Source: Robinsoniella peoriensis
GTDB taxonomy: Bacteria; Bacillota; Clostridia; Lachnospirales; Lachnospiraceae
Length of the DNA stretch: 64,000 nucleotides
Assembly: GCF_000797495.1 (NCBI RefSeq)
Contig: NZ_JTGN01000001.1
Coordinates: forward strand, 69,501-133,500
Reading direction: 5' to 3'
The translations under genes were made by a program, and so were the position numbers. Shown here in pieces: positions 1 to 64,000 of this stretch (positions within the stretch are counted from its first letter, which is position 1; the number at the start of each line of letters is the position of its first letter). The notes below the pieces were generated by a model. It searched no databases, was not told the origin of the DNA, and saw nothing but the letters and a program-made list of their open reading frames with translations.

Positions 1-1
1 C

Positions 2-841
2 AAGGAGATGTTATCCTTATCTACACCCCTTACTTTAAACCGCGTACTGCTAAACCTTTTGCAAAGCATGGAAGCCCTTTTTATACCCCTTCGCCTGAGA
101 GTATATGGAATGGATGTTTCTACTTCACTGAGTACATATGGCGTCCTGACCGGTATGTCGATACCACTCATATTATTTCCATCCGCAATTACCGCATCCG
201 CGTCTACTTTACTGCTGCCCACCGTTTCCGAAGCCCAGTCCGCCCAGGACGGTACGCGAATTACCGTAACCATTGAAAATACGATTAAATACAGCCTGAT
301 TCTTGGAATTCTGTGCACCGGAGTTTTCCTTGCACTGGGCAATGAAATGGGTGAGGTATTGTTTCACAGTGATCTGGCTGGTCCTTTTATCCTAACGCTT
401 TCCTGGATCTGTCCGTTTCTTTATCTGACCACTACCCTGACCAGTGTTTTAAATGGACTTGGCAAAACGACTACTACTTTTATTCAAAGCACCATCGGTC
501 TTTTACTCAGAATTGGCTTTGTATGGTTCGCTGTCCCCCTGTTTGGAATCTCCGGGTATCTCTGGGGCTTACTGGCAAGTGAACTGGTTATAGCATTTAT
601 GGCTCTGCGTTCCCTGAAAAAGGAATATGACTATTCCTTCCATGTGCAGGCATCCATCGTTCTTCCTGTGCTGGCACTGGTGCTCAGCATCGGCATTATT
701 CTTTTCGCAAGACAGTCGGTACATTCGCTGGGATTTGTTCCCCCTCCGCTGATCGAGCTGTTTTCATTAGCAATCCTCTTAACCCTGTCTTACGTACTAC
801 TGCTTTTCGTTTTTCGCGTAATAAAGCTGCCGGCCAAATGA
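2..841 (+). CDS. SpoVB/MurJ-type polysaccharide flippase, C-terminal part (partial)
   Basis: Carboxy-terminal 279 residues of a multi-pass membrane protein; the frame is open to the left edge, so the start lies outside. Hydrophobic segments alternate with short loops, and the layout with the stretch VLNGLGKTTTTF and the following GISGYLWGLLASEL resembles the second half of MATE/MOP-superfamily lipid-linked oligosaccharide flippases, annotated as stage V sporulation protein B in Clostridia (about 500-550 residues in full). Such proteins move lipid-linked glycan precursors across the cytoplasmic membrane; the sporulation paralogues serve cortex peptidoglycan. Which paralogue this is cannot be told from the half seen. 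A hairpin overlapping the stop codon probably ends the transcript. Confidence 0.8.
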   Translation, partial: KEMLSLSTPLTLNRVLLNLLQSMEALFIPLRLRVYGMDVSTSLSTYGVLTGMSIPLILFPSAITASASTLLLPTVSEAQSAQDGTRITVTIENTIKYSLILGILCTGVFLALGNEMGEVLFHSDLAGPFILTLSWICPFLYLTTTLTSVLNGLGKTTTTFIQSTIGLLLRIGFVWFAVPLFGISGYLWGLLASELVIAFMALRSLKKEYDYSFHVQASIVLPVLALVLSIGIILFARQSVHSLGFVPPPLIELFSLAILLTLSYVLLLFVFRVIKLPAK

Positions 842-854
842 CCGACAGCTTTTT
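823..854 (+). terminator. Intrinsic terminator overlapping the flippase stop codon
   Basis: An 11-base stem (arms 823-833 and 842-852, one mismatch) with an 8-base loop, followed by a short T run. The stop codon at 839-841 lies in the loop. The next gene converges on it from the right. Confidence 0.7.
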
Positions 855-866
855 AATATCTGTATC

Positions 867-1727
867 TTATTTCTTTTTATTTTTTATCCAGTTGCCGTTC
901 ACATCCACATAGCGCTCACCAATCCATTTATCTTTAGCCAGCGTACCATCCTTTTGCAGATATTTATTACCAACCCATCTTTTCTTCACCATTTTACCAT
1001 TGCTGCCCACATAATGGTCATCGATCCACATGCTGCGGTATTTTCTGCCGTCATAACCCACATAATATGTATTTTTTACCCATGCATTGCGGACCAGCTC
1101 TCCGTCCTTATCCACATATCTCCCGCTTATCCATTTGTCTGTATCCAGACGTCCTTTGCTGTTCATATGGAAGATCCCATTCAGCCAGGTGTTCTTTGCC
1201 ATAATGCCGTTGGTATAAAAATAATACCAATACCCATTTGTCACACTACCGTTCTTGCCAATCCAGAGCCATTCTCTTTTTGCATATTTACCATTTGGTT
1301 TTTTATACTTGGTTCCTTTTGCCGTCTGTACAAATCCGGGCTTGCTTTTCTTATCATATCCCTGAATCCATGCACCGTCTTTTCCCACATACCGGCCGCC
1401 AATCCACTTATTGACTGCCATCTTACCGTTTCGTCCCAGGAAATATGGTCCATACCAGCTATTTCTCGTCATAATGCCATTGTCGGTGAAGTGATAATAA
1501 CTTTTTCCTATTTTCACCCAGCCGGTCTGCATATAGCCTTTTTTATTGAAGTAATACGTATTGTTATCCACGGTCTGAAAACCCTTCAGATATTGATCCG
1601 TTCCATCCATGTAATAACGATATCCGCCTTCTGTCTGCCGGAAACCTGCCAGAGAGGTAACAGACAGCATCCCAAACATACATATTGCTGTTAATGTCAA
1701 GATCAACAGTTTCCACTTTTTATTCAT
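867..1727 (-). CDS. Secreted cell-wall-binding repeat protein
   Basis: A 286-residue exported protein. The N-terminus has KK followed by a hydrophobic core ending around SLAG, a typical signal peptide. The rest is almost entirely repeats of about 20 residues with the pattern W(I/V)xxxYVxxDGxxxxNxW, the choline/glucan-binding type (CW_binding_1). No catalytic domain is visible, so it is probably a wall-associated binding protein. The start at 1727 has GGAG six bases upstream; an upstream ATG at 1739 would add four residues and is the alternative. A good sigma-A promoter lies at 1798-1826. It is monocistronic, converging with the flippase and divergent from the ABC exporter genes. Confidence 0.85.
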   Translation of the reverse strand: MNKKWKLLILTLTAICMFGMLSVTSLAGFRQTEGGYRYYMDGTDQYLKGFQTVDNNTYYFNKKGYMQTGWVKIGKSYYHFTDNGIMTRNSWYGPYFLGRNGKMAVNKWIGGRYVGKDGAWIQGYDKKSKPGFVQTAKGTKYKKPNGKYAKREWLWIGKNGSVTNGYWYYFYTNGIMAKNTWLNGIFHMNSKGRLDTDKWISGRYVDKDGELVRNAWVKNTYYVGYDGRKYRSMWIDDHYVGSNGKMVKKRWVGNKYLQKDGTLAKDKWIGERYVDVNGNWIKNKKK

Positions 1728-1797
1728 TCTTTTCTCCATTTCCGGTCACTCCCTTAAATGTTTTCCTGCCTTTTTGCATACCATATTGAATAGGTAT

Positions 1798-1826
1798 ATT
1801 ATGTCATACTTTCTTTATCATGACAA
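1798..1826 (-). promoter_or_regulatory. Sigma-A promoter of the cell-wall-binding protein gene
   Basis: On the minus strand TTGTCA (1826-1821), a 17-base spacer and CATAAT (1803-1798). It faces the gene starting at 1727. Confidence 0.6.
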
Positions 1827-1939
1827 GATTTTTGCACGGCTGGTTTGCTAATTAAGTAAAATTTAAGATATACTTGCAAATAGAATATCGGATAGAATAA
1901 CAGACACTATTTTTTCCATCACGCTTTTCTATTTCATGA

Positions 1940-1968
1940 TATAATTTATCTGACAAAAGACAGGGAGG
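1940..1968 (+). promoter_or_regulatory. -10 box and ribosome site deciding a TTG start
   Basis: A TATAAT lies at 1940-1945 without a convincing -35. GGGAGG at 1963-1968 sits 7 bases before TTG at 1976. No ATG lies at a suitable distance, so the ABC gene starts with TTG. Confidence 0.6.
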
Positions 1969-1975
1969 TAACATT

Positions 1976-3697
1976 TTGAAACTGATATTCTCTATGATCA
2001 AAAAACATTTACTGCTTTTTTGCTGTGCAATCTTCTTCTTAACAATAGAAGCGCTCTGCGATCTGCTTCAGCCGGCTTTTATGTCCCGCATCGTAGATGA
2101 AGGTGTTAAATACCAGGATACATCCGTGGTTCTATATTACGGAATGGTGATGCTTGGCGTGGCACTCCTTGGCGCCTTAGGTGCCGTTATGCGGAATATC
2201 CTTGCAAGCCGAACCTCGCAGCAGATAGGAAAAGAACTGCGTTCTGTTCTATTTCAAAAAATCCAGACGTTTTCTTATGCAAATATTGATAAGCTTAACC
2301 CGGCTTCCCTCATAACACGGCTGACCAATGACGTGACGCAGATTCAGAACTTCATTAACGGAAGTATGCGGATATTGGTAAAGGCCCCCATTACCTGCAT
2401 TGGTGCCATTTTTTTAATCGTAACCCGGACACCTAAACAGATTCCTATGATCATTCTGATTCTGATACTCTGCTCCATCTGGATCCTTGGAAATATGCTC
2501 CTGGGTTATCCCAGATTTGCACGCCTGCAAAAAAAGCTGGACCGGCTAAATAATGTCAGCAGAGAATTTTTAACCTCCATCCGGGTTGTAAAAGCTTTTG
2601 GGCGGGAGCGCTTTGAAACAGACAAATTTGCTAATGCCGCCGATGAACTGGCTGCTTCCGGCACTTCAGCCATGCGTGTAACTTCCGTCTTCGGCCCTTT
2701 GATCAATCTAACTGTCAACACCGGAATTGTGGTATTACTATGGCTTGGAGGCAATGGGGAACAAACAGACGTTGGTAAATTAATGGCTTCCGTTAATTAT
2801 ATGACTCAGGTACTTTTTTCTCTCAGTATGGTCTCCAATATTTTAAACAGCATGGTTCGGGCCACCGCCTCAGCAAAACGTGTCCAGCAGGTATTAGATG
2901 AGGTACCGGCCATGTCCGAACCTAAAAATCCAAAAGAAGCCACTCTGACCGGAGAAGTACAATTTGAGGATGTATCTTTTTCCTATCCCGGTTCCAAACG
3001 AATGGCACTGCAGCACATCAGCTTTAGCGCCATCTCCGGATCTGCCATAGGAATCATCGGTTCCACCGGTTCCGGAAAATCCACCTTGGTTAATATGATA
3101 CCGAGATTTTATGATGTATCCGCAGGTGCTGTCTTTGTAGGCGGTCAAGATGTCTGTACCGTAGAAACCCGACACCTGCGCAGCCACATTGGCATTGTGC
3201 CTCAGAAATCATTTTTGTTTTCCGGCAGTATCATTGACAATCTCCGCTGGGGTGATTCAAAAGCTGCGGATGATTCCATTTATAAAGCCGCCAAGGCAGC
3301 CTGTGCCCACAGTTTTATTGAATCCTTTCCGGATGGATACGATACCATTCTCGGTCAGGGCGGCGTCAATCTCTCCGGGGGACAGAAACAGAGGCTGTCC
3401 ATTGCAAGAGCTCTGATCCGTCAGCCCGGGATTCTGATTCTGGACGACTGCACAAGTGCATTAGATGCATCTACCGAGGCTGCCGTGATGCACAATATCC
3501 GATCTCATTCCCAGGGCACTACCGTCTTTTTAATCAGCCAGCGAATCTCTTCCGTTATGCGGTCCGATCTGATCCTCTGCATGGAAGACGGTGTACTTTG
3601 CGGCCAGGGAAACCATGAAGAGCTTTTAAACAAATGCACCGTATACCAGGAAATATACCGTTCACAGATAGGAGATGATGAAATTGCCAGAGCTTAA
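1976..3697 (+). CDS. ABC exporter half-transporter, degenerate-site subunit
   Basis: A 573-residue type IV ABC exporter: six membrane segments in residues 1-300, then an ATPase domain. Walker A is GSTGSGKST (362-370) and the signature LSGGQ (466-470) is canonical. The Walker B catalytic glutamate is aspartate (ILILDD, D491) and the switch histidine is glutamine (SQR, Q522). This is the pattern of the degenerate subunit of heterodimeric exporters such as TM287/288 or BmrCD. The partner gene overlaps the 3' end by 23 bases, so the two are co-translated. Related exporters handle drugs, lipids or peptides; the substrate is unknown here. The start is a TTG with a strong GGGAGG site. Confidence 0.9.
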   Translation: MKLIFSMIKKHLLLFCCAIFFLTIEALCDLLQPAFMSRIVDEGVKYQDTSVVLYYGMVMLGVALLGALGAVMRNILASRTSQQIGKELRSVLFQKIQTFSYANIDKLNPASLITRLTNDVTQIQNFINGSMRILVKAPITCIGAIFLIVTRTPKQIPMIILILILCSIWILGNMLLGYPRFARLQKKLDRLNNVSREFLTSIRVVKAFGRERFETDKFANAADELAASGTSAMRVTSVFGPLINLTVNTGIVVLLWLGGNGEQTDVGKLMASVNYMTQVLFSLSMVSNILNSMVRATASAKRVQQVLDEVPAMSEPKNPKEATLTGEVQFEDVSFSYPGSKRMALQHISFSAISGSAIGIIGSTGSGKSTLVNMIPRFYDVSAGAVFVGGQDVCTVETRHLRSHIGIVPQKSFLFSGSIIDNLRWGDSKAADDSIYKAAKAACAHSFIESFPDGYDTILGQGGVNLSGGQKQRLSIARALIRQPGILILDDCTSALDASTEAAVMHNIRSHSQGTTVFLISQRISSVMRSDLILCMEDGVLCGQGNHEELLNKCTVYQEIYRSQIGDDEIARA

Positions 3698-5486
3698 ATC
3701 AAATGGAATACCGCCCTCTAAAGCATCTTTAAGGCATCAAAGAGGGCTGCCTGTAGTTAAGCCCAGAAACTTAGGCGGCACATTACTACGGCTGTGGAAT
3801 CTTACGAAAGGCCGCCGTCATGGCTTGTTAACCGTCTTTTTACTATCCGGTTTTGCGTCTCTTTCTGCAATGCTGACCCCTTTTCTGATTGGGCGCATTA
3901 TTGATCATATTGATGCTTTAACTCCGGTACCATTTCTGTTAGCAGCATTATTTATTGTGTATCTTGCTGATTGGGCAATCCGCTTTTTGCAGTCCTTTCT
4001 AATGGCATCCGTATCCCAGAAAATAATCTGTTTTATCCGAAAAACATTATTTTCTAAAATGAAAGACCTGCCCCTTTCTTATTTTGACAAAAGCCAGCAT
4101 GGCGATTTGATGAGCAGACTTACAAATGATATAGACAATATCAGCACTACTATTTCAGATTCCTTAACTCAGCTTATGATGCTCGCCTTTACTTTAACGG
4201 GCATTCTCTGCATTATGCTTTGGTTAAACCTCTGGCTTACCATAACCGCGCTGATTACCGTTCCATTTGTCTTTCTGCTTACAAAAACAATTACAAAACA
4301 TACACGGAAATTATACCGGGAACAGCAAAATGTACTTGGCTCTCTAAACGGACATATTGAAGAAAGCATAGCAGGACTGTCTCTGGTAAAAGCTTTCGGA
4401 CGGGAAACGCAGGTTACCGATGAATTTGAAAGTTACAATGAATCCCTGTGCAAGGTTGGAACAAAAGCTCTAATCTGGTCCGGTTATCTAATGCCCATCA
4501 TGAATGTTATTAATAACTTAGGTTTTATCTGTATCTCTGTTGTCAGCGGTATTATGGCATCCCGCGGTCTCATTACCGTAGGTGTAATATCCAGTTTTCT
4601 GCTGTATTCCAGACAGTTTACCAGGCCCCTCATTGAGGTATCCAACATATTCAACGTGTTTCAGACGGCTGTGGCAGGGGCAGAGCGAATTTTTGATATT
4701 TTTGATGAAACACCTGAACCGGCAGACAAACCGGATGCTTTGCCTGTTGAACATCCAACGGGGGAAGTTGTGTTTGACCATGTCTGGTTTGGATATAACC
4801 CTGATATCCCAATCTTAAAGGATTTAAGCTTCACAGTTCCTTCCGGTACCCGCATTGCGATTGTAGGACCCACCGGAGCCGGAAAAACCACAATCATCAG
4901 TCTTCTGGCACGATTTTACGATGTAACTGGCGGGCGCATCCTGTTGGATGGCAATGACCTGCGGGATTACGAAACAGCTGGTCTTAGAAACAGTTTCGGC
5001 ATCGTATTGCAGGACACGGCACTATTTTATCTAAGCATTCGGGAAAATATCCGATATGGGCGGGAAGATGCAACGGATGAGGAAGTGATTTCCGCCTCGA
5101 AAGCCGCAGGAGCACATAGTTTCATCAGCCGCCTGCCAAACGGATATGATACACTAGTGGGAGAAGAGGTTGGCAGTTTCAGCCAGGGCGAACGCCAGCT
5201 TATTACCATAGCCAGAGCAATCCTTGCAGATGCTCCTATCCTTATTCTGGACGAGGCAACCAGCTCCGTAGACACCCGAACAGAACAGAAGATCCGAAAA
5301 GCCGTATTGAATCTGACACAAAACCGTACTTCTTTTATAATCGCCCACCGATTATCAACGATTCGGGATTCAGATGTTATACTCTTATTAAAAGATGGAG
5401 AAATTGCTGAAATGGGGAACCATACAGAACTGCTTACCCGAAGAGGTCTTTATTATGATATGTATCAAACACAGATGGGATTATAA
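3675..5486 (+). CDS. ABC exporter half-transporter, consensus-catalytic subunit
   Basis: A 603-residue partner of the preceding gene. An N-terminal soluble extension of about 35 residues, usual for this subunit, precedes six membrane segments and the ATPase domain. Walker A GPTGAGKTT (398-406), Walker B ILILDE (E527) and switch His558 (IIAHRL) are intact, but the signature is FSQGE (502-506) instead of LSGGQ. Its Walker motifs should pair with the first subunit's LSGGQ to form the working ATP site; its altered signature pairs with the other subunit's D491/Q522. ATG codons at 3675 and 3678 sit almost on top of GGAG, so initiation is probably coupled to upstream translation. It converges on the gene ending at 5481. 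Confidence 0.9.
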   Translation: MMKLPELKSNGIPPSKASLRHQRGLPVVKPRNLGGTLLRLWNLTKGRRHGLLTVFLLSGFASLSAMLTPFLIGRIIDHIDALTPVPFLLAALFIVYLADWAIRFLQSFLMASVSQKIICFIRKTLFSKMKDLPLSYFDKSQHGDLMSRLTNDIDNISTTISDSLTQLMMLAFTLTGILCIMLWLNLWLTITALITVPFVFLLTKTITKHTRKLYREQQNVLGSLNGHIEESIAGLSLVKAFGRETQVTDEFESYNESLCKVGTKALIWSGYLMPIMNVINNLGFICISVVSGIMASRGLITVGVISSFLLYSRQFTRPLIEVSNIFNVFQTAVAGAERIFDIFDETPEPADKPDALPVEHPTGEVVFDHVWFGYNPDIPILKDLSFTVPSGTRIAIVGPTGAGKTTIISLLARFYDVTGGRILLDGNDLRDYETAGLRNSFGIVLQDTALFYLSIRENIRYGREDATDEEVISASKAAGAHSFISRLPNGYDTLVGEEVGSFSQGERQLITIARAILADAPILILDEATSSVDTRTEQKIRKAVLNLTQNRTSFIIAHRLSTIRDSDVILLLKDGEIAEMGNHTELLTRRGLYYDMYQTQMGL

Positions 5487-5497
5487 TATCCCATCTG
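5472..5497. terminator. Palindrome containing both convergent stop codons
   Basis: A perfect 10-base stem (5472-5481 and 5488-5497) with loop TATAAT. The stop of the ABC gene (5484-5486) and the stop of the opposing gene (5481-5483) fall in or beside the loop. No clear T run follows on either strand, so the terminator role is an inference. Confidence 0.5.
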
Positions 5498-6284
5498 CAC
5501 TACCAATGTGTTTTCCTTCCAGGAGATACCGCTTCACATTTTTTTGCAGAGAAGTATTTTCAGGCAATTTTTCAAATGGAATATCCTTACTTTTAAAAAT
5601 CCAGATCAAATACTCCTGGTTATCCGGATATACCTCTGTGATTTTAAACTGATTCTGAAACTGAATAATTTTTGATTCCACCGGAAGCACCTCTTTCAAT
5701 TCAGGAGAAAGGAGCCAGGAGCTGCAGCAGATATTTTTGTATTGAAACTCCGGAAAATAATGTAAAAAAAACCGCTTTGCCATTTCGTAAGATTCATCAC
5801 ACTTTTCTCTGGATAGATCAGCGTCTGAGGGTATGTGTATATCCAGTACCCCGTCATTATCAATCACTTTCATTTCGAATTCAAGAGTTCCAAGCCGAAA
5901 CAACAGACAGGATAACTGTCTGGGTACCCAAAAATCTCGGTCAAAACCATAGTCACCATAGCTTTCCCTGTATTCATTGACAAATCTCGTAAAACATTTC
6001 ATCGTATCTAAGAAAACAGACTCCTCAATCCCCAGCCGGTCATAAGTCATCTTCGTTTTTAATGCTGCATAAAGCATCACGGTAAGAATTTTAAATCCCT
6101 CTTTATCTTCCCCCAGCCGGGTACGCAGTATTTTCAGCCCGGTATCCCAGTTTCCGGAATCCATAAGCAGGTTCACTTCGTCTAACTGATCCAACTCTAA
6201 ACTTTGTTCCAGTAATATTACATTGCTGATTACTGCTTCGGGTAATTCTATTTTTTCACATAAATCTTTTAAACTCATACTCAT
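5481..6284 (-). CDS. Acyltransferase domain-containing protein (GNAT-like, uncharacterised)
   Basis: A 267-residue soluble protein resembling clostridial proteins annotated as acyltransferase domain-containing, with an N-terminal helical NAT_N-like part and a C-terminal GNAT-like half. The stretch HIPSDADLSREKCDESY followed by a phenylalanine-rich FFLHYFPEFQYKN segment is the most recognisable part. No substrate can be assigned. The frame stays open to 6374, but the ATG at 6284 has AGAAAGG nine bases upstream and gives a protein without the cysteine-rich, non-conserved-looking extension. It is isolated between convergent ABC genes and the coat genes. Confidence 0.65.
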   Translation of the reverse strand: MSMSLKDLCEKIELPEAVISNVILLEQSLELDQLDEVNLLMDSGNWDTGLKILRTRLGEDKEGFKILTVMLYAALKTKMTYDRLGIEESVFLDTMKCFTRFVNEYRESYGDYGFDRDFWVPRQLSCLLFRLGTLEFEMKVIDNDGVLDIHIPSDADLSREKCDESYEMAKRFFLHYFPEFQYKNICCSSWLLSPELKEVLPVESKIIQFQNQFKITEVYPDNQEYLIWIFKSKDIPFEKLPENTSLQKNVKRYLLEGKHIGSADGIL

Positions 6285-6538
6285 TATCTTATACCTTTCT
6301 ATTCTGCTCATTGATAACTTCATTTGCAGCCGGAATTGCAGTCGGCAAAGTGACCAGGAACATCCATTAGGCATCCTGTTCTGATGACTATATAAAAAAC
6401 TATCTGTATTATAACTATATTATTCAAGGCAGACAAGAACTAATGTTTATTTAAGTTAACTTTATTTGATAATTGGATAATTTCGCTTCGACTAAAGTAA
6501 GATGTACAGCCTGGTTTACAGTATCCGGAGGAAAAACT

Positions 6539-6652
6539 TTGAAACAGCACAGAAAGACCCGGACAAGCAGGCTGCATATCAATCCACAGCCGACAATCCG
6601 GGTCTTTCTTTTTCATTCTATTTGGCCAATATATTCAGCCGAGGCTCATTAA
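6539..6652 (+). other. Candidate 37-residue ORF or small RNA with a strong hairpin
   Basis: TTG at 6539 follows CCGGAGG at a good distance and opens a 37-codon frame, rich in Arg and His at first and aromatic later, ending at 6652, one base before the stop of the opposing coat gene. The frame runs through a 13-base perfect hairpin (arms 6551-6563 and 6597-6609) with a T-rich tail, which would block or end transcription. Either the RNA ends in this hairpin and is a small RNA or leader, or the ORF is accidental. No convincing promoter was found. Confidence 0.3.
6551..6615 (+). terminator. Strong compound hairpin with T tract, rightward
   Basis: A 13-base perfect stem with a 33-base loop that contains an inner GGCTG/CAGCC stem. 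CTTTCTTTTT follows on the plus strand; the minus strand lacks a U tract after the stem. It therefore reads best as a rightward terminator although no known rightward gene precedes it; it may also help end the leftward coat transcript. Confidence 0.6.
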
Positions 6653-6901
6653 TTAACCCTGAGTCAGAATAGAACGTACATGAGAGATTTCTTCTGCCGT
6701 TGCTTTTGCAGCCGGCACATAATAAGCTTTTGCTCTTGCAATCTGGTAAATTTCTTCCTGAGACATTTCACACTGATTACGGATCTGTTTTAAAGTCTGT
6801 TTCAGCTGTGGATTTTCAGACTGGGTAATCATCTCAGCATAACGTGTTAATTCACCGTTAATACCTACAAGCGTGTCAGATACCATTGTTTTTTCATCCA
6901 T
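6653..6901 (-). CDS. CotF-like spore coat protein (small)
   Basis: An 82-residue, mostly helical protein. The pattern of a short DTLVGIN helix, then NPQLKQTLKQIRNQCEMSQEEIYQIA and a C-terminal YYVPA resembles the Coat_F family, ferritin-like helical proteins of the spore coat. It lies 19 bases behind a 61-residue relative and is presumably co-transcribed with it. AGGAGG precedes the start. Expected location is the mother cell, then the coat. Function beyond coat structure is unknown for the family. Confidence 0.7.
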   Translation of the reverse strand: MDEKTMVSDTLVGINGELTRYAEMITQSENPQLKQTLKQIRNQCEMSQEEIYQIARAKAYYVPAAKATAEEISHVRSILTQG

Positions 6902-6920
6902 GTTTTTTTCCTCCTGTTGA

Positions 6921-7106
6921 TTACTGTAAGAATCCCATTAACTGCTGCTTTGTTTCCATTGCAGACTGAGCTGACTTCTGGAAAAACTGTTTTACACCCG
7001 GGTCTTGAGCCTGAGATGCGTATGCAGTCATTTTACAGTGCGTAGTAGCACAACCACCGATGAGATGACGCAGGTTCTGTAAATCTAATTCTGATATTTC
7101 TGCCAT
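6921..7106 (-). CDS. Small CotF-like / spore-associated protein
   Basis: A 61-residue helical protein with LRHLIGGCATTHCKM, containing two cysteines, followed by a second helix SAQSAMETKQQLMGFL. It looks like the N-terminal helical pair of a CotF-like protein, with the following 82-residue gene supplying the rest. AGGAGGAATTTTTT precedes the ATG. First gene of the pair. The family assignment rests on similarity recalled from clostridial coat proteins and is less certain than for its neighbour. Confidence 0.6.
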   Translation of the reverse strand: MAEISELDLQNLRHLIGGCATTHCKMTAYASQAQDPGVKQFFQKSAQSAMETKQQLMGFLQ

Positions 7107-7175
7107 AAAAAATTCCTCCTTTTTGACATATCTATTTTACTTTACTAGTATGTCTAAAAAGGAGGAAAACTATTC

Positions 7176-8615
7176 TTATAAGCGGTTATAAAGCTCTGCA
7201 TATTTCTGGGCAGAAGTATCCCAGGAGAAATCTGCTGCCATGCCTCTGTCGATCAACTTATTCCATTCACGTTTTTTCTCATTGAATACGTAATATGCAT
7301 ATTTAATCGTATTAAACATTTCATGGGCATTGTAATTTGCAAAGCTAAATCCGGTTCCTGTACTTTCATATTCATTATATGGCCAAACGGTATCCTTTAA
7401 ACCTCCTGTTTCCCTTACAATCGGTACGGTACCGTAACGAAGGCTCATTAACTGGCTGAGTCCGCATGGTTCGAATAAAGATGGCATCAGGAACGCATCA
7501 CTGGAAGCATAAATCTTGTGGGACATCGCTTCGGAATAATAGATACAAGCCGCTACCTTTCCCTGATATTTCCATGCGAAATGCCGGAACATATTCTCAT
7601 ATTTCTCTTCACCAGTACCTAATATAACGAACTGCCAATCCTGCTGCTGGCACATTTCATCCATTATATAGGCGATCAAATCAAACCCTTTTTGATCTGT
7701 CAGCCTGGATACAACACCTATCAAGAACTTCTTATCATTTTGTTCCAAGCCTAATTCCTGCTGCAGAGCGCGTTTATTCTTAATCTTTTCTTTTCGGAAA
7801 TTTTTCGCATTATAATTCTTAACTATATACTGATCTGTCTCCGGATTATATTCTTCATAATCAATACCGTTGACAATCCCTGACAAGCAGTTAGCTCTGG
7901 CTCTCATAAGCCCGTCTAAATGCTCGCCATAAAATGGTGTTTTAATTTCTTCCGCATAAGTATCGCTGACTGTTGTCACTGCATCGGCATATACGATGCC
8001 GCCTTTTAAATAATTTGCATCCCCGAAAGCTTCTAATTTGTCCGGAGCAAAATAGTATGCAGGCAGTCCTGTCATATCTTTTACAGTCTTCATATCCCAG
8101 ACTCCCTGGAATTTCAGATTATGTATGGTCATAATAGATTTCATGCTGCTGAAGAATTCTCCTTCATGGAACCGATCCTTCAGATAAACCGGTATCAACC
8201 CTGTCTGCCAGTCGTGGCAGTGTACAATATCAGGCCTGAATCCAATTACCGGTAACGCAGAGAGCGCAGCCTTGGAAAAAAAAGCAAATTTCTCAATATC
8301 TTCATAAATATTCCCATAGGGCTTAGGTCCTGAAAGGTAATATTCATTATCAATAAAATAGAACTGAATTCCCTCATATTTCATTTCCAGTATTCCCACA
8401 TATTGAGAACGCCATGCTAAATCCATGTAAAAATGACTCACATAATTCATCTGGCTCTTGTACTCTTCTTTCATGCACATATATTTGGGCAAAATTACAC
8501 GCACATCAAATTCTTCTTTGTTAAAACATTTTGGAAGTGATCCTACTACGTCCGCAAGACCTCCCGTTTTAATAAAAGGGACACACTCAGATGCGACAAA
8601 TAATACTTTCTTCAT
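7176..8615 (-). CDS. glgA: Glycogen (starch) synthase, ADP-glucose type
   Basis: A 479-residue GT5 glycosyltransferase of usual length. The N-terminal KTGGLADV motif (residues 16-23) binds ADP-glucose; the C-terminal half carries GVVSRLTDQKGFD, the PSLFEPCGLSQL stretch around the catalytic glutamate and GTVPIVRETGGL. It elongates alpha-1,4-glucan from ADP-glucose in the cytoplasm. It stands alone, with no other glg gene in the window. AGGGAGG precedes the ATG and a TATAAT-like box lies about 45 bases upstream. Confidence 0.95.
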   Translation of the reverse strand: MKKVLFVASECVPFIKTGGLADVVGSLPKCFNKEEFDVRVILPKYMCMKEEYKSQMNYVSHFYMDLAWRSQYVGILEMKYEGIQFYFIDNEYYLSGPKPYGNIYEDIEKFAFFSKAALSALPVIGFRPDIVHCHDWQTGLIPVYLKDRFHEGEFFSSMKSIMTIHNLKFQGVWDMKTVKDMTGLPAYYFAPDKLEAFGDANYLKGGIVYADAVTTVSDTYAEEIKTPFYGEHLDGLMRARANCLSGIVNGIDYEEYNPETDQYIVKNYNAKNFRKEKIKNKRALQQELGLEQNDKKFLIGVVSRLTDQKGFDLIAYIMDEMCQQQDWQFVILGTGEEKYENMFRHFAWKYQGKVAACIYYSEAMSHKIYASSDAFLMPSLFEPCGLSQLMSLRYGTVPIVRETGGLKDTVWPYNEYESTGTGFSFANYNAHEMFNTIKYAYYVFNEKKREWNKLIDRGMAADFSWDTSAQKYAELYNRL

Positions 8616-8688
8616 ACCATACCCTCCCTAATGTAGATTTAGTCTTATAATCATACATTATACCTCATTTTAGGCGTTATGAAAAGCA

Positions 8689-9486
8689 TTATCTGTTTTT
8701 ATATTCCAATCTGATCTTATCTGCAATCAGGGCAATAAACTCTGAGTTCGTTGGTTTACCCTTTCCATTGCTTACCGTATAGCCAAAAAGTTCGTCGATT
8801 GTGTCCATCTTACCACGGCTCCAGGCTACTTCAATCGCATGGCGAATCGCTCTTTCTACACGGCTCGGTGTCGTCTGATGCTTTTTCGCGATTGTTGGAT
8901 ATAAAATTTTCGTAATTGAGTTCAGCATTTCCATATCATTTACCGACATGATGATGGAATCTCTTAAATACTGATATCCTTTAATGTGTGCCGGAACGCC
9001 AATCTCATGAATAATATTTGTTACATCCGTCTCCAGATTGCGTTCCATATATTCATTCTTGCTTTCATACGCATTTACTTTACGCACTTCGGCAAAGTTT
9101 CTTTCTCTATTTCTTCTTACGTGCTTAATTCTGTTGATTACCATATCGTTGTCGAATGGTTTTAAAATATAATAATCCGCCCCAAGATCAAATGCATCTT
9201 CTGTAATCTTTTCCTGTCCAATTGCTGTAATGACAATAAATGCCGGATGTTTCTTAACCGTCTTATCTTTATTGATCCGGTCCATGACGGTTAAACCGTC
9301 AACCTTCGGCATAATAATATCTAATAGTACTACATCCGGTTCTTTTTGTTTAATAATGTCTACAAGCTCTTCACCATTCGCCGCCTTCCCCACAACGTTA
9401 AGTTCGTCATCGCTGCCAACAATATTATCCAGTAACTGGACGACTCTTTCATTATCGTCAGCGATCGCTATATTTAATTTTTCCAC
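8689..9486 (-). CDS. spo0A: Sporulation master regulator Spo0A
   Basis: A 265-residue response regulator. The receiver domain has the acidic pair D10/D11, phosphoacceptor D56 (VVLLDIIMP) and the TAIGQ switch region; the C-terminal DNA-binding domain has the highly conserved [20 protein letters not shown]. Phosphorylated Spo0A binds 0A boxes and starts sporulation. The start is taken as GTG at 9486, with GGAGGAG upstream, giving the normal sequence (V/M)[13 protein letters not shown]; the longer TTG frame to 9501 would swallow the ribosome site. It lies just downstream of spoIVB as in most Clostridia, with its own promoter. Confidence 0.97.
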
Positions 9487-9577
9487 AAATCTCTCCTCCA
9501 ATTTTACTTTTTTGTCATTGTACGCTAAATTTAATGTTTGCCCATACCATAAATTGTCACGAACAAAAACTAATTGT

Positions 9578-9605
9578 ATTATATAACATTTGAACCTATT
9601 ATCAA
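9578..9605 (-). promoter_or_regulatory. Likely spo0A promoter
   Basis: Minus strand TTGATA (9605-9600), 16-base spacer, TATAAT (9583-9578), about 90 bases before the GTG start. Confidence 0.55.
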
Positions 9606-9618
9606 GAAAAACTTGTCA

Positions 9619-10872
9619 TCAAGAATCGACAAAAATCATGTTTTCCGCAAATATACCGAATCCGCTTGTCGAATCCTGGATGAAAACATGGGTTACTGCG
9701 CCGATTAATTTTCCGTTCTGAATGATGGGACTTCCGCTCATTCCCTGGACAATTCCGCCTGTTTTCTGCAGTAATTCCTCATCTGTCACTTTAATCACCA
9801 TGCTTTTATTTACATCGCTGCTATTTAATAAAACTTTTTCGATTTCTATGTCGTATTCTTTTACAGTACCATCTACGGTACAGCGTATCGTTGCAGGGCC
9901 TGTTTCGATCTCCTGTTTAAGGCCAACCTCTATTGGTGTCCCTTTCAGCTGGGATTTAAAAGATTCTGTCACTTTACCAAATATGCCTGCCTCAGTATTT
10001 GCCGTAATACTGCCCATGACTTCGTTTTCGTCATAGCGGATTACTCCTGCCAGTTCACCCGGTGTGCCTTTTTCACCCTTTACTACAGAAATAATGTCTG
10101 AAGGATATAATTTTCCTTCCTGAAGTGATAACAGCGTACTGGTATCCACATCACTGATTCCATGTCCCAGAGCTCCATAATTTCCATTTTCATCCACATA
10201 CGTAAGGGTTCCGATACCCTGAGTGTCATCACGTACCCAGATGCCGGTCTTGTATTCAGACGTTCCGGTCATAACCGGTTTTACCTTTAAATCCGTGATT
10301 TCCCCTTTTCTCTGAACTTCCAGCGTTATATCCGATCCGCCTGATTCATTTATACGGGAAATTAATTCTTTTTTATCGGATATTGGATTTCCATTTACCC
10401 CCAATATATAATCTCCGGACTGAACAACGGAAGCCGCAGGTTCATAATCTACCCCATCCATTCCATTTACTGCTCCTGTTCCTACCACCAGAATTCCTCT
10501 TGTTTTCATATAGATTCCCACCGGGCTGCCGCAAGGGATTACCTTACTTCGTTCCACCACATCTACCTGGATGTTCTTTACCGGAATAACTCCAAACAAT
10601 TTACATTCAATAGTATACGGTTCCTGAGAACTCATCTTCAGGTTATCCTGCGGAATGTTAGAACCGTTCTGACTGGCGGCCTGTGCTACGTTTTCCTCAA
10701 TAAACGTATCAAATGGATATCTTAAAATCTGAGTTTTCCTGTCGCCCGATACCACCTGTAAGCGATCCGGTATGCTGCGGTCTATTAAAAATGCCCCCGT
10801 TGCGCTGACAAAAAGAACAATTGTTAAAACCGAAATAATGATCTTCCTGCAACGCTTTCTATTCTTTGCCAC
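9619..10872 (-). CDS. spoIVB: SpoIVB peptidase
   Basis: A 417-residue serine peptidase made in the forespore that triggers pro-sigma-K processing. An N-terminal membrane anchor is followed by a PDZ domain (around residues 110-200) and the S55 peptidase domain. Catalytic His237 is in GALGHGISD, Ser379 in VQGMSGSPI and the acidic member is probably Asp364, close to the numbering of Bacillus subtilis (H236, S378, D363). The start is GTG at 10872 with AAAGGA nine bases upstream; ATGs at 10896-10890 lack spacing. It sits between recN and spo0A, as in other Clostridia. Confidence 0.95.
   Translation of the reverse strand: MAKNRKRCRKIIISVLTIVLFVSATGAFLIDRSIPDRLQVVSGDRKTQILRYPFDTFIEENVAQAASQNGSNIPQDNLKMSSQEPYTIECKLFGVIPVKNIQVDVVERSKVIPCGSPVGIYMKTRGILVVGTGAVNGMDGVDYEPAASVVQSGDYILGVNGNPISDKKELISRINESGGSDITLEVQRKGEITDLKVKPVMTGTSEYKTGIWVRDDTQGIGTLTYVDENGNYGALGHGISDVDTSTLLSLQEGKLYPSDIISVVKGEKGTPGELAGVIRYDENEVMGSITANTEAGIFGKVTESFKSQLKGTPIEVGLKQEIETGPATIRCTVDGTVKEYDIEIEKVLLNSSDVNKSMVIKVTDEELLQKTGGIVQGMSGSPIIQNGKLIGAVTHVFIQDSTSGFGIFAENMIFVDS
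9623..9632 (-). promoter_or_regulatory. Possible 0A box at the end of spoIVB
   Basis: TTGTCGATTC on the minus strand contains TGTCGAT, one base from the 0A-box core TGTCGAA. It overlaps the last codons of spoIVB, about 20 bases upstream of the predicted spo0A -35. It could mediate autoregulation, but a near match in coding sequence may be chance. Confidence 0.3.
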
Positions 10873-11009
10873 ATGCTCACATCCTTTCATCATCATTCAA
10901 TTATTTCGCATTCTCATGCCTGACCCCGGAATTAACACAAGCTCTCTTGTACTATTCCCAAATCAGTAGTGTATTATCTTTTACACTTTCTAATCAAAAG
11001 ATTGCAAAA

Positions 11010-11045
11010 ATAAAAAGAATATACACTTGGTATATCCTTTTTTAG
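11010..11045 (-). terminator. Terminator after recN
   Basis: Minus-strand stem GGATATAC/GTATATTC with a 5-base loop, followed by TTTTTATTTTT. It separates the recN transcript from spoIVB. Confidence 0.7.
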
Positions 11046-11071
11046 TATGTGAGTATCGCAGCAGATTCACT

Positions 11072-12754
11072 CTAGTATTTTTTTGTACATAATGCCAATT
11101 CTTTCATTTCCTTTGCACTTTCCATAACCGTTTCCGTGATTTTTGCACCGCCCAGAATCCGGGCAATCTCATGAATACTCTCATCCTCAGACAGTTCACG
11201 GATGGATGTAATCGTATTGTTTTTAACAATTTTTTTCTCGATGACATAATGGCTGTCTGACATGGATGCAATCTGAGCCAGGTGGGTAATACAGATAACC
11301 TGATGGTTCCTGGCAATAACTGCCAGCTTTTCCGATACTTTCTGGGCAGTCCTGCCGCTGATTCCCACATCAATTTCATCAAAAATAAGGGTTTCCGTAG
11401 CATCCTTATCCGCCAGAACAGTTTTAATCGCAAGCATAATCCTGGAGAGTTCCCCTCCGGATGCCACGCTGCCAAGCGGTTTTACACTTTCCCCGGGGTT
11501 TGTGGAGATCATAAAACAAACCTCGTCATATCCATTTGCATCTGCCTGTCCGGTCTGGTCTACGGCTATTTCAAACTGCACTTCAAGGAAGTTCAGGTCC
11601 ACCAAAGCCTCACGGATAGTCTTTGCAAGCTTTTTACCATAGGATTTACGGATCGCAGACATCTTAGCGGCATTCTTATCCAGTTCTGCTTTACAAGCCT
11701 CAAATTCCCCGTTTAAACGTTCCATATAGGCATCGTAATCCCGAAGTTCTGACAGCCTCTTTTCTTTTTCATCCTTATATGCCAATATCGCTTTGATACT
11801 GTTGCCGCACTTTGATTTTAAATGATTAATAAAATCAAGGCGGTCTTCTATCTTGGCAAAATCCTCTCCGTCAAATGAGATGCTTCCCATATAGGCACTG
11901 AGTTCCCGGTTAAAATCCGACAGAAGGCTTTCCACATCGGCAAGCTGGTTATACAGTCCTTCCAGTTCCTTATCATATTCCGTAACCAGGGAGAGATTCC
12001 TTAAGGATCTGCCCAGATTTTCGGCGGCTCCTGACATACTGTCGTTTCCACACAGATCATGAATCTCAGTAATATATTCAATAATCTTCTTACCATTAGA
12101 AAGTTTTCGAAACTGAGCCTCCAGTTCCTCATCCTCCCCGATTTTTAACCCGGCCTCTTCTATTTCATCTACTTCAAACTGCAGAAAATCCATTTCTTTT
12201 GCCTTTTGTGCCTCGTCCATTCTGGTGTCTGACAGCTGATGTTTAATTTTTGTATAATTTCTATACAGAGCAGCACCTTTATCTTTATATTTTGCCAGCT
12301 CTTCTTTCGCAAATTCATCCAATATCTGTAAATGATTTTTTTTATTCAGCAGTGACTGATGCTCATGCTGTCCATGAATATCAATCAAAATCTCCGCCAG
12401 TTCCTTAACAACGGAAACCGGAACCGTTTCCCCATTTACTTTTGTGATGCTTCTTCCATTCATCAGCTTCCTGGAGATGATCACCTGATCGTCTTCAATC
12501 GGTATATCCATATCCAGAATCTGCTTTTTCTGATTTTCCTGTTCAACAGAAAACACCAGTTCGGCTAATGCGTAATCTGCATCCTCTCTTGCGAATTCTT
12601 TAAAACTTTTAAGTCCAAGTGCAACGTTAACAGAGCCGATAATAATAGATTTACCAGCTCCTGTCTCACCTGTCAGTATATTCAGACCTTTCCTGAAGTC
12701 CACTTCCAGTTCCTGTATTAACGCCATATTTTTTACATGTAGATTTAGTAACAT
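11072..12754 (-). CDS. recN: DNA repair protein RecN
   Basis: A 560-residue SMC-like ATPase acting in double-strand break repair. Walker A GETGAGKS is at residues 29-36, a long coiled-coil middle spans roughly 160-370 and the C-terminal half has the signature SGGELSRIMLA and Walker B LIFDEIDVGISG. Length and N-terminus match the family. It is the last gene of the nadK-argR-recN run, 32 bases behind argR, and followed by a terminator. Confidence 0.96.
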   Translation of the reverse strand: MLLNLHVKNMALIQELEVDFRKGLNILTGETGAGKSIIIGSVNVALGLKSFKEFAREDADYALAELVFSVEQENQKKQILDMDIPIEDDQVIISRKLMNGRSITKVNGETVPVSVVKELAEILIDIHGQHEHQSLLNKKNHLQILDEFAKEELAKYKDKGAALYRNYTKIKHQLSDTRMDEAQKAKEMDFLQFEVDEIEEAGLKIGEDEELEAQFRKLSNGKKIIEYITEIHDLCGNDSMSGAAENLGRSLRNLSLVTEYDKELEGLYNQLADVESLLSDFNRELSAYMGSISFDGEDFAKIEDRLDFINHLKSKCGNSIKAILAYKDEKEKRLSELRDYDAYMERLNGEFEACKAELDKNAAKMSAIRKSYGKKLAKTIREALVDLNFLEVQFEIAVDQTGQADANGYDEVCFMISTNPGESVKPLGSVASGGELSRIMLAIKTVLADKDATETLIFDEIDVGISGRTAQKVSEKLAVIARNHQVICITHLAQIASMSDSHYVIEKKIVKNNTITSIRELSEDESIHEIARILGGAKITETVMESAKEMKELALCTKKY

Positions 12755-12786
12755 AAGCTTATCCTTCTACCTCTCCCGACAAAAGA

Positions 12787-13248
12787 TTATTTGTGCTCTG
12801 TTCCTACAATTTTACGGATTTTATCCATAACAAGCAGTGTATCATCCACGCTTCGGATGGCACACATAATGGTATCATCTCCTGCAATACATCCCGCTAT
12901 CTCAGGCCAATGCATGGCATCCAGGGCTGCTGCTACCGCCATAGCCATCCCGGATACCGTTTTCACAACCAGGATGTTCTGCGCCATGTCCATAGATGCA
13001 AAACCGTCTTTTAATACCCGCAGGTATTTTTCGTTCATTCCATTTCCGTTTGCCTGCATCACCGCATATTTCTGCCGTCCGCCGTTAATGGCAATTTTAG
13101 TAAGTTTTAATTCACGGATATCTCTGGACACAGTAGCCTGGGTCACACGGAAACCTTCCTGGTTTAACCGCTCTGCCAGTTCTTCCTGTGTCTCTATCTC
13201 ATAGCGGTTGATGATATCTACTATTTTAGCATGTCTTGCTATTTTCAT
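12787..13248 (-). CDS. argR: Arginine repressor ArgR
   Basis: A 153-residue protein with an N-terminal winged helix (QEELAERLNQEGFRVTQATV then SRDIREL) and a C-terminal oligomerisation and arginine-binding domain containing AGCIAGDDTIMCAI, where the two aspartates contact arginine. Hexameric ArgR with arginine represses biosynthesis and regulates catabolism. It lies 10 bases downstream of nadK. The clustering with recN and nadK is standard in Firmicutes and does not imply local regulation. Confidence 0.96.
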   Translation of the reverse strand: MKIARHAKIVDIINRYEIETQEELAERLNQEGFRVTQATVSRDIRELKLTKIAINGGRQKYAVMQANGNGMNEKYLRVLKDGFASMDMAQNILVVKTVSGMAMAVAAALDAMHWPEIAGCIAGDDTIMCAIRSVDDTLLVMDKIRKIVGTEHK

Positions 13249-13258
13249 GCCACACCTC

Positions 13259-14119
13259 CTATGTCTGGTACATTTTCTTTCGTAATATTTCCAAAAAACT
13301 GATATTATTTATTTTGACCAGTCTTGCACAGCGGTCTGCCTTTGTAATGACAATTTGATCATTACAGTTTAAATTTACAGAAGTGTCTCCGTCAAAGGTG
13401 GCTTCCGCACCCTCTCTGGTACTGTGTCCTTCTCCGATTTCCACTGTTATCTTCGCATTATGTGGCAGTACAATGCTTCTGGTATTTAATGTATGGGGCG
13501 CAATCGGCGTTATCATTATGATCTCTGCCTCAGGAGATACGATCGGACCGCCTGCGGACAGGCTGTACCCGGTAGATCCGGTAGGCGTAGAGATGATAAT
13601 GCCGTCTGCGCTGTAAGAATTTAAAAACTCATCATCTACATAAATATTTAAATCTATAATGCGAAGCCTTCCATTACGTCCGATTACAATATCATTTAAC
13701 GCAATGTCACTCATCAGTTTTTTATTCTGATGATATGCCGTTCCGCTTAACATCATCCGCTCATGAATCTCATACTCATCCAGAAGCAGCTTATCCAGCG
13801 CCGGCTTAATATTAGAACGGTCAATCTCAGCCAGATATCCCAGTGTTCCCAGGTTAATTCCAAGAAGAGGTATATTCCGCTCGACAAGATCACGTGATGC
13901 CTGCAAAAGCGTTCCATCACCGCCCAGCACCAATACACAGTCCACATCCGGAGGGATAAGCGCTGCATTGGTATACTTATAATTATGTAATTTATTTTTG
14001 CCCGGACGCTGCTGTATCATGCAGACTTTTCCCTGACTTTCCAGATAATCCCGGATAGATTTTGTAGTCTCCATATCCGGATCTTTTAAGCAATTCGTTA
14101 TCACATAAAATTTATCCAT
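13259..14119 (-). CDS. nadK: NAD kinase
   Basis: A 286-residue ATP/polyphosphate-NAD kinase producing NADP. The GGDGT motif (LGGDGTLLQAS), NLGTLGYLAEI and TPTGSTGYSLSAGGP are all present. Cytoplasmic and normally essential. It lies 28 bases downstream of tlyA with an AGAGGT ribosome site. Normal length; nothing odd. Confidence 0.96.
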   Translation of the reverse strand: MDKFYVITNCLKDPDMETTKSIRDYLESQGKVCMIQQRPGKNKLHNYKYTNAALIPPDVDCVLVLGGDGTLLQASRDLVERNIPLLGINLGTLGYLAEIDRSNIKPALDKLLLDEYEIHERMMLSGTAYHQNKKLMSDIALNDIVIGRNGRLRIIDLNIYVDDEFLNSYSADGIIISTPTGSTGYSLSAGGPIVSPEAEIIMITPIAPHTLNTRSIVLPHNAKITVEIGEGHSTREGAEATFDGDTSVNLNCNDQIVITKADRCARLVKINNISFLEILRKKMYQT

Positions 14120-14146
14120 ACTGATATACCTCTAATTCTGAGTGTG

Positions 14147-14162
14147 CCTAAACACGCTCTAA
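14147..14162. repeat. TAGAGCGTGTTT-type repeat terminus within the tlyA 3' end
   Basis: The minus strand reads TTAGAGCGTGTTTAGG and includes the last codons and stop of tlyA (Leu-Glu-Arg-Val-stop). It matches the ends of the 164-bp palindrome at 20988-21151. Confidence 0.5.
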
Positions 14163-14960
14163 CGTTTTATGTGCTTCCTTTACAATATCTTCCACAGAAA
14201 ATGGAATCTCTTCATTCTGTGTGCCTTCCGGCAGTTTCTGCAGATAGAGCAGATATTCTATATTGCCTTCCGGACCTTTAATGGGGGAGAACTCCAGTCC
14301 CAGTACTTCAAAGGAAATACTGACCGCATAGGCAATGACTTTTCTAATTACTTCTTCATGGACCGCACTGTCACGGACCACTCCCTTTTTTCCGACCTTT
14401 TCCCGTCCGGCTTCAAACTGCGGCTTTATCAGGCAGGCAATCTGCCCCTGATCCGTCAGTAAATTCCGCACCGGCAGCAGGACTTTTGTCAGAGAAATAA
14501 AAGAAACATCAATGGAGGAAAACTCCACTAATTCTTCTATGTTTTCCGGCTCCACATAGCGGATATTCGTCTTTTCCATGCAGACTACCCGTTCATCCTG
14601 TCGAAGCTTCCAGTCCAGCTGACCATGGCCTACGTCCACCGCATATACTTTAACTGCTCCGTTTTGCAGCATACAGTCTGTAAAACCACCGGTGGAAGAG
14701 CCTACATCCATGCAGACTTTTCCTTCCAGGGTAATATCAAAATGGCTCATCGCTTTTTCCAGCTTCAGCCCTCCACGGCTGACATATTTCAGGGTATTTC
14801 CTTTTACTTCTATTTCTGACTTCTCATCAAAAGTGGAACCGGCTTTGTCCTCTTTCTGTCCGTTAACATAGACATTTCCGGACATAATAATCGCCTTGGC
14901 CTTCTCACGCGAAGGAGCCAGCTGCCGCTGCACTAATAATATATCTAAACGTTCTTTCAT
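14148..14960 (-). CDS. tlyA: TlyA-family rRNA methyltransferase (FtsJ/S4 type)
   Basis: A 270-residue protein with an N-terminal S4 RNA-binding domain (residues 1-60, ERLDILLVQRQLAPSREKAK) and a Rossmann methyltransferase domain (VCMDVGSSTGGFTDCML as SAM site). TlyA proteins 2'-O-methylate cytidines in 16S and/or 23S rRNA. It is co-transcribed between dxs and nadK, the normal clostridial order. The last four residues and the stop are encoded by a short repeat seen elsewhere in the window. Confidence 0.9.
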   Translation of the reverse strand: MKERLDILLVQRQLAPSREKAKAIIMSGNVYVNGQKEDKAGSTFDEKSEIEVKGNTLKYVSRGGLKLEKAMSHFDITLEGKVCMDVGSSTGGFTDCMLQNGAVKVYAVDVGHGQLDWKLRQDERVVCMEKTNIRYVEPENIEELVEFSSIDVSFISLTKVLLPVRNLLTDQGQIACLIKPQFEAGREKVGKKGVVRDSAVHEEVIRKVIAYAVSISFEVLGLEFSPIKGPEGNIEYLLYLQKLPEGTQNEEIPFSVEDIVKEAHKTLERV

Positions 14961-14984
14961 TGTATCTCCTTACTGGCAGCTTTA

Positions 14985-16850
14985 TTACAATCCAATATAA
15001 GCCGCCAGAATCTTTTTCTCCACAGAATCTGCGTCAATTCCCACTTCCTGCTTTAACATATCCACATTTCCATGCTCCACATAGTCATCAGGCAAGGTAA
15101 TATTCAGGACTTTCACCCGGCTTCCGATCTGGTTAAAATAATCCAGTACTGCTTCACCGAATCCACCGCTTTTTACATTTTCCTCAAGTGTTACCACCAG
15201 CCTGTGCTCCTTCTGCAGTTCCAATAAAAGTTCGCTGTCATAGGGTTTCACGAATCTGGCATTCACAAGAGAACAGCTGTAACCCGTGTCCCGCAGCCGT
15301 GACCGGACTTCTTTGGCTGTCTTGACCATACTCCCAACTGCCACAAGGGCGATTTCACTTTCATCATAGATTACTTCGCTTTTTCCATACTTCACAGGCT
15401 CCCTGAATTCCCTGAGTCCATCATAAGCTTCTCCTCTGGGATAACGCAGTGCAATAGGTCCGTGATAGGCCACCGCAAATTTCATCATATCAGAAAGCTC
15501 CCATTTATTCTTTGGTGCCATTATACACATATTGGGAATGCTGGATAAATAGGAAAGATCAAAAATTCCCTGATGGGTTTCTCCGTCACTTCCAACCAGC
15601 CCTGCTCTGTCAATCGCAAAAATCACATGAAGATTCTGTATGCAGACATCGTGAAGCACCTGATCATAGGCTCTTTGCAAAAATGAGGAATACACAGCGA
15701 CTACAGGCTTAAGTCCTGCTGCCGCCAGACCTGCCGCAAAGGTGACCGCATGCTCTTCCGCAATTCCCACATCGAAGAACCGGTCCGGAAACATATTGCG
15801 GAACCTCTTTAATCCTGTGCCGTCGGGCATCGCAGCTGTCACTGCGACTATCTCGGGCTCCCGGTCTCCCAGCTTTCGCATAACTGTAGAAAATATATCG
15901 GTATAATTAGATTTTACTCTTTTTGATTTTGGAATTCCTGTCTCAATTTCAAAGGGCTCTGCCCCGTGGAATCTGGCGGGATGACGCTCCGCAGGTTCAT
16001 AGCCTTTTCCCTTTTTCGTACACACATGCACCAAGACAGCTCCGTTTACTTTCTTTGCCTCTCGAAAGGTCTTACATACCTGTTCCATATTGTGCCCGTC
16101 GATAGGACCCAGATAGGTAATCCCCATCTCTTCAAACAGCATTCCCGGAATGAAAAGCTGTTTGATCCCGCTTTTGGTTTTACGGATCCGTTTTACAATG
16201 CGGTCACCATATACCGGAATTTTAGAAAGGGTATTTGTCACTCCGGATTTCAGTTCGGTATAAGCATCTGCCGTCCTAAGATTTCCAAGATAAGAGGACA
16301 TTCCGCCTACATTTTCCGAAATGGACATGTTATTGTCATTGAGTACTATAATATAATTGGTTTTGATCTGGGAAGCATTATTCAGGGCTTCATAAGCCAT
16401 TCCTCCGGTCAGGGCACCATCTCCGATAACAGAGATTACATAGTGCTTCTCTCCTTTGATATCCCTCGCCTGGGCATATCCAAGCCCCGCTGATATGGAA
16501 GTAGAACTATGACCGGTGTCAAATGCATCGCAAAGACTTTCTTTACGCTTGGGAAAACCGCTCATGCCTCCATATTTACGCAGATGGTCAAATCCATTCT
16601 TTCTGCCTGTCAGGAGTTTATGAGTGTAGGACTGATGGCCTACATCCCAGATCATTTTATCTTCCGGCAGGTTAAATGTCAGATGCATTGCCATGGTCAG
16701 TTCAACTACGCCAAGATTTGAGGCAAGGTGTCCCCCTGAGATGCTGATTTTATGAATCAGAAACTCCCGAATCTCATCTGCCAGCAGAGTAAGCTCTTCT
16801 GCATTCAGTTCTTTAATATCATTTTCTTTTTGAATCTTATCTAAAACCAT
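14985..16850 (-). CDS. dxs: 1-deoxy-D-xylulose-5-phosphate synthase
   Basis: A 621-residue thiamine-diphosphate enzyme, first step of the MEP isoprenoid pathway (pyruvate plus glyceraldehyde 3-phosphate). The N-terminus has GHQSYTHKLLTGR and the ThDP motif GDGALTGGMAYEALNNA; the second half has the transketolase stretch with IAEEHAVTFAAGLA and DRAGLVGSDGETHQG. Length is standard. It lies 11 bases downstream of ispA, which uses isoprenoid units. Confidence 0.97.
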   Translation of the reverse strand: MVLDKIQKENDIKELNAEELTLLADEIREFLIHKISISGGHLASNLGVVELTMAMHLTFNLPEDKMIWDVGHQSYTHKLLTGRKNGFDHLRKYGGMSGFPKRKESLCDAFDTGHSSTSISAGLGYAQARDIKGEKHYVISVIGDGALTGGMAYEALNNASQIKTNYIIVLNDNNMSISENVGGMSSYLGNLRTADAYTELKSGVTNTLSKIPVYGDRIVKRIRKTKSGIKQLFIPGMLFEEMGITYLGPIDGHNMEQVCKTFREAKKVNGAVLVHVCTKKGKGYEPAERHPARFHGAEPFEIETGIPKSKRVKSNYTDIFSTVMRKLGDREPEIVAVTAAMPDGTGLKRFRNMFPDRFFDVGIAEEHAVTFAAGLAAAGLKPVVAVYSSFLQRAYDQVLHDVCIQNLHVIFAIDRAGLVGSDGETHQGIFDLSYLSSIPNMCIMAPKNKWELSDMMKFAVAYHGPIALRYPRGEAYDGLREFREPVKYGKSEVIYDESEIALVAVGSMVKTAKEVRSRLRDTGYSCSLVNARFVKPYDSELLLELQKEHRLVVTLEENVKSGGFGEAVLDYFNQIGSRVKVLNITLPDDYVEHGNVDMLKQEVGIDADSVEKKILAAYIGL

Positions 16851-16861
16851 TGGTTCACCTT

Positions 16862-17749
16862 CTAATTCTCTCTATTCACCAGCTGCAGAATCAGACTGCG
16901 CAGAAATTCATTTTTCTGGGGAAGAGAATCCAGGATACGTATTGCACGGTTTGAAATCTGTGCCACGTCCTGTTTCGCTTCTTTCAGTCCCCGCAGGGTT
17001 ACATATGTGGTCTTATGATTCTTTTCATCACTCTTTACCGGTTTTCCAAGCGCTTTCGTGGTGCTGGTAACGTCCAGGATATCATCCTGGATCTGGAATG
17101 CCAGTCCGATATCCGCAGCAATCGCTTCCATCAGATTAACTTCTTCCTTGTCTGCACCTGCCAAGACAGCTCCAACCATCATGGAACCTTCGATCAGGGC
17201 ACTGGTTTTTAATCTGTAAATAAAATCCAGCCGCTCCCGTTCCAGAGGTTTTCCGGATGCTTCCACATCCACTGACTGTCCGCCGATCATGCCGTTTATC
17301 CCTGTTTTTACCGTTAATACCCGAAAAGCCTGTCCAATGCGCGCATTTTCAGGTTCCATGTCAAATGCTTTAGAGGCTGTCTCATAAGCATAATTCAAAA
17401 GAGCATCACCAGCCAGGATTCCCATGGCTTCACCATAGACTACATGGGTGGTTTTTCTTCCTCTTCTGTATTCGTCATTATCCATTGCAGGAAGGTCATC
17501 ATGAATCAGGGAATGGGTATGAATCATCTCCATCGCCGCCATAAAAGGCTCCACTATTCTGCCTGTCCCGCCGAACAGGCGGTAAGACTCCATCATAAGC
17601 AGCGGCCGGAGTCTTTTTCCTCCTGCCAGCATGCTGTAATTCATGGCTTCCAGCAGTGTTTTCTGAAAACCTTCTTCCGGTGGAAGATACTGTCTGATTA
17701 CGTTCTTTACCTGAGCAATCTGCTCTTTCATCTCTTCATTAAAATTCAT
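16862..17749 (-). CDS. ispA: Polyprenyl synthetase (farnesyl diphosphate synthase type)
   Basis: A 295-residue trans-isoprenyl diphosphate synthase. The first aspartate-rich motif is HDDLPAMDND and the second is QIQDDILD; GGKRLRP is the isopentenyl diphosphate binding stretch. The inserted two residues in the first DDxxxxD motif are typical of bacterial FPP/GPP synthases. Product length cannot be fixed here. The start overlaps the end of xseB by 11 bases. Confidence 0.94.
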   Translation of the reverse strand: MNFNEEMKEQIAQVKNVIRQYLPPEEGFQKTLLEAMNYSMLAGGKRLRPLLMMESYRLFGGTGRIVEPFMAAMEMIHTHSLIHDDLPAMDNDEYRRGRKTTHVVYGEAMGILAGDALLNYAYETASKAFDMEPENARIGQAFRVLTVKTGINGMIGGQSVDVEASGKPLERERLDFIYRLKTSALIEGSMMVGAVLAGADKEEVNLMEAIAADIGLAFQIQDDILDVTSTTKALGKPVKSDEKNHKTTYVTLRGLKEAKQDVAQISNRAIRILDSLPQKNEFLRSLILQLVNREN

Positions 17750-17960
17750 TCAGCTCACCATTTTCATTAATCACTTGCATTTTCTTTTCCACTGTGTCAA
17801 TTTTTTCATTACAGCTCTTTAAAAGTTCCATTCCCGACTGATAAGTCTTAAAAGAATCTTCCAGTGAAATATCCCTGCTCTCCAGCGCCTCTATCATTTT
17901 ATCCAGCTGTGCAAAGGATTCTTCCAGAGTAAGGACTTTTGCTTCTTCTTTTTTCTCCAT
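17739..17960 (-). CDS. xseB: Exodeoxyribonuclease VII small subunit
   Basis: A 73-residue helical protein with LEESFAQLDKMIEALESRDI and a second helix SFKTYQSGMELLKSC, the XseB pattern. It binds XseA in the nuclease complex that degrades single-stranded DNA. It lies 18 bases downstream of xseA and overlaps ispA. Confidence 0.94.
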   Translation of the reverse strand: MEKKEEAKVLTLEESFAQLDKMIEALESRDISLEDSFKTYQSGMELLKSCNEKIDTVEKKMQVINENGELNEF

Positions 17961-17978
17961 TGGTCAAACTCCTGATTG

Positions 17979-19253
17979 TTATCGATAGTCCATCGGCTCT
18001 TTCTTTTTCACCTCTGCATCTATCCGTCCGTCAGTTACATATATCTTAAGCCTTTCTCCCTGCTCTACCTGCGTGATACTGCTCAGGGTACTTCCTTTAT
18101 CATCTGTCGCATAAGCATATCCCTGATTCAGCTTTTCAAGGGGTGACAGGCCTTTCATCTTTTCTATATATATTCGAAACTGATGCCGCTTCTCCAAGAG
18201 GCGGTCATTCATCAGATTTTGTATTTTATCTTCTTTATCAATTAAAAACTGGCGCTTTTCCTGTAACTGGCTTTCCATTAGGCGCTTCAGTTTTTCTTCT
18301 TTTTCTGTCAATGCCCGGCGCTTTTCCTGAATCTGGTTCCGGGGACTTAAATAATTCAGCTTCAGCTGATACTTCGTAAGTCTCTCCTGATTTCTCACCA
18401 GCGACTCCTGCATTCTTCCATCCAGTCTTCTCTTATACTGCAGCAACTGTTCTTTTACGGCATATATGTCTGCCACTGCAAGCTCTGCTGCCGCAGAAGG
18501 AGTGGGCGCCCGAAGATCCGCCACATAATCTGCTATTGTAACATCGGTTTCATGTCCCACTGCCGAGATCACAGGCGTACGGCATTCAAAAATTGCACGG
18601 GCAACCTTTTCTTCATTAAATGCCCACAAATCCTCAATGGATCCGCCGCCTCTTCCTACGATAATAGTATCCACACCGCTTCTGTCCAAAGTATGGATGC
18701 CCTTAACAATACTGTCAGCTGCACCTTCCCCCTGAACCAGTGCCGGATATAAAATCAACTGGACATAAGGGTTCCTGCGGTAAGAGATATTCATAATATC
18801 ACGGATTGCAGCACCGGTTGGAGCCGTTACGATCCCAATCTTTCTGGCAAACCCCGGAATTTCCTGCTTATATTCCGCCGCAAACATACCCATTTCTTCC
18901 AGTTCTTTTTTTAATGCCTCATACTTTTCATAGAGAAGCCCTGCCCCATCCAGAATAATTTCTCTGGCATAGAGCTGATACCTCCCGTCCCGTTCATATA
19001 CACTGACGCTGCCCATGGCAATTACACGTTGTCCGTCTTTCATTGGAAACGCCAGCCCTTTTCTTGCACCTGCGAACATCACACAGGCCATTGTGCCCGT
19101 TTCATCCTTCAGAGAAAAATAGATATGCCCTGAAATGTGGTATTTACAGTTGGAAACCTCTCCTTTTACATAAATACGTGCCAGCATGAAATCCTGCGTA
19201 AACATATTTTTAATATACGCATTCACCTGGCCTACGGAATAAACATTCTGCAT
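17979..19253 (-). CDS. xseA: Exodeoxyribonuclease VII large subunit
   Basis: A 424-residue nuclease subunit. The N-terminal OB fold carries VKGEVSNCKYHISGHIYFSL, the catalytic domain IGIVTAPTGAAIRDI, GRGGGSIEDLWAFNEE and ISAVGHETDVTIADYVADLR, followed by a long coiled-coil region binding XseB. Complete. It starts 8 bases after nusB and is translationally linked to xseB. Confidence 0.96.
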   Translation of the reverse strand: MQNVYSVGQVNAYIKNMFTQDFMLARIYVKGEVSNCKYHISGHIYFSLKDETGTMACVMFAGARKGLAFPMKDGQRVIAMGSVSVYERDGRYQLYAREIILDGAGLLYEKYEALKKELEEMGMFAAEYKQEIPGFARKIGIVTAPTGAAIRDIMNISYRRNPYVQLILYPALVQGEGAADSIVKGIHTLDRSGVDTIIVGRGGGSIEDLWAFNEEKVARAIFECRTPVISAVGHETDVTIADYVADLRAPTPSAAAELAVADIYAVKEQLLQYKRRLDGRMQESLVRNQERLTKYQLKLNYLSPRNQIQEKRRALTEKEEKLKRLMESQLQEKRQFLIDKEDKIQNLMNDRLLEKRHQFRIYIEKMKGLSPLEKLNQGYAYATDDKGSTLSSITQVEQGERLKIYVTDGRIDAEVKKKEPMDYR

Positions 19254-19261
19254 TTTATCTC

Positions 19262-19660
19262 CTATAAAGCTAGTTTAGCCAAAATTCCGTTAACAAATGC
19301 AGGTGAATCATCTCCACCGAATTTCTTTGCAAGTTCAACTGCCTCGTTAATGGCAACTCCTACGGGAATTTCTTCATCAAATTTCATTTCATATACTGCA
19401 AGACGTAGTATCGTCAGGTCCACTTTACCCATACGGGTGGTTTTCCAGCCTTCCGCGATCTGATCGATTGACGCATCAATTTCCGTTTCTTTCTCCAGGA
19501 TCATTTGGTACTTTCCTTCAATATATTCCTGGTTCTTCTCTTCCACATCACCCAGATCCTCAAAGTAAATAGAAAGCTGCTGCTCCATTTCCTCTGCATC
19601 ATGAAACTCCGTAAAAAACAGTAATTTAAATATGTGTTCTCGTAATTCTCTTCTGCCCAT
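19262..19660 (-). CDS. nusB: Transcription antitermination factor NusB
   Basis: A 132-residue all-helical NusB with the N-terminal RRELREHIFKLLF and the C-terminal EIPVGVAINEAVELAKKFG then SPAFVNGILAKL motifs. It acts with NusE at boxA in rRNA antitermination. It is separated from asp23 by a terminator-like hairpin, so it may rely partly on read-through or its own promoter. Confidence 0.95.
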   Translation of the reverse strand: MGRRELREHIFKLLFFTEFHDAEEMEQQLSIYFEDLGDVEEKNQEYIEGKYQMILEKETEIDASIDQIAEGWKTTRMGKVDLTILRLAVYEMKFDEEIPVGVAINEAVELAKKFGGDDSPAFVNGILAKLAL

Positions 19661-19718
19661 TATTTTTCCTCCGGGTCTTCCTTTTTCTCGTATCTTACCA
19701 CAAATATTCTATCCATGC

Positions 19719-19748
19719 AAAAAAGGGATGTCCTGTCTCAGACATCCC
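19719..19748 (-). terminator. Intrinsic terminator or attenuator after asp23
   Basis: Minus-strand stem GGGATGTC/GACATCCC with an 8-base loop, followed by TTTTTT. It lies between asp23 and nusB. Confidence 0.75.
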
Positions 19749-19753
19749 ACTGA

Positions 19754-20140
19754 TTATTTGCGTTTTTCCATAGTCACGCCGGCAATTCTGACATTTACAT
19801 CTGCCACGGTTAGTCCTGTCATATTTTCTATGGATGCTTTTACTTTTTCCTGAACTTTCTTACTGGTTTTTACGATACTGTAACCATAATCCAGGTTCAA
19901 AGTCATATCCACATTTACAATGCCATCCAGCACCGCAACCTTTACACCCTTTGATAAATTTTTCATTCCGAGCTTTCCTACCAGCTCTTTAGTAATATTT
20001 CCTTCCATGCTGGCTACACCTTCTACTTCTGTGGCTGCCAGTCCGGCAATAATTGCTACTACTTCATCAGCAATCTGAACCTGTCCGAAACTCTCATCTG
20101 TTGGTATATTATAACCGTATTGATTATCTTCTTTACTCAT
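19754..20140 (-). CDS. Asp23/Gls24 family envelope stress protein
   Basis: A 128-residue Asp23-family protein: GQVQIADEVVAIIAGLAATE, then GVKVAVLDGIVNVDMTLNLD, and a C-terminal GLTVADVNVRIAGV. Members associate with the membrane and cell envelope; in Clostridia this copy sits before nusB. GTAGGAGG lies upstream and a sigma-A promoter at 20183-20210. It has no signal peptide or membrane segment of its own. Confidence 0.92.
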   Translation of the reverse strand: MSKEDNQYGYNIPTDESFGQVQIADEVVAIIAGLAATEVEGVASMEGNITKELVGKLGMKNLSKGVKVAVLDGIVNVDMTLNLDYGYSIVKTSKKVQEKVKASIENMTGLTVADVNVRIAGVTMEKRK

Positions 20141-20182
20141 AATAACAACCTCCTACTCACGTTGTTCTATTACACTATGTTT

Positions 20183-20210
20183 ATTATACCAAATTTTCTG
20201 ATTTTTGCAA
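20183..20210 (-). promoter_or_regulatory. Sigma-A promoter of asp23 and the downstream cluster
   Basis: Minus strand TTGCAA (20210-20205), 16-base spacer, TATAAT (20188-20183). Confidence 0.65.
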
Positions 20211-20293
20211 ATGAAAATATTTTGCAGTTCTACTTGCCTATTTTCTCCTTTTCGCCTAAAATATAACCATACATATATGAGGAGGTACTATTC

Positions 20294-20893
20294 ATGAAGA
20301 AAAAAGGACTATTAATTTTAATATTGACTTGTTTATCTCTTGGTATAACTGCATGCCAGAGGGATTCTTCCGGAGACACAGAAAAAACAACAGCTAAAAC
20401 TGAAACCACAAAAAAGACTACTGCAAAAGAAACCCAGAAAAGCAGTAATACTTCTAAAAACAAAAAAAATACACCGATATTAAAAGGAGAAACAACCGCA
20501 CCGGAAACAGAGCCTGTCACCACACCGCAGACTACTCCCGAGACAACGCCTCAGACAACGGAAGCTGTGACTCAGGAAGCAACTACCGAAACACAATCCC
20601 AGACAAGTTCTGCTAATACCACAGAATCATCCGTAAGCATCCCAACCGATGCGGATGCCCAGTGCCAGTACTGCGGCGAGTGGTTCTCCACCATACAGGA
20701 TGAAAGCGGTACAAGCCCTTATGGCCGCCATGTGGCCCAGGAAGGCAATAATTATGACATCACGGAAAACCAGCAGGATAGCACTGCACAGTGCCCATAT
20801 TGCGGCGGTTGGTTTTCTACGGTTCCCCAGGGAGATGCCTGGAGTGCATTTGATTCCCATGTTCTTGAGGAAAAGCAGTCACAGGAGTATTAA
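20294..20893 (+). CDS. Thr-rich lipoprotein with two CxxC-x18-H motifs
   Basis: A 199-residue predicted lipoprotein. The signal sequence ends in the lipobox LGITAC (Cys21). Residues 25-115 are low-complexity Thr/Glu/Pro/Lys, a wall-spanning linker. The C-terminus has two related units, CQYCGEWFSTIQ with His146 and CPYCGGWFSTVP with His189; in both the spacing is Cys-x2-Cys-x18-His (C124/C127/H146, C167/C170/H189). They look like zinc-binding or redox-active repeats on the outside of the membrane. I do not recognise a named family. GAGGAGG precedes the ATG. It is transcribed away from asp23 and followed by repeats and a terminator. Confidence 0.75.
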   Translation: MKKKGLLILILTCLSLGITACQRDSSGDTEKTTAKTETTKKTTAKETQKSSNTSKNKKNTPILKGETTAPETEPVTTPQTTPETTPQTTEAVTQEATTETQSQTSSANTTESSVSIPTDADAQCQYCGEWFSTIQDESGTSPYGRHVAQEGNNYDITENQQDSTAQCPYCGGWFSTVPQGDAWSAFDSHVLEEKQSQEY

Positions 20894-20987
20894 AAATCTG
20901 TGCCCGTCCAGCTTCGGGGATAGAAAATTTTTCATAACAGACCAGGTACGGCCGGACAGAAATTTAACTTCTGCCTAGCAGGAGCAC

Positions 20988-21151
20988 TAGAGCGTGTTTG
21001 AAAATTCATTCCTGCCATCTGCACGCCCCACTTTGCGGCATATTTGCCCCGAATTCAGGTTACGTAGCCCGCTACGCGCCCTTCATCCGGGACAAATCTC
21101 CCACAAACTGTGACGCACAGCTGCCAGAAAGCAATTTTAAAACACGCTCTA
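20988..21151. repeat. 164-bp imperfect palindrome (MITE/REP-like element)
   Basis: The ends TAGAGCGTGTTTGAAAATT (20988-21006) and its inverse at 21133-21151 match in 18 of 19 positions. Inner parts also pair: TTTGCCCCG... near 21043 with ...CGGGACAAA near 21096, and a central GTAGC/GCTAC hairpin. It has no ORF. Shorter derivatives with the same ends occur at 26163-26226 and 35593-35620. It looks like a non-autonomous mobile element or a structured-RNA repeat. Confidence 0.75.
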
Positions 21152-21192
21152 GAGCCTCCCGACGTAAACGCCGGGAGGCTCTAGTATTTTTA
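21149..21192 (+). terminator. Hairpin with T tract between lipoprotein gene and prfC
   Basis: Arms CTAGAGCCTCCCG (21149-21161) and CGGGAGGCTCTAG (21172-21184), then TATTTTTAC. It works rightward for the lipoprotein gene and perhaps also leftward for prfC. It is related to the hairpin at 22883-22920. Confidence 0.75.
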
Positions 21193-21193
21193 C

Positions 21194-22786
21194 TTAGGAT
21201 CTTCCGAATTCTGAGAGCACAAGCCCTTCATTTCTCTCCTGGGTCATTCGGATACTCCAGGAATTTACCCAGATAAGCAGTGGATTACCTTTCAGGTCTT
21301 TGATCTTCTTCATATCAGAAGTGCCAATCAGTTTCGTCATATCATAATCTTTATTCTCGATCCAGCGGATATGTTCGTAAGGCAGAGTTTCCATACGGAT
21401 TTCCACATTGTACTCATTTTCCAGACGGTATTTTAATACTTCAAATTGCAGGACACCTACTACCCCCACAATGATCTCTTCCATACCGGTGTTAAATTCC
21501 TGAAAGATCTGAATCGCACCTTCCTGGGCAATCTGATTGATTCCCTTCACAAACTGCTTTCTCTTCATGGTATCCACCTGGCGTACCCGTGCAAAATGCT
21601 CCGGCGCAAAGGTAGGGATTCCTTCATATGCAAATTTTTTCCCCGGCATACAGATGGTATCTCCGATTGAAAAAATACCCGGGTCAAATACGCCGATGAT
21701 ATCTCCTGCATATGCTTCATCCACAATGTGGCGTTCCTGTGCCATCATCTGCTGTGGCTGGGAAAGGCGCAGCTTTTTCTCACCCTGCACATGATAAACT
21801 TCCATACCCGCATCGAATTTACCGGAACAGATACGCATAAATGCAATCCTGTCCCGATGTGCCTTATTCATATTCGCCTGAATTTTAAACACAAATGCTG
21901 AAAAATCTTCCGACATCGGATTTACTTCTCCAATGTCTGCATTTCTGGGAAGGGGAGAACTTGTCATCTTTAAAAAGTGCTTTAAAAAAATCTCAACTCC
22001 AAAATTCGTCAAAGCAGATCCAAAGAATACCGGGGATAATTCGCCCTTGCTTACCAGATCCTGATCAAACTCAGCACTGGCTCCATCCAAAAGCTCTACT
22101 TCCTCCAGAAGCTGTTCTTTATTTTCCGTACCAATAAAGGCTTCCAACTGGGGATCATCCAGATCGTATTCTCTGGTTTCTCCTTCTTTTGTTCCCTTCT
22201 CTGTATCTGTAAACGTGGTTACTTTATGGCTTGTACGCTCGTAAACACCCTTGAAGTTTTTACCGGAACCAATCGGCCAGTTTACCGGGCAGGTTGCAAT
22301 TCCCAGTTCCTTTTCAATGTCATCTAATAATTCAAATGTATCGTTTGCATCTCTGTCCATCTTGTTGATAAATGTAAAGATGGGGATATGACGCATCACA
22401 CATACTTTAAAAAGCTTTCTGGTCTGTGCCTCCACACCTTTGGAAGCATCGATTACCATAACTGCGGAATCCGCCGCCATCAGTGTACGATAGGTATCTT
22501 CCGAGAAATCCTGATGTCCCGGTGTATCCAGAATATTGATACAGAAACCGCCGTAATTAAACTGCAGTACAGAGGAAGTTACCGAAATACCCCTTTCCTT
22601 TTCTATTTCCATCCAGTCTGACACCGCATGTCTGGAAGTCGCTTTTCCTTTTACGGAACCGGCTAAATTAATTGCTCCTCCATAAAGCAGGAACTTTTCC
22701 GTCAATGTAGTCTTACCAGCATCCGGATGTGAAATGATGGCAAAGGTTCTTCTTTTCTTTATTTCATTTGTTATATTGTTACCCAC
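21194..22786 (-). CDS. prfC: Peptide chain release factor 3
   Basis: A 530-residue translational GTPase that recycles RF1/RF2. G1 is SHPDAGKTT, the switch region EKERGISVTSSV, G3 DTPGHQDFSEDT and G4 NKMDRD; domains II and III follow with QFVKGINQIAQEGAIQIFQE. The start is GTG at 22786 with GGAGG seven bases upstream; a longer frame to 22816 would begin before the ribosome site. It is monocistronic and bracketed by two related hairpins. The RF3-type insert after G4 separates it from EF-G. Confidence 0.95.
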   Translation of the reverse strand: MGNNITNEIKKRRTFAIISHPDAGKTTLTEKFLLYGGAINLAGSVKGKATSRHAVSDWMEIEKERGISVTSSVLQFNYGGFCINILDTPGHQDFSEDTYRTLMAADSAVMVIDASKGVEAQTRKLFKVCVMRHIPIFTFINKMDRDANDTFELLDDIEKELGIATCPVNWPIGSGKNFKGVYERTSHKVTTFTDTEKGTKEGETREYDLDDPQLEAFIGTENKEQLLEEVELLDGASAEFDQDLVSKGELSPVFFGSALTNFGVEIFLKHFLKMTSSPLPRNADIGEVNPMSEDFSAFVFKIQANMNKAHRDRIAFMRICSGKFDAGMEVYHVQGEKKLRLSQPQQMMAQERHIVDEAYAGDIIGVFDPGIFSIGDTICMPGKKFAYEGIPTFAPEHFARVRQVDTMKRKQFVKGINQIAQEGAIQIFQEFNTGMEEIIVGVVGVLQFEVLKYRLENEYNVEIRMETLPYEHIRWIENKDYDMTKLIGTSDMKKIKDLKGNPLLIWVNSWSIRMTQERNEGLVLSEFGRS

Positions 22787-22882
22787 GGTAATTCCTCCAT
22801 ATATATCTATTTTCACTGATCGTGTCTGAAAATTGCTCGTATCAGGATGTGCTTTCCAATTTGAGGCAGTTTTTGACAGCCA

Positions 22883-22920
22883 CTAGTGCATCCCGGCGTA
22901 AATACGTCGGGATGCACTAG
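22883..22920. terminator. 18-bp hairpin upstream of prfC
   Basis: Arms CTAGTGCATCCCGGCGTA and TACGTCGGGATGCACTAG, one G-U wobble. Arm sequence is homologous to the hairpin at 21149-21184. It lacks a clear U tract, so termination is doubtful and a repeat element is equally likely. Confidence 0.55.
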
Positions 22921-22953
22921 CTATTTTAACAAGGTTCTTGTCAACTGTCAATC

Positions 22954-22986
22954 AGGGAAGACAGACTTTTTTCAGTCTGGCTCCCC
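22954..22986 (-). terminator. Hairpin after spoIIIAH
   Basis: Minus-strand GGGAGCCAGACT pairs with AGTCTGTCTTCCC across a GAAAAA loop (one bulge), just past the spoIIIAH stop. No long U tract follows, so it is only a probable operon end. Confidence 0.5.
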
Positions 22987-22997
22987 TTGATAATACA

Positions 22998-23816
22998 CTA
23001 TTCACTCTGCGTCATAGGTGTAATTACAATATTTTCTCCGGCGATGTTTGTTTTACGTTTTACAATATCTTCGATCTGGGCTCTCTGAGAATCAGAGATT
23101 TCTGCCATACCGATAACAACATCTGCTTTATCATCTGTAATGCTGACAACGGAATTCTTAAATCCTTTTGCTTCCAGCATCAGTTCTGCTGCTGCTTCAC
23201 GTTCTGTGATATCCGTCATAGCTGTCATATCATCAATTGCATTTTGTTTCTGGTCCTGGCTGATGCTTTCGTTGTTTATAACGCCAAGAAGAGTTTCTTT
23301 ATTTTTAGCACGAACCTGTTCTCTGGACAGTTTGGCCTCTGCAGCAAATCCGGAACTGGTAGCTGAACTTGTAAGAACTGCTTCCCCTGGTGTATCGCTG
23401 ATTTCGCCTTCTGCTGTTTCAATGCTGGCATCTGATGAAGCCGTGTCGGCCGATGCAGTGTCTTCTGATGAGAGATCAGCTGAAGCGGTATTGGAATCAG
23501 ATGTATCTGCCAAAGCCGTTCCATCCGTAGAAATGTCTGCGGATGCACTCTCAGTTCCCGTTGTAATGTCTGCAGATGCACTGTCGCTTGATACGTCTTC
23601 CAAATCCTGATCCAGGCTTGGAATGTCCACTAATGCACTCTCATTTTTCATCTCACTTTCCGTTTCCTTCTGGCTTACTACCCCATTTTTATCAAGTGCA
23701 GATTGTGTGGCATCCTTGCCAAGCTTATTTCCCGAGTAGTTTAAGTACCCTGCAACTGCAATCATGACTGCAAGTGCCGTAATAATAATTTGATTCTTCT
23801 TAAAAATATGTTTCAC
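22998..23816 (-). CDS. spoIIIAH: Stage III sporulation protein AH
   Basis: A 272-residue mother-cell membrane protein that binds forespore SpoIIQ and forms the outer part of the feeding-tube channel. A single N-terminal membrane segment (IIITALAVMIAVAGYL) is followed by a low-complexity Ala/Ser/Asp/Thr linker (about residues 70-150) with repeated ASADxS units, then the conserved ring-building YscJ/FliF-like domain, including QKQNAIDDMTAMTDI and DKADVVIGMAEISDSQRAQI. Last gene of the spoIIIA operon. The linker is longer than in B. subtilis (218 residues in total there). Confidence 0.93.
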   Translation of the reverse strand: MKHIFKKNQIIITALAVMIAVAGYLNYSGNKLGKDATQSALDKNGVVSQKETESEMKNESALVDIPSLDQDLEDVSSDSASADITTGTESASADISTDGTALADTSDSNTASADLSSEDTASADTASSDASIETAEGEISDTPGEAVLTSSATSSGFAAEAKLSREQVRAKNKETLLGVINNESISQDQKQNAIDDMTAMTDITEREAAAELMLEAKGFKNSVVSITDDKADVVIGMAEISDSQRAQIEDIVKRKTNIAGENIVITPMTQSE

Positions 23817-23829
23817 ACTTTCCCCCTCC

Positions 23830-24408
23830 TTAATTCATCTTCATTACTTTGATTTTATGCGCGTCGATATCAAATAATGACATAACTGCCTCAGTAATAT
23901 TATTAACTGTCACCGGATCACCTCCGCCCTCTGCCACGATCAGTACTCCCGCAATTTCCGGTTCCAATTCTTTTACTACATATGGAACCTGGTTTCCATT
24001 TTCGTCTTTTTCATAGACAGTTTCTTCCCCCGTTACATTTTCCATAGTGGAACGGATTCCCCCTTCACTGTCCTTCTCTTCCGTATTTTTATCTGTTACC
24101 GGCGAGTCTTTTTCCACAATTTTCTCTTTTGAAGATTTCTGCGTAAGCATTACCTCTACTTTACCCACCCCTTCCACCTTGCTCAGTGTCTGTACAAGCC
24201 GCCCTTGCAGAACATCCAGATCATCTTTCTTTGTGGTATTTGTAAGTCCTGACGTATTTTCAGTAGTCGGAACGGACGGCGTACTATTTTTATCCTGTGT
24301 TGGAATTGCAATAACCAGAAGCAGCACCCCCGCCAGCAGGGCAATCAGAAGATGGTCTTTATTCATATGTTTTAATTTTTCAATAATCGGCCCTAATCCT
24401 TTTCCCAT
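23830..24408 (-). CDS. spoIIIAG: Stage III sporulation protein AG
   Basis: A 192-residue protein with one N-terminal membrane segment (LLIALLAGVLLLVIAIP) and a periplasm-like domain containing VEGVGKVEVMLTQ and EPEIAGVLIVAEGGGDPVT, the ring-forming SpoIIIAG fold. It makes a large ring in the intermembrane space between mother cell and forespore. It lies 13 bases before spoIIIAH and 5 bases after spoIIIAF. Confidence 0.94.
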   Translation of the reverse strand: MGKGLGPIIEKLKHMNKDHLLIALLAGVLLLVIAIPTQDKNSTPSVPTTENTSGLTNTTKKDDLDVLQGRLVQTLSKVEGVGKVEVMLTQKSSKEKIVEKDSPVTDKNTEEKDSEGGIRSTMENVTGEETVYEKDENGNQVPYVVKELEPEIAGVLIVAEGGGDPVTVNNITEAVMSLFDIDAHKIKVMKMN

Positions 24409-24413
24409 GTGAA

Positions 24414-24977
24414 CTACTCCCGTACATCAATATTTATATGTCCAACCGGTATCTGATATACTTCCTCAATCTCTTTTTTTATACTTTTCACAGCTTCATT
24501 CTCCTTTCCATCCCCTTTTGCTGCCTGTCCCACGTGAATATCAATTTTTGTATTCTTTTTGGAAATCACCAGATCGGCAGATTCAATACCGACGATACTT
24601 TCTCCATCCTTCTGATATTCCAGCGAAGTAGAAACCGGATAATACTCATGTTGGATCACGATCTGTTCGACCTGCCTCTTTATTTCTGTTGAAAAAGCCT
24701 GTTCGATCTTATCTGATTTTAAACCCTCCAGTCCCTCTTTTGCTGTCTTTACATTATCCAGTTCCTCCTTAAGCCCCTCAATGCGCAGTGCCTGGTCAAA
24801 AGATTCCGACATATTTGTAAGGTTAGCAAGTGGTGCCATAACCAGTATTACCAGCAGGATGCCGCCAATGAACCGTACATACCGTTTAAAGCCTTCATTT
24901 GGCACAATATGAAGGATCACATTAAAGACACAGAGATAGCAGGCAATATTGCGCACCCAGGTATAAATCCCGGACAT
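24414..24977 (-). CDS. spoIIIAF: Stage III sporulation protein AF
   Basis: A 187-residue protein with two N-terminal membrane segments (IACYLCVFNVILHIV and GGILLVILVMAPL) and a soluble C-terminal domain ending HINIDVRE, as in SpoIIIAF. Part of the channel complex. Spacing of about 21 bases from spoIIIAE and a ribosome site at its start support operon membership. Confidence 0.93.
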   Translation of the reverse strand: MSGIYTWVRNIACYLCVFNVILHIVPNEGFKRYVRFIGGILLVILVMAPLANLTNMSESFDQALRIEGLKEELDNVKTAKEGLEGLKSDKIEQAFSTEIKRQVEQIVIQHEYYPVSTSLEYQKDGESIVGIESADLVISKKNTKIDIHVGQAAKGDGKENEAVKSIKKEIEEVYQIPVGHINIDVRE

Positions 24978-24998
24978 TCCTTCACCTCCCTATAAACG

Positions 24999-26150
24999 CT
25001 ACAATCCCCGAATGGACGCAGTTACCATTGCCAGCGTAATTAAGAATAACGCCCCGGCAGTAAACAGGATTCTCACAAGAAGTGCCGCCCCATCTCCTAT
25101 ACTGGCAATACAGTCAATCATCCGCTTGTCCGAAATAGGCTGTATCACTGCACTTAACAGCTTGTACATAAAGGTACCTATCACCAGCTTGACTAAGGGC
25201 ATCAGGCAGATTATCAATACTGCAATCAGTCCTGCAACACCTACAGCATTTTTGACCAGCACTGCTGACCCCACCACCACCTCAGAAACTGCATTGAACA
25301 CATTTCCGATAACAGGAATTGCCCCGGAAGTTTTATGCAAAAGGGTATTTTTAAGAGAATCCACTGCCGGCATGATCAGACACTGTACTGTCTGTATCCC
25401 AATCACAGCTCCCAAAAGCGTTTTTAATACCCAGGAAATCATTAAATTTAATAATTCTGCCATTTTTGATAAATACTCTTCTTTTGCCAGATGATTTAAT
25501 AAAAGGAAAAGCACATACAGATTTACTCCCGGCAGCAGCAGATATTTTAAAACCCACTGAATCACAGTAATCAGAATCAGCGTCAATTCATAAAATCCAG
25601 CTGCAGTTATGGAACCAGCTGCAAAAGTGGCTGCTACAAAATAAGCGGGGAGCAGTACCTTCATGAAATTCAGAACCTGTCCCAGTGTGTCCATTGTCAA
25701 TTGGCTCATATCCCAAAATGCCTTAATCAAAACCGTGAACAGCAGAAGATACATCATATAAAAGCTAATATCCGCTATCTGGCTTTTTTCAAATACCCCG
25801 GTAAAATTTGTAAAAATAGCTGCCGCTATAGCGATCATTATGATATGCATCATAGTTGATTTATACTGATTTAACTCTGCAAAAAATGCTTCTTTTACAA
25901 TTTGCAGGATACTGGACGGCGTCATGGGCATTTCCCCTTTTATCAGCTTCCCAAGTGCATCCTTAAAATCAAATTTTGTATCCCCCAGTATGTTGTCCAG
26001 CGTAGATTCAATTTCATTTAAATCCAGCTCGTCCAAATAGGACTCCTGCAATTCCTCTTCTTTCGCTTCTGCTTGTACCACCATGGATGTCCCAAGGAAG
26101 AGGAGGCCGATTAAGGTCAGGACAAACCAGAATTTTTTCATCACCCCCAT
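24999..26150 (-). CDS. spoIIIAE: Stage III sporulation protein AE
   Basis: A 383-residue polytopic membrane protein with an N-terminal signal-like segment, an acidic soluble region (residues 30-90) and about seven or eight membrane segments, including GAIPVIGNVFNAVSEVVVGS, the most conserved part of SpoIIIAE. It is thought to form the inner membrane part of the mother-cell channel. ATG at 26150 follows GGAGG closely; ATG four codons later is the alternative. A 64-bp repeat separates it from spoIIIAD. Confidence 0.94.
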   Translation of the reverse strand: MGVMKKFWFVLTLIGLLFLGTSMVVQAEAKEEELQESYLDELDLNEIESTLDNILGDTKFDFKDALGKLIKGEMPMTPSSILQIVKEAFFAELNQYKSTMMHIIMIAIAAAIFTNFTGVFEKSQIADISFYMMYLLLFTVLIKAFWDMSQLTMDTLGQVLNFMKVLLPAYFVAATFAAGSITAAGFYELTLILITVIQWVLKYLLLPGVNLYVLFLLLNHLAKEEYLSKMAELLNLMISWVLKTLLGAVIGIQTVQCLIMPAVDSLKNTLLHKTSGAIPVIGNVFNAVSEVVVGSAVLVKNAVGVAGLIAVLIICLMPLVKLVIGTFMYKLLSAVIQPISDKRMIDCIASIGDGAALLVRILFTAGALFLITLAMVTASIRGL

Positions 26151-26162
26151 ACTCCTCCTTCC

Positions 26163-26226
26163 AGAGCGTGTTTGGAAATTGCTTTCTGACAGGTGAGTGC
26201 AGAAATAAATTTACAAACAGGCTCTA
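26163..26226. repeat. Short copy of the TAGAGC repeat inside the spoIIIA operon
   Basis: The ends AGAGCGTGTTTGGAAATT (from 26163) and its inverse ending at 26226 match in 16 of 18 positions; the interior GCTTTCTGACAG resembles the flank of the 164-bp element. It occupies the whole gap between spoIIIAD and spoIIIAE, and its terminal TAG is the spoIIIAD stop codon. Confidence 0.7.
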
Positions 26227-26610
26227 ACTCATAAAATCATGAATCGTGTCTAAAAGCGCCATTAACACCGGAGCACTTACCACAAAAATGGAGATCTTTC
26301 CAAAGATTTCAATTTGCCCGGCAATTGCCGAGTATCCGGCATCTTTGCAGACATTTGAGGAAAAATCAGCGATATAGGTAATGCCGATTATTTTAAGTAA
26401 GATACTCAGGTAAGAATCTTTCAATGCAATATAATTTTTCAACGTCTCCAGGGTCTGGGTCAAAAAGGTTAGTTTTTCAATTGCATAGAAAAATATTAAT
26501 ATGCATGTTGCCATACTGATAAATACGGCAAACTGGGGCTTTACATCTTTGATAAACAGAGCTGTCAGAATTCCTGCTATCCCAAGAATTCCTATTTTCA
26601 TCATATCCAT
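26224..26610 (-). CDS. spoIIIAD: Stage III sporulation protein AD
   Basis: A 128-residue protein with four predicted membrane helices; GITYIADFSSNVCKDAGYSAIAGQ is split here as GITYIADFSSNVCKDAG and YSAIAGQIEIFGKI, the conserved SpoIIIAD stretch. It forms a membrane pair with SpoIIIAC. The stop codon TAG is contributed by the inserted repeat. An alternative ATG lies at residue 4. Confidence 0.93.
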   Translation of the reverse strand: MDMMKIGILGIAGILTALFIKDVKPQFAVFISMATCILIFFYAIEKLTFLTQTLETLKNYIALKDSYLSILLKIIGITYIADFSSNVCKDAGYSAIAGQIEIFGKISIFVVSAPVLMALLDTIHDFMS

Positions 26611-26625
26611 TACCGATGCACCCCC

Positions 26626-26820
26626 TTAAAGCGCAAACAGACTCTTAATTGTTTCAAATAATTGATTAATATAAGGCAGTATCCAGAAAAGCACCAGCAC
26701 CAGTCCGGCAAGACTAGTCAAAAATGCGTGTTCTTCCCTTCCACTATGCTTTAGTACCTGGCTGAGTACCGAAACCAGAATTCCGACCGCCGCAATTTTA
26801 AATATTAAATTTACACTCAT
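26626..26820 (-). CDS. spoIIIAC: Stage III sporulation protein AC
   Basis: A 64-residue protein with two membrane helices and the family sequence FKIAAVGILVSVLSQVLKHS and LAGLVLVLFWILPYINQLF. Normal size. It lies 15 bases before spoIIIAD, 112 bases after spoIIIAB. Confidence 0.93.
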   Translation of the reverse strand: MSVNLIFKIAAVGILVSVLSQVLKHSGREEHAFLTSLAGLVLVLFWILPYINQLFETIKSLFAL

Positions 26821-26932
26821 CTTTTTCCCCTCACCTTCATCTGCTGATACACCGTTTTCTAATCAAAACGAAGTACCTGGCTTTTTGACCCTGCCTATAT
26901 TCCATAATATGTGCCATACTGCCGGCACGCTG

Positions 26933-27451
26933 TCAGATTAAGATGATTGCCAGAAACAGCCCTCCCATCACGCCAAGGCAGTGATAAACCCTTGATTTAT
27001 TCTGGTAATTCTGCCTGGCTTGTATACAATTTTCATTTAACTGCTCTAAATACAAGTCAATGTTTCTAAGCTGCATGTCAATATCCAGATAGCCCAGATG
27101 GCTTCCCACCGTTTTCAATTGTTCCAGATCCTCTTTTGCAAGGTAGCAGTGCTCCAGCTTTAAATCCACCCCCTCTTCAAAAATCCTGGAAAGGCTTCTT
27201 CCATCCCGCTTCTCCATTTCCTCTGACAGATATTGCAGAAACCCCTGAAACAACGGGCCTGATCGTTGTCCCACTTTGCCAAACCCTTCTGCCAGCGGTG
27301 TTTTTCCATATTTTATTTCTCCCTGCAGCATTACAAACATACGCTTTAGCTCAGTTAACTGCACTACCCTCTTCTCCAGGTCTTTGCTCATTGAAAAACC
27401 AATCGCCGAGGATGTTGCGATTACCATACCTATTCCCAGCATCTTCAGCAT
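26933..27451 (-). CDS. spoIIIAB: Stage III sporulation protein AB
   Basis: A 172-residue protein with N- and C-terminal membrane segments around a helical domain; ELKRMFVMLQGEIKYGKTPL is the conserved motif, and the structure resembles GspF-type platform proteins. It overlaps spoIIIAA by 7 bases, indicating translational coupling with the ATPase. Confidence 0.94.
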   Translation of the reverse strand: MLKMLGIGMVIATSSAIGFSMSKDLEKRVVQLTELKRMFVMLQGEIKYGKTPLAEGFGKVGQRSGPLFQGFLQYLSEEMEKRDGRSLSRIFEEGVDLKLEHCYLAKEDLEQLKTVGSHLGYLDIDMQLRNIDLYLEQLNENCIQARQNYQNKSRVYHCLGVMGGLFLAIILI

Positions 27452-28410
27452 GAAAGTACCTCCTTTTCATACAGCCTTGTCCCACGTTCATCAAATATTT
27501 CTTTGACCTTGCCTATCTGTTTGTAGTTGTGTAGAATAATATATCTTTCAAATACCCGTTCTAGAACCAGTTTTTGAAGTAATGGTTTTCTTTTTACATC
27601 TTCAATGGAACTTCCATGCACCGTAGCCAGCAGCTTACAGCCGCAATGTATCACGGATTCAATGGCATGAATATCCTCATAGTCTCCAATTTCATCCACG
27701 GCAATAATTCTGGGAGACATAGAACGCACCAGCATCATCATCCCCTCCGCTTTTGGGCAGCAGTCCAGCACATCTGTCCGGATACCCAGATCATTTTGGG
27801 GCACTCCAAGATATGCTCCTCCAATTTCCGACCGTTCGTCTACTACCCCAATCGTACTCCCCTGAAAATAAGAAGTCCCATTGGAAAGCTGCCTGATCAT
27901 ATCCCTTAATAAGGTTGTCTTTCCGCACCTGGGCGGAGAGATAATCAGCGTATGGCAGATTTCATCCCCCTGTATTACATAAGGAAGCACTTCTGTTGCG
28001 CATCCCTTTATCTGATGTGACAAACGGACATTTATAAAAGAAATATACTTCACACTTTTAATCCTTTCCCCATCCATAATAATTTTTCCTGCTATTCCAA
28101 CCCGATGCCCGCCCTGTATTGTAATAAATCCCTGCTTCAATTCATCTTCAAAAGCATATAGGGAATAATTTGAAATATATTCCATCGTCTCAAGAAGTTC
28201 TTTCTTCTGAACCATGTAGCCATCTGCTTCCCTTGTACTTAACCGTCCCTTACCGGAAACGAAATACTCTCTGCCCGCACAGGTAATCAACAGCGGCTTA
28301 TCAACTCTTAGTCTGATCTCCTGGAGTTTTTCAAAATCAACATCTATCTTCTGTAAAATGTCCCGGATTCCCGTCGCAAAAATTCTAACGAAATCATCTT
28401 TTCCTTTCAT
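27445..28410 (-). CDS. spoIIIAA: Stage III sporulation protein AA (secretion-type ATPase)
   Basis: A 321-residue cytoplasmic ATPase related to type II/IV secretion ATPases. Walker A is PPRCGKTTLLRD, then GVVDERSEIGG and Walker B-like PRIIAVDEIGDYED. It probably energises the SpoIIIA-SpoIIQ channel in the mother cell. The start is ATG at 28410 with AGGGGTGA ahead of it; a TTG at 28431 would overlap the predicted sigma-E -10 and lie upstream of the transcript start. First gene of the eight-gene operon. Confidence 0.95.
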   Translation of the reverse strand: MKGKDDFVRIFATGIRDILQKIDVDFEKLQEIRLRVDKPLLITCAGREYFVSGKGRLSTREADGYMVQKKELLETMEYISNYSLYAFEDELKQGFITIQGGHRVGIAGKIIMDGERIKSVKYISFINVRLSHQIKGCATEVLPYVIQGDEICHTLIISPPRCGKTTLLRDMIRQLSNGTSYFQGSTIGVVDERSEIGGAYLGVPQNDLGIRTDVLDCCPKAEGMMMLVRSMSPRIIAVDEIGDYEDIHAIESVIHCGCKLLATVHGSSIEDVKRKPLLQKLVLERVFERYIILHNYKQIGKVKEIFDERGTRLYEKEVLSC

Positions 28411-28429
28411 GCCCTCACCCCTTTTAACC

Positions 28430-28458
28430 AATATATGAGGTTGTACATGAAATATACC
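28430..28458 (-). promoter_or_regulatory. Likely sigma-E promoter of the spoIIIA operon
   Basis: Minus strand GGTATATTT (28458-28450), about 12-13 bases, then CATATATT (28437-28430), close to the sigma-E pattern (-35 with ATATT, -10 CATACAnT). This fits mother-cell expression known for spoIIIA. Confidence 0.6.
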
Positions 28459-28484
28459 TTTAGGAAAATTTTTTTATTCCATCC

Positions 28485-28522
28485 GCAAAAAAAGCCGCAA
28501 AGAGTTTCCCCCTTACAGCTTT
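28485..28522 (-). terminator. Second terminator upstream of spoIIIAA
   Basis: Minus strand AAAGCTGTAAGG pairs (with G-U wobbles) with CTTTGCGGCTTT around the loop GGGAAACT, followed by seven Us. It lies about 55 bases beyond the terminator of the long purine-rich transcript and shields spoIIIAA from read-through, or ends a short RNA of its own. Confidence 0.65.
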
Positions 28523-28574
28523 ATACTTCCCGATCACCGGCAAAGCCCCGCTTTTTGTAAATATATATCAGAAC

Positions 28575-28628
28575 GCAAAAAAATAGGAACGAGCATCAAC
28601 TATACATCACCTTGTTGATACTCGTCCC
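28575..28628 (-). terminator. Strong terminator of the purine-rich transcript
   Basis: Minus strand GGGACGAGTATCAAC pairs with GTTGATGCTCGTTCC (15 pairs, two G-U), 13-base loop, then TATTTTTTT. Confidence 0.85.
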
Positions 28629-29556
28629 TAATGAACTTCAATCATTCTTTTACCTCTTTTTCATCTTTGTAATCTTATTCGTCGACTTTTCTCAATTACA
28701 ATTTCTAAGGTTTTGATTATACCTTAATTCTCCGTTTAAAACTCTTACATTTTAAACTTCTTTTGTTTAAAATCATTCTGTTTTAAACTTCTGTTGTTTA
28801 AATTCCTCGCTTTCTAAGTTTTCATAAAATTCTTAAACTACTTCTGGTTCTGATACTTCATTTCAAACCACTTTGTTAAAATACTTATTTAAACATTTGC
28901 TTTTTAAGTATTGGCTCTTAACTCTTCATCCAAAACCTCTGATCATTTACACCCTGATCAAAAATATTAAATTACTTCCTAAAAACTCCAATCTCTTAAA
29001 CGATTCGTCTAAATTCTTCTACTTCAACTACAATTGCTTAAAACTGCTCACTTCAAACCTCTTGCTGCTTAAAACCTTTTAATTCTTTTTACTTAAATAA
29101 CTTCTTTTAAACTTCTTCTGTTTAAAACTGTTAACTTTAAACTCTTTTGATTCTGAAAGCTGACGCTTTCAAATCGGTTTGTTACATGATTAAAACTTTC
29201 TACCTCTTAACCATTTGTTTCTTGAGCTCTTAAAACTTTATATACATTGCTTACAATGTCATCCGTTCTTGGTTACTTCTGTGTTTTACAAAAGCAACTG
29301 CGCTTAATATTTTGGTGGTCCATACCTCGCTTTCTTAGATTATATCATTTAAACTTACATCTGTTCTCTTCTGTACTTTGTATTTGGTTTACCACATCTG
29401 TATACTGCTTGCTTTCGCTTTTGTTTCTACATTTGCTTATCAACATCTACTTTTCCATTCGTTTCACTTTTGTAAATTAAAATGTTAAGATTAAGTTCCC
29501 ATGGGACTCTCCTCCTTAGTTAATTAAGTTTTAATTGATCTTTTATCTTTTTGTTG
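28575..29556 (-). ncRNA. Candidate long purine-rich non-coding RNA, about 980 nt
   Basis: This stretch is bounded by a perfect consensus sigma-A promoter (29563-29591) and a 15-base-pair terminator (28575-28628), both leftward. Between them the transcribed strand is A/G-rich and C-poor, has stops in all frames, and its longest ORF from ATG that I found is about 33 codons. I count 14 copies of GUUUAA or GUUUUAA, often preceded by AGAA. The element UAGAAAGCGAGG or UAAGAAAGCGAGG occurs twice (around 29325-29338 and 28805-28818). There are small hairpins, for example GAAAGC/GCTTTC near 29156-29171 and AATACTTA/TAAGTATT near 28879-28908. Near the 5' end AAGGAGGAGAG stands before ATG GGA ACT TAA, a three-residue ORF. 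I know no named RNA family like this. A decayed gene or a string of tiny ORFs is the alternative. Confidence 0.6.
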
Positions 29557-29562
29557 TCTTCA

Positions 29563-29591
29563 TTATATTCCCCATAGTCCAATTTGTCAAC
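29563..29591 (-). promoter_or_regulatory. Perfect sigma-A promoter driving the purine-rich transcript
   Basis: Minus strand TTGACA (29591-29586), 17-base spacer, TATAAT (29568-29563). Both hexamers and the spacing are exactly consensus. It faces away from the carbamate kinase gene, across about 190 bases of AT-rich DNA. Confidence 0.85.
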
Positions 29592-29777
29592 CTCTTTTTT
29601 ATATTTTTTTATATTAATTTTTTATGCTTTGTTTTTGTGTTAATTATCTGATAATTTTAAATTATTCTAATATTTTATATTTTATATCTTACACAGAAAA
29701 GAACAGTTCTTGTTGATATAACCCATTCCAATACCACTGCACCGTAAAAGTTTATCCCAACCTTCTTTTGAAAAATA

Positions 29778-29806
29778 TTGCTTTTTCCCTCCCCTAACTA
29801 TATAAT
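29778..29806 (+). promoter_or_regulatory. Sigma-A promoter of the carbamate kinase gene
   Basis: TTGCTT (29778-29783), 17-base spacer, TATAAT (29801-29806), about 58 bases before the ATG; an AGAGGT ribosome site follows at about 29850. Confidence 0.65.
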
Positions 29807-29863
29807 AGAATATAAGTTTACGGAGTGAAACAAAGAATACAGATTGAAAGAGGTAACTGAATT

Positions 29864-30796
29864 ATGAAGAAAAAGGTTGTTATTGCACTTGGCCATAAAG
29901 CGCTTGGCACTACATTTCCGGATCAAAAGATTGCAGTTAAAAATTCTGCCAAGATCCTTGCTGATTTAATAGAAGAAGGATGCCAGCTGGTAATTTCTCA
30001 CAGTAATGCTCCCCAGGTAGGGATGATCCATACAGCCATGAATGAATTCGGGAAGGTTCATGAGGATTATACACAGGCTCCTATGTCCGTATGCTCTGCC
30101 ATGAGCCAGGGATATATTGGATATGATTTACAGAATGCAATCCGTGCAGAGTTAATTAAACGCGGTATTTTCAATACGGTAAGCACGATTCTCACACAGG
30201 TTCTGGTGGATCCTTATGACGATGCTTTTTATAATCCCGTTAAGGTAATCGGACGTTATCTTACTGCGGAAGAAGCAGAAGAAGAAGAAAAGAAGGGCAA
30301 CTATGTTATCGAAGAACCCGGCAAGGGTTTCCGCAGAATTGTTGCGGCTCCAAGACCTAAGGATATTATTGAAATCGATGCCATTAAAGCCCTTGTAAAT
30401 GCCGGCCAGATCGTAATCGCATGCGGCGGCGGCGGTATTCCGGTACTGGAACAGGGCAGCGAGCTCAAAGGTGCCAGCGCAATTATTGAAAAAGATTATG
30501 CAGCCGGAAAATTAGCTGAACTGATTGACGCTGACGCATTGATCATCTTAACAAACGAAGAATATGTCTGCATTGATTATAAATCCGATGCACCGAAGGA
30601 ACTCCACCGGATTAGTTCTGCAGAAGCACAGGAACACATTGACCATCATGAATTCGGTGAGGCTGCCATGCTTCCTAAAATTCGGGCATCCATTGATTTT
30701 GTTGCATCCGGCAATGACCGCAAGGCAATTATTACAAATATGGAACATGCCTGTGATGCTTATCTTGGTAAGACGGGTACTGTTATCACAAAATAA
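29864..30796 (+). CDS. arcC: Carbamate kinase family protein (divergent)
   Basis: A 310-residue amino-acid-kinase-fold protein. HSNAPQVGMIHTAM, SAMSQGYIGYDLQNA and IACGGGGIPV are typical of carbamate kinase, which makes ATP from carbamoyl phosphate and ADP in fermentative arginine, agmatine or purine-derivative breakdown. The N-terminal phosphate-binding motif, normally ALGGNAL, is ALGHKAL here (H11, K12). A subgroup of clostridial sequences seems to have this form. It is monocistronic with its own promoter and terminator and no arginine deiminase nearby, so the pathway is open. The symbol is by family only. Confidence 0.85.
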   Translation: MKKKVVIALGHKALGTTFPDQKIAVKNSAKILADLIEEGCQLVISHSNAPQVGMIHTAMNEFGKVHEDYTQAPMSVCSAMSQGYIGYDLQNAIRAELIKRGIFNTVSTILTQVLVDPYDDAFYNPVKVIGRYLTAEEAEEEEKKGNYVIEEPGKGFRRIVAAPRPKDIIEIDAIKALVNAGQIVIACGGGGIPVLEQGSELKGASAIIEKDYAAGKLAELIDADALIILTNEEYVCIDYKSDAPKELHRISSAEAQEHIDHHEFGEAAMLPKIRASIDFVASGNDRKAIITNMEHACDAYLGKTGTVITK

Positions 30797-30815
30797 TATA
30801 AATTAATATTAATCA

Positions 30816-30850
30816 CAAAAGGGGCATGCGTCAAAGCATGTCCCTTTTCT
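30816..30850. terminator. Bidirectional terminator between arcC and the transporter gene
   Basis: Stem AAAAGGGGCATGC/GCATGTCCCTTTT with a 6-base loop; A-rich and T-rich flanks allow function on both strands. Confidence 0.75.
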
Positions 30851-30853
30851 CCG

Positions 30854-32104
30854 TTATTCACTTGCAATCTTTTTATTGCGAAACAGCATACACATTATTA
30901 GTGCTAAGAAGGTGATTCCAAGCCAGCTTAAAATTGTATTGTCCCAGCCTGTTTGCTGTACCAGAATCCCGATTGTAAATGTAGAAATGGCACAGCCCAG
31001 ATATGCCATGGAATTCAGGAAACCGGATACGGTTGAGACCCTTCCTGCTTTTTCAAACCTTAAAGGAAGAAGATTTACGAAGACCGTATTTACAGCCATC
31101 ATAGATGCTGTAATGACGGATAATAAAATAACGGTAAGTATCAATGACTTACTGCCAAAGAGCCACAGACAAAGCAGTGATACCGTTGCTGCCATGAAGA
31201 AGCATGCTGCTGTCTTTGTCTCCTGCTTTTTCCATTTTCGGTACAGATACTGAGCCGCATAAGCACCTGTCAGATTAATAACAGGCAGAATGGTTGTCAC
31301 CAGAATTGAAAGTGCCGGGGATGTCAGAAAGGTTTCGCTGATATAAGTAGGAACCCAGGAGGTTACACCGTCTTTTAAAACCCCATGTACAATTACCGGA
31401 ATCAGAATGACAAGAATTCCGCTTCCTGCCAAAATCCTGTGAAAGGCAACCTGCGGCTTTTGTATATTATTCCGATTATTATCTTCTTTCTCAACGTCCA
31501 CACCAAATTCCCTGGAAAACTTTTCTATTTTTCGAAATTTAATATCCCATAAAAGTGCCGCTGCTATAAGCAATGCTGCTGCTGCAAAAAACACCCCATG
31601 CCAGCCATTCAGGTAAATTACGGCAGCAGACAGCAGATAGGACGCCAGCGTTCCCAGTGCCTGCGTGGATATAATGTTAATACAAAAACGGAGTTTCGTT
31701 TTTTCTTCTAACATTTCTGCAAAAATGCGGATAATGGGCGGCCATATCATAGACTGGGCATAACCATTTATACACCAGACTAGCCCCATGATACCAAAAT
31801 CAGCAAAACATCCCATAACAAGATTTGCTACCCCCGAAATTGACAACCCTAAAAAAATCATTTTTCTGGGATTTACTTTGTCCCCCAGGAATCCGTTTAA
31901 CAGCTGCCCGATTCCATATGCAAAGAAGTAAGTCATACTGATAAATCCTGCCTGGGATTTTGAAAGTACTGCTTCTTTGATCATGACCGTCATGGCTGAG
32001 GAATAGTTGAGCCTCCCCAGATAGGACGTAAAATAGGCAATCCAGCATAATACAAACAACATGGTTGTCATTCGCACATCTGCTATTTTCTTATATTTAT
32101 GCAA
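30854..32104 (-). CDS. MFS transporter, organophosphate-antiporter (GlpT/UhpT) like
   Basis: A 416-residue twelve-helix major facilitator. The first helix carries YFTSYLGRLNYSSAM, like the arginine-bearing motif of the OPA family, and the loop between helices 2 and 3 has GFLGDKVNPRKMIF. OPA members exchange phosphate for glycerol 3-phosphate or sugar phosphates, but many such proteins carry other organic anions. The start is TTG at 32104 with GGGAGG seven bases upstream; an ATG at 32128 overlaps the preceding gene's stop. Last gene of the glycan locus, directly behind the two-component regulator. Confidence 0.8.
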   Translation of the reverse strand: MHKYKKIADVRMTTMLFVLCWIAYFTSYLGRLNYSSAMTVMIKEAVLSKSQAGFISMTYFFAYGIGQLLNGFLGDKVNPRKMIFLGLSISGVANLVMGCFADFGIMGLVWCINGYAQSMIWPPIIRIFAEMLEEKTKLRFCINIISTQALGTLASYLLSAAVIYLNGWHGVFFAAAALLIAAALLWDIKFRKIEKFSREFGVDVEKEDNNRNNIQKPQVAFHRILAGSGILVILIPVIVHGVLKDGVTSWVPTYISETFLTSPALSILVTTILPVINLTGAYAAQYLYRKWKKQETKTAACFFMAATVSLLCLWLFGSKSLILTVILLSVITASMMAVNTVFVNLLPLRFEKAGRVSTVSGFLNSMAYLGCAISTFTIGILVQQTGWDNTILSWLGITFLALIMCMLFRNKKIASE

Positions 32105-32130
32105 TGTAATTCCTCCCTGATACATCATTT

Positions 32131-33747
32131 TTACCTGTTCTGCTGCCGGTATTGCAGAGGCGTTAGCCCTGTGGACTTTTTAAACACCCGGAAAAAATAC
32201 TGACTGTCCTCATACCCCACTTTCTTTGCGATTTCTACAACGCTTTTATCTGTTTCCACCAGATATTCCCTTGCCTTTTTGATTCTAAATTCCGTAATAT
32301 AATTTACGGTTGACTGCTTTAGTTCTTTCTTAAATACGGAGGAAAAATAATTGGGGCTCATCCCATATCGTTCCGCCAGTTCATTTATAGCTATATTCTC
32401 ATTATAATTTTCCTGTATGTACTGAATTGCCAGCATGATTTTATTCCTGGCATTGGTATCTACAGCGCCTTCGTTCTGCATGCATTCCATTACCACATTG
32501 ATGAGATAGCCCTCCATTTCTTCCACGCTGTGAAGCTCATCCAATATGCTGAAACTGGAAAGAAGCTTTTCCATGCTTTTGGGATTATGGATGCCTTTTG
32601 AATTGAAGTTACGCAGAACCATATTTAAGATCCTCACCCACATGACCCGGATGTAAGTCACGTTATATTTGAATAGTTTTTCTTCCGAAAATATTTCGTG
32701 AATCAGGGTCTGGATATTACCAATATCGTGCCTTTCGATATAGTGATACAGCATATTTAATGCAGCCGTGGGAAATTGTTCTGCACTGAATATCCTGGCA
32801 TCTTCATAGAAATAAATGTTAGAGGTTCCATAGACAAGCCTTTGCTTTAATGCCTCCATCGCTTCGTTTTTACTGGCTGCAGATAAATGCAGCGTACTTT
32901 TGCTTAATCCCATGGTCAGAAAAATATCCATCTGCTTTTCAAAAATATTTTGCAGTTTCAGGAAAATCTGCTCTATTTCATTTCGCAAAAGCTTTTCTCT
33001 TTCTAACGAAAATACTGCAAAGAGCTGATTATAATTTGACAGGTTATTCACCATTACTTTGTCACAGGCGGAAACGATTTCGGAGAATACATTTCTGATG
33101 GAGAACCGGATTAATTCAATATCTTCATGCCCAAATTTGCTGCCGGAATAGCTTCTCCCGTCAATATTTATAATTCCAAGAAAATGCAAACAGCCCGAGC
33201 TGAAAAAACGGGGATGGTCACTTTTTAGCATTTCATAAAGGAGCCCTTTCTCTTCAGTCTCCATCACCTGTTTGCTGACCAGCGCATGTATGCCTTTTTC
33301 CAGTGTATACTGCTCTTTCTCTTTTTGCAGTTTGGTCTGGCTGGATATGGTATTGCGTATCATCTCATCTTCCTGCAGTGATTGTATGGTTTTTTCCATA
33401 ACCTTTTTCAGTTCATCATTGGACAACGGCTTTAGAAGATAAGCTTTTGCCCCCAGGGAAATTGCCTGTTCCGCATAGGCGAACTCCGCATAACCGCTTA
33501 AGATGATAAATTTCATATGGGGATACAGCGGCTTTGCTTTTTCTATAAATGTCAGCCCGTCCATATCCGGCATATGGATATCTGTCACTACGATTTCCAC
33601 ACTTTTTTCCTGAAGAATCGTCAGGGCCTCCTGCCCGGATGAAGCTTCCAGAATTTCCTCAAATTCCAGGTTTAAATACTTTAATCTGGCAAGAAAACCT
33701 TTTCTGATTAGCTCTTCGTCATCGATAATCAATAGTCGGTAGTTCAT
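32131..33747 (-). CDS. AraC-type response regulator (YesN-like)
   Basis: A 538-residue response regulator. The receiver domain has IIDDEEL and phosphoacceptor Asp56 (VVTDIHMPDMDG); a long middle region of unknown fold follows, and the C-terminal 100 residues form an AraC DNA-binding domain (ENIAINELAERYGMSPNYFS and KKVGYEDSQYFFRVFKKSTG). Such regulators, paired with YesM-like kinases, control neighbouring glycan-use genes and Lpl-type importers. ATG at 33747 overlaps the kinase stop (TAATG) and follows GGGGAGGAG. Confidence 0.92.
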   Translation of the reverse strand: MNYRLLIIDDEELIRKGFLARLKYLNLEFEEILEASSGQEALTILQEKSVEIVVTDIHMPDMDGLTFIEKAKPLYPHMKFIILSGYAEFAYAEQAISLGAKAYLLKPLSNDELKKVMEKTIQSLQEDEMIRNTISSQTKLQKEKEQYTLEKGIHALVSKQVMETEEKGLLYEMLKSDHPRFFSSGCLHFLGIINIDGRSYSGSKFGHEDIELIRFSIRNVFSEIVSACDKVMVNNLSNYNQLFAVFSLEREKLLRNEIEQIFLKLQNIFEKQMDIFLTMGLSKSTLHLSAASKNEAMEALKQRLVYGTSNIYFYEDARIFSAEQFPTAALNMLYHYIERHDIGNIQTLIHEIFSEEKLFKYNVTYIRVMWVRILNMVLRNFNSKGIHNPKSMEKLLSSFSILDELHSVEEMEGYLINVVMECMQNEGAVDTNARNKIMLAIQYIQENYNENIAINELAERYGMSPNYFSSVFKKELKQSTVNYITEFRIKKAREYLVETDKSVVEIAKKVGYEDSQYFFRVFKKSTGLTPLQYRQQNR

Positions 33748-35528
33748 TACATATCTCCTCCCCTTTGTATTAATGGCAGCCGAATGCAAAACCGGCTTCC
33801 CTGATATGGCATGCTATCAATGGATATCCCATATTCATTCCCACACGATAATTGTATCCTCTGATTTACATTGCGGATCCCAATGCTTTTTTTATTATCC
33901 TGTACCTCTTTCGGCTCATTGATAAAAGCATTTAAATCCCGTACCCGTTCTTCATCCATCCCAACTCCGTCATCTTCAATAACAATGAGCAATGCCTCCT
34001 TTTCCCTGCGTATCGAGATCTCAAGGGTCCCTTTTGATGTCAGATTCCCCAACCCATGTACAATCGCATTCTCTACAATCGGCTGTAAAATAAACCGCAG
34101 AATCATGTAACGATCCACATCTGCCTCCACATTATAAAAGACTTCAAAGCGTTCGTTATAACGTATTTTCTGAATAAATATATAATTCTGTGTATGATGC
34201 AGTTCCTGGGCAATTGTTACAAATTCTCCGTAATTTTTACCCAGACTGTAACGGAAGATTTCGCCCAGCTTCTCACACATATCACATACCACAAACGCCT
34301 GATTGACTGCAGCGATTGAGCTGATCGTCTCCAGTGTATTGTATAGAAAATGCGGATTAATCTGAAGCTGCAGATTACGCAGCTGTGTTTCTTTATTTTC
34401 CAACTGCTGTATATAGTTTTTTCGAATCAGCTTTTCCAGTTTTTTCAGCATATGGCTGAATTGTTTGTCCAGATAAGCGATTTCATCACTACCGGCAATG
34501 GGCTCTGTAATGGTAAGGTCGCCGGTCTCCGCAACTTTAATTTTTTGTACCAGCGCCCCAACCCTTGCAGAAAAACGGTATGTGAATAAGTATGAAAAAA
34601 ATAATATTGCCAGGATAACCAGCAGTAAAAGGGGGATCACCAGAAGCTGTATCTCTCCTTTTTTCTCCATAAGTTCACTGTTTGCAAATAAGAACAGAAT
34701 GTTCATTCCATATTCTTCTAATGAGGTACTGGCTACCACATAGTCTGATATGGTATGGATTTTGCCGTTATGATACTGTTCTCCATCTGCCTGACGCTTT
34801 AAAAATTCCGAGAGAACTTCCCCTTTATTCTGGTCTGAATCATAGAGGGCTTTGCCGTCTGCACCATATACGATAACATCAAAATTACTTTTATCATTTT
34901 CCCAGTTCTTACCGGGGGAAAACAGACGTTCCATAAATATATCAAGTTTTACGATTCCAATATCTTTTTTTGTGTAATTAAGCAGGTCTATCTTTTCTAT
35001 TTCCCGCAGAATGGACAAGATCGTCTGACCTTTTCCAGCAGACAGGTAAGTAAACCAGCCTTCATTCAGAGCTTTTTTATTACGGTACCAGGACTCTTTT
35101 TTTGCTGCTTCTATCATGGTAGCTTTGTTGCCATACACAGGGTTCTCAGCGATTTTGGAATAAATCATACAGTTTCGTATCTCACTGGGACGGTCCAGCA
35201 GCAGCGATTTCGTTACCTCTGTGCTGATTTCCTGTCCCTTCTTGTATGGACTCTTTGCCGCCGATGAATTTGTGAGGGTGTCCAGTATTATGGTATTATT
35301 CGCGATAAAATCCAGGCTGTTCTGGTATTGCAGCATTTTTTCTTCAATATTTTTCATATACTGTGCTGTAATTTGTTCGTGTGAATTAACCAGATCCCCT
35401 ACGATCAGCCGCTCTATTTTCTGAAACAGAAAGCCGGTGATTAATATGATCGGTACTACGCTGATCACGATAGTGAAAGAAACCAGCTGTTTAAATATGG
35501 AATAACTGTAAATTTTTTTACTTTTCAT
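33747..35528 (-). CDS. Sensor histidine kinase (YesM/LytS-like)
   Basis: A 593-residue membrane kinase: an N-terminal membrane helix, an extracellular dCache-like sensing domain (about residues 40-285), a second membrane helix, a HAMP linker (about 315-365), the phosphoacceptor motif QINPHFLYNTLE (His393) and an ATPase domain with VENAIVHGLGN and DDGVGMDEE. It likely senses the glycan or its breakdown product outside the cell and phosphorylates the overlapping response regulator. Confidence 0.93.
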   Translation of the reverse strand: MKSKKIYSYSIFKQLVSFTIVISVVPIILITGFLFQKIERLIVGDLVNSHEQITAQYMKNIEEKMLQYQNSLDFIANNTIILDTLTNSSAAKSPYKKGQEISTEVTKSLLLDRPSEIRNCMIYSKIAENPVYGNKATMIEAAKKESWYRNKKALNEGWFTYLSAGKGQTILSILREIEKIDLLNYTKKDIGIVKLDIFMERLFSPGKNWENDKSNFDVIVYGADGKALYDSDQNKGEVLSEFLKRQADGEQYHNGKIHTISDYVVASTSLEEYGMNILFLFANSELMEKKGEIQLLVIPLLLLVILAILFFSYLFTYRFSARVGALVQKIKVAETGDLTITEPIAGSDEIAYLDKQFSHMLKKLEKLIRKNYIQQLENKETQLRNLQLQINPHFLYNTLETISSIAAVNQAFVVCDMCEKLGEIFRYSLGKNYGEFVTIAQELHHTQNYIFIQKIRYNERFEVFYNVEADVDRYMILRFILQPIVENAIVHGLGNLTSKGTLEISIRREKEALLIVIEDDGVGMDEERVRDLNAFINEPKEVQDNKKSIGIRNVNQRIQLSCGNEYGISIDSMPYQGSRFCIRLPLIQRGGDM

Positions 35529-35592
35529 CTGTCTGCCCTTCTTGCTGTCATAAGCTGCTGTGTCTATATTTATCCGGGTATTCAGAAAGGTC

Positions 35593-35620
35593 TTAGAGCG
35601 TGATTTAAAATACGCTCTAA
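35593..35620. repeat. Minimal TAGAGCGT palindrome at the DUF4091 gene stop
   Basis: Perfect 9-base inverted repeat TTAGAGCGT/ACGCTCTAA around a 10-base AT-rich loop. Its terminal TAG is the stop of the gene ending at 35617. It could also act as a terminator, though the U tract is poor. Confidence 0.65.
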
Positions 35621-37263
35621 TGCCTTTTCGCGATCTCCCTGTTTACCTTTTCTCTGAGCTTCTGAAAAAACTGACTGCTGTACGGATAGGAAACAAGGGT
35701 TACCGGCATCTGTGCCGTCTGTCTGATCAGTTCTAATACATACTCTCTTGACGTAAGTTCTTCCAGCATCTGAAATGCACGGATATCCTGCATGGCTTCG
35801 GATAATACCATCAGGCGTATGGATTCTTCCGGGCAGCCGTCCTCTCCCGGATATACCAGGAAGGCATCTCCGGAAGGAAATGCTGCCCCTGCATCCGTGA
35901 CCTCATAAGGATTAATGTGGGACAGGGAATATTGCGAATTGTAGAAATTAAATCCCCAGTGCAGAAATCCCTCCAGGCGGTACTGATACATCTGTACTCC
36001 CAGAATCCGTGTTCTTCCCGAAGGCATGGCGAAGAAACGATTTGTAACATCTTTTCCCTGGGCCCCGCAATAATAGGTCCAAAGTCCCTGTACCTGATGT
36101 TCTAAAAAAGGATTCAGATGATCAATTCCCGGAACCGGTTTATCCACGATTCCGCTTTCATAAAAAGTATATCTGGAAACTGCATCCATAATGGGGTATC
36201 CCTTTAGATGGCCGGATACGGATTCCCTTACTTTCCGGTACATTTCCAGGTCTTTTTCCTCCGGCTCATCCGATAAGTGGAAAAATACCCGTCCTCTTAA
36301 ATCCCATTCATCCAGTTTTTGAACCAGCGCATCCAGATATTGTGCCAGAAATTCCTGGTATTCAGAGCTTTGACTATCCGTCTCCCATCCAAATATCTGT
36401 TCCATAACACCATCTTTTACTGCCATCACTTTGGGTGCACTTTTTGCCCCCCATTGTGTAAAAAGATGGGCGATTTCAAAATATTTCACACCGCAATCCA
36501 TACACATTTGAAAATAGGTATAAAGTTTTTCAAAGGAAAAGATATATTTTTTATCCGAAACACTCACATCTACCAGCTGCACCGTGGTGCGTTCTCCGCC
36601 TATAACGGTATCCAAAGGAGGAGTAAATGTGGGCGCTAAAATCATATTAATGCCGCGTTTTACATATAGAGTGATAAAATTCTTTAATATCTGCCAGTGC
36701 CGCGCAGACCAGGGCTCTGCCCGGTAATAGTCAGCAAGACAGTCACAATGGAACCACTCTGTATGAATACAGGTCTGGGGGCTTAGATTAACCGGATAGA
36801 TGCAGATCTCTGTATGTACCTCACCGACCAGTAAATTATCTTCATCATAAAACTGCAAGGTCAGATCCTGTAATCCCTCCATTCCCTCTTTTGCTTCCAT
36901 ATCAATCCATAATGTGTGCCACTGGCGTGGAATAAATGGAATCTTTTCAAGCGAAATATCTCTTAATAAATCCGGATAAAGTCCGGGTTCTTTGGAGAGA
37001 TAATGCTCATCGCAGTCTCCGTTGCAGGGCAGGATAGAGGGCATCAGCTTCACTTCCCGTATCCGTACCGCATCCTTTAAGCTCCCTTTCACCTTTACCT
37101 CCCCATACCGGGTATACGAAGTCTCTGCCCGATATGCACATTGAAGGGAGATGGTTTCTCCCAGGAAGCCGGATAACACTATTCCCTTTAAGTCATCTTC
37201 CGGTTCTATTCCTGGAAATACTTTGGTAAGGGAACTTATAAATTTAAATTCATATTTGATCAT
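35617..37263 (-). CDS. DUF4091 / GH123-like protein
   Basis: A 548-residue protein with an N-terminal beta-rich part and a TIM-barrel-like DUF4091 region. FFHLSDEPEEKD (329-334 for HLSDEP) matches the Asp-Glu pair used by GH123 beta-N-acetylgalactosaminidases, where substrate assistance by the acetamido group is used. LAPTFTPPLDTVIGG and GWGFNFYN-like FLHWGFNFYNSQYS are other family features. No signal peptide, so cytoplasmic. A glycosidase releasing N-acetylhexosamine is the likely role, but activity of DUF4091 proteins is poorly established. Confidence 0.75.
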   Translation of the reverse strand: MIKYEFKFISSLTKVFPGIEPEDDLKGIVLSGFLGETISLQCAYRAETSYTRYGEVKVKGSLKDAVRIREVKLMPSILPCNGDCDEHYLSKEPGLYPDLLRDISLEKIPFIPRQWHTLWIDMEAKEGMEGLQDLTLQFYDEDNLLVGEVHTEICIYPVNLSPQTCIHTEWFHCDCLADYYRAEPWSARHWQILKNFITLYVKRGINMILAPTFTPPLDTVIGGERTTVQLVDVSVSDKKYIFSFEKLYTYFQMCMDCGVKYFEIAHLFTQWGAKSAPKVMAVKDGVMEQIFGWETDSQSSEYQEFLAQYLDALVQKLDEWDLRGRVFFHLSDEPEEKDLEMYRKVRESVSGHLKGYPIMDAVSRYTFYESGIVDKPVPGIDHLNPFLEHQVQGLWTYYCGAQGKDVTNRFFAMPSGRTRILGVQMYQYRLEGFLHWGFNFYNSQYSLSHINPYEVTDAGAAFPSGDAFLVYPGEDGCPEESIRLMVLSEAMQDIRAFQMLEELTSREYVLELIRQTAQMPVTLVSYPYSSQFFQKLREKVNREIAKRH

Positions 37264-37303
37264 GTTGTTATCTACCTTTCACTGAAAATAATTAATATCA
37301 ATT

Positions 37304-38887
37304 TTAATCAGGTTCTATGATTTCTGCACAAACTTTATTGTCAGTAAACCGGTAAGTAAATCGCACAACAGCGTTATCCCTGTATGTAACAAGGCTTGCC
37401 TTATTTGATGAACCGCTTCTTGGATAGCTGTCGTAACAGTATGTTGCAGACAGCGTGCCATAAGTGGATATTGCATAATCATATGTTCCCGCATAGGGAA
37501 TCACTACTGTCAGCGTATACATACCCTCACCCAGATAATACATACGGGTCACTTCACTGTTGGAATCATTTTCCACGGCTCCCGCCGAAGGTTGAAAGCT
37601 TCCATAAACCACTACTTTTTCCGGAAGTTTCACACCGGTTTCTTTATCATAGACGTCTCTTGCTCCATAATCCATCAGATTTCCGGGATTGGCTGCTTTT
37701 TCACGGAGGCTGTGATTCATTTTCCAGAGTCTTTGCAAAGCTTCTTCCTGGGAAAATCCCATGGGGCAGTCTTTACTTTTTTGGTTGATCTGGTAGAACT
37801 CCTGAATCTCTTTTGTTCCATCTTCTTTCTCCATCATGAGAGCTGCATCACTGAGCATTCTTCGAAACGGAATTTCAAAATAGGCATTTGGATTCTGTAT
37901 TTCTGTCCAGTAATAAGTATACTCCAGAAAATGATTACGGGTTGCTGCATCCTGGTTAGCAAACCATCCGATCTGGTCATATCCCCACCAGTCTTTCCTT
38001 GCCAGCTCTTCTCTGGTAAACTCATCAAACCGCTCTATTACTTTCCCGCCCCAGTTGTCATACTCCATAAGATAGGGCATTGCCTGGGCACTCCATCCAT
38101 TGGGATTGCTGCCGCCTTCGCTAAACCCTTCTTTTACCAGCACCTGCTTATGCCCCGGATGCGCAAGCAGCGGAAAACCCGTAAATGGCATGGCATGATA
38201 ATCAAACAACAATCTTCCACTGATATTAATACCATGTGTATGGGCATCCAGAAGTACTTTATGCCGGCGGGCATGTTTTTTCGCATAATCCCTGATCAGT
38301 TGAAACAGCTCTTCTGTTTTTAGAAATCCTTTATCATTGGCAGTATACAAGTGAATCTGCCCCATATGGAGCGCTTCATATCCACAGTCAATATAACGGC
38401 AGGCCCTGTAATAAAACCACATTCTCGCCTCCAGACGGTTCAGGTCGGGTATCCCACCGTTTTTTTCTTTTTCACGGCTTATATGTATAAACCCCGGCGG
38501 TTTCTGTGGAAACAAGGTCTTTTCCAGACAAAAATTTCTTTTTTCCGGTTTCTCGCCAAATGCTTCAAAAACATATTCTGGAATGGGAATCTCATTGATT
38601 TTTTCTACAATTATCTCGAATATACAAGCCTGCAATATGATCTCCTCATCTAATGCATGGACTTTTTCCGCCAGAATCCTGCTTTTTTCAAAATGTACCT
38701 CATCGTCCATTGTCATATACCAGACTCCCGAGGCTCTGCCTAAGAACTTCACCCCCAGATCACGAATGACTCTCAAGTCATCCTTCAGAGTATTGCTTTC
38801 AAATAATCCCGCTGCTGTCACTGCCCTGGAAAGATAATTTTCCAGAACATCCTTTTTTATGTACGTATCGAAGATATAATCTGTCAT
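37304..38887 (-). CDS. Uncharacterised 527-residue protein of the glycan locus
   Basis: I do not recognise a named family. The N-terminal 400 residues look like an alpha/beta barrel: motifs include LGVKFLGRASGVWY, HMGQIHLY (174-181), VLLDAHTHGINISG (DAHTHG 214-219), FDYHAMPFTG and WWGYDQIGWFANQDAA. The last 100 residues (about 425-527) are a beta-rich module resembling a carbohydrate-binding or linker domain. No signal peptide. The several His/Asp/Trp clusters fit a carbohydrate-active or metal-dependent enzyme. Its ATG directly follows the aminopeptidase stop codon, so it is translationally tied to the locus. Confidence 0.6.
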   Translation of the reverse strand: MTDYIFDTYIKKDVLENYLSRAVTAAGLFESNTLKDDLRVIRDLGVKFLGRASGVWYMTMDDEVHFEKSRILAEKVHALDEEIILQACIFEIIVEKINEIPIPEYVFEAFGEKPEKRNFCLEKTLFPQKPPGFIHISREKEKNGGIPDLNRLEARMWFYYRACRYIDCGYEALHMGQIHLYTANDKGFLKTEELFQLIRDYAKKHARRHKVLLDAHTHGINISGRLLFDYHAMPFTGFPLLAHPGHKQVLVKEGFSEGGSNPNGWSAQAMPYLMEYDNWGGKVIERFDEFTREELARKDWWGYDQIGWFANQDAATRNHFLEYTYYWTEIQNPNAYFEIPFRRMLSDAALMMEKEDGTKEIQEFYQINQKSKDCPMGFSQEEALQRLWKMNHSLREKAANPGNLMDYGARDVYDKETGVKLPEKVVVYGSFQPSAGAVENDSNSEVTRMYYLGEGMYTLTVVIPYAGTYDYAISTYGTLSATYCYDSYPRSGSSNKASLVTYRDNAVVRFTYRFTDNKVCAEIIEPD

Positions 38888-40312
38888 CTATTTGTCACTC
38901 CTTTTATCATCTAATAGTGAAGCAATCGTATCTGTAAAAACGCCGGTGGCACCTTTACACAAGCTTTCCGTCTCCTGCTTATTTACAGCAGGTCCTACCA
39001 CATCCAGATGAATCCACCGGATTCCTTCCTCGATAAATTCTTCCAGAAAAGATGCCGCAACACTTGCACCCCCGCCCTTTCCAGGAACATAGTTTATCAA
39101 ATCTGCCGTAAGAGAATCTTTGATTTCCTGTTGAAAATACGCATCTAAAGGCAGTCTCCAGAGTTTTTCACCGCAGACTTTTGCCCGGTCCTGAAATTCC
39201 CCATAAAATTCGTCACAATTGGAAAATATCCCTGCTATCTCACTCCCAAGGGCGTTCTGGCAGGAATAGGTGAGCGTTGCAAGATCAATGATACTCTCTG
39301 CACCGATTTTTGCTGCAAAAGTCAGCGCATCACAGAGTATCAGGCGCCCTTCTGCATCGGTGTTATAGATCTCTACCGTCTTACCTGACATGGTCGTAAT
39401 TACATCTCCCATTTTACAGGCATCCGGACTGATCACGTTTTCCACGCAGGGTAAAATGGCGCAGATTCTCTGTTTGCTTTTATTACGCACTGCAGTTTCA
39501 AAAGCCGCCAGTATATTGGCACCACCGCACATATCATACTGCATCCCCTCCATGTCACCCATGTTTTTTAAATGATAGCCCCCACTGTCAAACATAACCG
39601 ATTTTCCTACCAGGGCAGTAAGGCTCCCTTCTCCACTTCCTTCATAATACAGTACCAGGAGTCTTGCCTCTTTGCTGCTCCCCTGATTTACTGCAAGAAT
39701 TCCCTGGCATCCCATTTCTTTCAAAGCTCTGTCATCAAACACTTCCGCTTTTATATGATAATAATCCGCCAGTTCTCTGACATACCCTTCCATCTCCCGG
39801 ATTCCAAAATAATTGCCCGGAAGGTTCCCAAGACTTCTGGCATGGCTGATACACCTGGCATCCATAACTGCTTCCTCCAGGATTTTGCACAGATCAAATC
39901 TCGTAATAAAGGTATAATGGCATTTGGGATATTTTGAAAACAATTCCCTGTTAATAAATATACTATTATTTCCAATTTTTTTTAACCCTTCTTTTGCAAA
40001 AGAATATCCGCCTTTCACAATTGCCTTAACCATAAGCCGAATCAGTTCTGCTGCGCTTTCCTCTTCCCTGCACACTCCGTCCAGGTAAATCCGGATATCA
40101 CCCACGGCATTTTTCCCCAGTATCCGGGATTGTTTCTGTAAATCGCAAAAAGGATATTCTTTGTTCTCTCGAATATCCCACCTGGTGATCTGTCTTTTTT
40201 GTATACTGCTGTTTATGATTGGGGCATTCAGTTTCTCCCCTTTTTTTCCTATGAGTATCAGCCTGCTTTCTTCTCCCATTGGATCTAAGCCGGCATTAAT
40301 ATGAAACTGCAT
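38888..40312 (-). CDS. M17 family leucyl aminopeptidase
   Basis: A 474-residue cytosolic metallo-aminopeptidase. All metal and catalytic positions of the family are present: LVGKSVMFDSGGYHLK supplies K237, D242 and K249, YDMCGGA supplies D260, and NTDAEGRL supplies D319 and E321. It removes N-terminal residues from peptides. Its place inside a glycosidase locus suggests trimming of the peptide part of imported glycopeptides. GGGAGG lies 9 bases before ATG at 40312; an ATG at 40318 and a longer frame to 40348 are alternatives. Confidence 0.85.
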   Translation of the reverse strand: MQFHINAGLDPMGEESRLILIGKKGEKLNAPIINSSIQKRQITRWDIRENKEYPFCDLQKQSRILGKNAVGDIRIYLDGVCREEESAAELIRLMVKAIVKGGYSFAKEGLKKIGNNSIFINRELFSKYPKCHYTFITRFDLCKILEEAVMDARCISHARSLGNLPGNYFGIREMEGYVRELADYYHIKAEVFDDRALKEMGCQGILAVNQGSSKEARLLVLYYEGSGEGSLTALVGKSVMFDSGGYHLKNMGDMEGMQYDMCGGANILAAFETAVRNKSKQRICAILPCVENVISPDACKMGDVITTMSGKTVEIYNTDAEGRLILCDALTFAAKIGAESIIDLATLTYSCQNALGSEIAGIFSNCDEFYGEFQDRAKVCGEKLWRLPLDAYFQQEIKDSLTADLINYVPGKGGGASVAASFLEEFIEEGIRWIHLDVVGPAVNKQETESLCKGATGVFTDTIASLLDDKRSDK

Positions 40313-40424
40313 TTTCATTTTCCTCCCGCAGACATTTTCGCCCGACATTTATTCCCGTGAGCAGCCAGCCAAACGGACGCGCCTGCGGGTCCATCCGGCT
40401 GCTTCCACAAGTATGTATTTTATG

Positions 40425-43400
40425 TTAGAAATTCACCATAATGGTTTTAATCTCGTAGGGCTTAACGAAGATTTCTACCGGCCCTTCCTGAAATGTTCCT
40501 TCCGGTATTTCCATCAGGCTGCATTCACACCACTGCCTGATATTAAAAGCACTCTGCATTTTGATCGTTTCTCTGGAACCTTTAAATTCATGAAAACGAA
40601 TTACAATGGCATCGCTGTTTTCTGCCTTTTTCACCGCATCCACTACAACTGCATCTCTGTCAAACGAAATAAAACTATGTTCCATAACCGGTTTTCCGGG
40701 TTTTCCAGATAATGGATTGTTAAGATCGAATGCCTCTTGTTCTATCTCCGCCCGGTACCATTCTCTGTGATGGGGCAAAATAGAATACGTGAATTCATGA
40801 TGTCCCAGATCTGCTGTATAATCCGGGTCCACCGCCGATTTTATCAGCGTCAGGCGAATGGTATCTTCTTTTATGTCATGTCCATATTTACAGTCATTTA
40901 AGACCGCCATTCCATATCCTGTTTCCCACAGATCTACCCACTTATGCGCCACTACTTCAAATTTGGCACTTTCCCAGGGGGTATTGCGGGTAATCGGTCT
41001 TCTCATATTGCCTTCCTGAATATCGAATCTGGCATCCACCGCCCGGATATCCACAGGAAATGCGGTTTTCAAAAGCTTCTGGCGTTCTTCCCAGTCTGCC
41101 TCAGTGCGAAAATCGATCCTTTTTTTGTTCCGGTACAGGCACATTGTCTGTCTGATCCTGGATTTATGATAAGACCAGGTGAAAGTGACATAAATTCCAG
41201 CCGGCTGCTCTTCTGCTTTAATTTTGATACAATTGGTGATTTCTTCTCGCTTTAAATCAATAGTAGGCTCCAGTTCCCATGCATCAAAACATCTTGGCTT
41301 GTCTTCAAAGACCTGGAGTACATTGCTGCATTTTCCCGATGGGAGTACCTCTCTTGCTGCTTCCTTGTCGTATATTCTGGTAAGCTGCCCCTGTCTGTTC
41401 CAGGAGACTATATAATACGGGGTATCTGCTTCAAAGATCTCTATTTCCTGTCTGGAACCGGCTGTACCCTCTTTTTTATAAATGGATACAAATGAAAATG
41501 GCTCTATATCCGATAAATATACTTCACTTCTCCCATTCTCCCATCTGGAATCCAGCTTTTTCCCATTTTCATCAATAAAGAAATCCGTCTTTTCCGTATC
41601 AGGTATCAGGACATAGGTATTCCGCTTCCAGTTTGCATTATTAAATACCGTATACACACCTTCCTCCGGCTGATATAAGGCTTTGCTGAGATTTTCATTC
41701 ACCTGCTTCAACAGCCCTTTGGCACGTTCATATTCGGTATGACTGTCTTCATATACTTCCTTAATAGAAGAACCCGGAAGAATATCATGAAATTGGTGAC
41801 ACAGAACAATTTTCCATGCCTTTAAGATTGTTTCTGACGGATAAGGTAAGCCGGTAAGCTGTAGTGCCAGCACACTCAGCAGTTCGGTATCTCTTAACCA
41901 ATATTCCATTCTGCGGTTCATTTTCTTATTATATGCCTGGGAAGTATAAGTTCCCCGGTGAAATTCCAGATATAACTCTCCATCCCAGACAGGCAGGAAC
42001 CCATTCATGGGATTTTCCAAAAGGGTCTGATTCAGCCTTTTGAAATAACTGCGGGCAGTTTCTGTTTTGACTTTGGGAATACCCGGTACTTTATTCAGCT
42101 GGGTCATGGTCTTAATCATATCACGATTGGGACCTCCGCCGCCATCACCATATCCATACGCGATTAAAAGTTCCCGGTTCAGATCTTTATTGCTGTAATT
42201 ATCCCAGACACCCTTGACAGCATATGGTCTGGTATCACCATTATATGTATAATATGAATCTCCCTGGTCTGTAGTGGTAATGAAATGTGTGGTAACCTCT
42301 GTCCCGTCTATCCCTCTCCATAAAAAGGTATCATAGGGCAGTTTATTGGTGTCATTCCAGCTGATTTTCGTAGTCATAAATGTGTTCACGCCGGACTTTT
42401 TCAGTATCTGGGGCAGCGCCCAGGAATATCCGAACACATCTGGGAGCCACAGAAAATCATTCTCATAGCCGAATTCCTGCATAAAGAAATTCTTTCCCAC
42501 CAGGATCTGGCGGATGATGGATTCTCCGGAAGCCAGATTACAGTCGCATTCCACCCACATGGAGCCTGAGGGTTCCCACTTCCCCTGTGCAGCCCTTTTT
42601 TTGATCTGTTCATAGATGTCCGGATAATCTTCTTTGATAAATTCGTAAAGCTGTGCCTGAGACTGCAAAAAAGTATACTGGTCATATTCTTCCATTAAAC
42701 GGTTCACACTGGAAAAAGAACGTGCCGCCTTTTCTCTGGTATGGCACAGCCTCCAAAGCCATGCTGCGTCAATATGGGTGTGCCCAAGTAAAGTCACTTC
42801 TACTTCCGGTTTTCCCTTTCCATCCATCTGTCCGTTTAAATAAGCATATGCTTTTTTTATACTCTCATAGAATTCGCCGCTGCCGGGTTCGGTATAGTCC
42901 ACATACCCAAAAGCTTTCACCAGTGTATTTAAAATCCATTCTCTATACTCATGGCTGTCATCCAGCAGCTCGTAAGCCTCCAGGGCAGTCCTTGCCAGAA
43001 AGTAAAAATCGTCTGTCGTATGATCCAGTATACCAAACTGCGCACGCTTTATTTCCATTGCCATTTCCCGGGGTCTTCCGCCGCCGTTTAACCCAGACCA
43101 GACACGGAAATTCAATTCCAGGCTGCATCCGTTTTTCCCTGGCTTTAAGAAGACTTCCCTGTGGTTTCCATCCACGCCCTGGTAAGGTTCCCCATTTAAA
43201 TACAGTAAGCTTTCAAAATGGCTGTTATTTCCGGTTCCCACCCGTGCCCCAAAGTCAAAGAGCCCGACTACGTCTTCCGCTTTCATTGTTTCTGGTATGG
43301 TGATGCGGGTACACAGCCAGTTATAGCGGTCCCATCCTTTCCAACGAAATCCCGGGCTTACCACGCGGGGTTCTCCCATGGGGGTACGGTTTCCTGTCTT

Positions 43401-43517
43401 CCCGTCATCCTCATACCAGAGAAACTCCGGTATTTCCTGTAAGCTGTGGTAACGCAGCTCTTCCAATTCTTCCAATAAATTCTTTATTCTGTCTTTGTTA
43501 TGAAAATCAAATGGCAT
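40425..43517 (-). CDS. Alpha-mannosidase, GH38
   Basis: A 1030-residue cytosolic alpha-mannosidase of the Ams1/MAN2C1 type. The zinc motif LGHTHIDAAWLW is at 244-255, the nucleophile Asp360 is in WLPDVFGYSWALPQ, and the C-terminal half carries the usual beta domains. It has no signal peptide. The family removes alpha-1,2, -1,3 or -1,6-linked mannose from free oligosaccharides. It stands directly behind the importer genes, with a GGAGG ribosome site, and is the core catabolic gene of the locus. Confidence 0.95.
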   Translation of the reverse strand: MPFDFHNKDRIKNLLEELEELRYHSLQEIPEFLWYEDDGKTGNRTPMGEPRVVSPGFRWKGWDRYNWLCTRITIPETMKAEDVVGLFDFGARVGTGNNSHFESLLYLNGEPYQGVDGNHREVFLKPGKNGCSLELNFRVWSGLNGGGRPREMAMEIKRAQFGILDHTTDDFYFLARTALEAYELLDDSHEYREWILNTLVKAFGYVDYTEPGSGEFYESIKKAYAYLNGQMDGKGKPEVEVTLLGHTHIDAAWLWRLCHTREKAARSFSSVNRLMEEYDQYTFLQSQAQLYEFIKEDYPDIYEQIKKRAAQGKWEPSGSMWVECDCNLASGESIIRQILVGKNFFMQEFGYENDFLWLPDVFGYSWALPQILKKSGVNTFMTTKISWNDTNKLPYDTFLWRGIDGTEVTTHFITTTDQGDSYYTYNGDTRPYAVKGVWDNYSNKDLNRELLIAYGYGDGGGGPNRDMIKTMTQLNKVPGIPKVKTETARSYFKRLNQTLLENPMNGFLPVWDGELYLEFHRGTYTSQAYNKKMNRRMEYWLRDTELLSVLALQLTGLPYPSETILKAWKIVLCHQFHDILPGSSIKEVYEDSHTEYERAKGLLKQVNENLSKALYQPEEGVYTVFNNANWKRNTYVLIPDTEKTDFFIDENGKKLDSRWENGRSEVYLSDIEPFSFVSIYKKEGTAGSRQEIEIFEADTPYYIVSWNRQGQLTRIYDKEAAREVLPSGKCSNVLQVFEDKPRCFDAWELEPTIDLKREEITNCIKIKAEEQPAGIYVTFTWSYHKSRIRQTMCLYRNKKRIDFRTEADWEERQKLLKTAFPVDIRAVDARFDIQEGNMRRPITRNTPWESAKFEVVAHKWVDLWETGYGMAVLNDCKYGHDIKEDTIRLTLIKSAVDPDYTADLGHHEFTYSILPHHREWYRAEIEQEAFDLNNPLSGKPGKPVMEHSFISFDRDAVVVDAVKKAENSDAIVIRFHEFKGSRETIKMQSAFNIRQWCECSLMEIPEGTFQEGPVEIFVKPYEIKTIMVNF

Positions 43518-43539
43518 ATTATCCTCCAGGATGTTACAG

Positions 43540-43556
43540 AATTTTAAACACGCTCC
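43540..43556. repeat. Single end of the TAGAGC repeat
   Basis: AATTTTAAACACGCTC matches the right terminus of the 164-bp palindrome. It lies between the permease and mannosidase genes; no partner end is seen nearby. Confidence 0.45.
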
Positions 43557-43568
43557 AGTGTATAGACA

Positions 43569-44498
43569 TCACCCCTTCACTGCTCCAATCATGGCACCTT
43601 TTGCGAAATATTTCTGTGCAAAGGGATAGATGCATAATATCGGCAGGGTGGTAACTACTACCGCTGCCATCTTCAGTGAATCCGATGTGACGGTATTGGC
43701 ATTTTGCGCCAGCGCCTGGGATACGGATGTAATTTCCTTCTGCGCTGCCATTGCTCTTGCCAGCATCTGCTGCAGTACGGTCTGTACCGGCCACATAGCA
43801 CTGGACTTCATATAGAATGCTCCGGCAAACCAGTCATTCCAGTGATTTACGGCTGTGTATAATCCTACAACGGCAATTACGGGTTTACTTAAGGGAAGCA
43901 TAATCCTTCCATAGATCCCGAAAAATCCACATCCATCCAGTTTTGCTGACTCTTCCAGACTTTCCGGAACAGATTCAAAAAAGGTACGCATCATAAGCAG
44001 ATAGGTAACACTTACCAGTCCGGGTACTACATACACCCAGAAGGAATCCAGAAGATGAAGGTTGTTGTATTGGATATAAGTCGGGATCATACCGCCTCCA
44101 AAGAGCATGGTAAATGTGATCAGCATGGTGATAACCTTGTTTCCCGGCAGCTTCTTTTCCCGGAGGGAATAGGCTGCCAGAGATGTTACCGCCAGGCTGG
44201 CGGCTGTTCCGATAAACGTTCTTGCAATGGTAATTACATATGCTTTCATGATACTTCCATCTGCAAATACTTCCTTGTAGTTGTCCAGGGTAAATAATCT
44301 GGGCCAGAAATATACACCGCCTTTGGCTGCATCGGTTCCGTCATTTAATGATAGTGCCACTACGTTAAGGCATGGAAGCACGATTAACAGACATATGATG
44401 ATGATGATCAGATAAATAATTACCTGTATAAACCGATCCATTGGATTTTTCTTAATTTTCTTTGCCACCTTGATAGTTTGTTTATTTTCTCTGCCCAT
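43569..44498 (-). CDS. Carbohydrate ABC permease, LplC/YtcP type
   Basis: A 309-residue inner-membrane permease with six membrane segments and the ATPase-contact EAA loop ESAKLDGCGFFGIYGRIMLP. It pairs with the permease at 46353. LplC/YtcP proteins form importers for oligosaccharides and polysaccharide fragments and use a shared ATPase encoded elsewhere, which explains why no ATPase gene is present here. Confidence 0.93.
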   Translation of the reverse strand: MGRENKQTIKVAKKIKKNPMDRFIQVIIYLIIIIICLLIVLPCLNVVALSLNDGTDAAKGGVYFWPRLFTLDNYKEVFADGSIMKAYVITIARTFIGTAASLAVTSLAAYSLREKKLPGNKVITMLITFTMLFGGGMIPTYIQYNNLHLLDSFWVYVVPGLVSVTYLLMMRTFFESVPESLEESAKLDGCGFFGIYGRIMLPLSKPVIAVVGLYTAVNHWNDWFAGAFYMKSSAMWPVQTVLQQMLARAMAAQKEITSVSQALAQNANTVTSDSLKMAAVVVTTLPILCIYPFAQKYFAKGAMIGAVKG

Positions 44499-44531
44499 GC
44501 AAGCATCCGGTCCTTTCTATTGCTTCCTCAT

Positions 44532-46283
44532 TTAGCTGTAAAAATTGATTGCTGTCTTATCTTCCTCATACATCTTTTTCAGATAATCCTTAAACTTGTC
44601 ATTACCTGCTGATTTTAACTGCGCACGGAAAGATTCTACGATGGATTTTACTTCAGCGTCATCCTTTGCAAAGAATGCCTGGGTTAATACTTCTTTATAG
44701 TTTAACAGATCCATCTGTGCTTTAACGTCTTCCATTCCTTCTGCTGACAGATACGCCGTTGCATCAAGTCCTTCGATCAATTTTTTCACTCTGGGGTATT
44801 CTTTCGCCACCTCAACGGAACGCTCAAAAGTAGTACTGGATGAGGCACCTGGACGGCTTTCACCAAAGTTGTCCAGAGGATTTAAATTGGTTAATATAAA
44901 ATTGAAAAATTCCAGTCCGCTTCCGCCCATTCCGGCTCCAACCTGATTTACCAGCCAGTCTGTATCTCCTTCATTTAACTTCTGGGTCACTTCATCGGTC
45001 AGCTGTGGCTTTCCATCCACCATATTGTAGGAAACGCCTTCTACCCCGTACTGGCAAAGGAGTGTTCCTTCTTTTGTAGACAGGTAATCGAAGAATTTAA
45101 AGATCTCTTCCGGATTTTCGGCATCTGCAGATATCGCCCAGGCACCATTTGCTGTTTTTCCATGAGTTACTTTCTTGTTGTCGCCCTGGATGTCATTTAA
45201 CGGTCCAAGGGGTACCCATTCATCTGATCCGTAAATAATTTCCTGATAGTTATGAACATCACCGATAATCGCTGAATTATGTGTCTTGGATACTTCCTCT
45301 GCGCGGGTACTGTCCATAGTAAAGAACTCCGGATTCATCAGCCCTTCATTTAATAATTTTCTGACATAATTGATTTTATCGTATACATGGTCTGTTTCTG
45401 CTTCATGCATGACATTTCCATTTTCATCAATGTTATAGCCGTCGCTTACGCCCCAGTCCAGGCCTGCAATATCAAATTCCAATGCATCTACAGAGCCTCC
45501 CCAGAATTTAGGTCCAAGCGGCCATACATCATTGCCGTTATCATCTTTGAATCCGCCCTGTTTAATTTTTACAAGCAGGTCATAAAATTGTTCGGGGGTA
45601 CGTATTTCCCTTGGATCAATTTTTAGTTCATCTGCAATCTTTTTCTGGATATAAGGTCCGCCCAGATATTCATTTTCCGGAATGTATTCCAGGGAACGGT
45701 CTATTTCATCGATTCCAAGGTGCAGCAAATACACGGCCCCCTTAAAGTCATCACGGAATACGATATTTTTCTGGGAATCATGAGGAAGATAATCGTCTTC
45801 ATAATATTTGGAATATACCCTGGAGTTTTTCATATACCCGGATACATCCGCAAACATGCCTTCTTTTGCCGCTTTCAAAAGCAACGGAAACTCCGGTCTG
45901 GTGGAGTCATTTAGATAAGTGACAATCACGTCCGGAATGGTTCCTGCCGCCAGCTGGGAAGCCAGGACTTTCGCATCGCTGTCACCTGGTGTATACTGAA
46001 TATTTAATTTAATACCAGTTCTTTTCGTCAATTCCTGCATAACCGGAGTACTGTTTATGTCCTCAGGTAATGTATAGCCAATGTCATCCACATATACCTG
46101 CACATTAATAGTCCGGTCTGCAATCCAGGTATCCGGCTTGTCAGCGGCTGCTTCCGCTCCCGTATCCGCCGATTTGGTATCCGTATTCTTTCCTGTTTCC
46201 TTTGCACAGCCTGCCAGCAGCCCTGCTGCCATGGTTCCTACCATCATTACCGCCAGTATTTTTGTTGCCAGTTTCCTTTTCAT
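44532..46283 (-). CDS. Extracellular solute-binding lipoprotein (Lpl-type importer)
   Basis: A 583-residue lipoprotein: signal sequence with lipobox LLAGC, an acidic linker, then a long two-lobed binding domain (INVQVYVDDIGYTLPEDINS, KLNIQYTPGDSDAKVLASQL, EEIFKFFDYLSTKEGTLL). The length beyond 500 residues is typical of LplA-like binding proteins for large oligosaccharides. It sits between the two permease genes and has AGGAGG upstream. Confidence 0.92.
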   Translation of the reverse strand: MKRKLATKILAVMMVGTMAAGLLAGCAKETGKNTDTKSADTGAEAAADKPDTWIADRTINVQVYVDDIGYTLPEDINSTPVMQELTKRTGIKLNIQYTPGDSDAKVLASQLAAGTIPDVIVTYLNDSTRPEFPLLLKAAKEGMFADVSGYMKNSRVYSKYYEDDYLPHDSQKNIVFRDDFKGAVYLLHLGIDEIDRSLEYIPENEYLGGPYIQKKIADELKIDPREIRTPEQFYDLLVKIKQGGFKDDNGNDVWPLGPKFWGGSVDALEFDIAGLDWGVSDGYNIDENGNVMHEAETDHVYDKINYVRKLLNEGLMNPEFFTMDSTRAEEVSKTHNSAIIGDVHNYQEIIYGSDEWVPLGPLNDIQGDNKKVTHGKTANGAWAISADAENPEEIFKFFDYLSTKEGTLLCQYGVEGVSYNMVDGKPQLTDEVTQKLNEGDTDWLVNQVGAGMGGSGLEFFNFILTNLNPLDNFGESRPGASSSTTFERSVEVAKEYPRVKKLIEGLDATAYLSAEGMEDVKAQMDLLNYKEVLTQAFFAKDDAEVKSIVESFRAQLKSAGNDKFKDYLKKMYEEDKTAINFYS

Positions 46284-46352
46284 ATCAACAATTCCTCCTT
46301 CTTAACTCTCTCTATTTCATAGCTCACTTTATATCTCTCTATCATATTTCTG

Positions 46353-47306
46353 TCACCATAGTCCCACTTCCGTGGTCTTTTTACATATCCGGTTACAGAT
46401 AATGACCATTACCAGTCCTACGATCCCCTGGATCAGACCAATTGCCGTGGCATACCCAAACTGACCTCCCTGCAATCCCACACGAACTACATAGGTATCC
46501 AGAGTATCTGCCAAAGCCATATTGCCAGGCGTTCTCAACAAATAAATCTGTTCAAATCCGGAGGAAAGCAAGCCCCCGATTCCCATAATAAACAACAGTC
46601 CAATGGTTCCCCGGATACTTGGCAGCGTAATGTGCCACATTTTCTTAAGCTTAGAGCAGCCATCCATCTCTGCCGCCTCATACAGGGCAAGATCCACACT
46701 GCTGATTGCCGCCAGATAAATAATGGAATCCCATCCGATATTTCTCCATAAATCCATGGAAAATAAGATCTTGAAGAAATATTTAGCCTCCATCAGGAAG
46801 AAGGTGCTTCCATCACCGCCCATCTGTGTGATAATCTGATTTAATACTCCGGTATTGGGAGCCAGAATTCTCTGCAGCATGGTTACGATAATAACCGATG
46901 ATAAGAAATGCGGCAGATAGGTGATGGTCTGGGTAATCTTTTTAAATCTTAAATTACGGATTTCATTGAGCAGAAGTGCAAGTATTATAGCAAATGGAAA
47001 CTCCAGAATGCATTTAATCGCACCAACGCTTAAGGTATTGCGAATCAGCCTGAAACAGTCATAGCTCTTGAAAAAGGATTCAAAGTAGCGGAACCCAACC
47101 CAGGGACTTCCCCAGATCCCTTTTCGAAACGAATAATCTTTAAAAGCCAGAACACTTCCTGCCATTGGAACGTAGCAGATTAATATGTAATATATAATAC
47201 ACGGCAGCAGCATCAGATACAGGGGCCAGTATTTGAGCAGCCGCTTTCCAAGCGGTGCCTTGACCGGCTTTTGCCTGACAGGCTTTCTTGCAGCAGCAGT
47301 TTGCAT
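46353..47306 (-). CDS. Carbohydrate ABC permease, LplB type
   Basis: A 317-residue permease with a basic N-terminus, six membrane segments and the EAA loop EAAEMDGCSKLKKMWHITLP. It ends CNRICKKTTEVGLW, the usual LplB tail. It forms the import channel with the LplC-type subunit. AAAAGGAGGAGG precedes the ATG. Confidence 0.93.
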   Translation of the reverse strand: MQTAAARKPVRQKPVKAPLGKRLLKYWPLYLMLLPCIIYYILICYVPMAGSVLAFKDYSFRKGIWGSPWVGFRYFESFFKSYDCFRLIRNTLSVGAIKCILEFPFAIILALLLNEIRNLRFKKITQTITYLPHFLSSVIIVTMLQRILAPNTGVLNQIITQMGGDGSTFFLMEAKYFFKILFSMDLWRNIGWDSIIYLAAISSVDLALYEAAEMDGCSKLKKMWHITLPSIRGTIGLLFIMGIGGLLSSGFEQIYLLRTPGNMALADTLDTYVVRVGLQGGQFGYATAIGLIQGIVGLVMVIICNRICKKTTEVGLW

Positions 47307-47380
47307 TTGTTCCTCCTCCTTTTATTTGATGAGTTTATTATAAATTTTTTTCCATATTTTCAACAATGGACAAAACCTTT

Positions 47381-48142
47381 TTATTTAGTGTACATTTCTA
47401 CACACAGAGGATAATGATCCGACAAATATACACCTTCACTGCAATCCATCCACTTTTCGATGCCACAGCTGCACAGTTTGTCTTCAGCATAGATATAATC
47501 AATTTTCTCTGGTTCTGACAGGTTCCCGTAATCATGGAAGGTTCCTCCTGCCAGTTCTGTCATATCACGGAATCTTGGATATTCTTTCATAATCTGCATC
47601 TCCTCGGAATCCGGAAAAGCATTAAAATCCCCTGCCAGAATCACCGGTATATCATGGAATCCTTTTTCCGCCTTTAACTTTTGAAAAATCTGGCTCAGTC
47701 CCAGAAGCCGTGCCTTGGTTCCTTCATGATCCAGATGAATATTGATAATCCGGAAAAGCTCTTTAGTCTGGAGATTCTGAAGTACTGCTTCCGTACAAGC
47801 CCGGGGACAGATGCTCTGCTGGGGATAGCGGCTGCCGGGCTGTGACGGCGTCTCGGAAAGCCAGAAAGTTTCCATAGAGATCAGATTATACTTCCCTTTC
47901 TGATATGCGATAGAAGTCTGCTCATCTTCCAAAGAGCTGCTTCTCCCGCACCCGATGATATAATAATCCGTCAGATTTTCCTTTAGCCACACCGCAACGT
48001 GGGGTAATACCTCCTGAAAGCAGATAACATGAGGCTGTTCCTGGATTATTTTCTTTATAATCAACGGTTTTCGGTTGGAAAAACAATTTATGCCATCCTG
48101 ATTGTAATCACATCGGATATTAAAAGTAGCCAGTTTTATCAT
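47381..48142 (-). CDS. Endonuclease/exonuclease/phosphatase-fold phosphodiesterase
   Basis: A 253-residue soluble EEP-family enzyme. Metal and catalytic motifs are all present: TFNIRCD, CFQEV, INIHLDHEG, AGDFNAFPD, KIDYIY and LSDHYPL. Members cut phosphodiesters or phosphomonoesters of lipids, nucleic acids or sugars. It overlaps the upstream metallophosphoesterase gene by four bases (ATGA) and stands before the importer, so it probably acts on a phosphate-bearing product of this uptake route. Cytoplasmic by lack of a signal peptide. Confidence 0.85.
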   Translation of the reverse strand: MIKLATFNIRCDYNQDGINCFSNRKPLIIKKIIQEQPHVICFQEVLPHVAVWLKENLTDYYIIGCGRSSSLEDEQTSIAYQKGKYNLISMETFWLSETPSQPGSRYPQQSICPRACTEAVLQNLQTKELFRIINIHLDHEGTKARLLGLSQIFQKLKAEKGFHDIPVILAGDFNAFPDSEEMQIMKEYPRFRDMTELAGGTFHDYGNLSEPEKIDYIYAEDKLCSCGIEKWMDCSEGVYLSDHYPLCVEMYTK

Positions 48143-49077
48143 CCTTCATCCCTCACCCTCTCTGGTTTATGCTGCGGTGGATTTTTTACCACGCTTCCAT
48201 CTTCCTGGCACACGTAGGTTTCAAATCCGGTAAGATCATCTTCCTGCAGCACAAATATTCTTGCCCCTCTTTTCAGGCCCTCTTTCCCATAGCCTCCGTA
48301 TCCGCTTGCCCTTCCGTATCCCAGAACGATTCCGTACATTTTACCCCAGAAATCATTTGCATGGTCATGGCCTGCGAATAGTCCTCTGGTATGCCCTTCT
48401 TCCAGCATTGCAGTGAAAAATCCAGAATTGATCCGGGGACAGCCGATACCTTCATTTTTCTCACCATAGCAGACTTCCATATCCCATAATTCATGGTACT
48501 CAGGAATCGCCATGTGTAAAAATGTAAGTGCGGAAAAATCTTCGCCAGGATTCTGCTTTTCATATTCCCGCATCATTTCCTGGTACCAGTTAATCTGTTT
48601 TTTCCCCAGATAAGCGTAATCTCCTACCTGGGGCATTGGGTTATAATCTCCGGAATCCAAACCACAGACCAGCCAGCGCAGCCTTTCTTCTCTGCTGCAG
48701 ACCTCAATCATATGATTACCGGTTCCCTCCAAACCGGTTCCCCCATCAAATGCCAGGCATCCCGGTAGTTTTCTCACTTCTTCAAATAATTCTTCGTGGC
48801 TGCTGTTAAATTCCACATCATGATTCCCAAATACAAAAGTCCATGGAATCCCGGATTCGATAAAAGGTGCCAATGCCTTTGGAAGAAACTTAAGATTCTG
48901 TTCCCCGTATACCGTATCCCCGGTGGTAATTAACAGGTCCGGACGTTCCCGGGCAATCAGCCTGCCCATCATTGCCGTCGTTCTTGCATCATCGGCATCG
49001 TCATTGGTGTAATGGATATCCGTAAACTGCATTACTTTAAAAGTCCCGTCATTTTTGAAATATAATCTGTTATTCAT
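48139..49077 (-). CDS. Calcineurin-like metallophosphoesterase
   Basis: A 312-residue two-metal phosphoesterase: FTDIHYT (D, H), TTGDTV (D), FGNHD (N, H), HMAIPEY (H) and FAGHDHAND (H, H), all ligands in order. It resembles the yeast Dcr2 / bacterial purple-acid-phosphatase-related group. No signal peptide. First gene of the locus. The start is ATG at 49077 with AAAGGA eight bases upstream; the frame extends to 49101 but that ATG would lie within the palindromic operator. Confidence 0.88.
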   Translation of the reverse strand: MNNRLYFKNDGTFKVMQFTDIHYTNDDADDARTTAMMGRLIARERPDLLITTGDTVYGEQNLKFLPKALAPFIESGIPWTFVFGNHDVEFNSSHEELFEEVRKLPGCLAFDGGTGLEGTGNHMIEVCSREERLRWLVCGLDSGDYNPMPQVGDYAYLGKKQINWYQEMMREYEKQNPGEDFSALTFLHMAIPEYHELWDMEVCYGEKNEGIGCPRINSGFFTAMLEEGHTRGLFAGHDHANDFWGKMYGIVLGYGRASGYGGYGKEGLKRGARIFVLQEDDLTGFETYVCQEDGSVVKNPPQHKPERVRDEG

Positions 49078-49096
49078 ATCCACTGTCCTTTCTTTT

Positions 49097-49121
49097 TTCA
49101 CATATACTTATGTGAAGTATA
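49097..49121 (-). promoter_or_regulatory. Palindromic operator abutting a -10 box ahead of the glycan locus
   Basis: TTCACATA/TATGTGAA, a perfect 8-base inverted repeat with a 4-base spacer (49097-49116), immediately downstream of a minus-strand TATACT (49121-49116). A protein bound here would block transcription start. AraC-type activators more often use direct repeats, so a repressor is the likelier ligand. Confidence 0.4.
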
Positions 49122-49211
49122 TAAAGCAAACTAAATTCCTATATAGCTTATCCGTATTATGGATATTCTGCAATAGACAGAAATTTATAAATCAGTGGAT
49201 ATTTCTACAAC

Positions 49212-49245
49212 GAAAAAACAGATGCCCGGAAGCATCTGTTTTTTC
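49212..49245. terminator. Bidirectional terminator after the NlpC/P60 gene
   Basis: Perfect 14-base stem GAAAAAACAGATGC/GCATCTGTTTTTTC with a 6-base loop. It ends the NlpC/P60 transcript and isolates the glycan locus. Confidence 0.85.
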
Positions 49246-49269
49246 AGTTCTTATTTATTATTTATATGA

Positions 49270-50850
49270 TCAGTCAATATAGCTTGCTGCGCTGTATGCC
49301 TGTCTATAGCTGATATCGGAAATGATGATTCCCGTTTCCGGTGTGCTGGCATGAATTACCTGATTGTTGCCGATGTACAAGGCTACGTGGCCGATAGATC
49401 CGCTGTCATCTAAATAGAACAGTAAATCTCCGGGCTGAACGCTTCCTAAGTCAACACTTCTTCCTCCATAAGCCTGGTCTGCAGCCACACGCGGGATACT
49501 GATACCGAAGTTTGCCATTATGGACTGTGTAAATCCGGAACAGTCTGCTCCGTTTGTCAGACTGGTGCCTCCCCATACGTAAGGATTACCTTCAAATTGA
49601 AGCGCAAAACTTACAATACTCTGTCTGGTACCGGAAGTGGAGGAACCCTGTCCGCTGCCGCCGGATGGATCCTGGTTTCCGGGAGCTTCCGTCTGAGGCG
49701 GCTCTGTAGCAGGTGTTTCTGTAGCAGGTGTTTCTGTAGCCGGAGCCTCTGTTTCAGGAGCATTAGTTTCCGTTTCTGGTACTTCTGTAGCAGGAGCCTC
49801 TGTCTCAGGGGCATTGGTCTCTGGCACATTGGTTTCCGGTGCATTGGTCTCTGGCACATTGGTTTCCGGTGCATTGGTCTCTGGCGTTTCTGTCCAGGTT
49901 GTTTCTGTTTGCGGAGCTTCTGTCTCCGGTGCCTCGGTCGAGGGGACTTCGGTTTCCGGGGCATTGGTCTCCGGGGCATTGACTGCCGGAGTCTCTGTTT
50001 CCGGTACATTGGTTTCCGGGGCACCTGTCTCCGGTGTTTCTGTCTGCTGTGCATCTGTAGATGCATTGTTCTGTCCCTGAGATGAACCCTGCGTATTGGA
50101 TGCCGCTTCATCTGCCTTACGCGCTTCTTCTAAAGCTGCCTGATAAGCTGCTTCTTCAGCTGCAAGCCGCTGTCTTTCTTCTTCCAGGGATTCTGCTACT
50201 TTAAAATGCATGCTGCAATCCACATATTCTTTCGACACGTAGCCTTCCATATCTGAATCTACTCTTACTTTTACCCAGTCTCCCTGGTCATCCAGTACAC
50301 GGAGTTTCTCCGAGTCACCCACCATGCCTACAATATCCTGATCCGTTCCGGCTCCTGACCTTACCATTAAAGTAGTGGTCTTAACGGTAGCGACTTTTTT
50401 CCCCACCTGTTCAGCCAGTGCCTCTGCTTCTGCACCTGTGACAAAATATTCTTTTTTAACATAACCTTCTACAGAACCGGAACGGATATGGTACCATCCG
50501 TCTTCTTCGCCCAGTATCTCGGCTGCCGAATTATCATAGAGCTTTCCAAGTACTTCTCCTTCGTCCGTGTTTGGTTTATTTCGTATATTAACATAAGCAT
50601 CATCATTAATCTGTGCAATCGCCAAATTGTCATAAGGATTCGAAACCTGTGCCTGCGCTTCACTGCTTCCGTCCGTCCCATCCTGTTTGTCAGCAGATCC
50701 CTGCTCCGAATCCTGGCTCCCGCTTATACTCGCCTGTAAACCAGCCAGCGGAACCTGAATAGTCTGTGCTTTTGAAACAAGACCCAGGCTTGAAAACGTA
50801 ATAGATCCTGCCATCAGACATGCTGCAATCATCATCATTCTTTTCTTCAT
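49270..50850 (-). CDS. Secreted NlpC/P60 endopeptidase with SH3 domains and PET-repeat linker
   Basis: A 526-residue exported wall hydrolase. After the signal peptide (to about residue 28) come two bacterial SH3 domains (about 73-140 and 150-215), a short coiled coil (220-250), a Pro-Glu-Thr repeat linker (about 270-390: APETNVPET and similar units) and the NlpC/P60 domain. Catalytic Cys437 (NGADCSGF), His488 (GSIGHVALY) and His500 (QVIHAST) are intact. It likely cuts D-Glu-DAP bonds of peptidoglycan stem peptides. It has a consensus promoter at 50915-50942 and its own terminator. Repeat units suggest length variation between strains. Confidence 0.93.
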   Translation of the reverse strand: MKKRMMMIAACLMAGSITFSSLGLVSKAQTIQVPLAGLQASISGSQDSEQGSADKQDGTDGSSEAQAQVSNPYDNLAIAQINDDAYVNIRNKPNTDEGEVLGKLYDNSAAEILGEEDGWYHIRSGSVEGYVKKEYFVTGAEAEALAEQVGKKVATVKTTTLMVRSGAGTDQDIVGMVGDSEKLRVLDDQGDWVKVRVDSDMEGYVSKEYVDCSMHFKVAESLEEERQRLAAEEAAYQAALEEARKADEAASNTQGSSQGQNNASTDAQQTETPETGAPETNVPETETPAVNAPETNAPETEVPSTEAPETEAPQTETTWTETPETNAPETNVPETNAPETNVPETNAPETEAPATEVPETETNAPETEAPATETPATETPATEPPQTEAPGNQDPSGGSGQGSSTSGTRQSIVSFALQFEGNPYVWGGTSLTNGADCSGFTQSIMANFGISIPRVAADQAYGGRSVDLGSVQPGDLLFYLDDSGSIGHVALYIGNNQVIHASTPETGIIISDISYRQAYSAASYID

Positions 50851-50914
50851 GAAATTTCTACCTCCATATTGCTATATTTAATTGTTACATAATTGTTAAA
50901 TTTATTACGTTTTC

Positions 50915-50942
50915 ATTATATCATAATTACATTTTTTGTCAA
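50915..50942 (-). promoter_or_regulatory. Near-consensus sigma-A promoter of the NlpC/P60 gene
   Basis: Minus strand TTGACA (50942-50937), 16-base spacer, TATAAT (50920-50915). Confidence 0.8.
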
Positions 50943-51187
50943 CCTCAAGATGATATATTGTTTTACGCCACTCTAAATCCCCAGTATTCAAAAGGATTTT
51001 AGCCATTTATTTTATTTTTTCTTTATTCTTTATTCATATTTTTTATTAATATTATCGAAATATTTCGTAACAACTCTGGGTTCAGTTAAGGAGTTGCTTT
51101 GTACTGCGGGTAATGATCAATAAGATAAGCGCCCCTTACTTTTTCAAAAAAGATCTTGAATTTTTTGCTGCAGTACTAATAGTTATA
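50943..51187. other. Non-coding AT-rich interval between the NlpC/P60 promoter and the metA terminator
   Basis: No ORF. The only structure I see is GTACTGC near 51099 matching GCAGTAC near 51169 as a distant inverted repeat enclosing CAAAAAA/TTTTTTG, which could fold in RNA. No promoter was identified for it. Confidence 0.35.
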
Positions 51188-51255
51188 AAAAAACCGGATC
51201 AATATACGCTAACCCTATCCTTGGATGGGGTTTACATATACTGATCCGGCTTTTT
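51188..51255. terminator. Long bidirectional terminator after metA
   Basis: Arms of about 27 bases (51194-51220 and 51223-51249; CCGGATCAATATACG... against ...CATATACTGATCCGG, a few mismatches), with an A run on the left and a T run on the right. Unusually long for an intrinsic terminator. Confidence 0.8.
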
Positions 51256-51296
51256 ATAAGCTACTGTTACATCAGATAAATCATTCTTCTGCTTTG

Positions 51297-52238
51297 TCAG
51301 TCATCATCATTCTTTTTTAAATCACCTGTTTCATTTAAACTGTAAGGAGTTGCCTGATATACATAATAATTCAGCCAGTTTGTATACATGTTATTCGCAT
51401 GGGACCTCCACATGAGAACCGGCTTATTCTCCGGGTCATTCCCCTGATAATAATTCATGGGCATGTCGATATCCAATCCCTTGCCTACATCTCTTTTATA
51501 CTCTCCGTCCAGTGTTACCCGGTCATATTCCGGATGGCCCATGACAAAGATCTGTTTGCCGTCCCTGTTCATAGCCAGAAAAACCCCGGCTTCTTCAGAA
51601 TCAGCCAGAATCATTAGATCGTCACATGCCTCGATAGATTCCTTCGGTACCTCCGTATGCCTGGAATGAGGCGCCAGGAACATATCGTCAAATCCTCTTA
51701 CCAGAGGAATCTTTCGATTTAATACCCTGTGCCAGTACAATCCGAACATTTTCCTGTCCAGAGGCTTTTTCTGAAGTCCATAGTGGTAATACAAGGCAGC
51801 CTGCGCTCCCCAGCACAAATGAATTGTGGAAGTTACATTTGTTTTCGTCCATTCCATTATGTGGGTCAGTTCTTCCCAGTAATCCACGTCTTCAAACTCC
51901 ATTTGTTCTACCGGTGCACCGGTAATAATCATACCGTCAAAGCTTCGTTTTTTCACATCATCAAAGGTTATGTAAAACTGATTCAGATGGCTTGTTGCTG
52001 TGTTCTTCGATTCATGAGAAGTTACCATCAGAAAGGTTATATTCACCTGCAGCGGCGTGTTCGATAAGGAACGCAAAAGCTGCAGCTCTGTTTCTTCCTT
52101 CAATGGCATGAGGTTCAATATCGCAATTTCAATTGGACGGATATCCTGGTGCATTGCACGGTTCTCATCCATAACAAATATATTCTCCTGCTCAAGGATC
52201 TCTTTTGCTGGTAAATCACCCTGTACTTTAATTGGCAT
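51297..52238 (-). CDS. metA: Homoserine O-acetyltransferase (MetA/MetX-like MetAA type)
   Basis: A 313-residue MetA-fold enzyme, first committed step of methionine synthesis. The nucleophile Cys142 is in HLCWGAQA. Residue 111 is Glu (TGAPVEQ); in characterised MetA proteins Glu111 specifies acetyl-CoA and Gly111 succinyl-CoA, so acetyl is predicted although databases often label the family succinyltransferase. The start ATG at 52238 gives the usual MPIKV N-terminus and this numbering; AAGGTG precedes it. Monocistronic, with no SAM riboswitch or T-box visible upstream. Confidence 0.94.
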   Translation of the reverse strand: MPIKVQGDLPAKEILEQENIFVMDENRAMHQDIRPIEIAILNLMPLKEETELQLLRSLSNTPLQVNITFLMVTSHESKNTATSHLNQFYITFDDVKKRSFDGMIITGAPVEQMEFEDVDYWEELTHIMEWTKTNVTSTIHLCWGAQAALYYHYGLQKKPLDRKMFGLYWHRVLNRKIPLVRGFDDMFLAPHSRHTEVPKESIEACDDLMILADSEEAGVFLAMNRDGKQIFVMGHPEYDRVTLDGEYKRDVGKGLDIDMPMNYYQGNDPENKPVLMWRSHANNMYTNWLNYYVYQATPYSLNETGDLKKNDDD

Positions 52239-52272
52239 AATCTTCACCTTTTCTTATTTTGTCGTTGCCACT

Positions 52273-52301
52273 AGTATAACACATTCTTTTCTTCCAGTAA
52301 A
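52273..52301 (-). promoter_or_regulatory. Probable metA promoter
   Basis: Minus strand TTTACT (52301-52296), 17-base spacer, TATACT (52278-52273), about 35 bases before the start. Confidence 0.45.
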
Positions 52302-52313
52302 AGTCCAATTTTA

Positions 52314-52335
52314 TGGCACACTTGTGCGTGTGCCA
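52314..52335 (-). terminator. Hairpin between cls and metA
   Basis: Perfect stem TGGCACAC/GTGTGCCA with a 6-base loop just past the cls stop. It lacks a U tract, so termination would be weak; an operator role for metA is possible. Confidence 0.4.
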
Positions 52336-52341
52336 CAGACA

Positions 52342-53892
52342 TTACATGAGGGGTGCGAATAATCGCAGTACTTTTCCAATGAGTTTAATCACCGGATTGA
52401 GTTTTTTATAATCTTCCTGAGTTATTCTCCGGCACTTTTTCAGCGTCTCCTGGAAATCCGCTTCAATATTAGCAATCTCCGCATTTTTATATAAAAGTGC
52501 TGCACACTCAAAATGCAGATACATGCTTCTGAAATCCAGGTTAATTGTCCCCACGACTGCCTTTTCGTCATCGGATGTAAAGACCTTTGCATGTACAAAT
52601 CCCGGGGTATATTCGTAAATCTGCACTCCGGCATCCAGTAATTCATTATAATAGGTTTTCGCTAAAACAAAAGCATACCACTTATCCGGAATATGAGGCA
52701 TCATAATAATAACTTCCACACCTCTTTTCGCTGCATATGTCAATGCAACTTTCAATTCCTGATCCAGGATCAGATACGGCGTCATGATATGTACATATTT
52801 TTTCGCCGTAAACAGGATATCCATGTACACCAATTCCCCAACCTGCTCTTTATCTACGGGACTGTCTCCATAAGGGATTACAAATCCATCCCCGGGTGCA
52901 GGAATCTTAAGCTGGGGCACGTCCACATATTTTCTGTAGTCTTCTTCACTGTGGCGCTTATCCACATTCCACATCTTCAAAAACAGCAGCGTAAAGCTTT
53001 TTACTGCCTCACCCTGAATCATGATAGAAGTATCTTTCCAATGTCCGAAGCGTTCTTTTTGATTGATATATTCATCTGCCAGATTGATTCCCCCGGTAAA
53101 TGCAAGATATCCGTCAATCACCAGGATTTTTCGATGGTCACGATTATTCTGGATGGTAGATAGCGCCGGTTTAATCGGTGAAAACATCCTGCACTGGATT
53201 CCCAGCTCCTGCATTCTCCTGGGATAATTATAAGGCAGTAAAACAAGGGAACACATCCCGTCATACATAAAACGAACTTCCACGCCTTCTTTCACCTTGC
53301 GCTCCAGAATCTCTAAAATTGTATCCCACATGACACCGCGTTCCACAATAAAATATTCCATAAATATAAAATGCTGTGCCCGCTCTAACTGTACAATCAT
53401 CTCTGCAAACTTATCTTCTCCCAGCGGGAAATATTTGGCAGAGGTATTCTGGTAAACCGGTAGATTCTCTACACGATATAAATAATCGGACAGATGTCCC
53501 ATTCCCTCATCCTCCAGGCGCAGATTATTCAAAACCTCTGCATTTTGGGGAGTCAGCTCTTTTGTTTCTATATTTAATCTTTTCAGCCTGGAGTTTACCC
53601 ATTTTGTATCAATCTGTAATTCAATAAATAAATAAAACAGAGCCCCAAATACGGGTATAACCAGAATTGGAATAATCCAGGCAATCATAAATGCAGGATT
53701 TTCCCTCTTATTAATAATATAAATAACAAGTACCAATGCCAGTGCCACTACGGCTCCATAGGCATAAAACATGTAGTCTCTCAGCAATTCAAATCCCAGA
53801 AACAGAATTCCAATCTGAATCAGCAGCAGGAAGATCAGAATTGCACTGCGACTGAATACAACACTAAAAAAACCTTTTTTTCCTTTTTCCAT
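52342..53892 (-). CDS. cls: Cardiolipin synthase (phospholipase D type)
   Basis: A 516-residue membrane enzyme joining two phosphatidylglycerols. Two N-terminal membrane helices, then two HKD motifs: DHRKILVIDGYLAFTGG and FVHAKVFTSDDEKAVVGT followed by INLDFRS. Length fits ClsA. GAAGGGG precedes the ATG. It is separated from metA by a hairpin and divergent from the ttcA-like gene. Confidence 0.95.
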   Translation of the reverse strand: MEKGKKGFFSVVFSRSAILIFLLLIQIGILFLGFELLRDYMFYAYGAVVALALVLVIYIINKRENPAFMIAWIIPILVIPVFGALFYLFIELQIDTKWVNSRLKRLNIETKELTPQNAEVLNNLRLEDEGMGHLSDYLYRVENLPVYQNTSAKYFPLGEDKFAEMIVQLERAQHFIFMEYFIVERGVMWDTILEILERKVKEGVEVRFMYDGMCSLVLLPYNYPRRMQELGIQCRMFSPIKPALSTIQNNRDHRKILVIDGYLAFTGGINLADEYINQKERFGHWKDTSIMIQGEAVKSFTLLFLKMWNVDKRHSEEDYRKYVDVPQLKIPAPGDGFVIPYGDSPVDKEQVGELVYMDILFTAKKYVHIMTPYLILDQELKVALTYAAKRGVEVIIMMPHIPDKWYAFVLAKTYYNELLDAGVQIYEYTPGFVHAKVFTSDDEKAVVGTINLDFRSMYLHFECAALLYKNAEIANIEADFQETLKKCRRITQEDYKKLNPVIKLIGKVLRLFAPLM

Positions 53893-54054
53893 CTAATTCC
53901 CCTTCTCTAAATATACAACAAATGCCGCATAATCTCATATTATATCACACTTTTCCTATTTTCATAGGTCTAAATTCGAATTGTATGCTCCCATTAGGTA
54001 AAAATATGATATACTGATACAGGTTTTACCACATACATTTTAGGAGGAATACGA

Positions 54055-54789
54055 ATGAAATTACAGCAGCTTTTAAGTTATACCAGAAAAGCCGTTGATG
54101 AATACCAGATGATTGAGGAAGGGGACAAAATAGCCGTAGGCATTTCCGGCGGCAAAGACAGCCTGACTATGTTATATGCCCTTCATGGCCTGAGACGGTT
54201 TTATCCAAAACATTTTGAACTGGAGGCTATTACGGTCAGCCTGGGCTATCCCGATTTTAATCTGGAACCAATCAAAGAACTGTGTAAAGAACTGGACGTT
54301 CCTTATACCGTAATCGATACGGAAATCGCCAGAATTATTTTTGACGAAAGAAAAGAGAGCAATCCCTGCTCCCTGTGTGCCAAAATGAGAAAAGGCGCAT
54401 TTAATGAAACTGCAAAAAAAATGGGATACAGCAAAGTAGCCTACGCCCATCACAAAGATGATATTGTAGAAACGATGCTGCTGTCCCTGATTTTTGAAGG
54501 GCGCTTCCACTCTTTTTCCCCAAAAACATATTTAGACCGTATGGATATGACGGTTATCCGTCCACTGATGTACGTATTGGAGGCAGATGTCATCGGCTTT
54601 AAAAATAAATACCATCTTCCGGTTGCAAAGAGCCCGTGCCCCATCGACGGCTATACCAAAAGGGAGTATGCAAAAAATCTGATCCGTCAGCTTAACGGGG
54701 AAAATCCCGGAGTAAAGGAAAGAATGTTTACCGCCGTATTAAATGGAAATATTCCAGGGTGGCCCGAAAGAATTCCACATACAAGATAA
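54055..54789 (+). CDS. TtcA-like tRNA thiolation protein
   Basis: A 244-residue PP-loop ATPase with SGGKDS at 31-36, CSLCAKMRKGA (Cys105, Cys108) and SPCPIDGYTKR (Cys195). The three cysteines fit the iron-sulfur site of TtcA, which makes 2-thiocytidine at tRNA position 32. HHKDDIVETMLL is the second nucleotide-alcove motif. It could also belong to a neighbouring thiolase subgroup acting on another tRNA base. AGGAGG precedes the ATG; a TATACT box lies about 50 bases upstream without a clear -35. Confidence 0.85.
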   Translation: MKLQQLLSYTRKAVDEYQMIEEGDKIAVGISGGKDSLTMLYALHGLRRFYPKHFELEAITVSLGYPDFNLEPIKELCKELDVPYTVIDTEIARIIFDERKESNPCSLCAKMRKGAFNETAKKMGYSKVAYAHHKDDIVETMLLSLIFEGRFHSFSPKTYLDRMDMTVIRPLMYVLEADVIGFKNKYHLPVAKSPCPIDGYTKREYAKNLIRQLNGENPGVKERMFTAVLNGNIPGWPERIPHTR

Positions 54790-54820
54790 CTCTTGATTTT
54801 GGCAGATAGTATTCCGATTT

Positions 54821-55090
54821 TTATTCCCGCTCTTTAATGAATACATGCACCATATCACCGGGCTGTTTTTGTATTTTCTGCCGGATGTCTTTGCGAAGTC
54901 CTATGATATGACAGGGAGTCTTCATCCGAACCAGGCTTCCTGCATAGGGTTCTCCGTCAAATAAGGCATGAACCTTAACCCTGCCTTTCCCAAAGACCTC
55001 CTTTACATCAAAGGGGATTTCTACATAAGCACCGTCTATATCCGGAACTTTTTTAATCTCTGCATCAAACTCATAACTATTTGTATTCAT
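54821..55090 (-). CDS. DUF1905 domain protein
   Basis: An 89-residue beta-barrel-like protein: [21 protein letters not shown], then [21 protein letters not shown] and [20 protein letters not shown], the DUF1905 signature. Biochemical role unknown. Downstream of the VOC-domain gene (27 bases), with an AAAGG ribosome site. Confidence 0.88.
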
Positions 55091-55116
55091 TTACTTTACC
55101 TTTCTTTGTTCCGGGA

Positions 55117-55497
55117 TTATTCATGCAGTTCCAGCGGCAAACCGTCCGGATCATGAAAAAACGTCATTTTTTTACCGGTATAATCATCCAGCCGAAGGGG
55201 CTCCGTTTCGATTCCCTTTTCTTTTAGCCATGCGACTGTCTCTTCTATGTTATCTGTCTGAAAAGCCAGGTGGCGAAGTCCGCAGGCTTCCGGATAACTG
55301 GGGCGTTTGGGGCTGCCGGGAATTGCGAAGATCTCCAGTTCACAGGTTCCAAGCCTTAAATCCAGCTTATAATCATTTCTCTTTTCCCGGTAATTTTCAC
55401 GTATGATTTCAAATCCCAGCTTCTCTACATAAAATTCTTTGGATCTTTCATAATCCGAGACAATAATTGCCACATGGTGTATTGTATTTAACTGCAT
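55117..55497 (-). CDS. VOC family (glyoxalase-like) protein
   Basis: A 126-residue vicinal-oxygen-chelate protein with the paired beta-alpha-beta modules: HHVAIIVSDYERSKEFYVEKLGFE and, in the second half, HLAFQTDNIEETVAWLKEKG with FHDPDGLPLELHE. Metal ligands are probably His8, Glu52-53 region, His75 and the final Glu. Such proteins are often annotated GloA2/SMU1112c-like; substrate unknown. It lies 11 bases downstream of the MalY-type gene. Confidence 0.88.
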   Translation of the reverse strand: MQLNTIHHVAIIVSDYERSKEFYVEKLGFEIIRENYREKRNDYKLDLRLGTCELEIFAIPGSPKRPSYPEACGLRHLAFQTDNIEETVAWLKEKGIETEPLRLDDYTGKKMTFFHDPDGLPLELHE

Positions 55498-55507
55498 CTG
55501 CCCCCTC

Positions 55508-56689
55508 CTACTTCAAGCTGTCAATGGCTTCTGCCAGTTGTTTAAAAGCCTTTTTCAGGGTTTCTCTCTGACAGGCAATATTAATTCTCTGGAATCCGCT
55601 TCCGCACTCTCCAAACATGGAACCATCGTTGAGCCACAGATGCGCTTTTTCTACCAGCAATTGATTCAATTCTTCTGCTGAAAGCCCCAATTCTCTGAAA
55701 TCAACCCATAATAAATAAGTTCCCTGAGGTTCGATGAGATGAATCTGGGGCAGGTTTTCTTTCAAAAATGTTCTTACAAATTCCAGATTGCCCGTGAGAT
55801 ATTCTTTTAGTTCTTCCAGCCATTCTCCGCCATAGGCATATGCCGCCTGACACGCTGCAAGACCGCAGGTATTCAAGTCACTGTATCCGGTTTTGGCAAT
55901 CTCTTTTTGAAACTGTTCCCGGATAGTCGGATTTGGAATCCAGATATTGGATGCCTGCAGGCCTGCCAGGTTAAAGGTCTTGCTGGGAGCGGTGCACACA
56001 ATGGAATTGTCCGCATATGCCTGTCCCAATGAGGCATAAACCAGATGTTGATAACCCGGATAGGTGAAATCGCAATGGATTTCATCAGAAACTACCAGCA
56101 CTTTATGTTTCAGGCAGATATCCCCAACTCTTTGCAGTTCCTCTCTGGTCCAGACCCGTCCTACCGGATTATGAGGGCTGCACAGCAGGAAGACCTTTAC
56201 CTCTTCTTCCACTATTTTTTTCTCAAAGTCTGCATAGTCCATACGGTAAACACCATCTTCACATACCAATTGGTTTACCACCAGCTTGCGTTCATTGGCT
56301 TTAATTACATTTGCAAACGGATGGTATACCGGCTGCTGGATCAGAATACTTTCTCCTTCTTTAGAAAATGCACGAATCGCAGATGCCAGGGCAAACACCA
56401 CACCGGGAGATTTAACAACCCAGGATGCATCCGTTTTCCATCCAAAATGATCCAAAAACCATTTTCCGAGAACCTGAAAATACTCCGGTTTTGCATCGGT
56501 GTATCCAAAAACTCCGTGTTCCGCACACCGCAGTAAGGTTTTTTTCACCTGCTCCGGCACACAGAAATCCATATCCGCCACCCACAGGGGGATCAGTCCT
56601 TCCTGTCTTCCGAACTCCGCTGCAAAATCATATTTCAGGCAATTAGTGCCTTTTCTGTCTACAAGTTTATCAAATTGACTGTTTATCAT
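55508..56689 (-). CDS. PLP-dependent C-S lyase / aminotransferase, MalY/PatB type
   Basis: A 393-residue fold-type I PLP enzyme. LWVADMDFCVPEQV near the N-terminus and the PLP lysine in CTAPSKTFNLAGLQ are typical of MalY/PatB, as is SDEIHCDFTYPG. PatB cleaves cystathionine or other cysteine conjugates to give thiols, pyruvate and ammonia. It leads a run with the VOC and DUF1905 genes. Confidence 0.92.
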   Translation of the reverse strand: MINSQFDKLVDRKGTNCLKYDFAAEFGRQEGLIPLWVADMDFCVPEQVKKTLLRCAEHGVFGYTDAKPEYFQVLGKWFLDHFGWKTDASWVVKSPGVVFALASAIRAFSKEGESILIQQPVYHPFANVIKANERKLVVNQLVCEDGVYRMDYADFEKKIVEEEVKVFLLCSPHNPVGRVWTREELQRVGDICLKHKVLVVSDEIHCDFTYPGYQHLVYASLGQAYADNSIVCTAPSKTFNLAGLQASNIWIPNPTIREQFQKEIAKTGYSDLNTCGLAACQAAYAYGGEWLEELKEYLTGNLEFVRTFLKENLPQIHLIEPQGTYLLWVDFRELGLSAEELNQLLVEKAHLWLNDGSMFGECGSGFQRINIACQRETLKKAFKQLAEAIDSLK

Positions 56690-56751
56690 GGTTCTTCTCC
56701 TATCTTTCTATTTTTCATCTTTTTGTTGTTTTCATACAAAAAAGTATAAAT

Positions 56752-57864
56752 TTAATCGGATGTCTGCATTAACCCCATCACAATTTTCGTAACCTTTTCC
56801 ATATCATTTACAGTAGTATATTCACTGCTGGAATGTGCCTGCTGCATGGCTGATGCCAGGACCATTCCCCGGATTCCATTGGCACATAAATGATTTTGGT
56901 CGCTGCCTCCAAAAGTTCTTTCCAATACCGGCCCTATTTTTAAGGTATGACAGACGTTTTCATATCGTCTGACAACGGCTGCATCTTCAGGTGTCACATA
57001 TGCCTGAAATAATATTTCTTCCTGATACTCCACGACTCCGCCCAGTTTGCCAGCCTCTTCTTCAAAAATATTACGAATGTCTACTAACTGGTTTAATACC
57101 GCTTCATGAGAGAAACTGCGCACCTCTCCTTTTACTTTGCACACAGGCGGCACGATATTGGTAGCAAATTCACTTTGAATGCTTCCGATATTTACCGTCA
57201 TCTCCGTTCCTACATGTCCCATGGGAATTCGGGAAATCGCTTTGGATGCGATTAAAATAGCATGCACTCCATCTTCCGGTGCAAATCCGGCATGAGCTGC
57301 TTTCCCCTGCACCGCTGCTTCAAATGTCGCCAGGGAAGGGGCCGCAACTGCAGCAGTTCCGATTTGCCCGGTTTTATCCAGTACATAGGATTCTTTTGCT
57401 CTGATTCTGGAAAAATCGAACACCTGACTTCCCCGCAGATGCTGCTCTTCCGCTATAGAGATCAGAAACTCCACATCCCGGTGGGGTATGTTTTGTTCCG
57501 TAATGCTGCGGACGGCTTCGATTACCTCCGCTATAGCAGCCAAGTCATCGGCGCCAAGAACCGTTGTCCCGCCGCTTGTTATTTTTCCATCTTCTTGTAC
57601 GATCGCTTTTTTGCCTTTTGCCGGTTCCACGGTATCCATATGCATGGAAAATAAAATAGGCGCGCCTTCACATGTCCCTTTCCAGTAACCATACAGATTT
57701 CCGCTATTTCCGCCATAACAGCTTCCCGCCTTATCTTCTTCCAGAATAATCTGATTCTCAGCAAAAACTCCAATCAGATAATCCGCCATCTCCCGCTCCC
57801 CAAAGGAAGGGGAATCGATTGATACTAAGCGGCAGAACTCCTGAATCATCCGCTCTCTGTCCAT
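56752..57864 (-). CDS. M20 family metallopeptidase (PepT-like)
   Basis: A 370-residue zinc peptidase. FSMHMDTVEPAKG and VLGADDLAAIAEV provide His and Asp ligands, SIAEEQHLRG the catalytic Glu pair, and SDQNHLCANG plus MQQAHSSSEYT the distal residues. It probably cleaves di- or tripeptides. The start ATG at 57864 has AGGAGG just upstream; the frame extends to 57882. Monocistronic. Confidence 0.9.
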   Translation of the reverse strand: MDRERMIQEFCRLVSIDSPSFGEREMADYLIGVFAENQIILEEDKAGSCYGGNSGNLYGYWKGTCEGAPILFSMHMDTVEPAKGKKAIVQEDGKITSGGTTVLGADDLAAIAEVIEAVRSITEQNIPHRDVEFLISIAEEQHLRGSQVFDFSRIRAKESYVLDKTGQIGTAAVAAPSLATFEAAVQGKAAHAGFAPEDGVHAILIASKAISRIPMGHVGTEMTVNIGSIQSEFATNIVPPVCKVKGEVRSFSHEAVLNQLVDIRNIFEEEAGKLGGVVEYQEEILFQAYVTPEDAAVVRRYENVCHTLKIGPVLERTFGGSDQNHLCANGIRGMVLASAMQQAHSSSEYTTVNDMEKVTKIVMGLMQTSD

Positions 57865-58154
57865 TTTTACCTCCTGCTTCACACTTTATGGACTATTAGT
57901 ATATCACGAAATGCAGTATAAATCATCTGTCATCCTTTCAAATTTTCAATTTTTCAGTTAAAATAAAAATTTCCCATTTTCTACTATTTTTCATAAATAG
58001 CAGAGGACATTTTAAGTCATTATTTAAAATAATCTCCGGCAGCTGTTCTGTGTTCGTTAAATTTTATACAATGATTGTATTAAATTTTCGTCAATGTATT
58101 TATATTTATACAATTTTTTATCGTTCTTTCTATATAAATCTATTTATCCAAAAT

Positions 58155-58183
58155 TTGTCAAACAGACGAAAAGGTGATAGAAT
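58155..58183 (+). promoter_or_regulatory. Sigma-A promoter of the 36-residue protein gene
   Basis: TTGTCA (58155-58160), 17-base spacer, TAGAAT (58178-58183). It lies at the right end of an otherwise feature-poor AT-rich gap that begins at 57865. Confidence 0.7.
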
Positions 58184-58218
58184 ACGTTAAATAAATCACA
58201 AGGCGAGGAGTGGTAAAG

Positions 58219-58329
58219 ATGGCAGTAATGGCAGGAATGATCGTAACACTTGGATTGTTAGTAAATGGATCTGCTATGGTTGGCTTTCAGTTAATATCTT
58301 TAAAAAGAAAAGCAGTGCGGGTTCAATAA
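58219..58329 (+). CDS. Small membrane protein, 36 residues
   Basis: A 36-residue ORF with its own promoter, GAGGAGTGG ribosome site and terminator. The first 26 residues are hydrophobic (one membrane helix, MAVMAGMIVTLGLLVNGSAM then VGFQLISL), and the tail KRKAVRVQ is positively charged, so an N-out, C-in orientation is likely. No family recognised; small toxins, stress peptides and regulators of membrane enzymes look like this. It has no visible antisense partner. Confidence 0.7.
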   Translation: MAVMAGMIVTLGLLVNGSAMVGFQLISLKRKAVRVQ

Positions 58330-58337
58330 TAAGCGGA

Positions 58338-58370
58338 AAAAAAGCGGGGCCAACAGCATACCCGCTTTTT
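58338..58370 (+). terminator. Terminator of the small membrane protein gene
   Basis: AAAAAGCGGG pairs with CCCGCTTTTT across a 13-base loop, followed by T. It lies nine bases after the stop codon. Confidence 0.85.
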
Positions 58371-58390
58371 TAATGCCTGAATATAAGCTT

Positions 58391-59311
58391 CTATTTGAAC
58401 CACTTTTTGATTTTAAAATACCAGATTTCAATTCCGGTTACGAGAATGCTTACCAGAATGATAATTCCATATCCGTATTTCGTATTAAGTTCCGGCATGT
58501 TGGCAAAATTCATGCCATACCATCCTGCAATCAGAGTTAACGGCATGAAAATTGTTGTAACTACAGTTAAAAACTGCATTACTTTATTCTGGTGGATATC
58601 GATCTGGGACTGGTACATTTCCCGAAGCTGCATGGAATATTCCCTGAGCATATGGGTAGTATCATAAAATCTTTCCACCCGCTTTGTATAAAAAGTGAAG
58701 AGTCTGCAGTCTTCCCGGTTAAATAAACGGTTCTGGTTTTCACTAAGGGTATCACTTAAGTCCATTAACTGCTGATAATAAGCGTTTAGCTTTAACAGTT
58801 CCCTTCTGCATTTAAGCAGCTTTTTATTGAAATCCCTGGTGTCTGAATTGGAAAGACCCTCTTCCATATCTTCCAGCTTTTCTTCATACTGCTGCAAGAA
58901 AATCACATCATCCCTGGTCAGATATTCCATAAATTCAAAAAATACATGTGCCACGTATGTCTTGGGAAGAACCTGTATCTGACAGATTTCCTCCAGCATC
59001 TTTTCTACAATGTGATTATCGTCCACAAAGAGCAGCCTTTCCTTATCCATGTAATAGCCAAATCCGGATTCCTTCTCCAAAAGATCCTCTTTGCAGGGAA
59101 TCACAAAAGTTCCCACAATACAGTTTCTCAGCACATCTGCCTTACAAAATTCAACATTGCCAAGGCTTCTGGTCAGTAAATCCACGTGAAGGGTTTTCTC
59201 ATAACGTTTCTTATATTCAGATGAAGAAAGACATTCCACAACGACAAGCCCCTCAGCAGGTGTTTCTCCCTTATTCAAAGGGATTAATTTATCTTTCACA
59301 TAATATCGCAT
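58391..59311 (-). CDS. corA: CorA family divalent cation transporter
   Basis: A 306-residue CorA: a large cytoplasmic N-terminal domain, a long helix, then two membrane helices with the selectivity motif YGMNFANMPE between them and a basic C-terminus KIKKWFK. It imports magnesium (or cobalt/nickel in some members) as a pentamer. Isolated, convergent with the small membrane protein gene. Confidence 0.93.
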   Translation of the reverse strand: MRYYVKDKLIPLNKGETPAEGLVVVECLSSSEYKKRYEKTLHVDLLTRSLGNVEFCKADVLRNCIVGTFVIPCKEDLLEKESGFGYYMDKERLLFVDDNHIVEKMLEEICQIQVLPKTYVAHVFFEFMEYLTRDDVIFLQQYEEKLEDMEEGLSNSDTRDFNKKLLKCRRELLKLNAYYQQLMDLSDTLSENQNRLFNREDCRLFTFYTKRVERFYDTTHMLREYSMQLREMYQSQIDIHQNKVMQFLTVVTTIFMPLTLIAGWYGMNFANMPELNTKYGYGIIILVSILVTGIEIWYFKIKKWFK

Positions 59312-59396
59312 TCCATGAACTCCATTCCATTTTTATATGACAATTCTTCTACTCATATTGTATACGGAATGGGCGGCAATTACAATAGATGATCCA

Positions 59397-60911
59397 CTAC
59401 ACCCTTTTTATCTTTTTGGATGGTGTCTTTGCAAATTCTTCTTCTCTTACCTTTAATCCATGGATCCTTTTATATACCGGCCTGTCTTTATTATATGCAT
59501 CCAGAATGTTCTGCAGCTCTGCTTCTATATTTTTGATGCGCTTTTTCTTAGCATAATCATAATCAGGGAAAATTTCCGCCTGTATCACACTGTCTTTCTC
59601 GCTCACAATAATTTCTTTTACCAGCGGTGCTTTACTGACTTCATTTTCCAGCTCTTCGGGTGAGACATTTTCCCCGTTATTTAAGATAATCAGATTCTTT
59701 TTACGTCCTGTGATATATAAGAAATTATCCGCATCGGCATATCCCAGATCACCGGTTTTGAGCCAGCCGTCTTCCAATGTATCTTCCGTTTCTTTTGGCA
59801 TTTTATAGTATCCCAGCATTACGGAAGGGCTTTTCACCCAAATTTCCTCGTCTACTATTTTCACTTCACATCCCGGCAGAAGTTTGCCTACGGAATTTTT
59901 ACGGCTGTCCCACTCCAGATTCGTACTGATCACCGGAGAACATTCTGTCATTCCATAACCCTGAAGAATACGGATCCCGTATGCACTAAAACCGTCGATT
60001 AAGTCCGGATTCAAATAGGCCCCGCCGCTGCAGATTGTTTTCAGATTTCCTCCAAGAGCAGCTTTTGCCACCATCTTTTTCGGTAAAATCCCAGTTGCAT
60101 CCACAAGCTTTGCATATAATGATTCAATCACCATTGGCACCAGCAAAATGATTTCCGGTTTAAATAATTTCATATTCTTCTGTACATGCATAATGGAATC
60201 ATTGATGCAGATAACCATTCCGATATAGATGGCTTTTAAAATATCCATGGTAAAACAATAAGCATGATGAATGGGTAAAAGCGTCATGGATATGGTGCCT
60301 GCCGGAATCTTCATATCCAGACACACCGCATTATCCGCCAGATTACGATGGCTCAGCATAACACCTTTGCTCTTTCCGGTTGTTCCGGATGTAAAGAGAA
60401 TAGCGGTCATTTTATCACAGTCAATATCGGTAAAAAAACTGCCTTCATTTTCTACAATCAGCCTGTTAAAAGACAGGATTTCATCTAAACTTTCGGAAGC
60501 CTGCATGGAAATCAGGTACTGCAGTCCGGGACACTTCTCTTTTACTGCCTGTACCAGATCTTTACGAAGTTCATCAAATACCAGGACGCTGATATCTGCG
60601 CGGTTTATCAGTTCGCACAATTCCTCTGCGGGAAGCTGTGCATCCAGCGGCACTGCCACACTGCCCGAATTCACCGTTCCAAAATAACTGATAATCCATG
60701 GATATGTAGTGGAACCAATAATCGCCACATGCTTTTTAAGCATATTCAGTTTTTCCAGTGACCGGCTGAATGATTCACTGTCTTTTTTTATGTCCCGATA
60801 GGTTTTGGTAATGACCTCTTTACGCACCTTATACCGGATTGCAGGGGATTCCCCATACATTTCTGCGGCGTATTCAATAATGTCTTTCATATTTTGAATT
60901 TTAGTTTCCAT
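59397..60911 (-). CDS. AMP-forming acyl/aryl acid ligase
   Basis: A 504-residue ANL-superfamily adenylating enzyme: P-loop TSGTTGKSKG (175-183 for SGTTGKSKG), QGYGMTECSPV, KTGDLGYADADN, ITGRKKNLIILNNGENVSPE and the C-terminal TPSKKIKRV with the catalytic lysine retained (usual SGKIKR). It activates a carboxylic acid as an acyl-AMP, then loads it on a thiol. The adjacent free-standing carrier protein suggests direct loading on it. Last gene of the acyl-transfer operon. Substrate unknown. Confidence 0.88.
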   Translation of the reverse strand: METKIQNMKDIIEYAAEMYGESPAIRYKVRKEVITKTYRDIKKDSESFSRSLEKLNMLKKHVAIIGSTTYPWIISYFGTVNSGSVAVPLDAQLPAEELCELINRADISVLVFDELRKDLVQAVKEKCPGLQYLISMQASESLDEILSFNRLIVENEGSFFTDIDCDKMTAILFTSGTTGKSKGVMLSHRNLADNAVCLDMKIPAGTISMTLLPIHHAYCFTMDILKAIYIGMVICINDSIMHVQKNMKLFKPEIILLVPMVIESLYAKLVDATGILPKKMVAKAALGGNLKTICSGGAYLNPDLIDGFSAYGIRILQGYGMTECSPVISTNLEWDSRKNSVGKLLPGCEVKIVDEEIWVKSPSVMLGYYKMPKETEDTLEDGWLKTGDLGYADADNFLYITGRKKNLIILNNGENVSPEELENEVSKAPLVKEIIVSEKDSVIQAEIFPDYDYAKKKRIKNIEAELQNILDAYNKDRPVYKRIHGLKVREEEFAKTPSKKIKRV

Positions 60912-60973
60912 ATGCTCCTCCCATTTCAGGTTTGTTCCATAACGGTGTCAAAATCTACTTACGTTACTTATGC

Positions 60974-61204
60974 TTATGCTTCCTGAAGTTCCTTTATATA
61001 TTTCACTGCATCGCCAACTGTTTTTACATTTACCACTTCGCGCTCTTCTACTTCAATATCAAAAGTATCTTCGATCTCCCCCACCATACTCATAAAATCA
61101 TAGGAATTAAATCCAAGATCCTCGATAAAACGGCTCTCTTCTTTAATCTCAGACTGATCAACTTCCACATATTCACAAATCATTTCCTTTAATTGTTCCA
61201 GCAT
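60974..61204 (-). CDS. Free-standing acyl carrier protein
   Basis: A 76-residue acidic four-helix carrier protein. The phosphopantetheine site is Ser34 in EDLGFNSYDFMSMV (Asn in place of the more usual Asp before Ser). It lacks fab genes as neighbours and so is not the fatty-acid synthase ACP; it lies between the ligase and the condensation-like gene. A dedicated carrier for a specialised acyl or aminoacyl group is inferred. Confidence 0.93.
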   Translation of the reverse strand: MLEQLKEMICEYVEVDQSEIKEESRFIEDLGFNSYDFMSMVGEIEDTFDIEVEEREVVNVKTVGDAVKYIKELQEA

Positions 61205-61218
61205 CTTTCCCGCCTCCC

Positions 61219-62622
61219 TTATACATGATCCATTATTTCTCCAACCGTATTCTCCGGATGGGTGGTTCCATAAAATAATATTTTGCAGAGATAGTAATAT
61301 ACATATTCCAGTTTTTCCGGTGTCACTGCTCCGGTCTGATATTCAAAACTAAAATCCAGTCCGTTATCCTGCGCTCTGTGCATAACTGTAAGGTACAGGG
61401 TATGGGCTGCTGCTCCATTGGTATACCAGGCAGTCTTGTATTTAATATCTCCCAGTTTGTCCAATCCCTTACTCTGCATGGTAAGTGGCTGGTAGGTCAG
61501 GCTCATGGGTTCATAAGTCTGTGCGCCCTGCATTTTATAATATTTTCTTCTCACATCAAAGTAAGAAACCGGGTCATAATTGGCATGTCGGAATAATTGA
61601 TTCTGCCCGTCACGGATCTTATGAATTCCTTCCAGAAAGGTCTCATCCCGGGAAACAACTGTTCGGAAAGGAAAGCAGTGAATTCTTGTTCCGCCGCTTT
61701 TTTTCTCCGAAAGTGTTGCTCTTCTGGCAATCGTTGTGGTTAAGGAAACATCATCCATATCATTCTCTTTTTGTAAAAAGGTGCGAAGTCCCATCATGAG
61801 CAGGCATACCATGGAAATCTGGCGTTCCTCACAGAAATCCAAAAGCTGCTTGGAAGGCTCCGCTTCAAGATGAAATACCGTAATATTGGCATCCACATTA
61901 TCGGTGAGATTTGTAGCAGCACGAAGTTTGGGATTGCCCGTGGATTTACGTTCATTCATCAGTTTCTCCGGTCCATGTATATCGCAGAAAAACGGCTCTG
62001 AATTTTTAATCAAGCTTTCAAAAAAAGCCGTATCCCTTTTCTTTGCAGAAGTTCCTGCTTCATAAGCAATATCTTTTTCCAACTGGGTAATGTAAGACGC
62101 CATTTCTTTTGGATAATCAATTCCTTCATACTTGTAATGACAGTAAATCTCGATGACATCCTTTAAAAAGACAATCAGCGACTGAGCATCCATAGTCATG
62201 TGGTCCACCAGCATATAAACGCCCTGATACCCATCGGGAAGCTGAATCATGACAATCCGGTTCATGGGACTGTCAAACCGCTCAAAGGGAATCCCAGTCC
62301 ATTCTTTCATTTTATCCTCAGCATGTTTGTGCTGCCATCCGGTAAAATCAAAGTGTTCTATTTCACGTTCCTCTCTGTCTGCAATATATTGATATACATT
62401 ACCAGCTTTATCCTTTGCAAAGCGGATGCGCATACTCTCACATCTGGCATATGCTTCATATATTGCTTTCTTTAAAACCTCCCAGTCCAGATCCTGTTCG
62501 ATGGTTAGACTGGTTCCAATATTTAAGACCTGTTTCTTAGGGCAGTGAGCCAGTGTAAAGAAATGCAGGCGCTGCGCCGCAGTTATCGGATATACTTTTT
62601 TCCCATATCTTGTTTTCATCAT
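61219..62622 (-). CDS. Condensation-domain-like acyltransferase
   Basis: A 467-residue protein with the chloramphenicol-acetyltransferase-like fold of NRPS condensation domains and PapA/WES acyltransferases. The HHxxxDG active-site motif appears as VDHMTMDA: the second, catalytic His is kept, the first is Asp and the last Gly is Ala. YPITAAQRLHFF is the C1-like N-terminal motif. It would move the acyl group from the carrier protein to an amine or hydroxyl acceptor. It is 14 bases upstream of the acp gene and 2 bases behind the hydrolase gene. Confidence 0.82.
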   Translation of the reverse strand: MMKTRYGKKVYPITAAQRLHFFTLAHCPKKQVLNIGTSLTIEQDLDWEVLKKAIYEAYARCESMRIRFAKDKAGNVYQYIADREEREIEHFDFTGWQHKHAEDKMKEWTGIPFERFDSPMNRIVMIQLPDGYQGVYMLVDHMTMDAQSLIVFLKDVIEIYCHYKYEGIDYPKEMASYITQLEKDIAYEAGTSAKKRDTAFFESLIKNSEPFFCDIHGPEKLMNERKSTGNPKLRAATNLTDNVDANITVFHLEAEPSKQLLDFCEERQISMVCLLMMGLRTFLQKENDMDDVSLTTTIARRATLSEKKSGGTRIHCFPFRTVVSRDETFLEGIHKIRDGQNQLFRHANYDPVSYFDVRRKYYKMQGAQTYEPMSLTYQPLTMQSKGLDKLGDIKYKTAWYTNGAAAHTLYLTVMHRAQDNGLDFSFEYQTGAVTPEKLEYVYYYLCKILFYGTTHPENTVGEIMDHV

Positions 62623-62624
62623 AA

Positions 62625-63569
62625 CTACTCCTCCAAAATGCTGTTCAAGAATTCTTTGACTTTATTTTCGTATTTTTCTGTGCCTTTATAATAACTTTCT
62701 GCATGGGCTGCACCTTTCACTATCAGCATCTCTTTTCGTGCTTTGCATGCTTTATACAGTTTATGACACATCCGGGACGGCACAAAAGTATCCGCATCCC
62801 CGTGAATAAACAAAATAGGAACGGTGGATTTTGCCACCTCATTTAATGCATTACACTCATTCAGCCCATATCCTGCTTCTCTTTTTGCCATTACATCGGC
62901 TATCTGTAAGATTGGGAATGAGGGCAGATGGTATGTATTTTTTAAAACCGAATCAAAGACCTCCCATGCAGAAGTAAATCCACAGTCGGAAATAATCCCT
63001 TTTACACAGTCCGGAAGTGAAAGTCCGCTGACCATTAAAGCAGTTGCGCCTCCCATTGAGATCCCATGAAGCATGACCTGACAATTCTTTCCACATCTTT
63101 TTTCCAAATATTTTATCCATTTTAATGCATCAAATCTGTCTAAGCATCCAAAGCCAATATAGGTTCCTTCACTCTCCCCGTGTGATCTGTGATCTACAAT
63201 CAACAGACTGTAACCTAAATGCAGATAGAAATATGCCAAAGAATTAAAATCATTGGAACCCCGACTGGTATAACCGTGTAAACATAAAATGACTTTATCC
63301 GGATTAGCACCCGGATAGAAATGTCCTTTCAGTCTCAATCCATCCCTGGCGATGATGGAAACAGCTTCCCGTTCCTGTCTGACTACCCATTCTTTTTTCT
63401 TCCGTATTTCCGGCAGATATTGGTTCCAGTCGGTTCCCGCCATCTTGGTGGTTCGTTCTTCTTTTGCATTTCCCCGAATCATGGTACGGCGGAAAAAATA
63501 TCCTGCAATCCCGGTCTCCACTGCAGCAGCTACTATTCCTGCTCCCAGTATTATTACTGATTTACTCAT
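62625..63569 (-). CDS. Membrane-anchored alpha/beta hydrolase
   Basis: A 314-residue hydrolase. The N-terminal helix (VIILGAGIVAAAVETGIAGY) is an uncleaved anchor. The core has LCLHGYTSRG as oxyanion loop, nucleophile Ser in MLHGISMGGATAL, Asp in HGDADTFVPS and His in GAAHAESY. BAAT/feruloyl-esterase-like members cut esters or thioesters. In this operon it may release or edit the product near the membrane. It overlaps the operon tightly (2 bases to the next gene). Confidence 0.88.
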   Translation of the reverse strand: MSKSVIILGAGIVAAAVETGIAGYFFRRTMIRGNAKEERTTKMAGTDWNQYLPEIRKKKEWVVRQEREAVSIIARDGLRLKGHFYPGANPDKVILCLHGYTSRGSNDFNSLAYFYLHLGYSLLIVDHRSHGESEGTYIGFGCLDRFDALKWIKYLEKRCGKNCQVMLHGISMGGATALMVSGLSLPDCVKGIISDCGFTSAWEVFDSVLKNTYHLPSFPILQIADVMAKREAGYGLNECNALNEVAKSTVPILFIHGDADTFVPSRMCHKLYKACKARKEMLIVKGAAHAESYYKGTEKYENKVKEFLNSILEE

Positions 63570-63582
63570 AGATAAACTCCTT

Positions 63583-63933
63583 TCAACCCCTCAGGTCAAA
63601 AACCCCGTCGCCTGCGGGAATAAATTTCTGAAGCATCAGTGCCTTGTCAAAATCTCCTTCTACTTTTAACTGCCCAAGGGTAAATGCCAAAATGGGATCT
63701 GACTTCTTTTTTGCAATTTTCAAAAGTGTCTTTGCAGTGCAGGTAAACAGCACATCTCTGTCGTAATACTCATATGGTTCTATATAAAGCTCCCCGTCTT
63801 TCACCTCAGCATAAAATGCACCCTCAGCTTCTCCCTCAATATTAAACTGATATGCCAGGTGTGTGGCTATGTCACTGACATCCGCCTTCATAAACATACA
63901 TTTAATCTCTTCAAATAAATCTTCATAGGTCAT
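63583..63933 (-). CDS. SCP2 sterol-binding-domain protein
   Basis: A 116-residue protein matching the SCP2 lipid-binding fold: VSDIATHLAYQFNIEGEAEG, FTCTAKTLLKIAKKKSDPIL and FTLGQLKVEGDFDKALML. Bacterial SCP2 proteins bind hydrophobic molecules. Together with the acyl-transfer genes downstream it may hold a lipid intermediate. The ATG overlaps the stop of the preceding, truncated gene (ATGA). Confidence 0.9.
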   Translation of the reverse strand: MTYEDLFEEIKCMFMKADVSDIATHLAYQFNIEGEAEGAFYAEVKDGELYIEPYEYYDRDVLFTCTAKTLLKIAKKKSDPILAFTLGQLKVEGDFDKALMLQKFIPAGDGVFDLRG

Positions 63934-64000
63934 ATTTTCCGCTCCTTCTCTTCCCTGATTCCTTCTTTTTCATCTAAAATATCCAGCACTCCTTTGTCAT
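63930..64000 (-). CDS. C-terminal end of an upstream operon gene (partial)
   Basis: The last 22 residues of a frame that enters from the right edge (ending DILDEKEGIREEKERKI) and stops at 63930 overlapping the SCP2 start by four bases. Too short to identify; the overlap shows it belongs to the same operon. Confidence 0.55.
   Translation of the reverse strand, partial: DKGVLDILDEKEGIREEKERKI

Follow-up and report, generated by a model that had tools for sequence, protein, structure and literature searches.

The window analyzed here is a stretch of 64 kb from the genome of Robinsoniella peoriensis. Within it, the interval between spoIIIAA (27445-28431, minus strand; PF19568, E 1e-147) and a divergently oriented gene of the amino-acid-kinase family (29864-30796, plus strand; carbamate-kinase-like, PF00696, E 1e-24) harbors a candidate RNA gene on the minus strand, with spoIIIAA as its downstream neighbor. 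A scan of the window identified a perfect sigma-A promoter, TTGACA-N17-TATAAT, at positions 29590-29562 (minus strand). It matches the consensus at 12 of 12 positions, is the only such site in the 64 kb, where 0.03 would be expected by chance, and is conserved in the family described below. Transcription is predicted to start at an A in position 29555 (minus strand), 7 nt after the -10 element; the YA at +1 is kept in the family. The transcript would end at an intrinsic terminator (28577-28630, minus strand), which consists of a stem at 28630-28584 followed by seven U (-25.8 kcal/mol, z -8.0). The resulting RNA of about 980 nt (979 nt as folded here), lying within 29590-28577, is rich in A and G and poor in C. 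Between promoter and terminator no minus-strand ORF longer than 33 aa occurs, and the two plus-strand ORFs of the interval (69 and 77 aa) have no Pfam match. A preliminary description of the locus had proposed an exact-consensus promoter with a spacer of 17, a strong terminator with seven U, a purine-rich and C-poor transcribed strand, the lack of a protein gene, and a position between spoIIIA and a carbamate kinase gene, all of which agree with these results. It had also proposed that a second terminator insulates the neighboring genes. A terminator-like hairpin, with a stem of 14 bp and a run of U behind it, is indeed located at 28491-28522 (minus strand), between the RNA gene and spoIIIAA, but within the family it was seen at the window copy alone, so that insulation may be particular to this copy.

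The RNA contains three short elements led by a Shine-Dalgarno (SD) sequence, two of which are mini-ORFs. The 5' unit (29491-29517, minus strand) comprises the SD AAGGAGG, AGAGTCCC and ATG GGA ACT TAA, the mini-ORF MGT-stop being located at 29502-29491. The central unit, AATCTAAGAAAGCGAGGTATGGACCACCAAAATATTAAG (29303-29341, minus strand), has no start codon at the conserved place; it is recognized by the unit model R1 with 37.9 bits (E 7e-11 in the window, E-values of such a short profile being rough). The 3' unit (28628-28656, minus strand) combines the SD GAGG with a terminal mini-ORF, ATG ATT GAA GTT CAT TAG (MIEVH-stop, 28645-28628), whose stop codon forms the base of the terminator stem. 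These elements, like the membership in a large family, had been missed in the preliminary description, and its view of the transcript as weakly structured does not hold: the 979-nt RNA folds considerably better than shuffled sequences (z -7.35; -4.8 for the body without the terminator; family mean -1.8). This is due to a long imperfect hairpin in the middle part, where an insert of imperfect GTTTAAA-rich repeats (approximately 28700-29230, minus strand) is predicted to form an extended hairpin. The insert is peculiar to the window copy.

A blastn search of 61 genomes matched a stretch of 40-65 nt in several relatives, the central unit of the window copy being matched in three of them. One relative (L002, about 320 nt) is syntenic, with spoIIIAA on one side and the same kinase gene on the other; the further ones occupy unrelated places in their genomes. 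In total, about 190 loci were found to share one plan, namely TTGACA-N17-TATAAT, a start at A, repeated units and a hairpin terminator. A scan with a single-unit pattern, on which the prevalence figure rests, found the unit in 118 of 397 Lachnospiraceae genomes (30%), often in tandem; the reversed pattern gave about a dozen matches as a control, and metagenome-assembled genomes are part of the sample. The share is likely an underestimate because the unit profile picks up copies in genera which the pattern overlooked. Carriers include Roseburia inulinivorans, Butyrivibrio fibrisolvens, Anaerobutyricum hallii, Pseudobutyrivibrio, Blautia and Dorea, and some genomes (G167, G307, G346, G391) harbor two or three loci at separate places. 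In a class-level sample of Clostridia outside the Lachnospiraceae the pattern occurred at control level (2 of about 280 genomes). The one convincing profile match outside the family stems from a genome of a neighboring family of the same order (G842, with a rough E-value of 1e-7); units and SD-led mini-ORFs are present there at about 990-1600 of locus L277 on contig C30, with no obvious terminator nearby. A phage or mobile origin was rejected, since no family member was found among the 2.9 million viral contigs of IMG/VR.

Known RNA classes do not account for these loci, as the preliminary description had supposed. No Rfam model reached its gathering score in the window, and relaxed searches of the locus (E<=10) and of 20 relatives (E<=0.5) returned sub-threshold, unrelated matches alone. 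ROOL, GOLLD, OLE, HEARO, raiA, 6S and tmRNA, which resemble the family as long stand-alone transcripts without a protein gene, were thus rejected, as none matched the locus or the 20 relatives even at the relaxed thresholds. An IMES-4 match at 28470-28564 of the window (minus strand; 26.9 bits versus a gathering score of 48), which spans the second terminator upstream of spoIIIAA, is probably due to chance, as is a His_leader match over the 3' end of another family transcript (L031, 1738-1873; 34.5 bits versus 49). The literature searched, which covered few subscription journals, contained no description of the family. Judged from sequence comparison, the window transcript is one copy of a putative RNA gene family that seems not to have been recorded before.

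The architecture is well conserved. Among the 107 loci with a promoter call, TTGACA is present in 102 and the 17-nt spacer in 92, the predicted +1 is an A seven bases past the -10 element in 105, and the 45 nt upstream contain 86% A+T. The RNAs are about 140 to 980 nt long with a median near 370 nt, the window copy being the longest among the members with clean terminators, and their bases are 42% A and 13% C. Orthologous pairs share the promoter, the units, the terminal ORF and the terminator stem but have diverged in flanks and spacers, and the terminators of L004 and L054 differ by paired changes. Conserved promoters, terminators and units with drifting spacers are what the preliminary description had expected of an RNA gene. 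Its alternative was a decayed protein gene, to which a chance combination of promoter and terminator may be added. The absence of an ORF in the window copy would suit this explanation, but homologous loci were inspected and none encodes a protein there, and promoter, units and terminator are kept across more than 100 genomes. The family thus refutes a decayed gene, and we regard this possibility as negligible. The plan was also recovered in 88 out-of-sample loci, taken from a separate named collection after removal of duplicates: promoters were present in 78 loci (TTGACA in 66 and a start at A in 73 of these), and terminal mini-ORFs in 46 of the 60 loci with a strong terminator. Several of the ten loci without a promoter are evident chance matches (Rhodobacteraceae, Burkholderiales, Dyadobacter). 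Directly upstream of the family member at L004, positions 309-580 hold a further promoter-to-terminator transcript, similarly purine-rich and with GGACCGG and a strong terminator. No clear unit was found in it, and it is perhaps a diverged tandem copy.

The 3' end of the RNAs follows a common design. A mini-ORF that is preceded by an SD, starts with ATG, TTG or GTG and stops where the terminator stem begins is present in 77 of 87 transcripts, compared to 15.5 such ORFs (maximum 24) in shuffled upstream sequence. Most of these ORFs comprise 5-8 codons; in the g231 genus they are longer, about 13-23 codons as in MDEIFSLEDEYSV and MDAENFNLDDEYSV, and, read by eye, likewise end at the stem. The conserved start, frame and stop would agree with a dual-function RNA whose terminal mini-ORF (MDSIV, MIEVH, MDEIFSLEDEYSV) encodes a functional short peptide, the rest serving as its leader, and the same peptides do recur within clades (MDSIV, MIEESK, MKLQEIH, ...EYSV). 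However, between clades the peptides differ in sequence and range in length from 5 to about 23 aa. Purifying selection on them was rejected, since differences between close pairs are not significantly biased to third positions (28/73, p 0.21). A peptide-coding function would also leave the units without a start codon unexplained and is considered improbable. As far as the sequences tell, frame and stop are conserved and the peptide is not clearly so, which favors the act of translation over its product.

The stop at the terminator base in nearly all copies is also the geometry expected for control of read-through. In the ampC attenuator of E. coli, a ribosome-binding site, a start codon and an immediate stop lie beside a terminator, and the element is thought to sense ribosome supply. 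The family RNA resembles it in having these elements next to the terminator, and could by analogy be a leader in which a ribosome on the tiny ORF blocks the adjoining terminator of a downstream gene. However, the ampC attenuator governs its downstream gene, whereas the family has no conserved one. Neighboring genes vary between loci, and among 101 loci only 61 have a co-directional gene downstream, the other 40 having a convergent one, which indicates that the RNA is autonomous rather than a leader. In the window the second terminator follows as well. A leader was therefore rejected by the orientation test and is very unlikely, though read-through might yet determine how abundant or how stable the RNA itself is.

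The repeated unit, of which an RNA carries 1-11 copies with spacings that cluster at about 50-57 nt, has the consensus AAGRAGGUACRGWCCA-NNN-RAA-ACN-UAA (242 units from 86 transcripts). Its most conserved positions across these units are C10 (98%) and C11 (96%), above those of the SD. The NNN triplet is a start codon (ATG, TTG or GTG) in 96 units, CCN in 103 and something else in 43. Of the 48 internal units with a start codon, 14 have an in-frame stop at +6 and 28 at +9, and there are only seven out-of-frame stops. Units without a start codon have the stop at +9 in 107 of 139 cases and almost never at +6, the +6 stop being specific to start units (p 3e-4). This indicates that the stops track the reading frame where a start exists. 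Thus, 42 of the 48 internal start units are arranged as minigenes, with an SD, a start, 1-3 codons and an in-frame stop. The bar minigenes of phage lambda consist of an SD and a two-codon ORF and are single sites that trap peptidyl-tRNA. They resemble the ATG-GCT-TAA units of the family but form no arrays and have no ORF at a terminator, both of which the family possesses. Of the earlier proposal of a long non-coding RNA, the promoted RNA without a protein gene stands, while the non-coding part has to be qualified, as ORFs of 2-8 codons are conserved in design. Codon-like variation of the ACN before UAA was not significant on distinct units. A hairpin in each unit that sequesters the SD (GGAGGU with ACCACC) was rejected because the positions do not covary; the start-less CC units fold slightly better than shuffles.

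Both halves of the unit are complementary to the 3' end of 16S rRNA, the invariant GWCC matching the nucleotides just 5' of the anti-SD. The mean computed pairing energy with the 16S tail is about -14.8 kcal/mol for the units versus -11.0 kcal/mol for ordinary ribosome-binding sites of the same loci, and GG1529-1530 of 16S rRNA are paired in about 98% versus 18%, although the former value partly reflects selection, as the units were gathered with a CC-containing matrix. Shuffling the part of the unit 3' of the SD reduces this pairing to 54%. The complementarity is therefore an argument of consistency and not a proof; the independent point is only that the conserved GWCC is complementary to 16S rRNA. 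Units without a start codon pair as strongly as those with one (-15.0 kcal/mol for CC units and -15.8 kcal/mol for units with neither a start codon nor CCN), and both start-less classes thus have the layout of a STAB-SD. Such an element is an SD lacking a start codon, which makes contact with the 3' end of 16S rRNA and stabilizes the RNA (PMC4113751, PMC3997798). The STAB-SD of the cry3A leader of Bacillus thuringiensis is likewise a non-initiating SD in a Firmicute RNA. It is, however, one element in an mRNA leader, whereas the family RNA is free-standing and has tandem sites, the GWCC second half and mini-ORFs.

The best reading of these patterns is that the family RNA may be an autonomous ribosome-docking RNA, abundant and binding 30S subunits as a decoy, buffer or sensor; we give this an even chance. 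Among the functions listed in the preliminary description (sponge, scaffold or ribosome-engaging RNA), engagement of ribosomes would accordingly be the best fit, while a base-pairing sponge fits poorly. Each unit would pair with the whole free 16S 3' tail in two parts, SD with anti-SD and then GWCC with GG(A)U(C), with ACR bulging out between the duplex halves (a bulge of 3-4 nt), and would thereby hold a 30S subunit. Such pairing would explain why W is only A or U and why CC is invariant. The CCR units would hold 30S subunits without initiation, as STAB-SD does, start units would allow initiation and release within 1-2 codons, and the terminal ORF would bring one ribosome to the 3' end of the RNA. 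As a net effect free 30S subunits would be titrated or buffered, or their level reported, and bound ribosomes might shield the naked purine-rich RNA against 5' exonucleases. A more specific version is put forward tentatively: the family may be a new class of regulatory RNA governing translation capacity, in which an rRNA-like promoter drives tandem two-part complements of the 16S tail which capture 30S subunits (or pre-30S particles whose 16S 3' end is free), while start-stop units and the terminal mini-ORF link this capture and the subsequent release to the supply of ribosomes. The RNA gene with its near-consensus promoter occurs in many genera of the Lachnospiraceae, a major family in the gut of humans and ruminants. 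If docking is true, ribosomes would be buffered or sensed by a free-standing RNA, a task that is mostly attributed to proteins, and its start-less and start-stop ribosome sites would be natural, testable parts.

Several features do not fit simple docking. Maximal pairing with 16S rRNA would be provided by GGAGGUGAUCC, which is free of a bulge, and neither the conserved ACR bulge nor the RAA-ACN-UAA that follows start-less units is explained. The purine-rich SD repeats could instead soak up CCUCC-type seeds; by base pairing of its units with the CU-rich seeds of other RNAs, the transcript would then act as a sponge or as a trans-acting small RNA. This function would not need the conserved start and stop logic, and on both strands of the window genome no antisense partner or extended complement of the unit exceeded the control; it is therefore quite improbable.

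The main rival to docking is a protein partner. AGGUACRGWCC could be the site of an RNA-binding protein that only partly resembles an SD, the RNA serving as scaffold or sponge as CsrB-type RNAs do for CsrA. The conservation peak lies at C10 and C11 and not in the SD, and tandem sites of varying copy number in a stand-alone gene, shared with CsrB and RsmZ, suit a titrating RNA. CsrA itself was rejected as the partner: PF02599 is missing in the window genome and had no match over the cut-off in about 17-18 of 30 carriers, single-contig genomes included. The GGA is not invariant in the family site, being absent from 16 of 103, 8 of 43 and 24 of 96 units of the three classes, with R7 and W9 varying, and no covarying stem of the CsrB type was found at the repeated site. 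Moreover, the in-frame stops that track the starts and the terminal mini-ORF indicate translation. We consider a scaffold for some other protein somewhat unlikely.

The protein reading gains from a second motif, which has no place in the docking model. Thirteen transcripts contain a hairpin with the identical nine-base loop GACGAGAAA on compensating stems of unrelated sequence, which suggests a specific reader of the loop. Shuffled sequences gave no such hairpin and permuted loops almost none. At 28675-28683 (minus strand) the window copy has at best a weak, degenerate version, GACGAATAA, with 2 mismatches and a 4-bp stem, which is not present in the local minimum-energy fold. In the g231 genus (L262-L268) a different domain of the type GTGGT...ACCAC is conserved in the spacer. 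Among the genome-wide matches listed, clear stems with the GACGAGAAA loop occur mainly in the RNA loci, and in two of the thirteen transcripts (L002 and L032) as well as in L272 the loop also caps the terminator.
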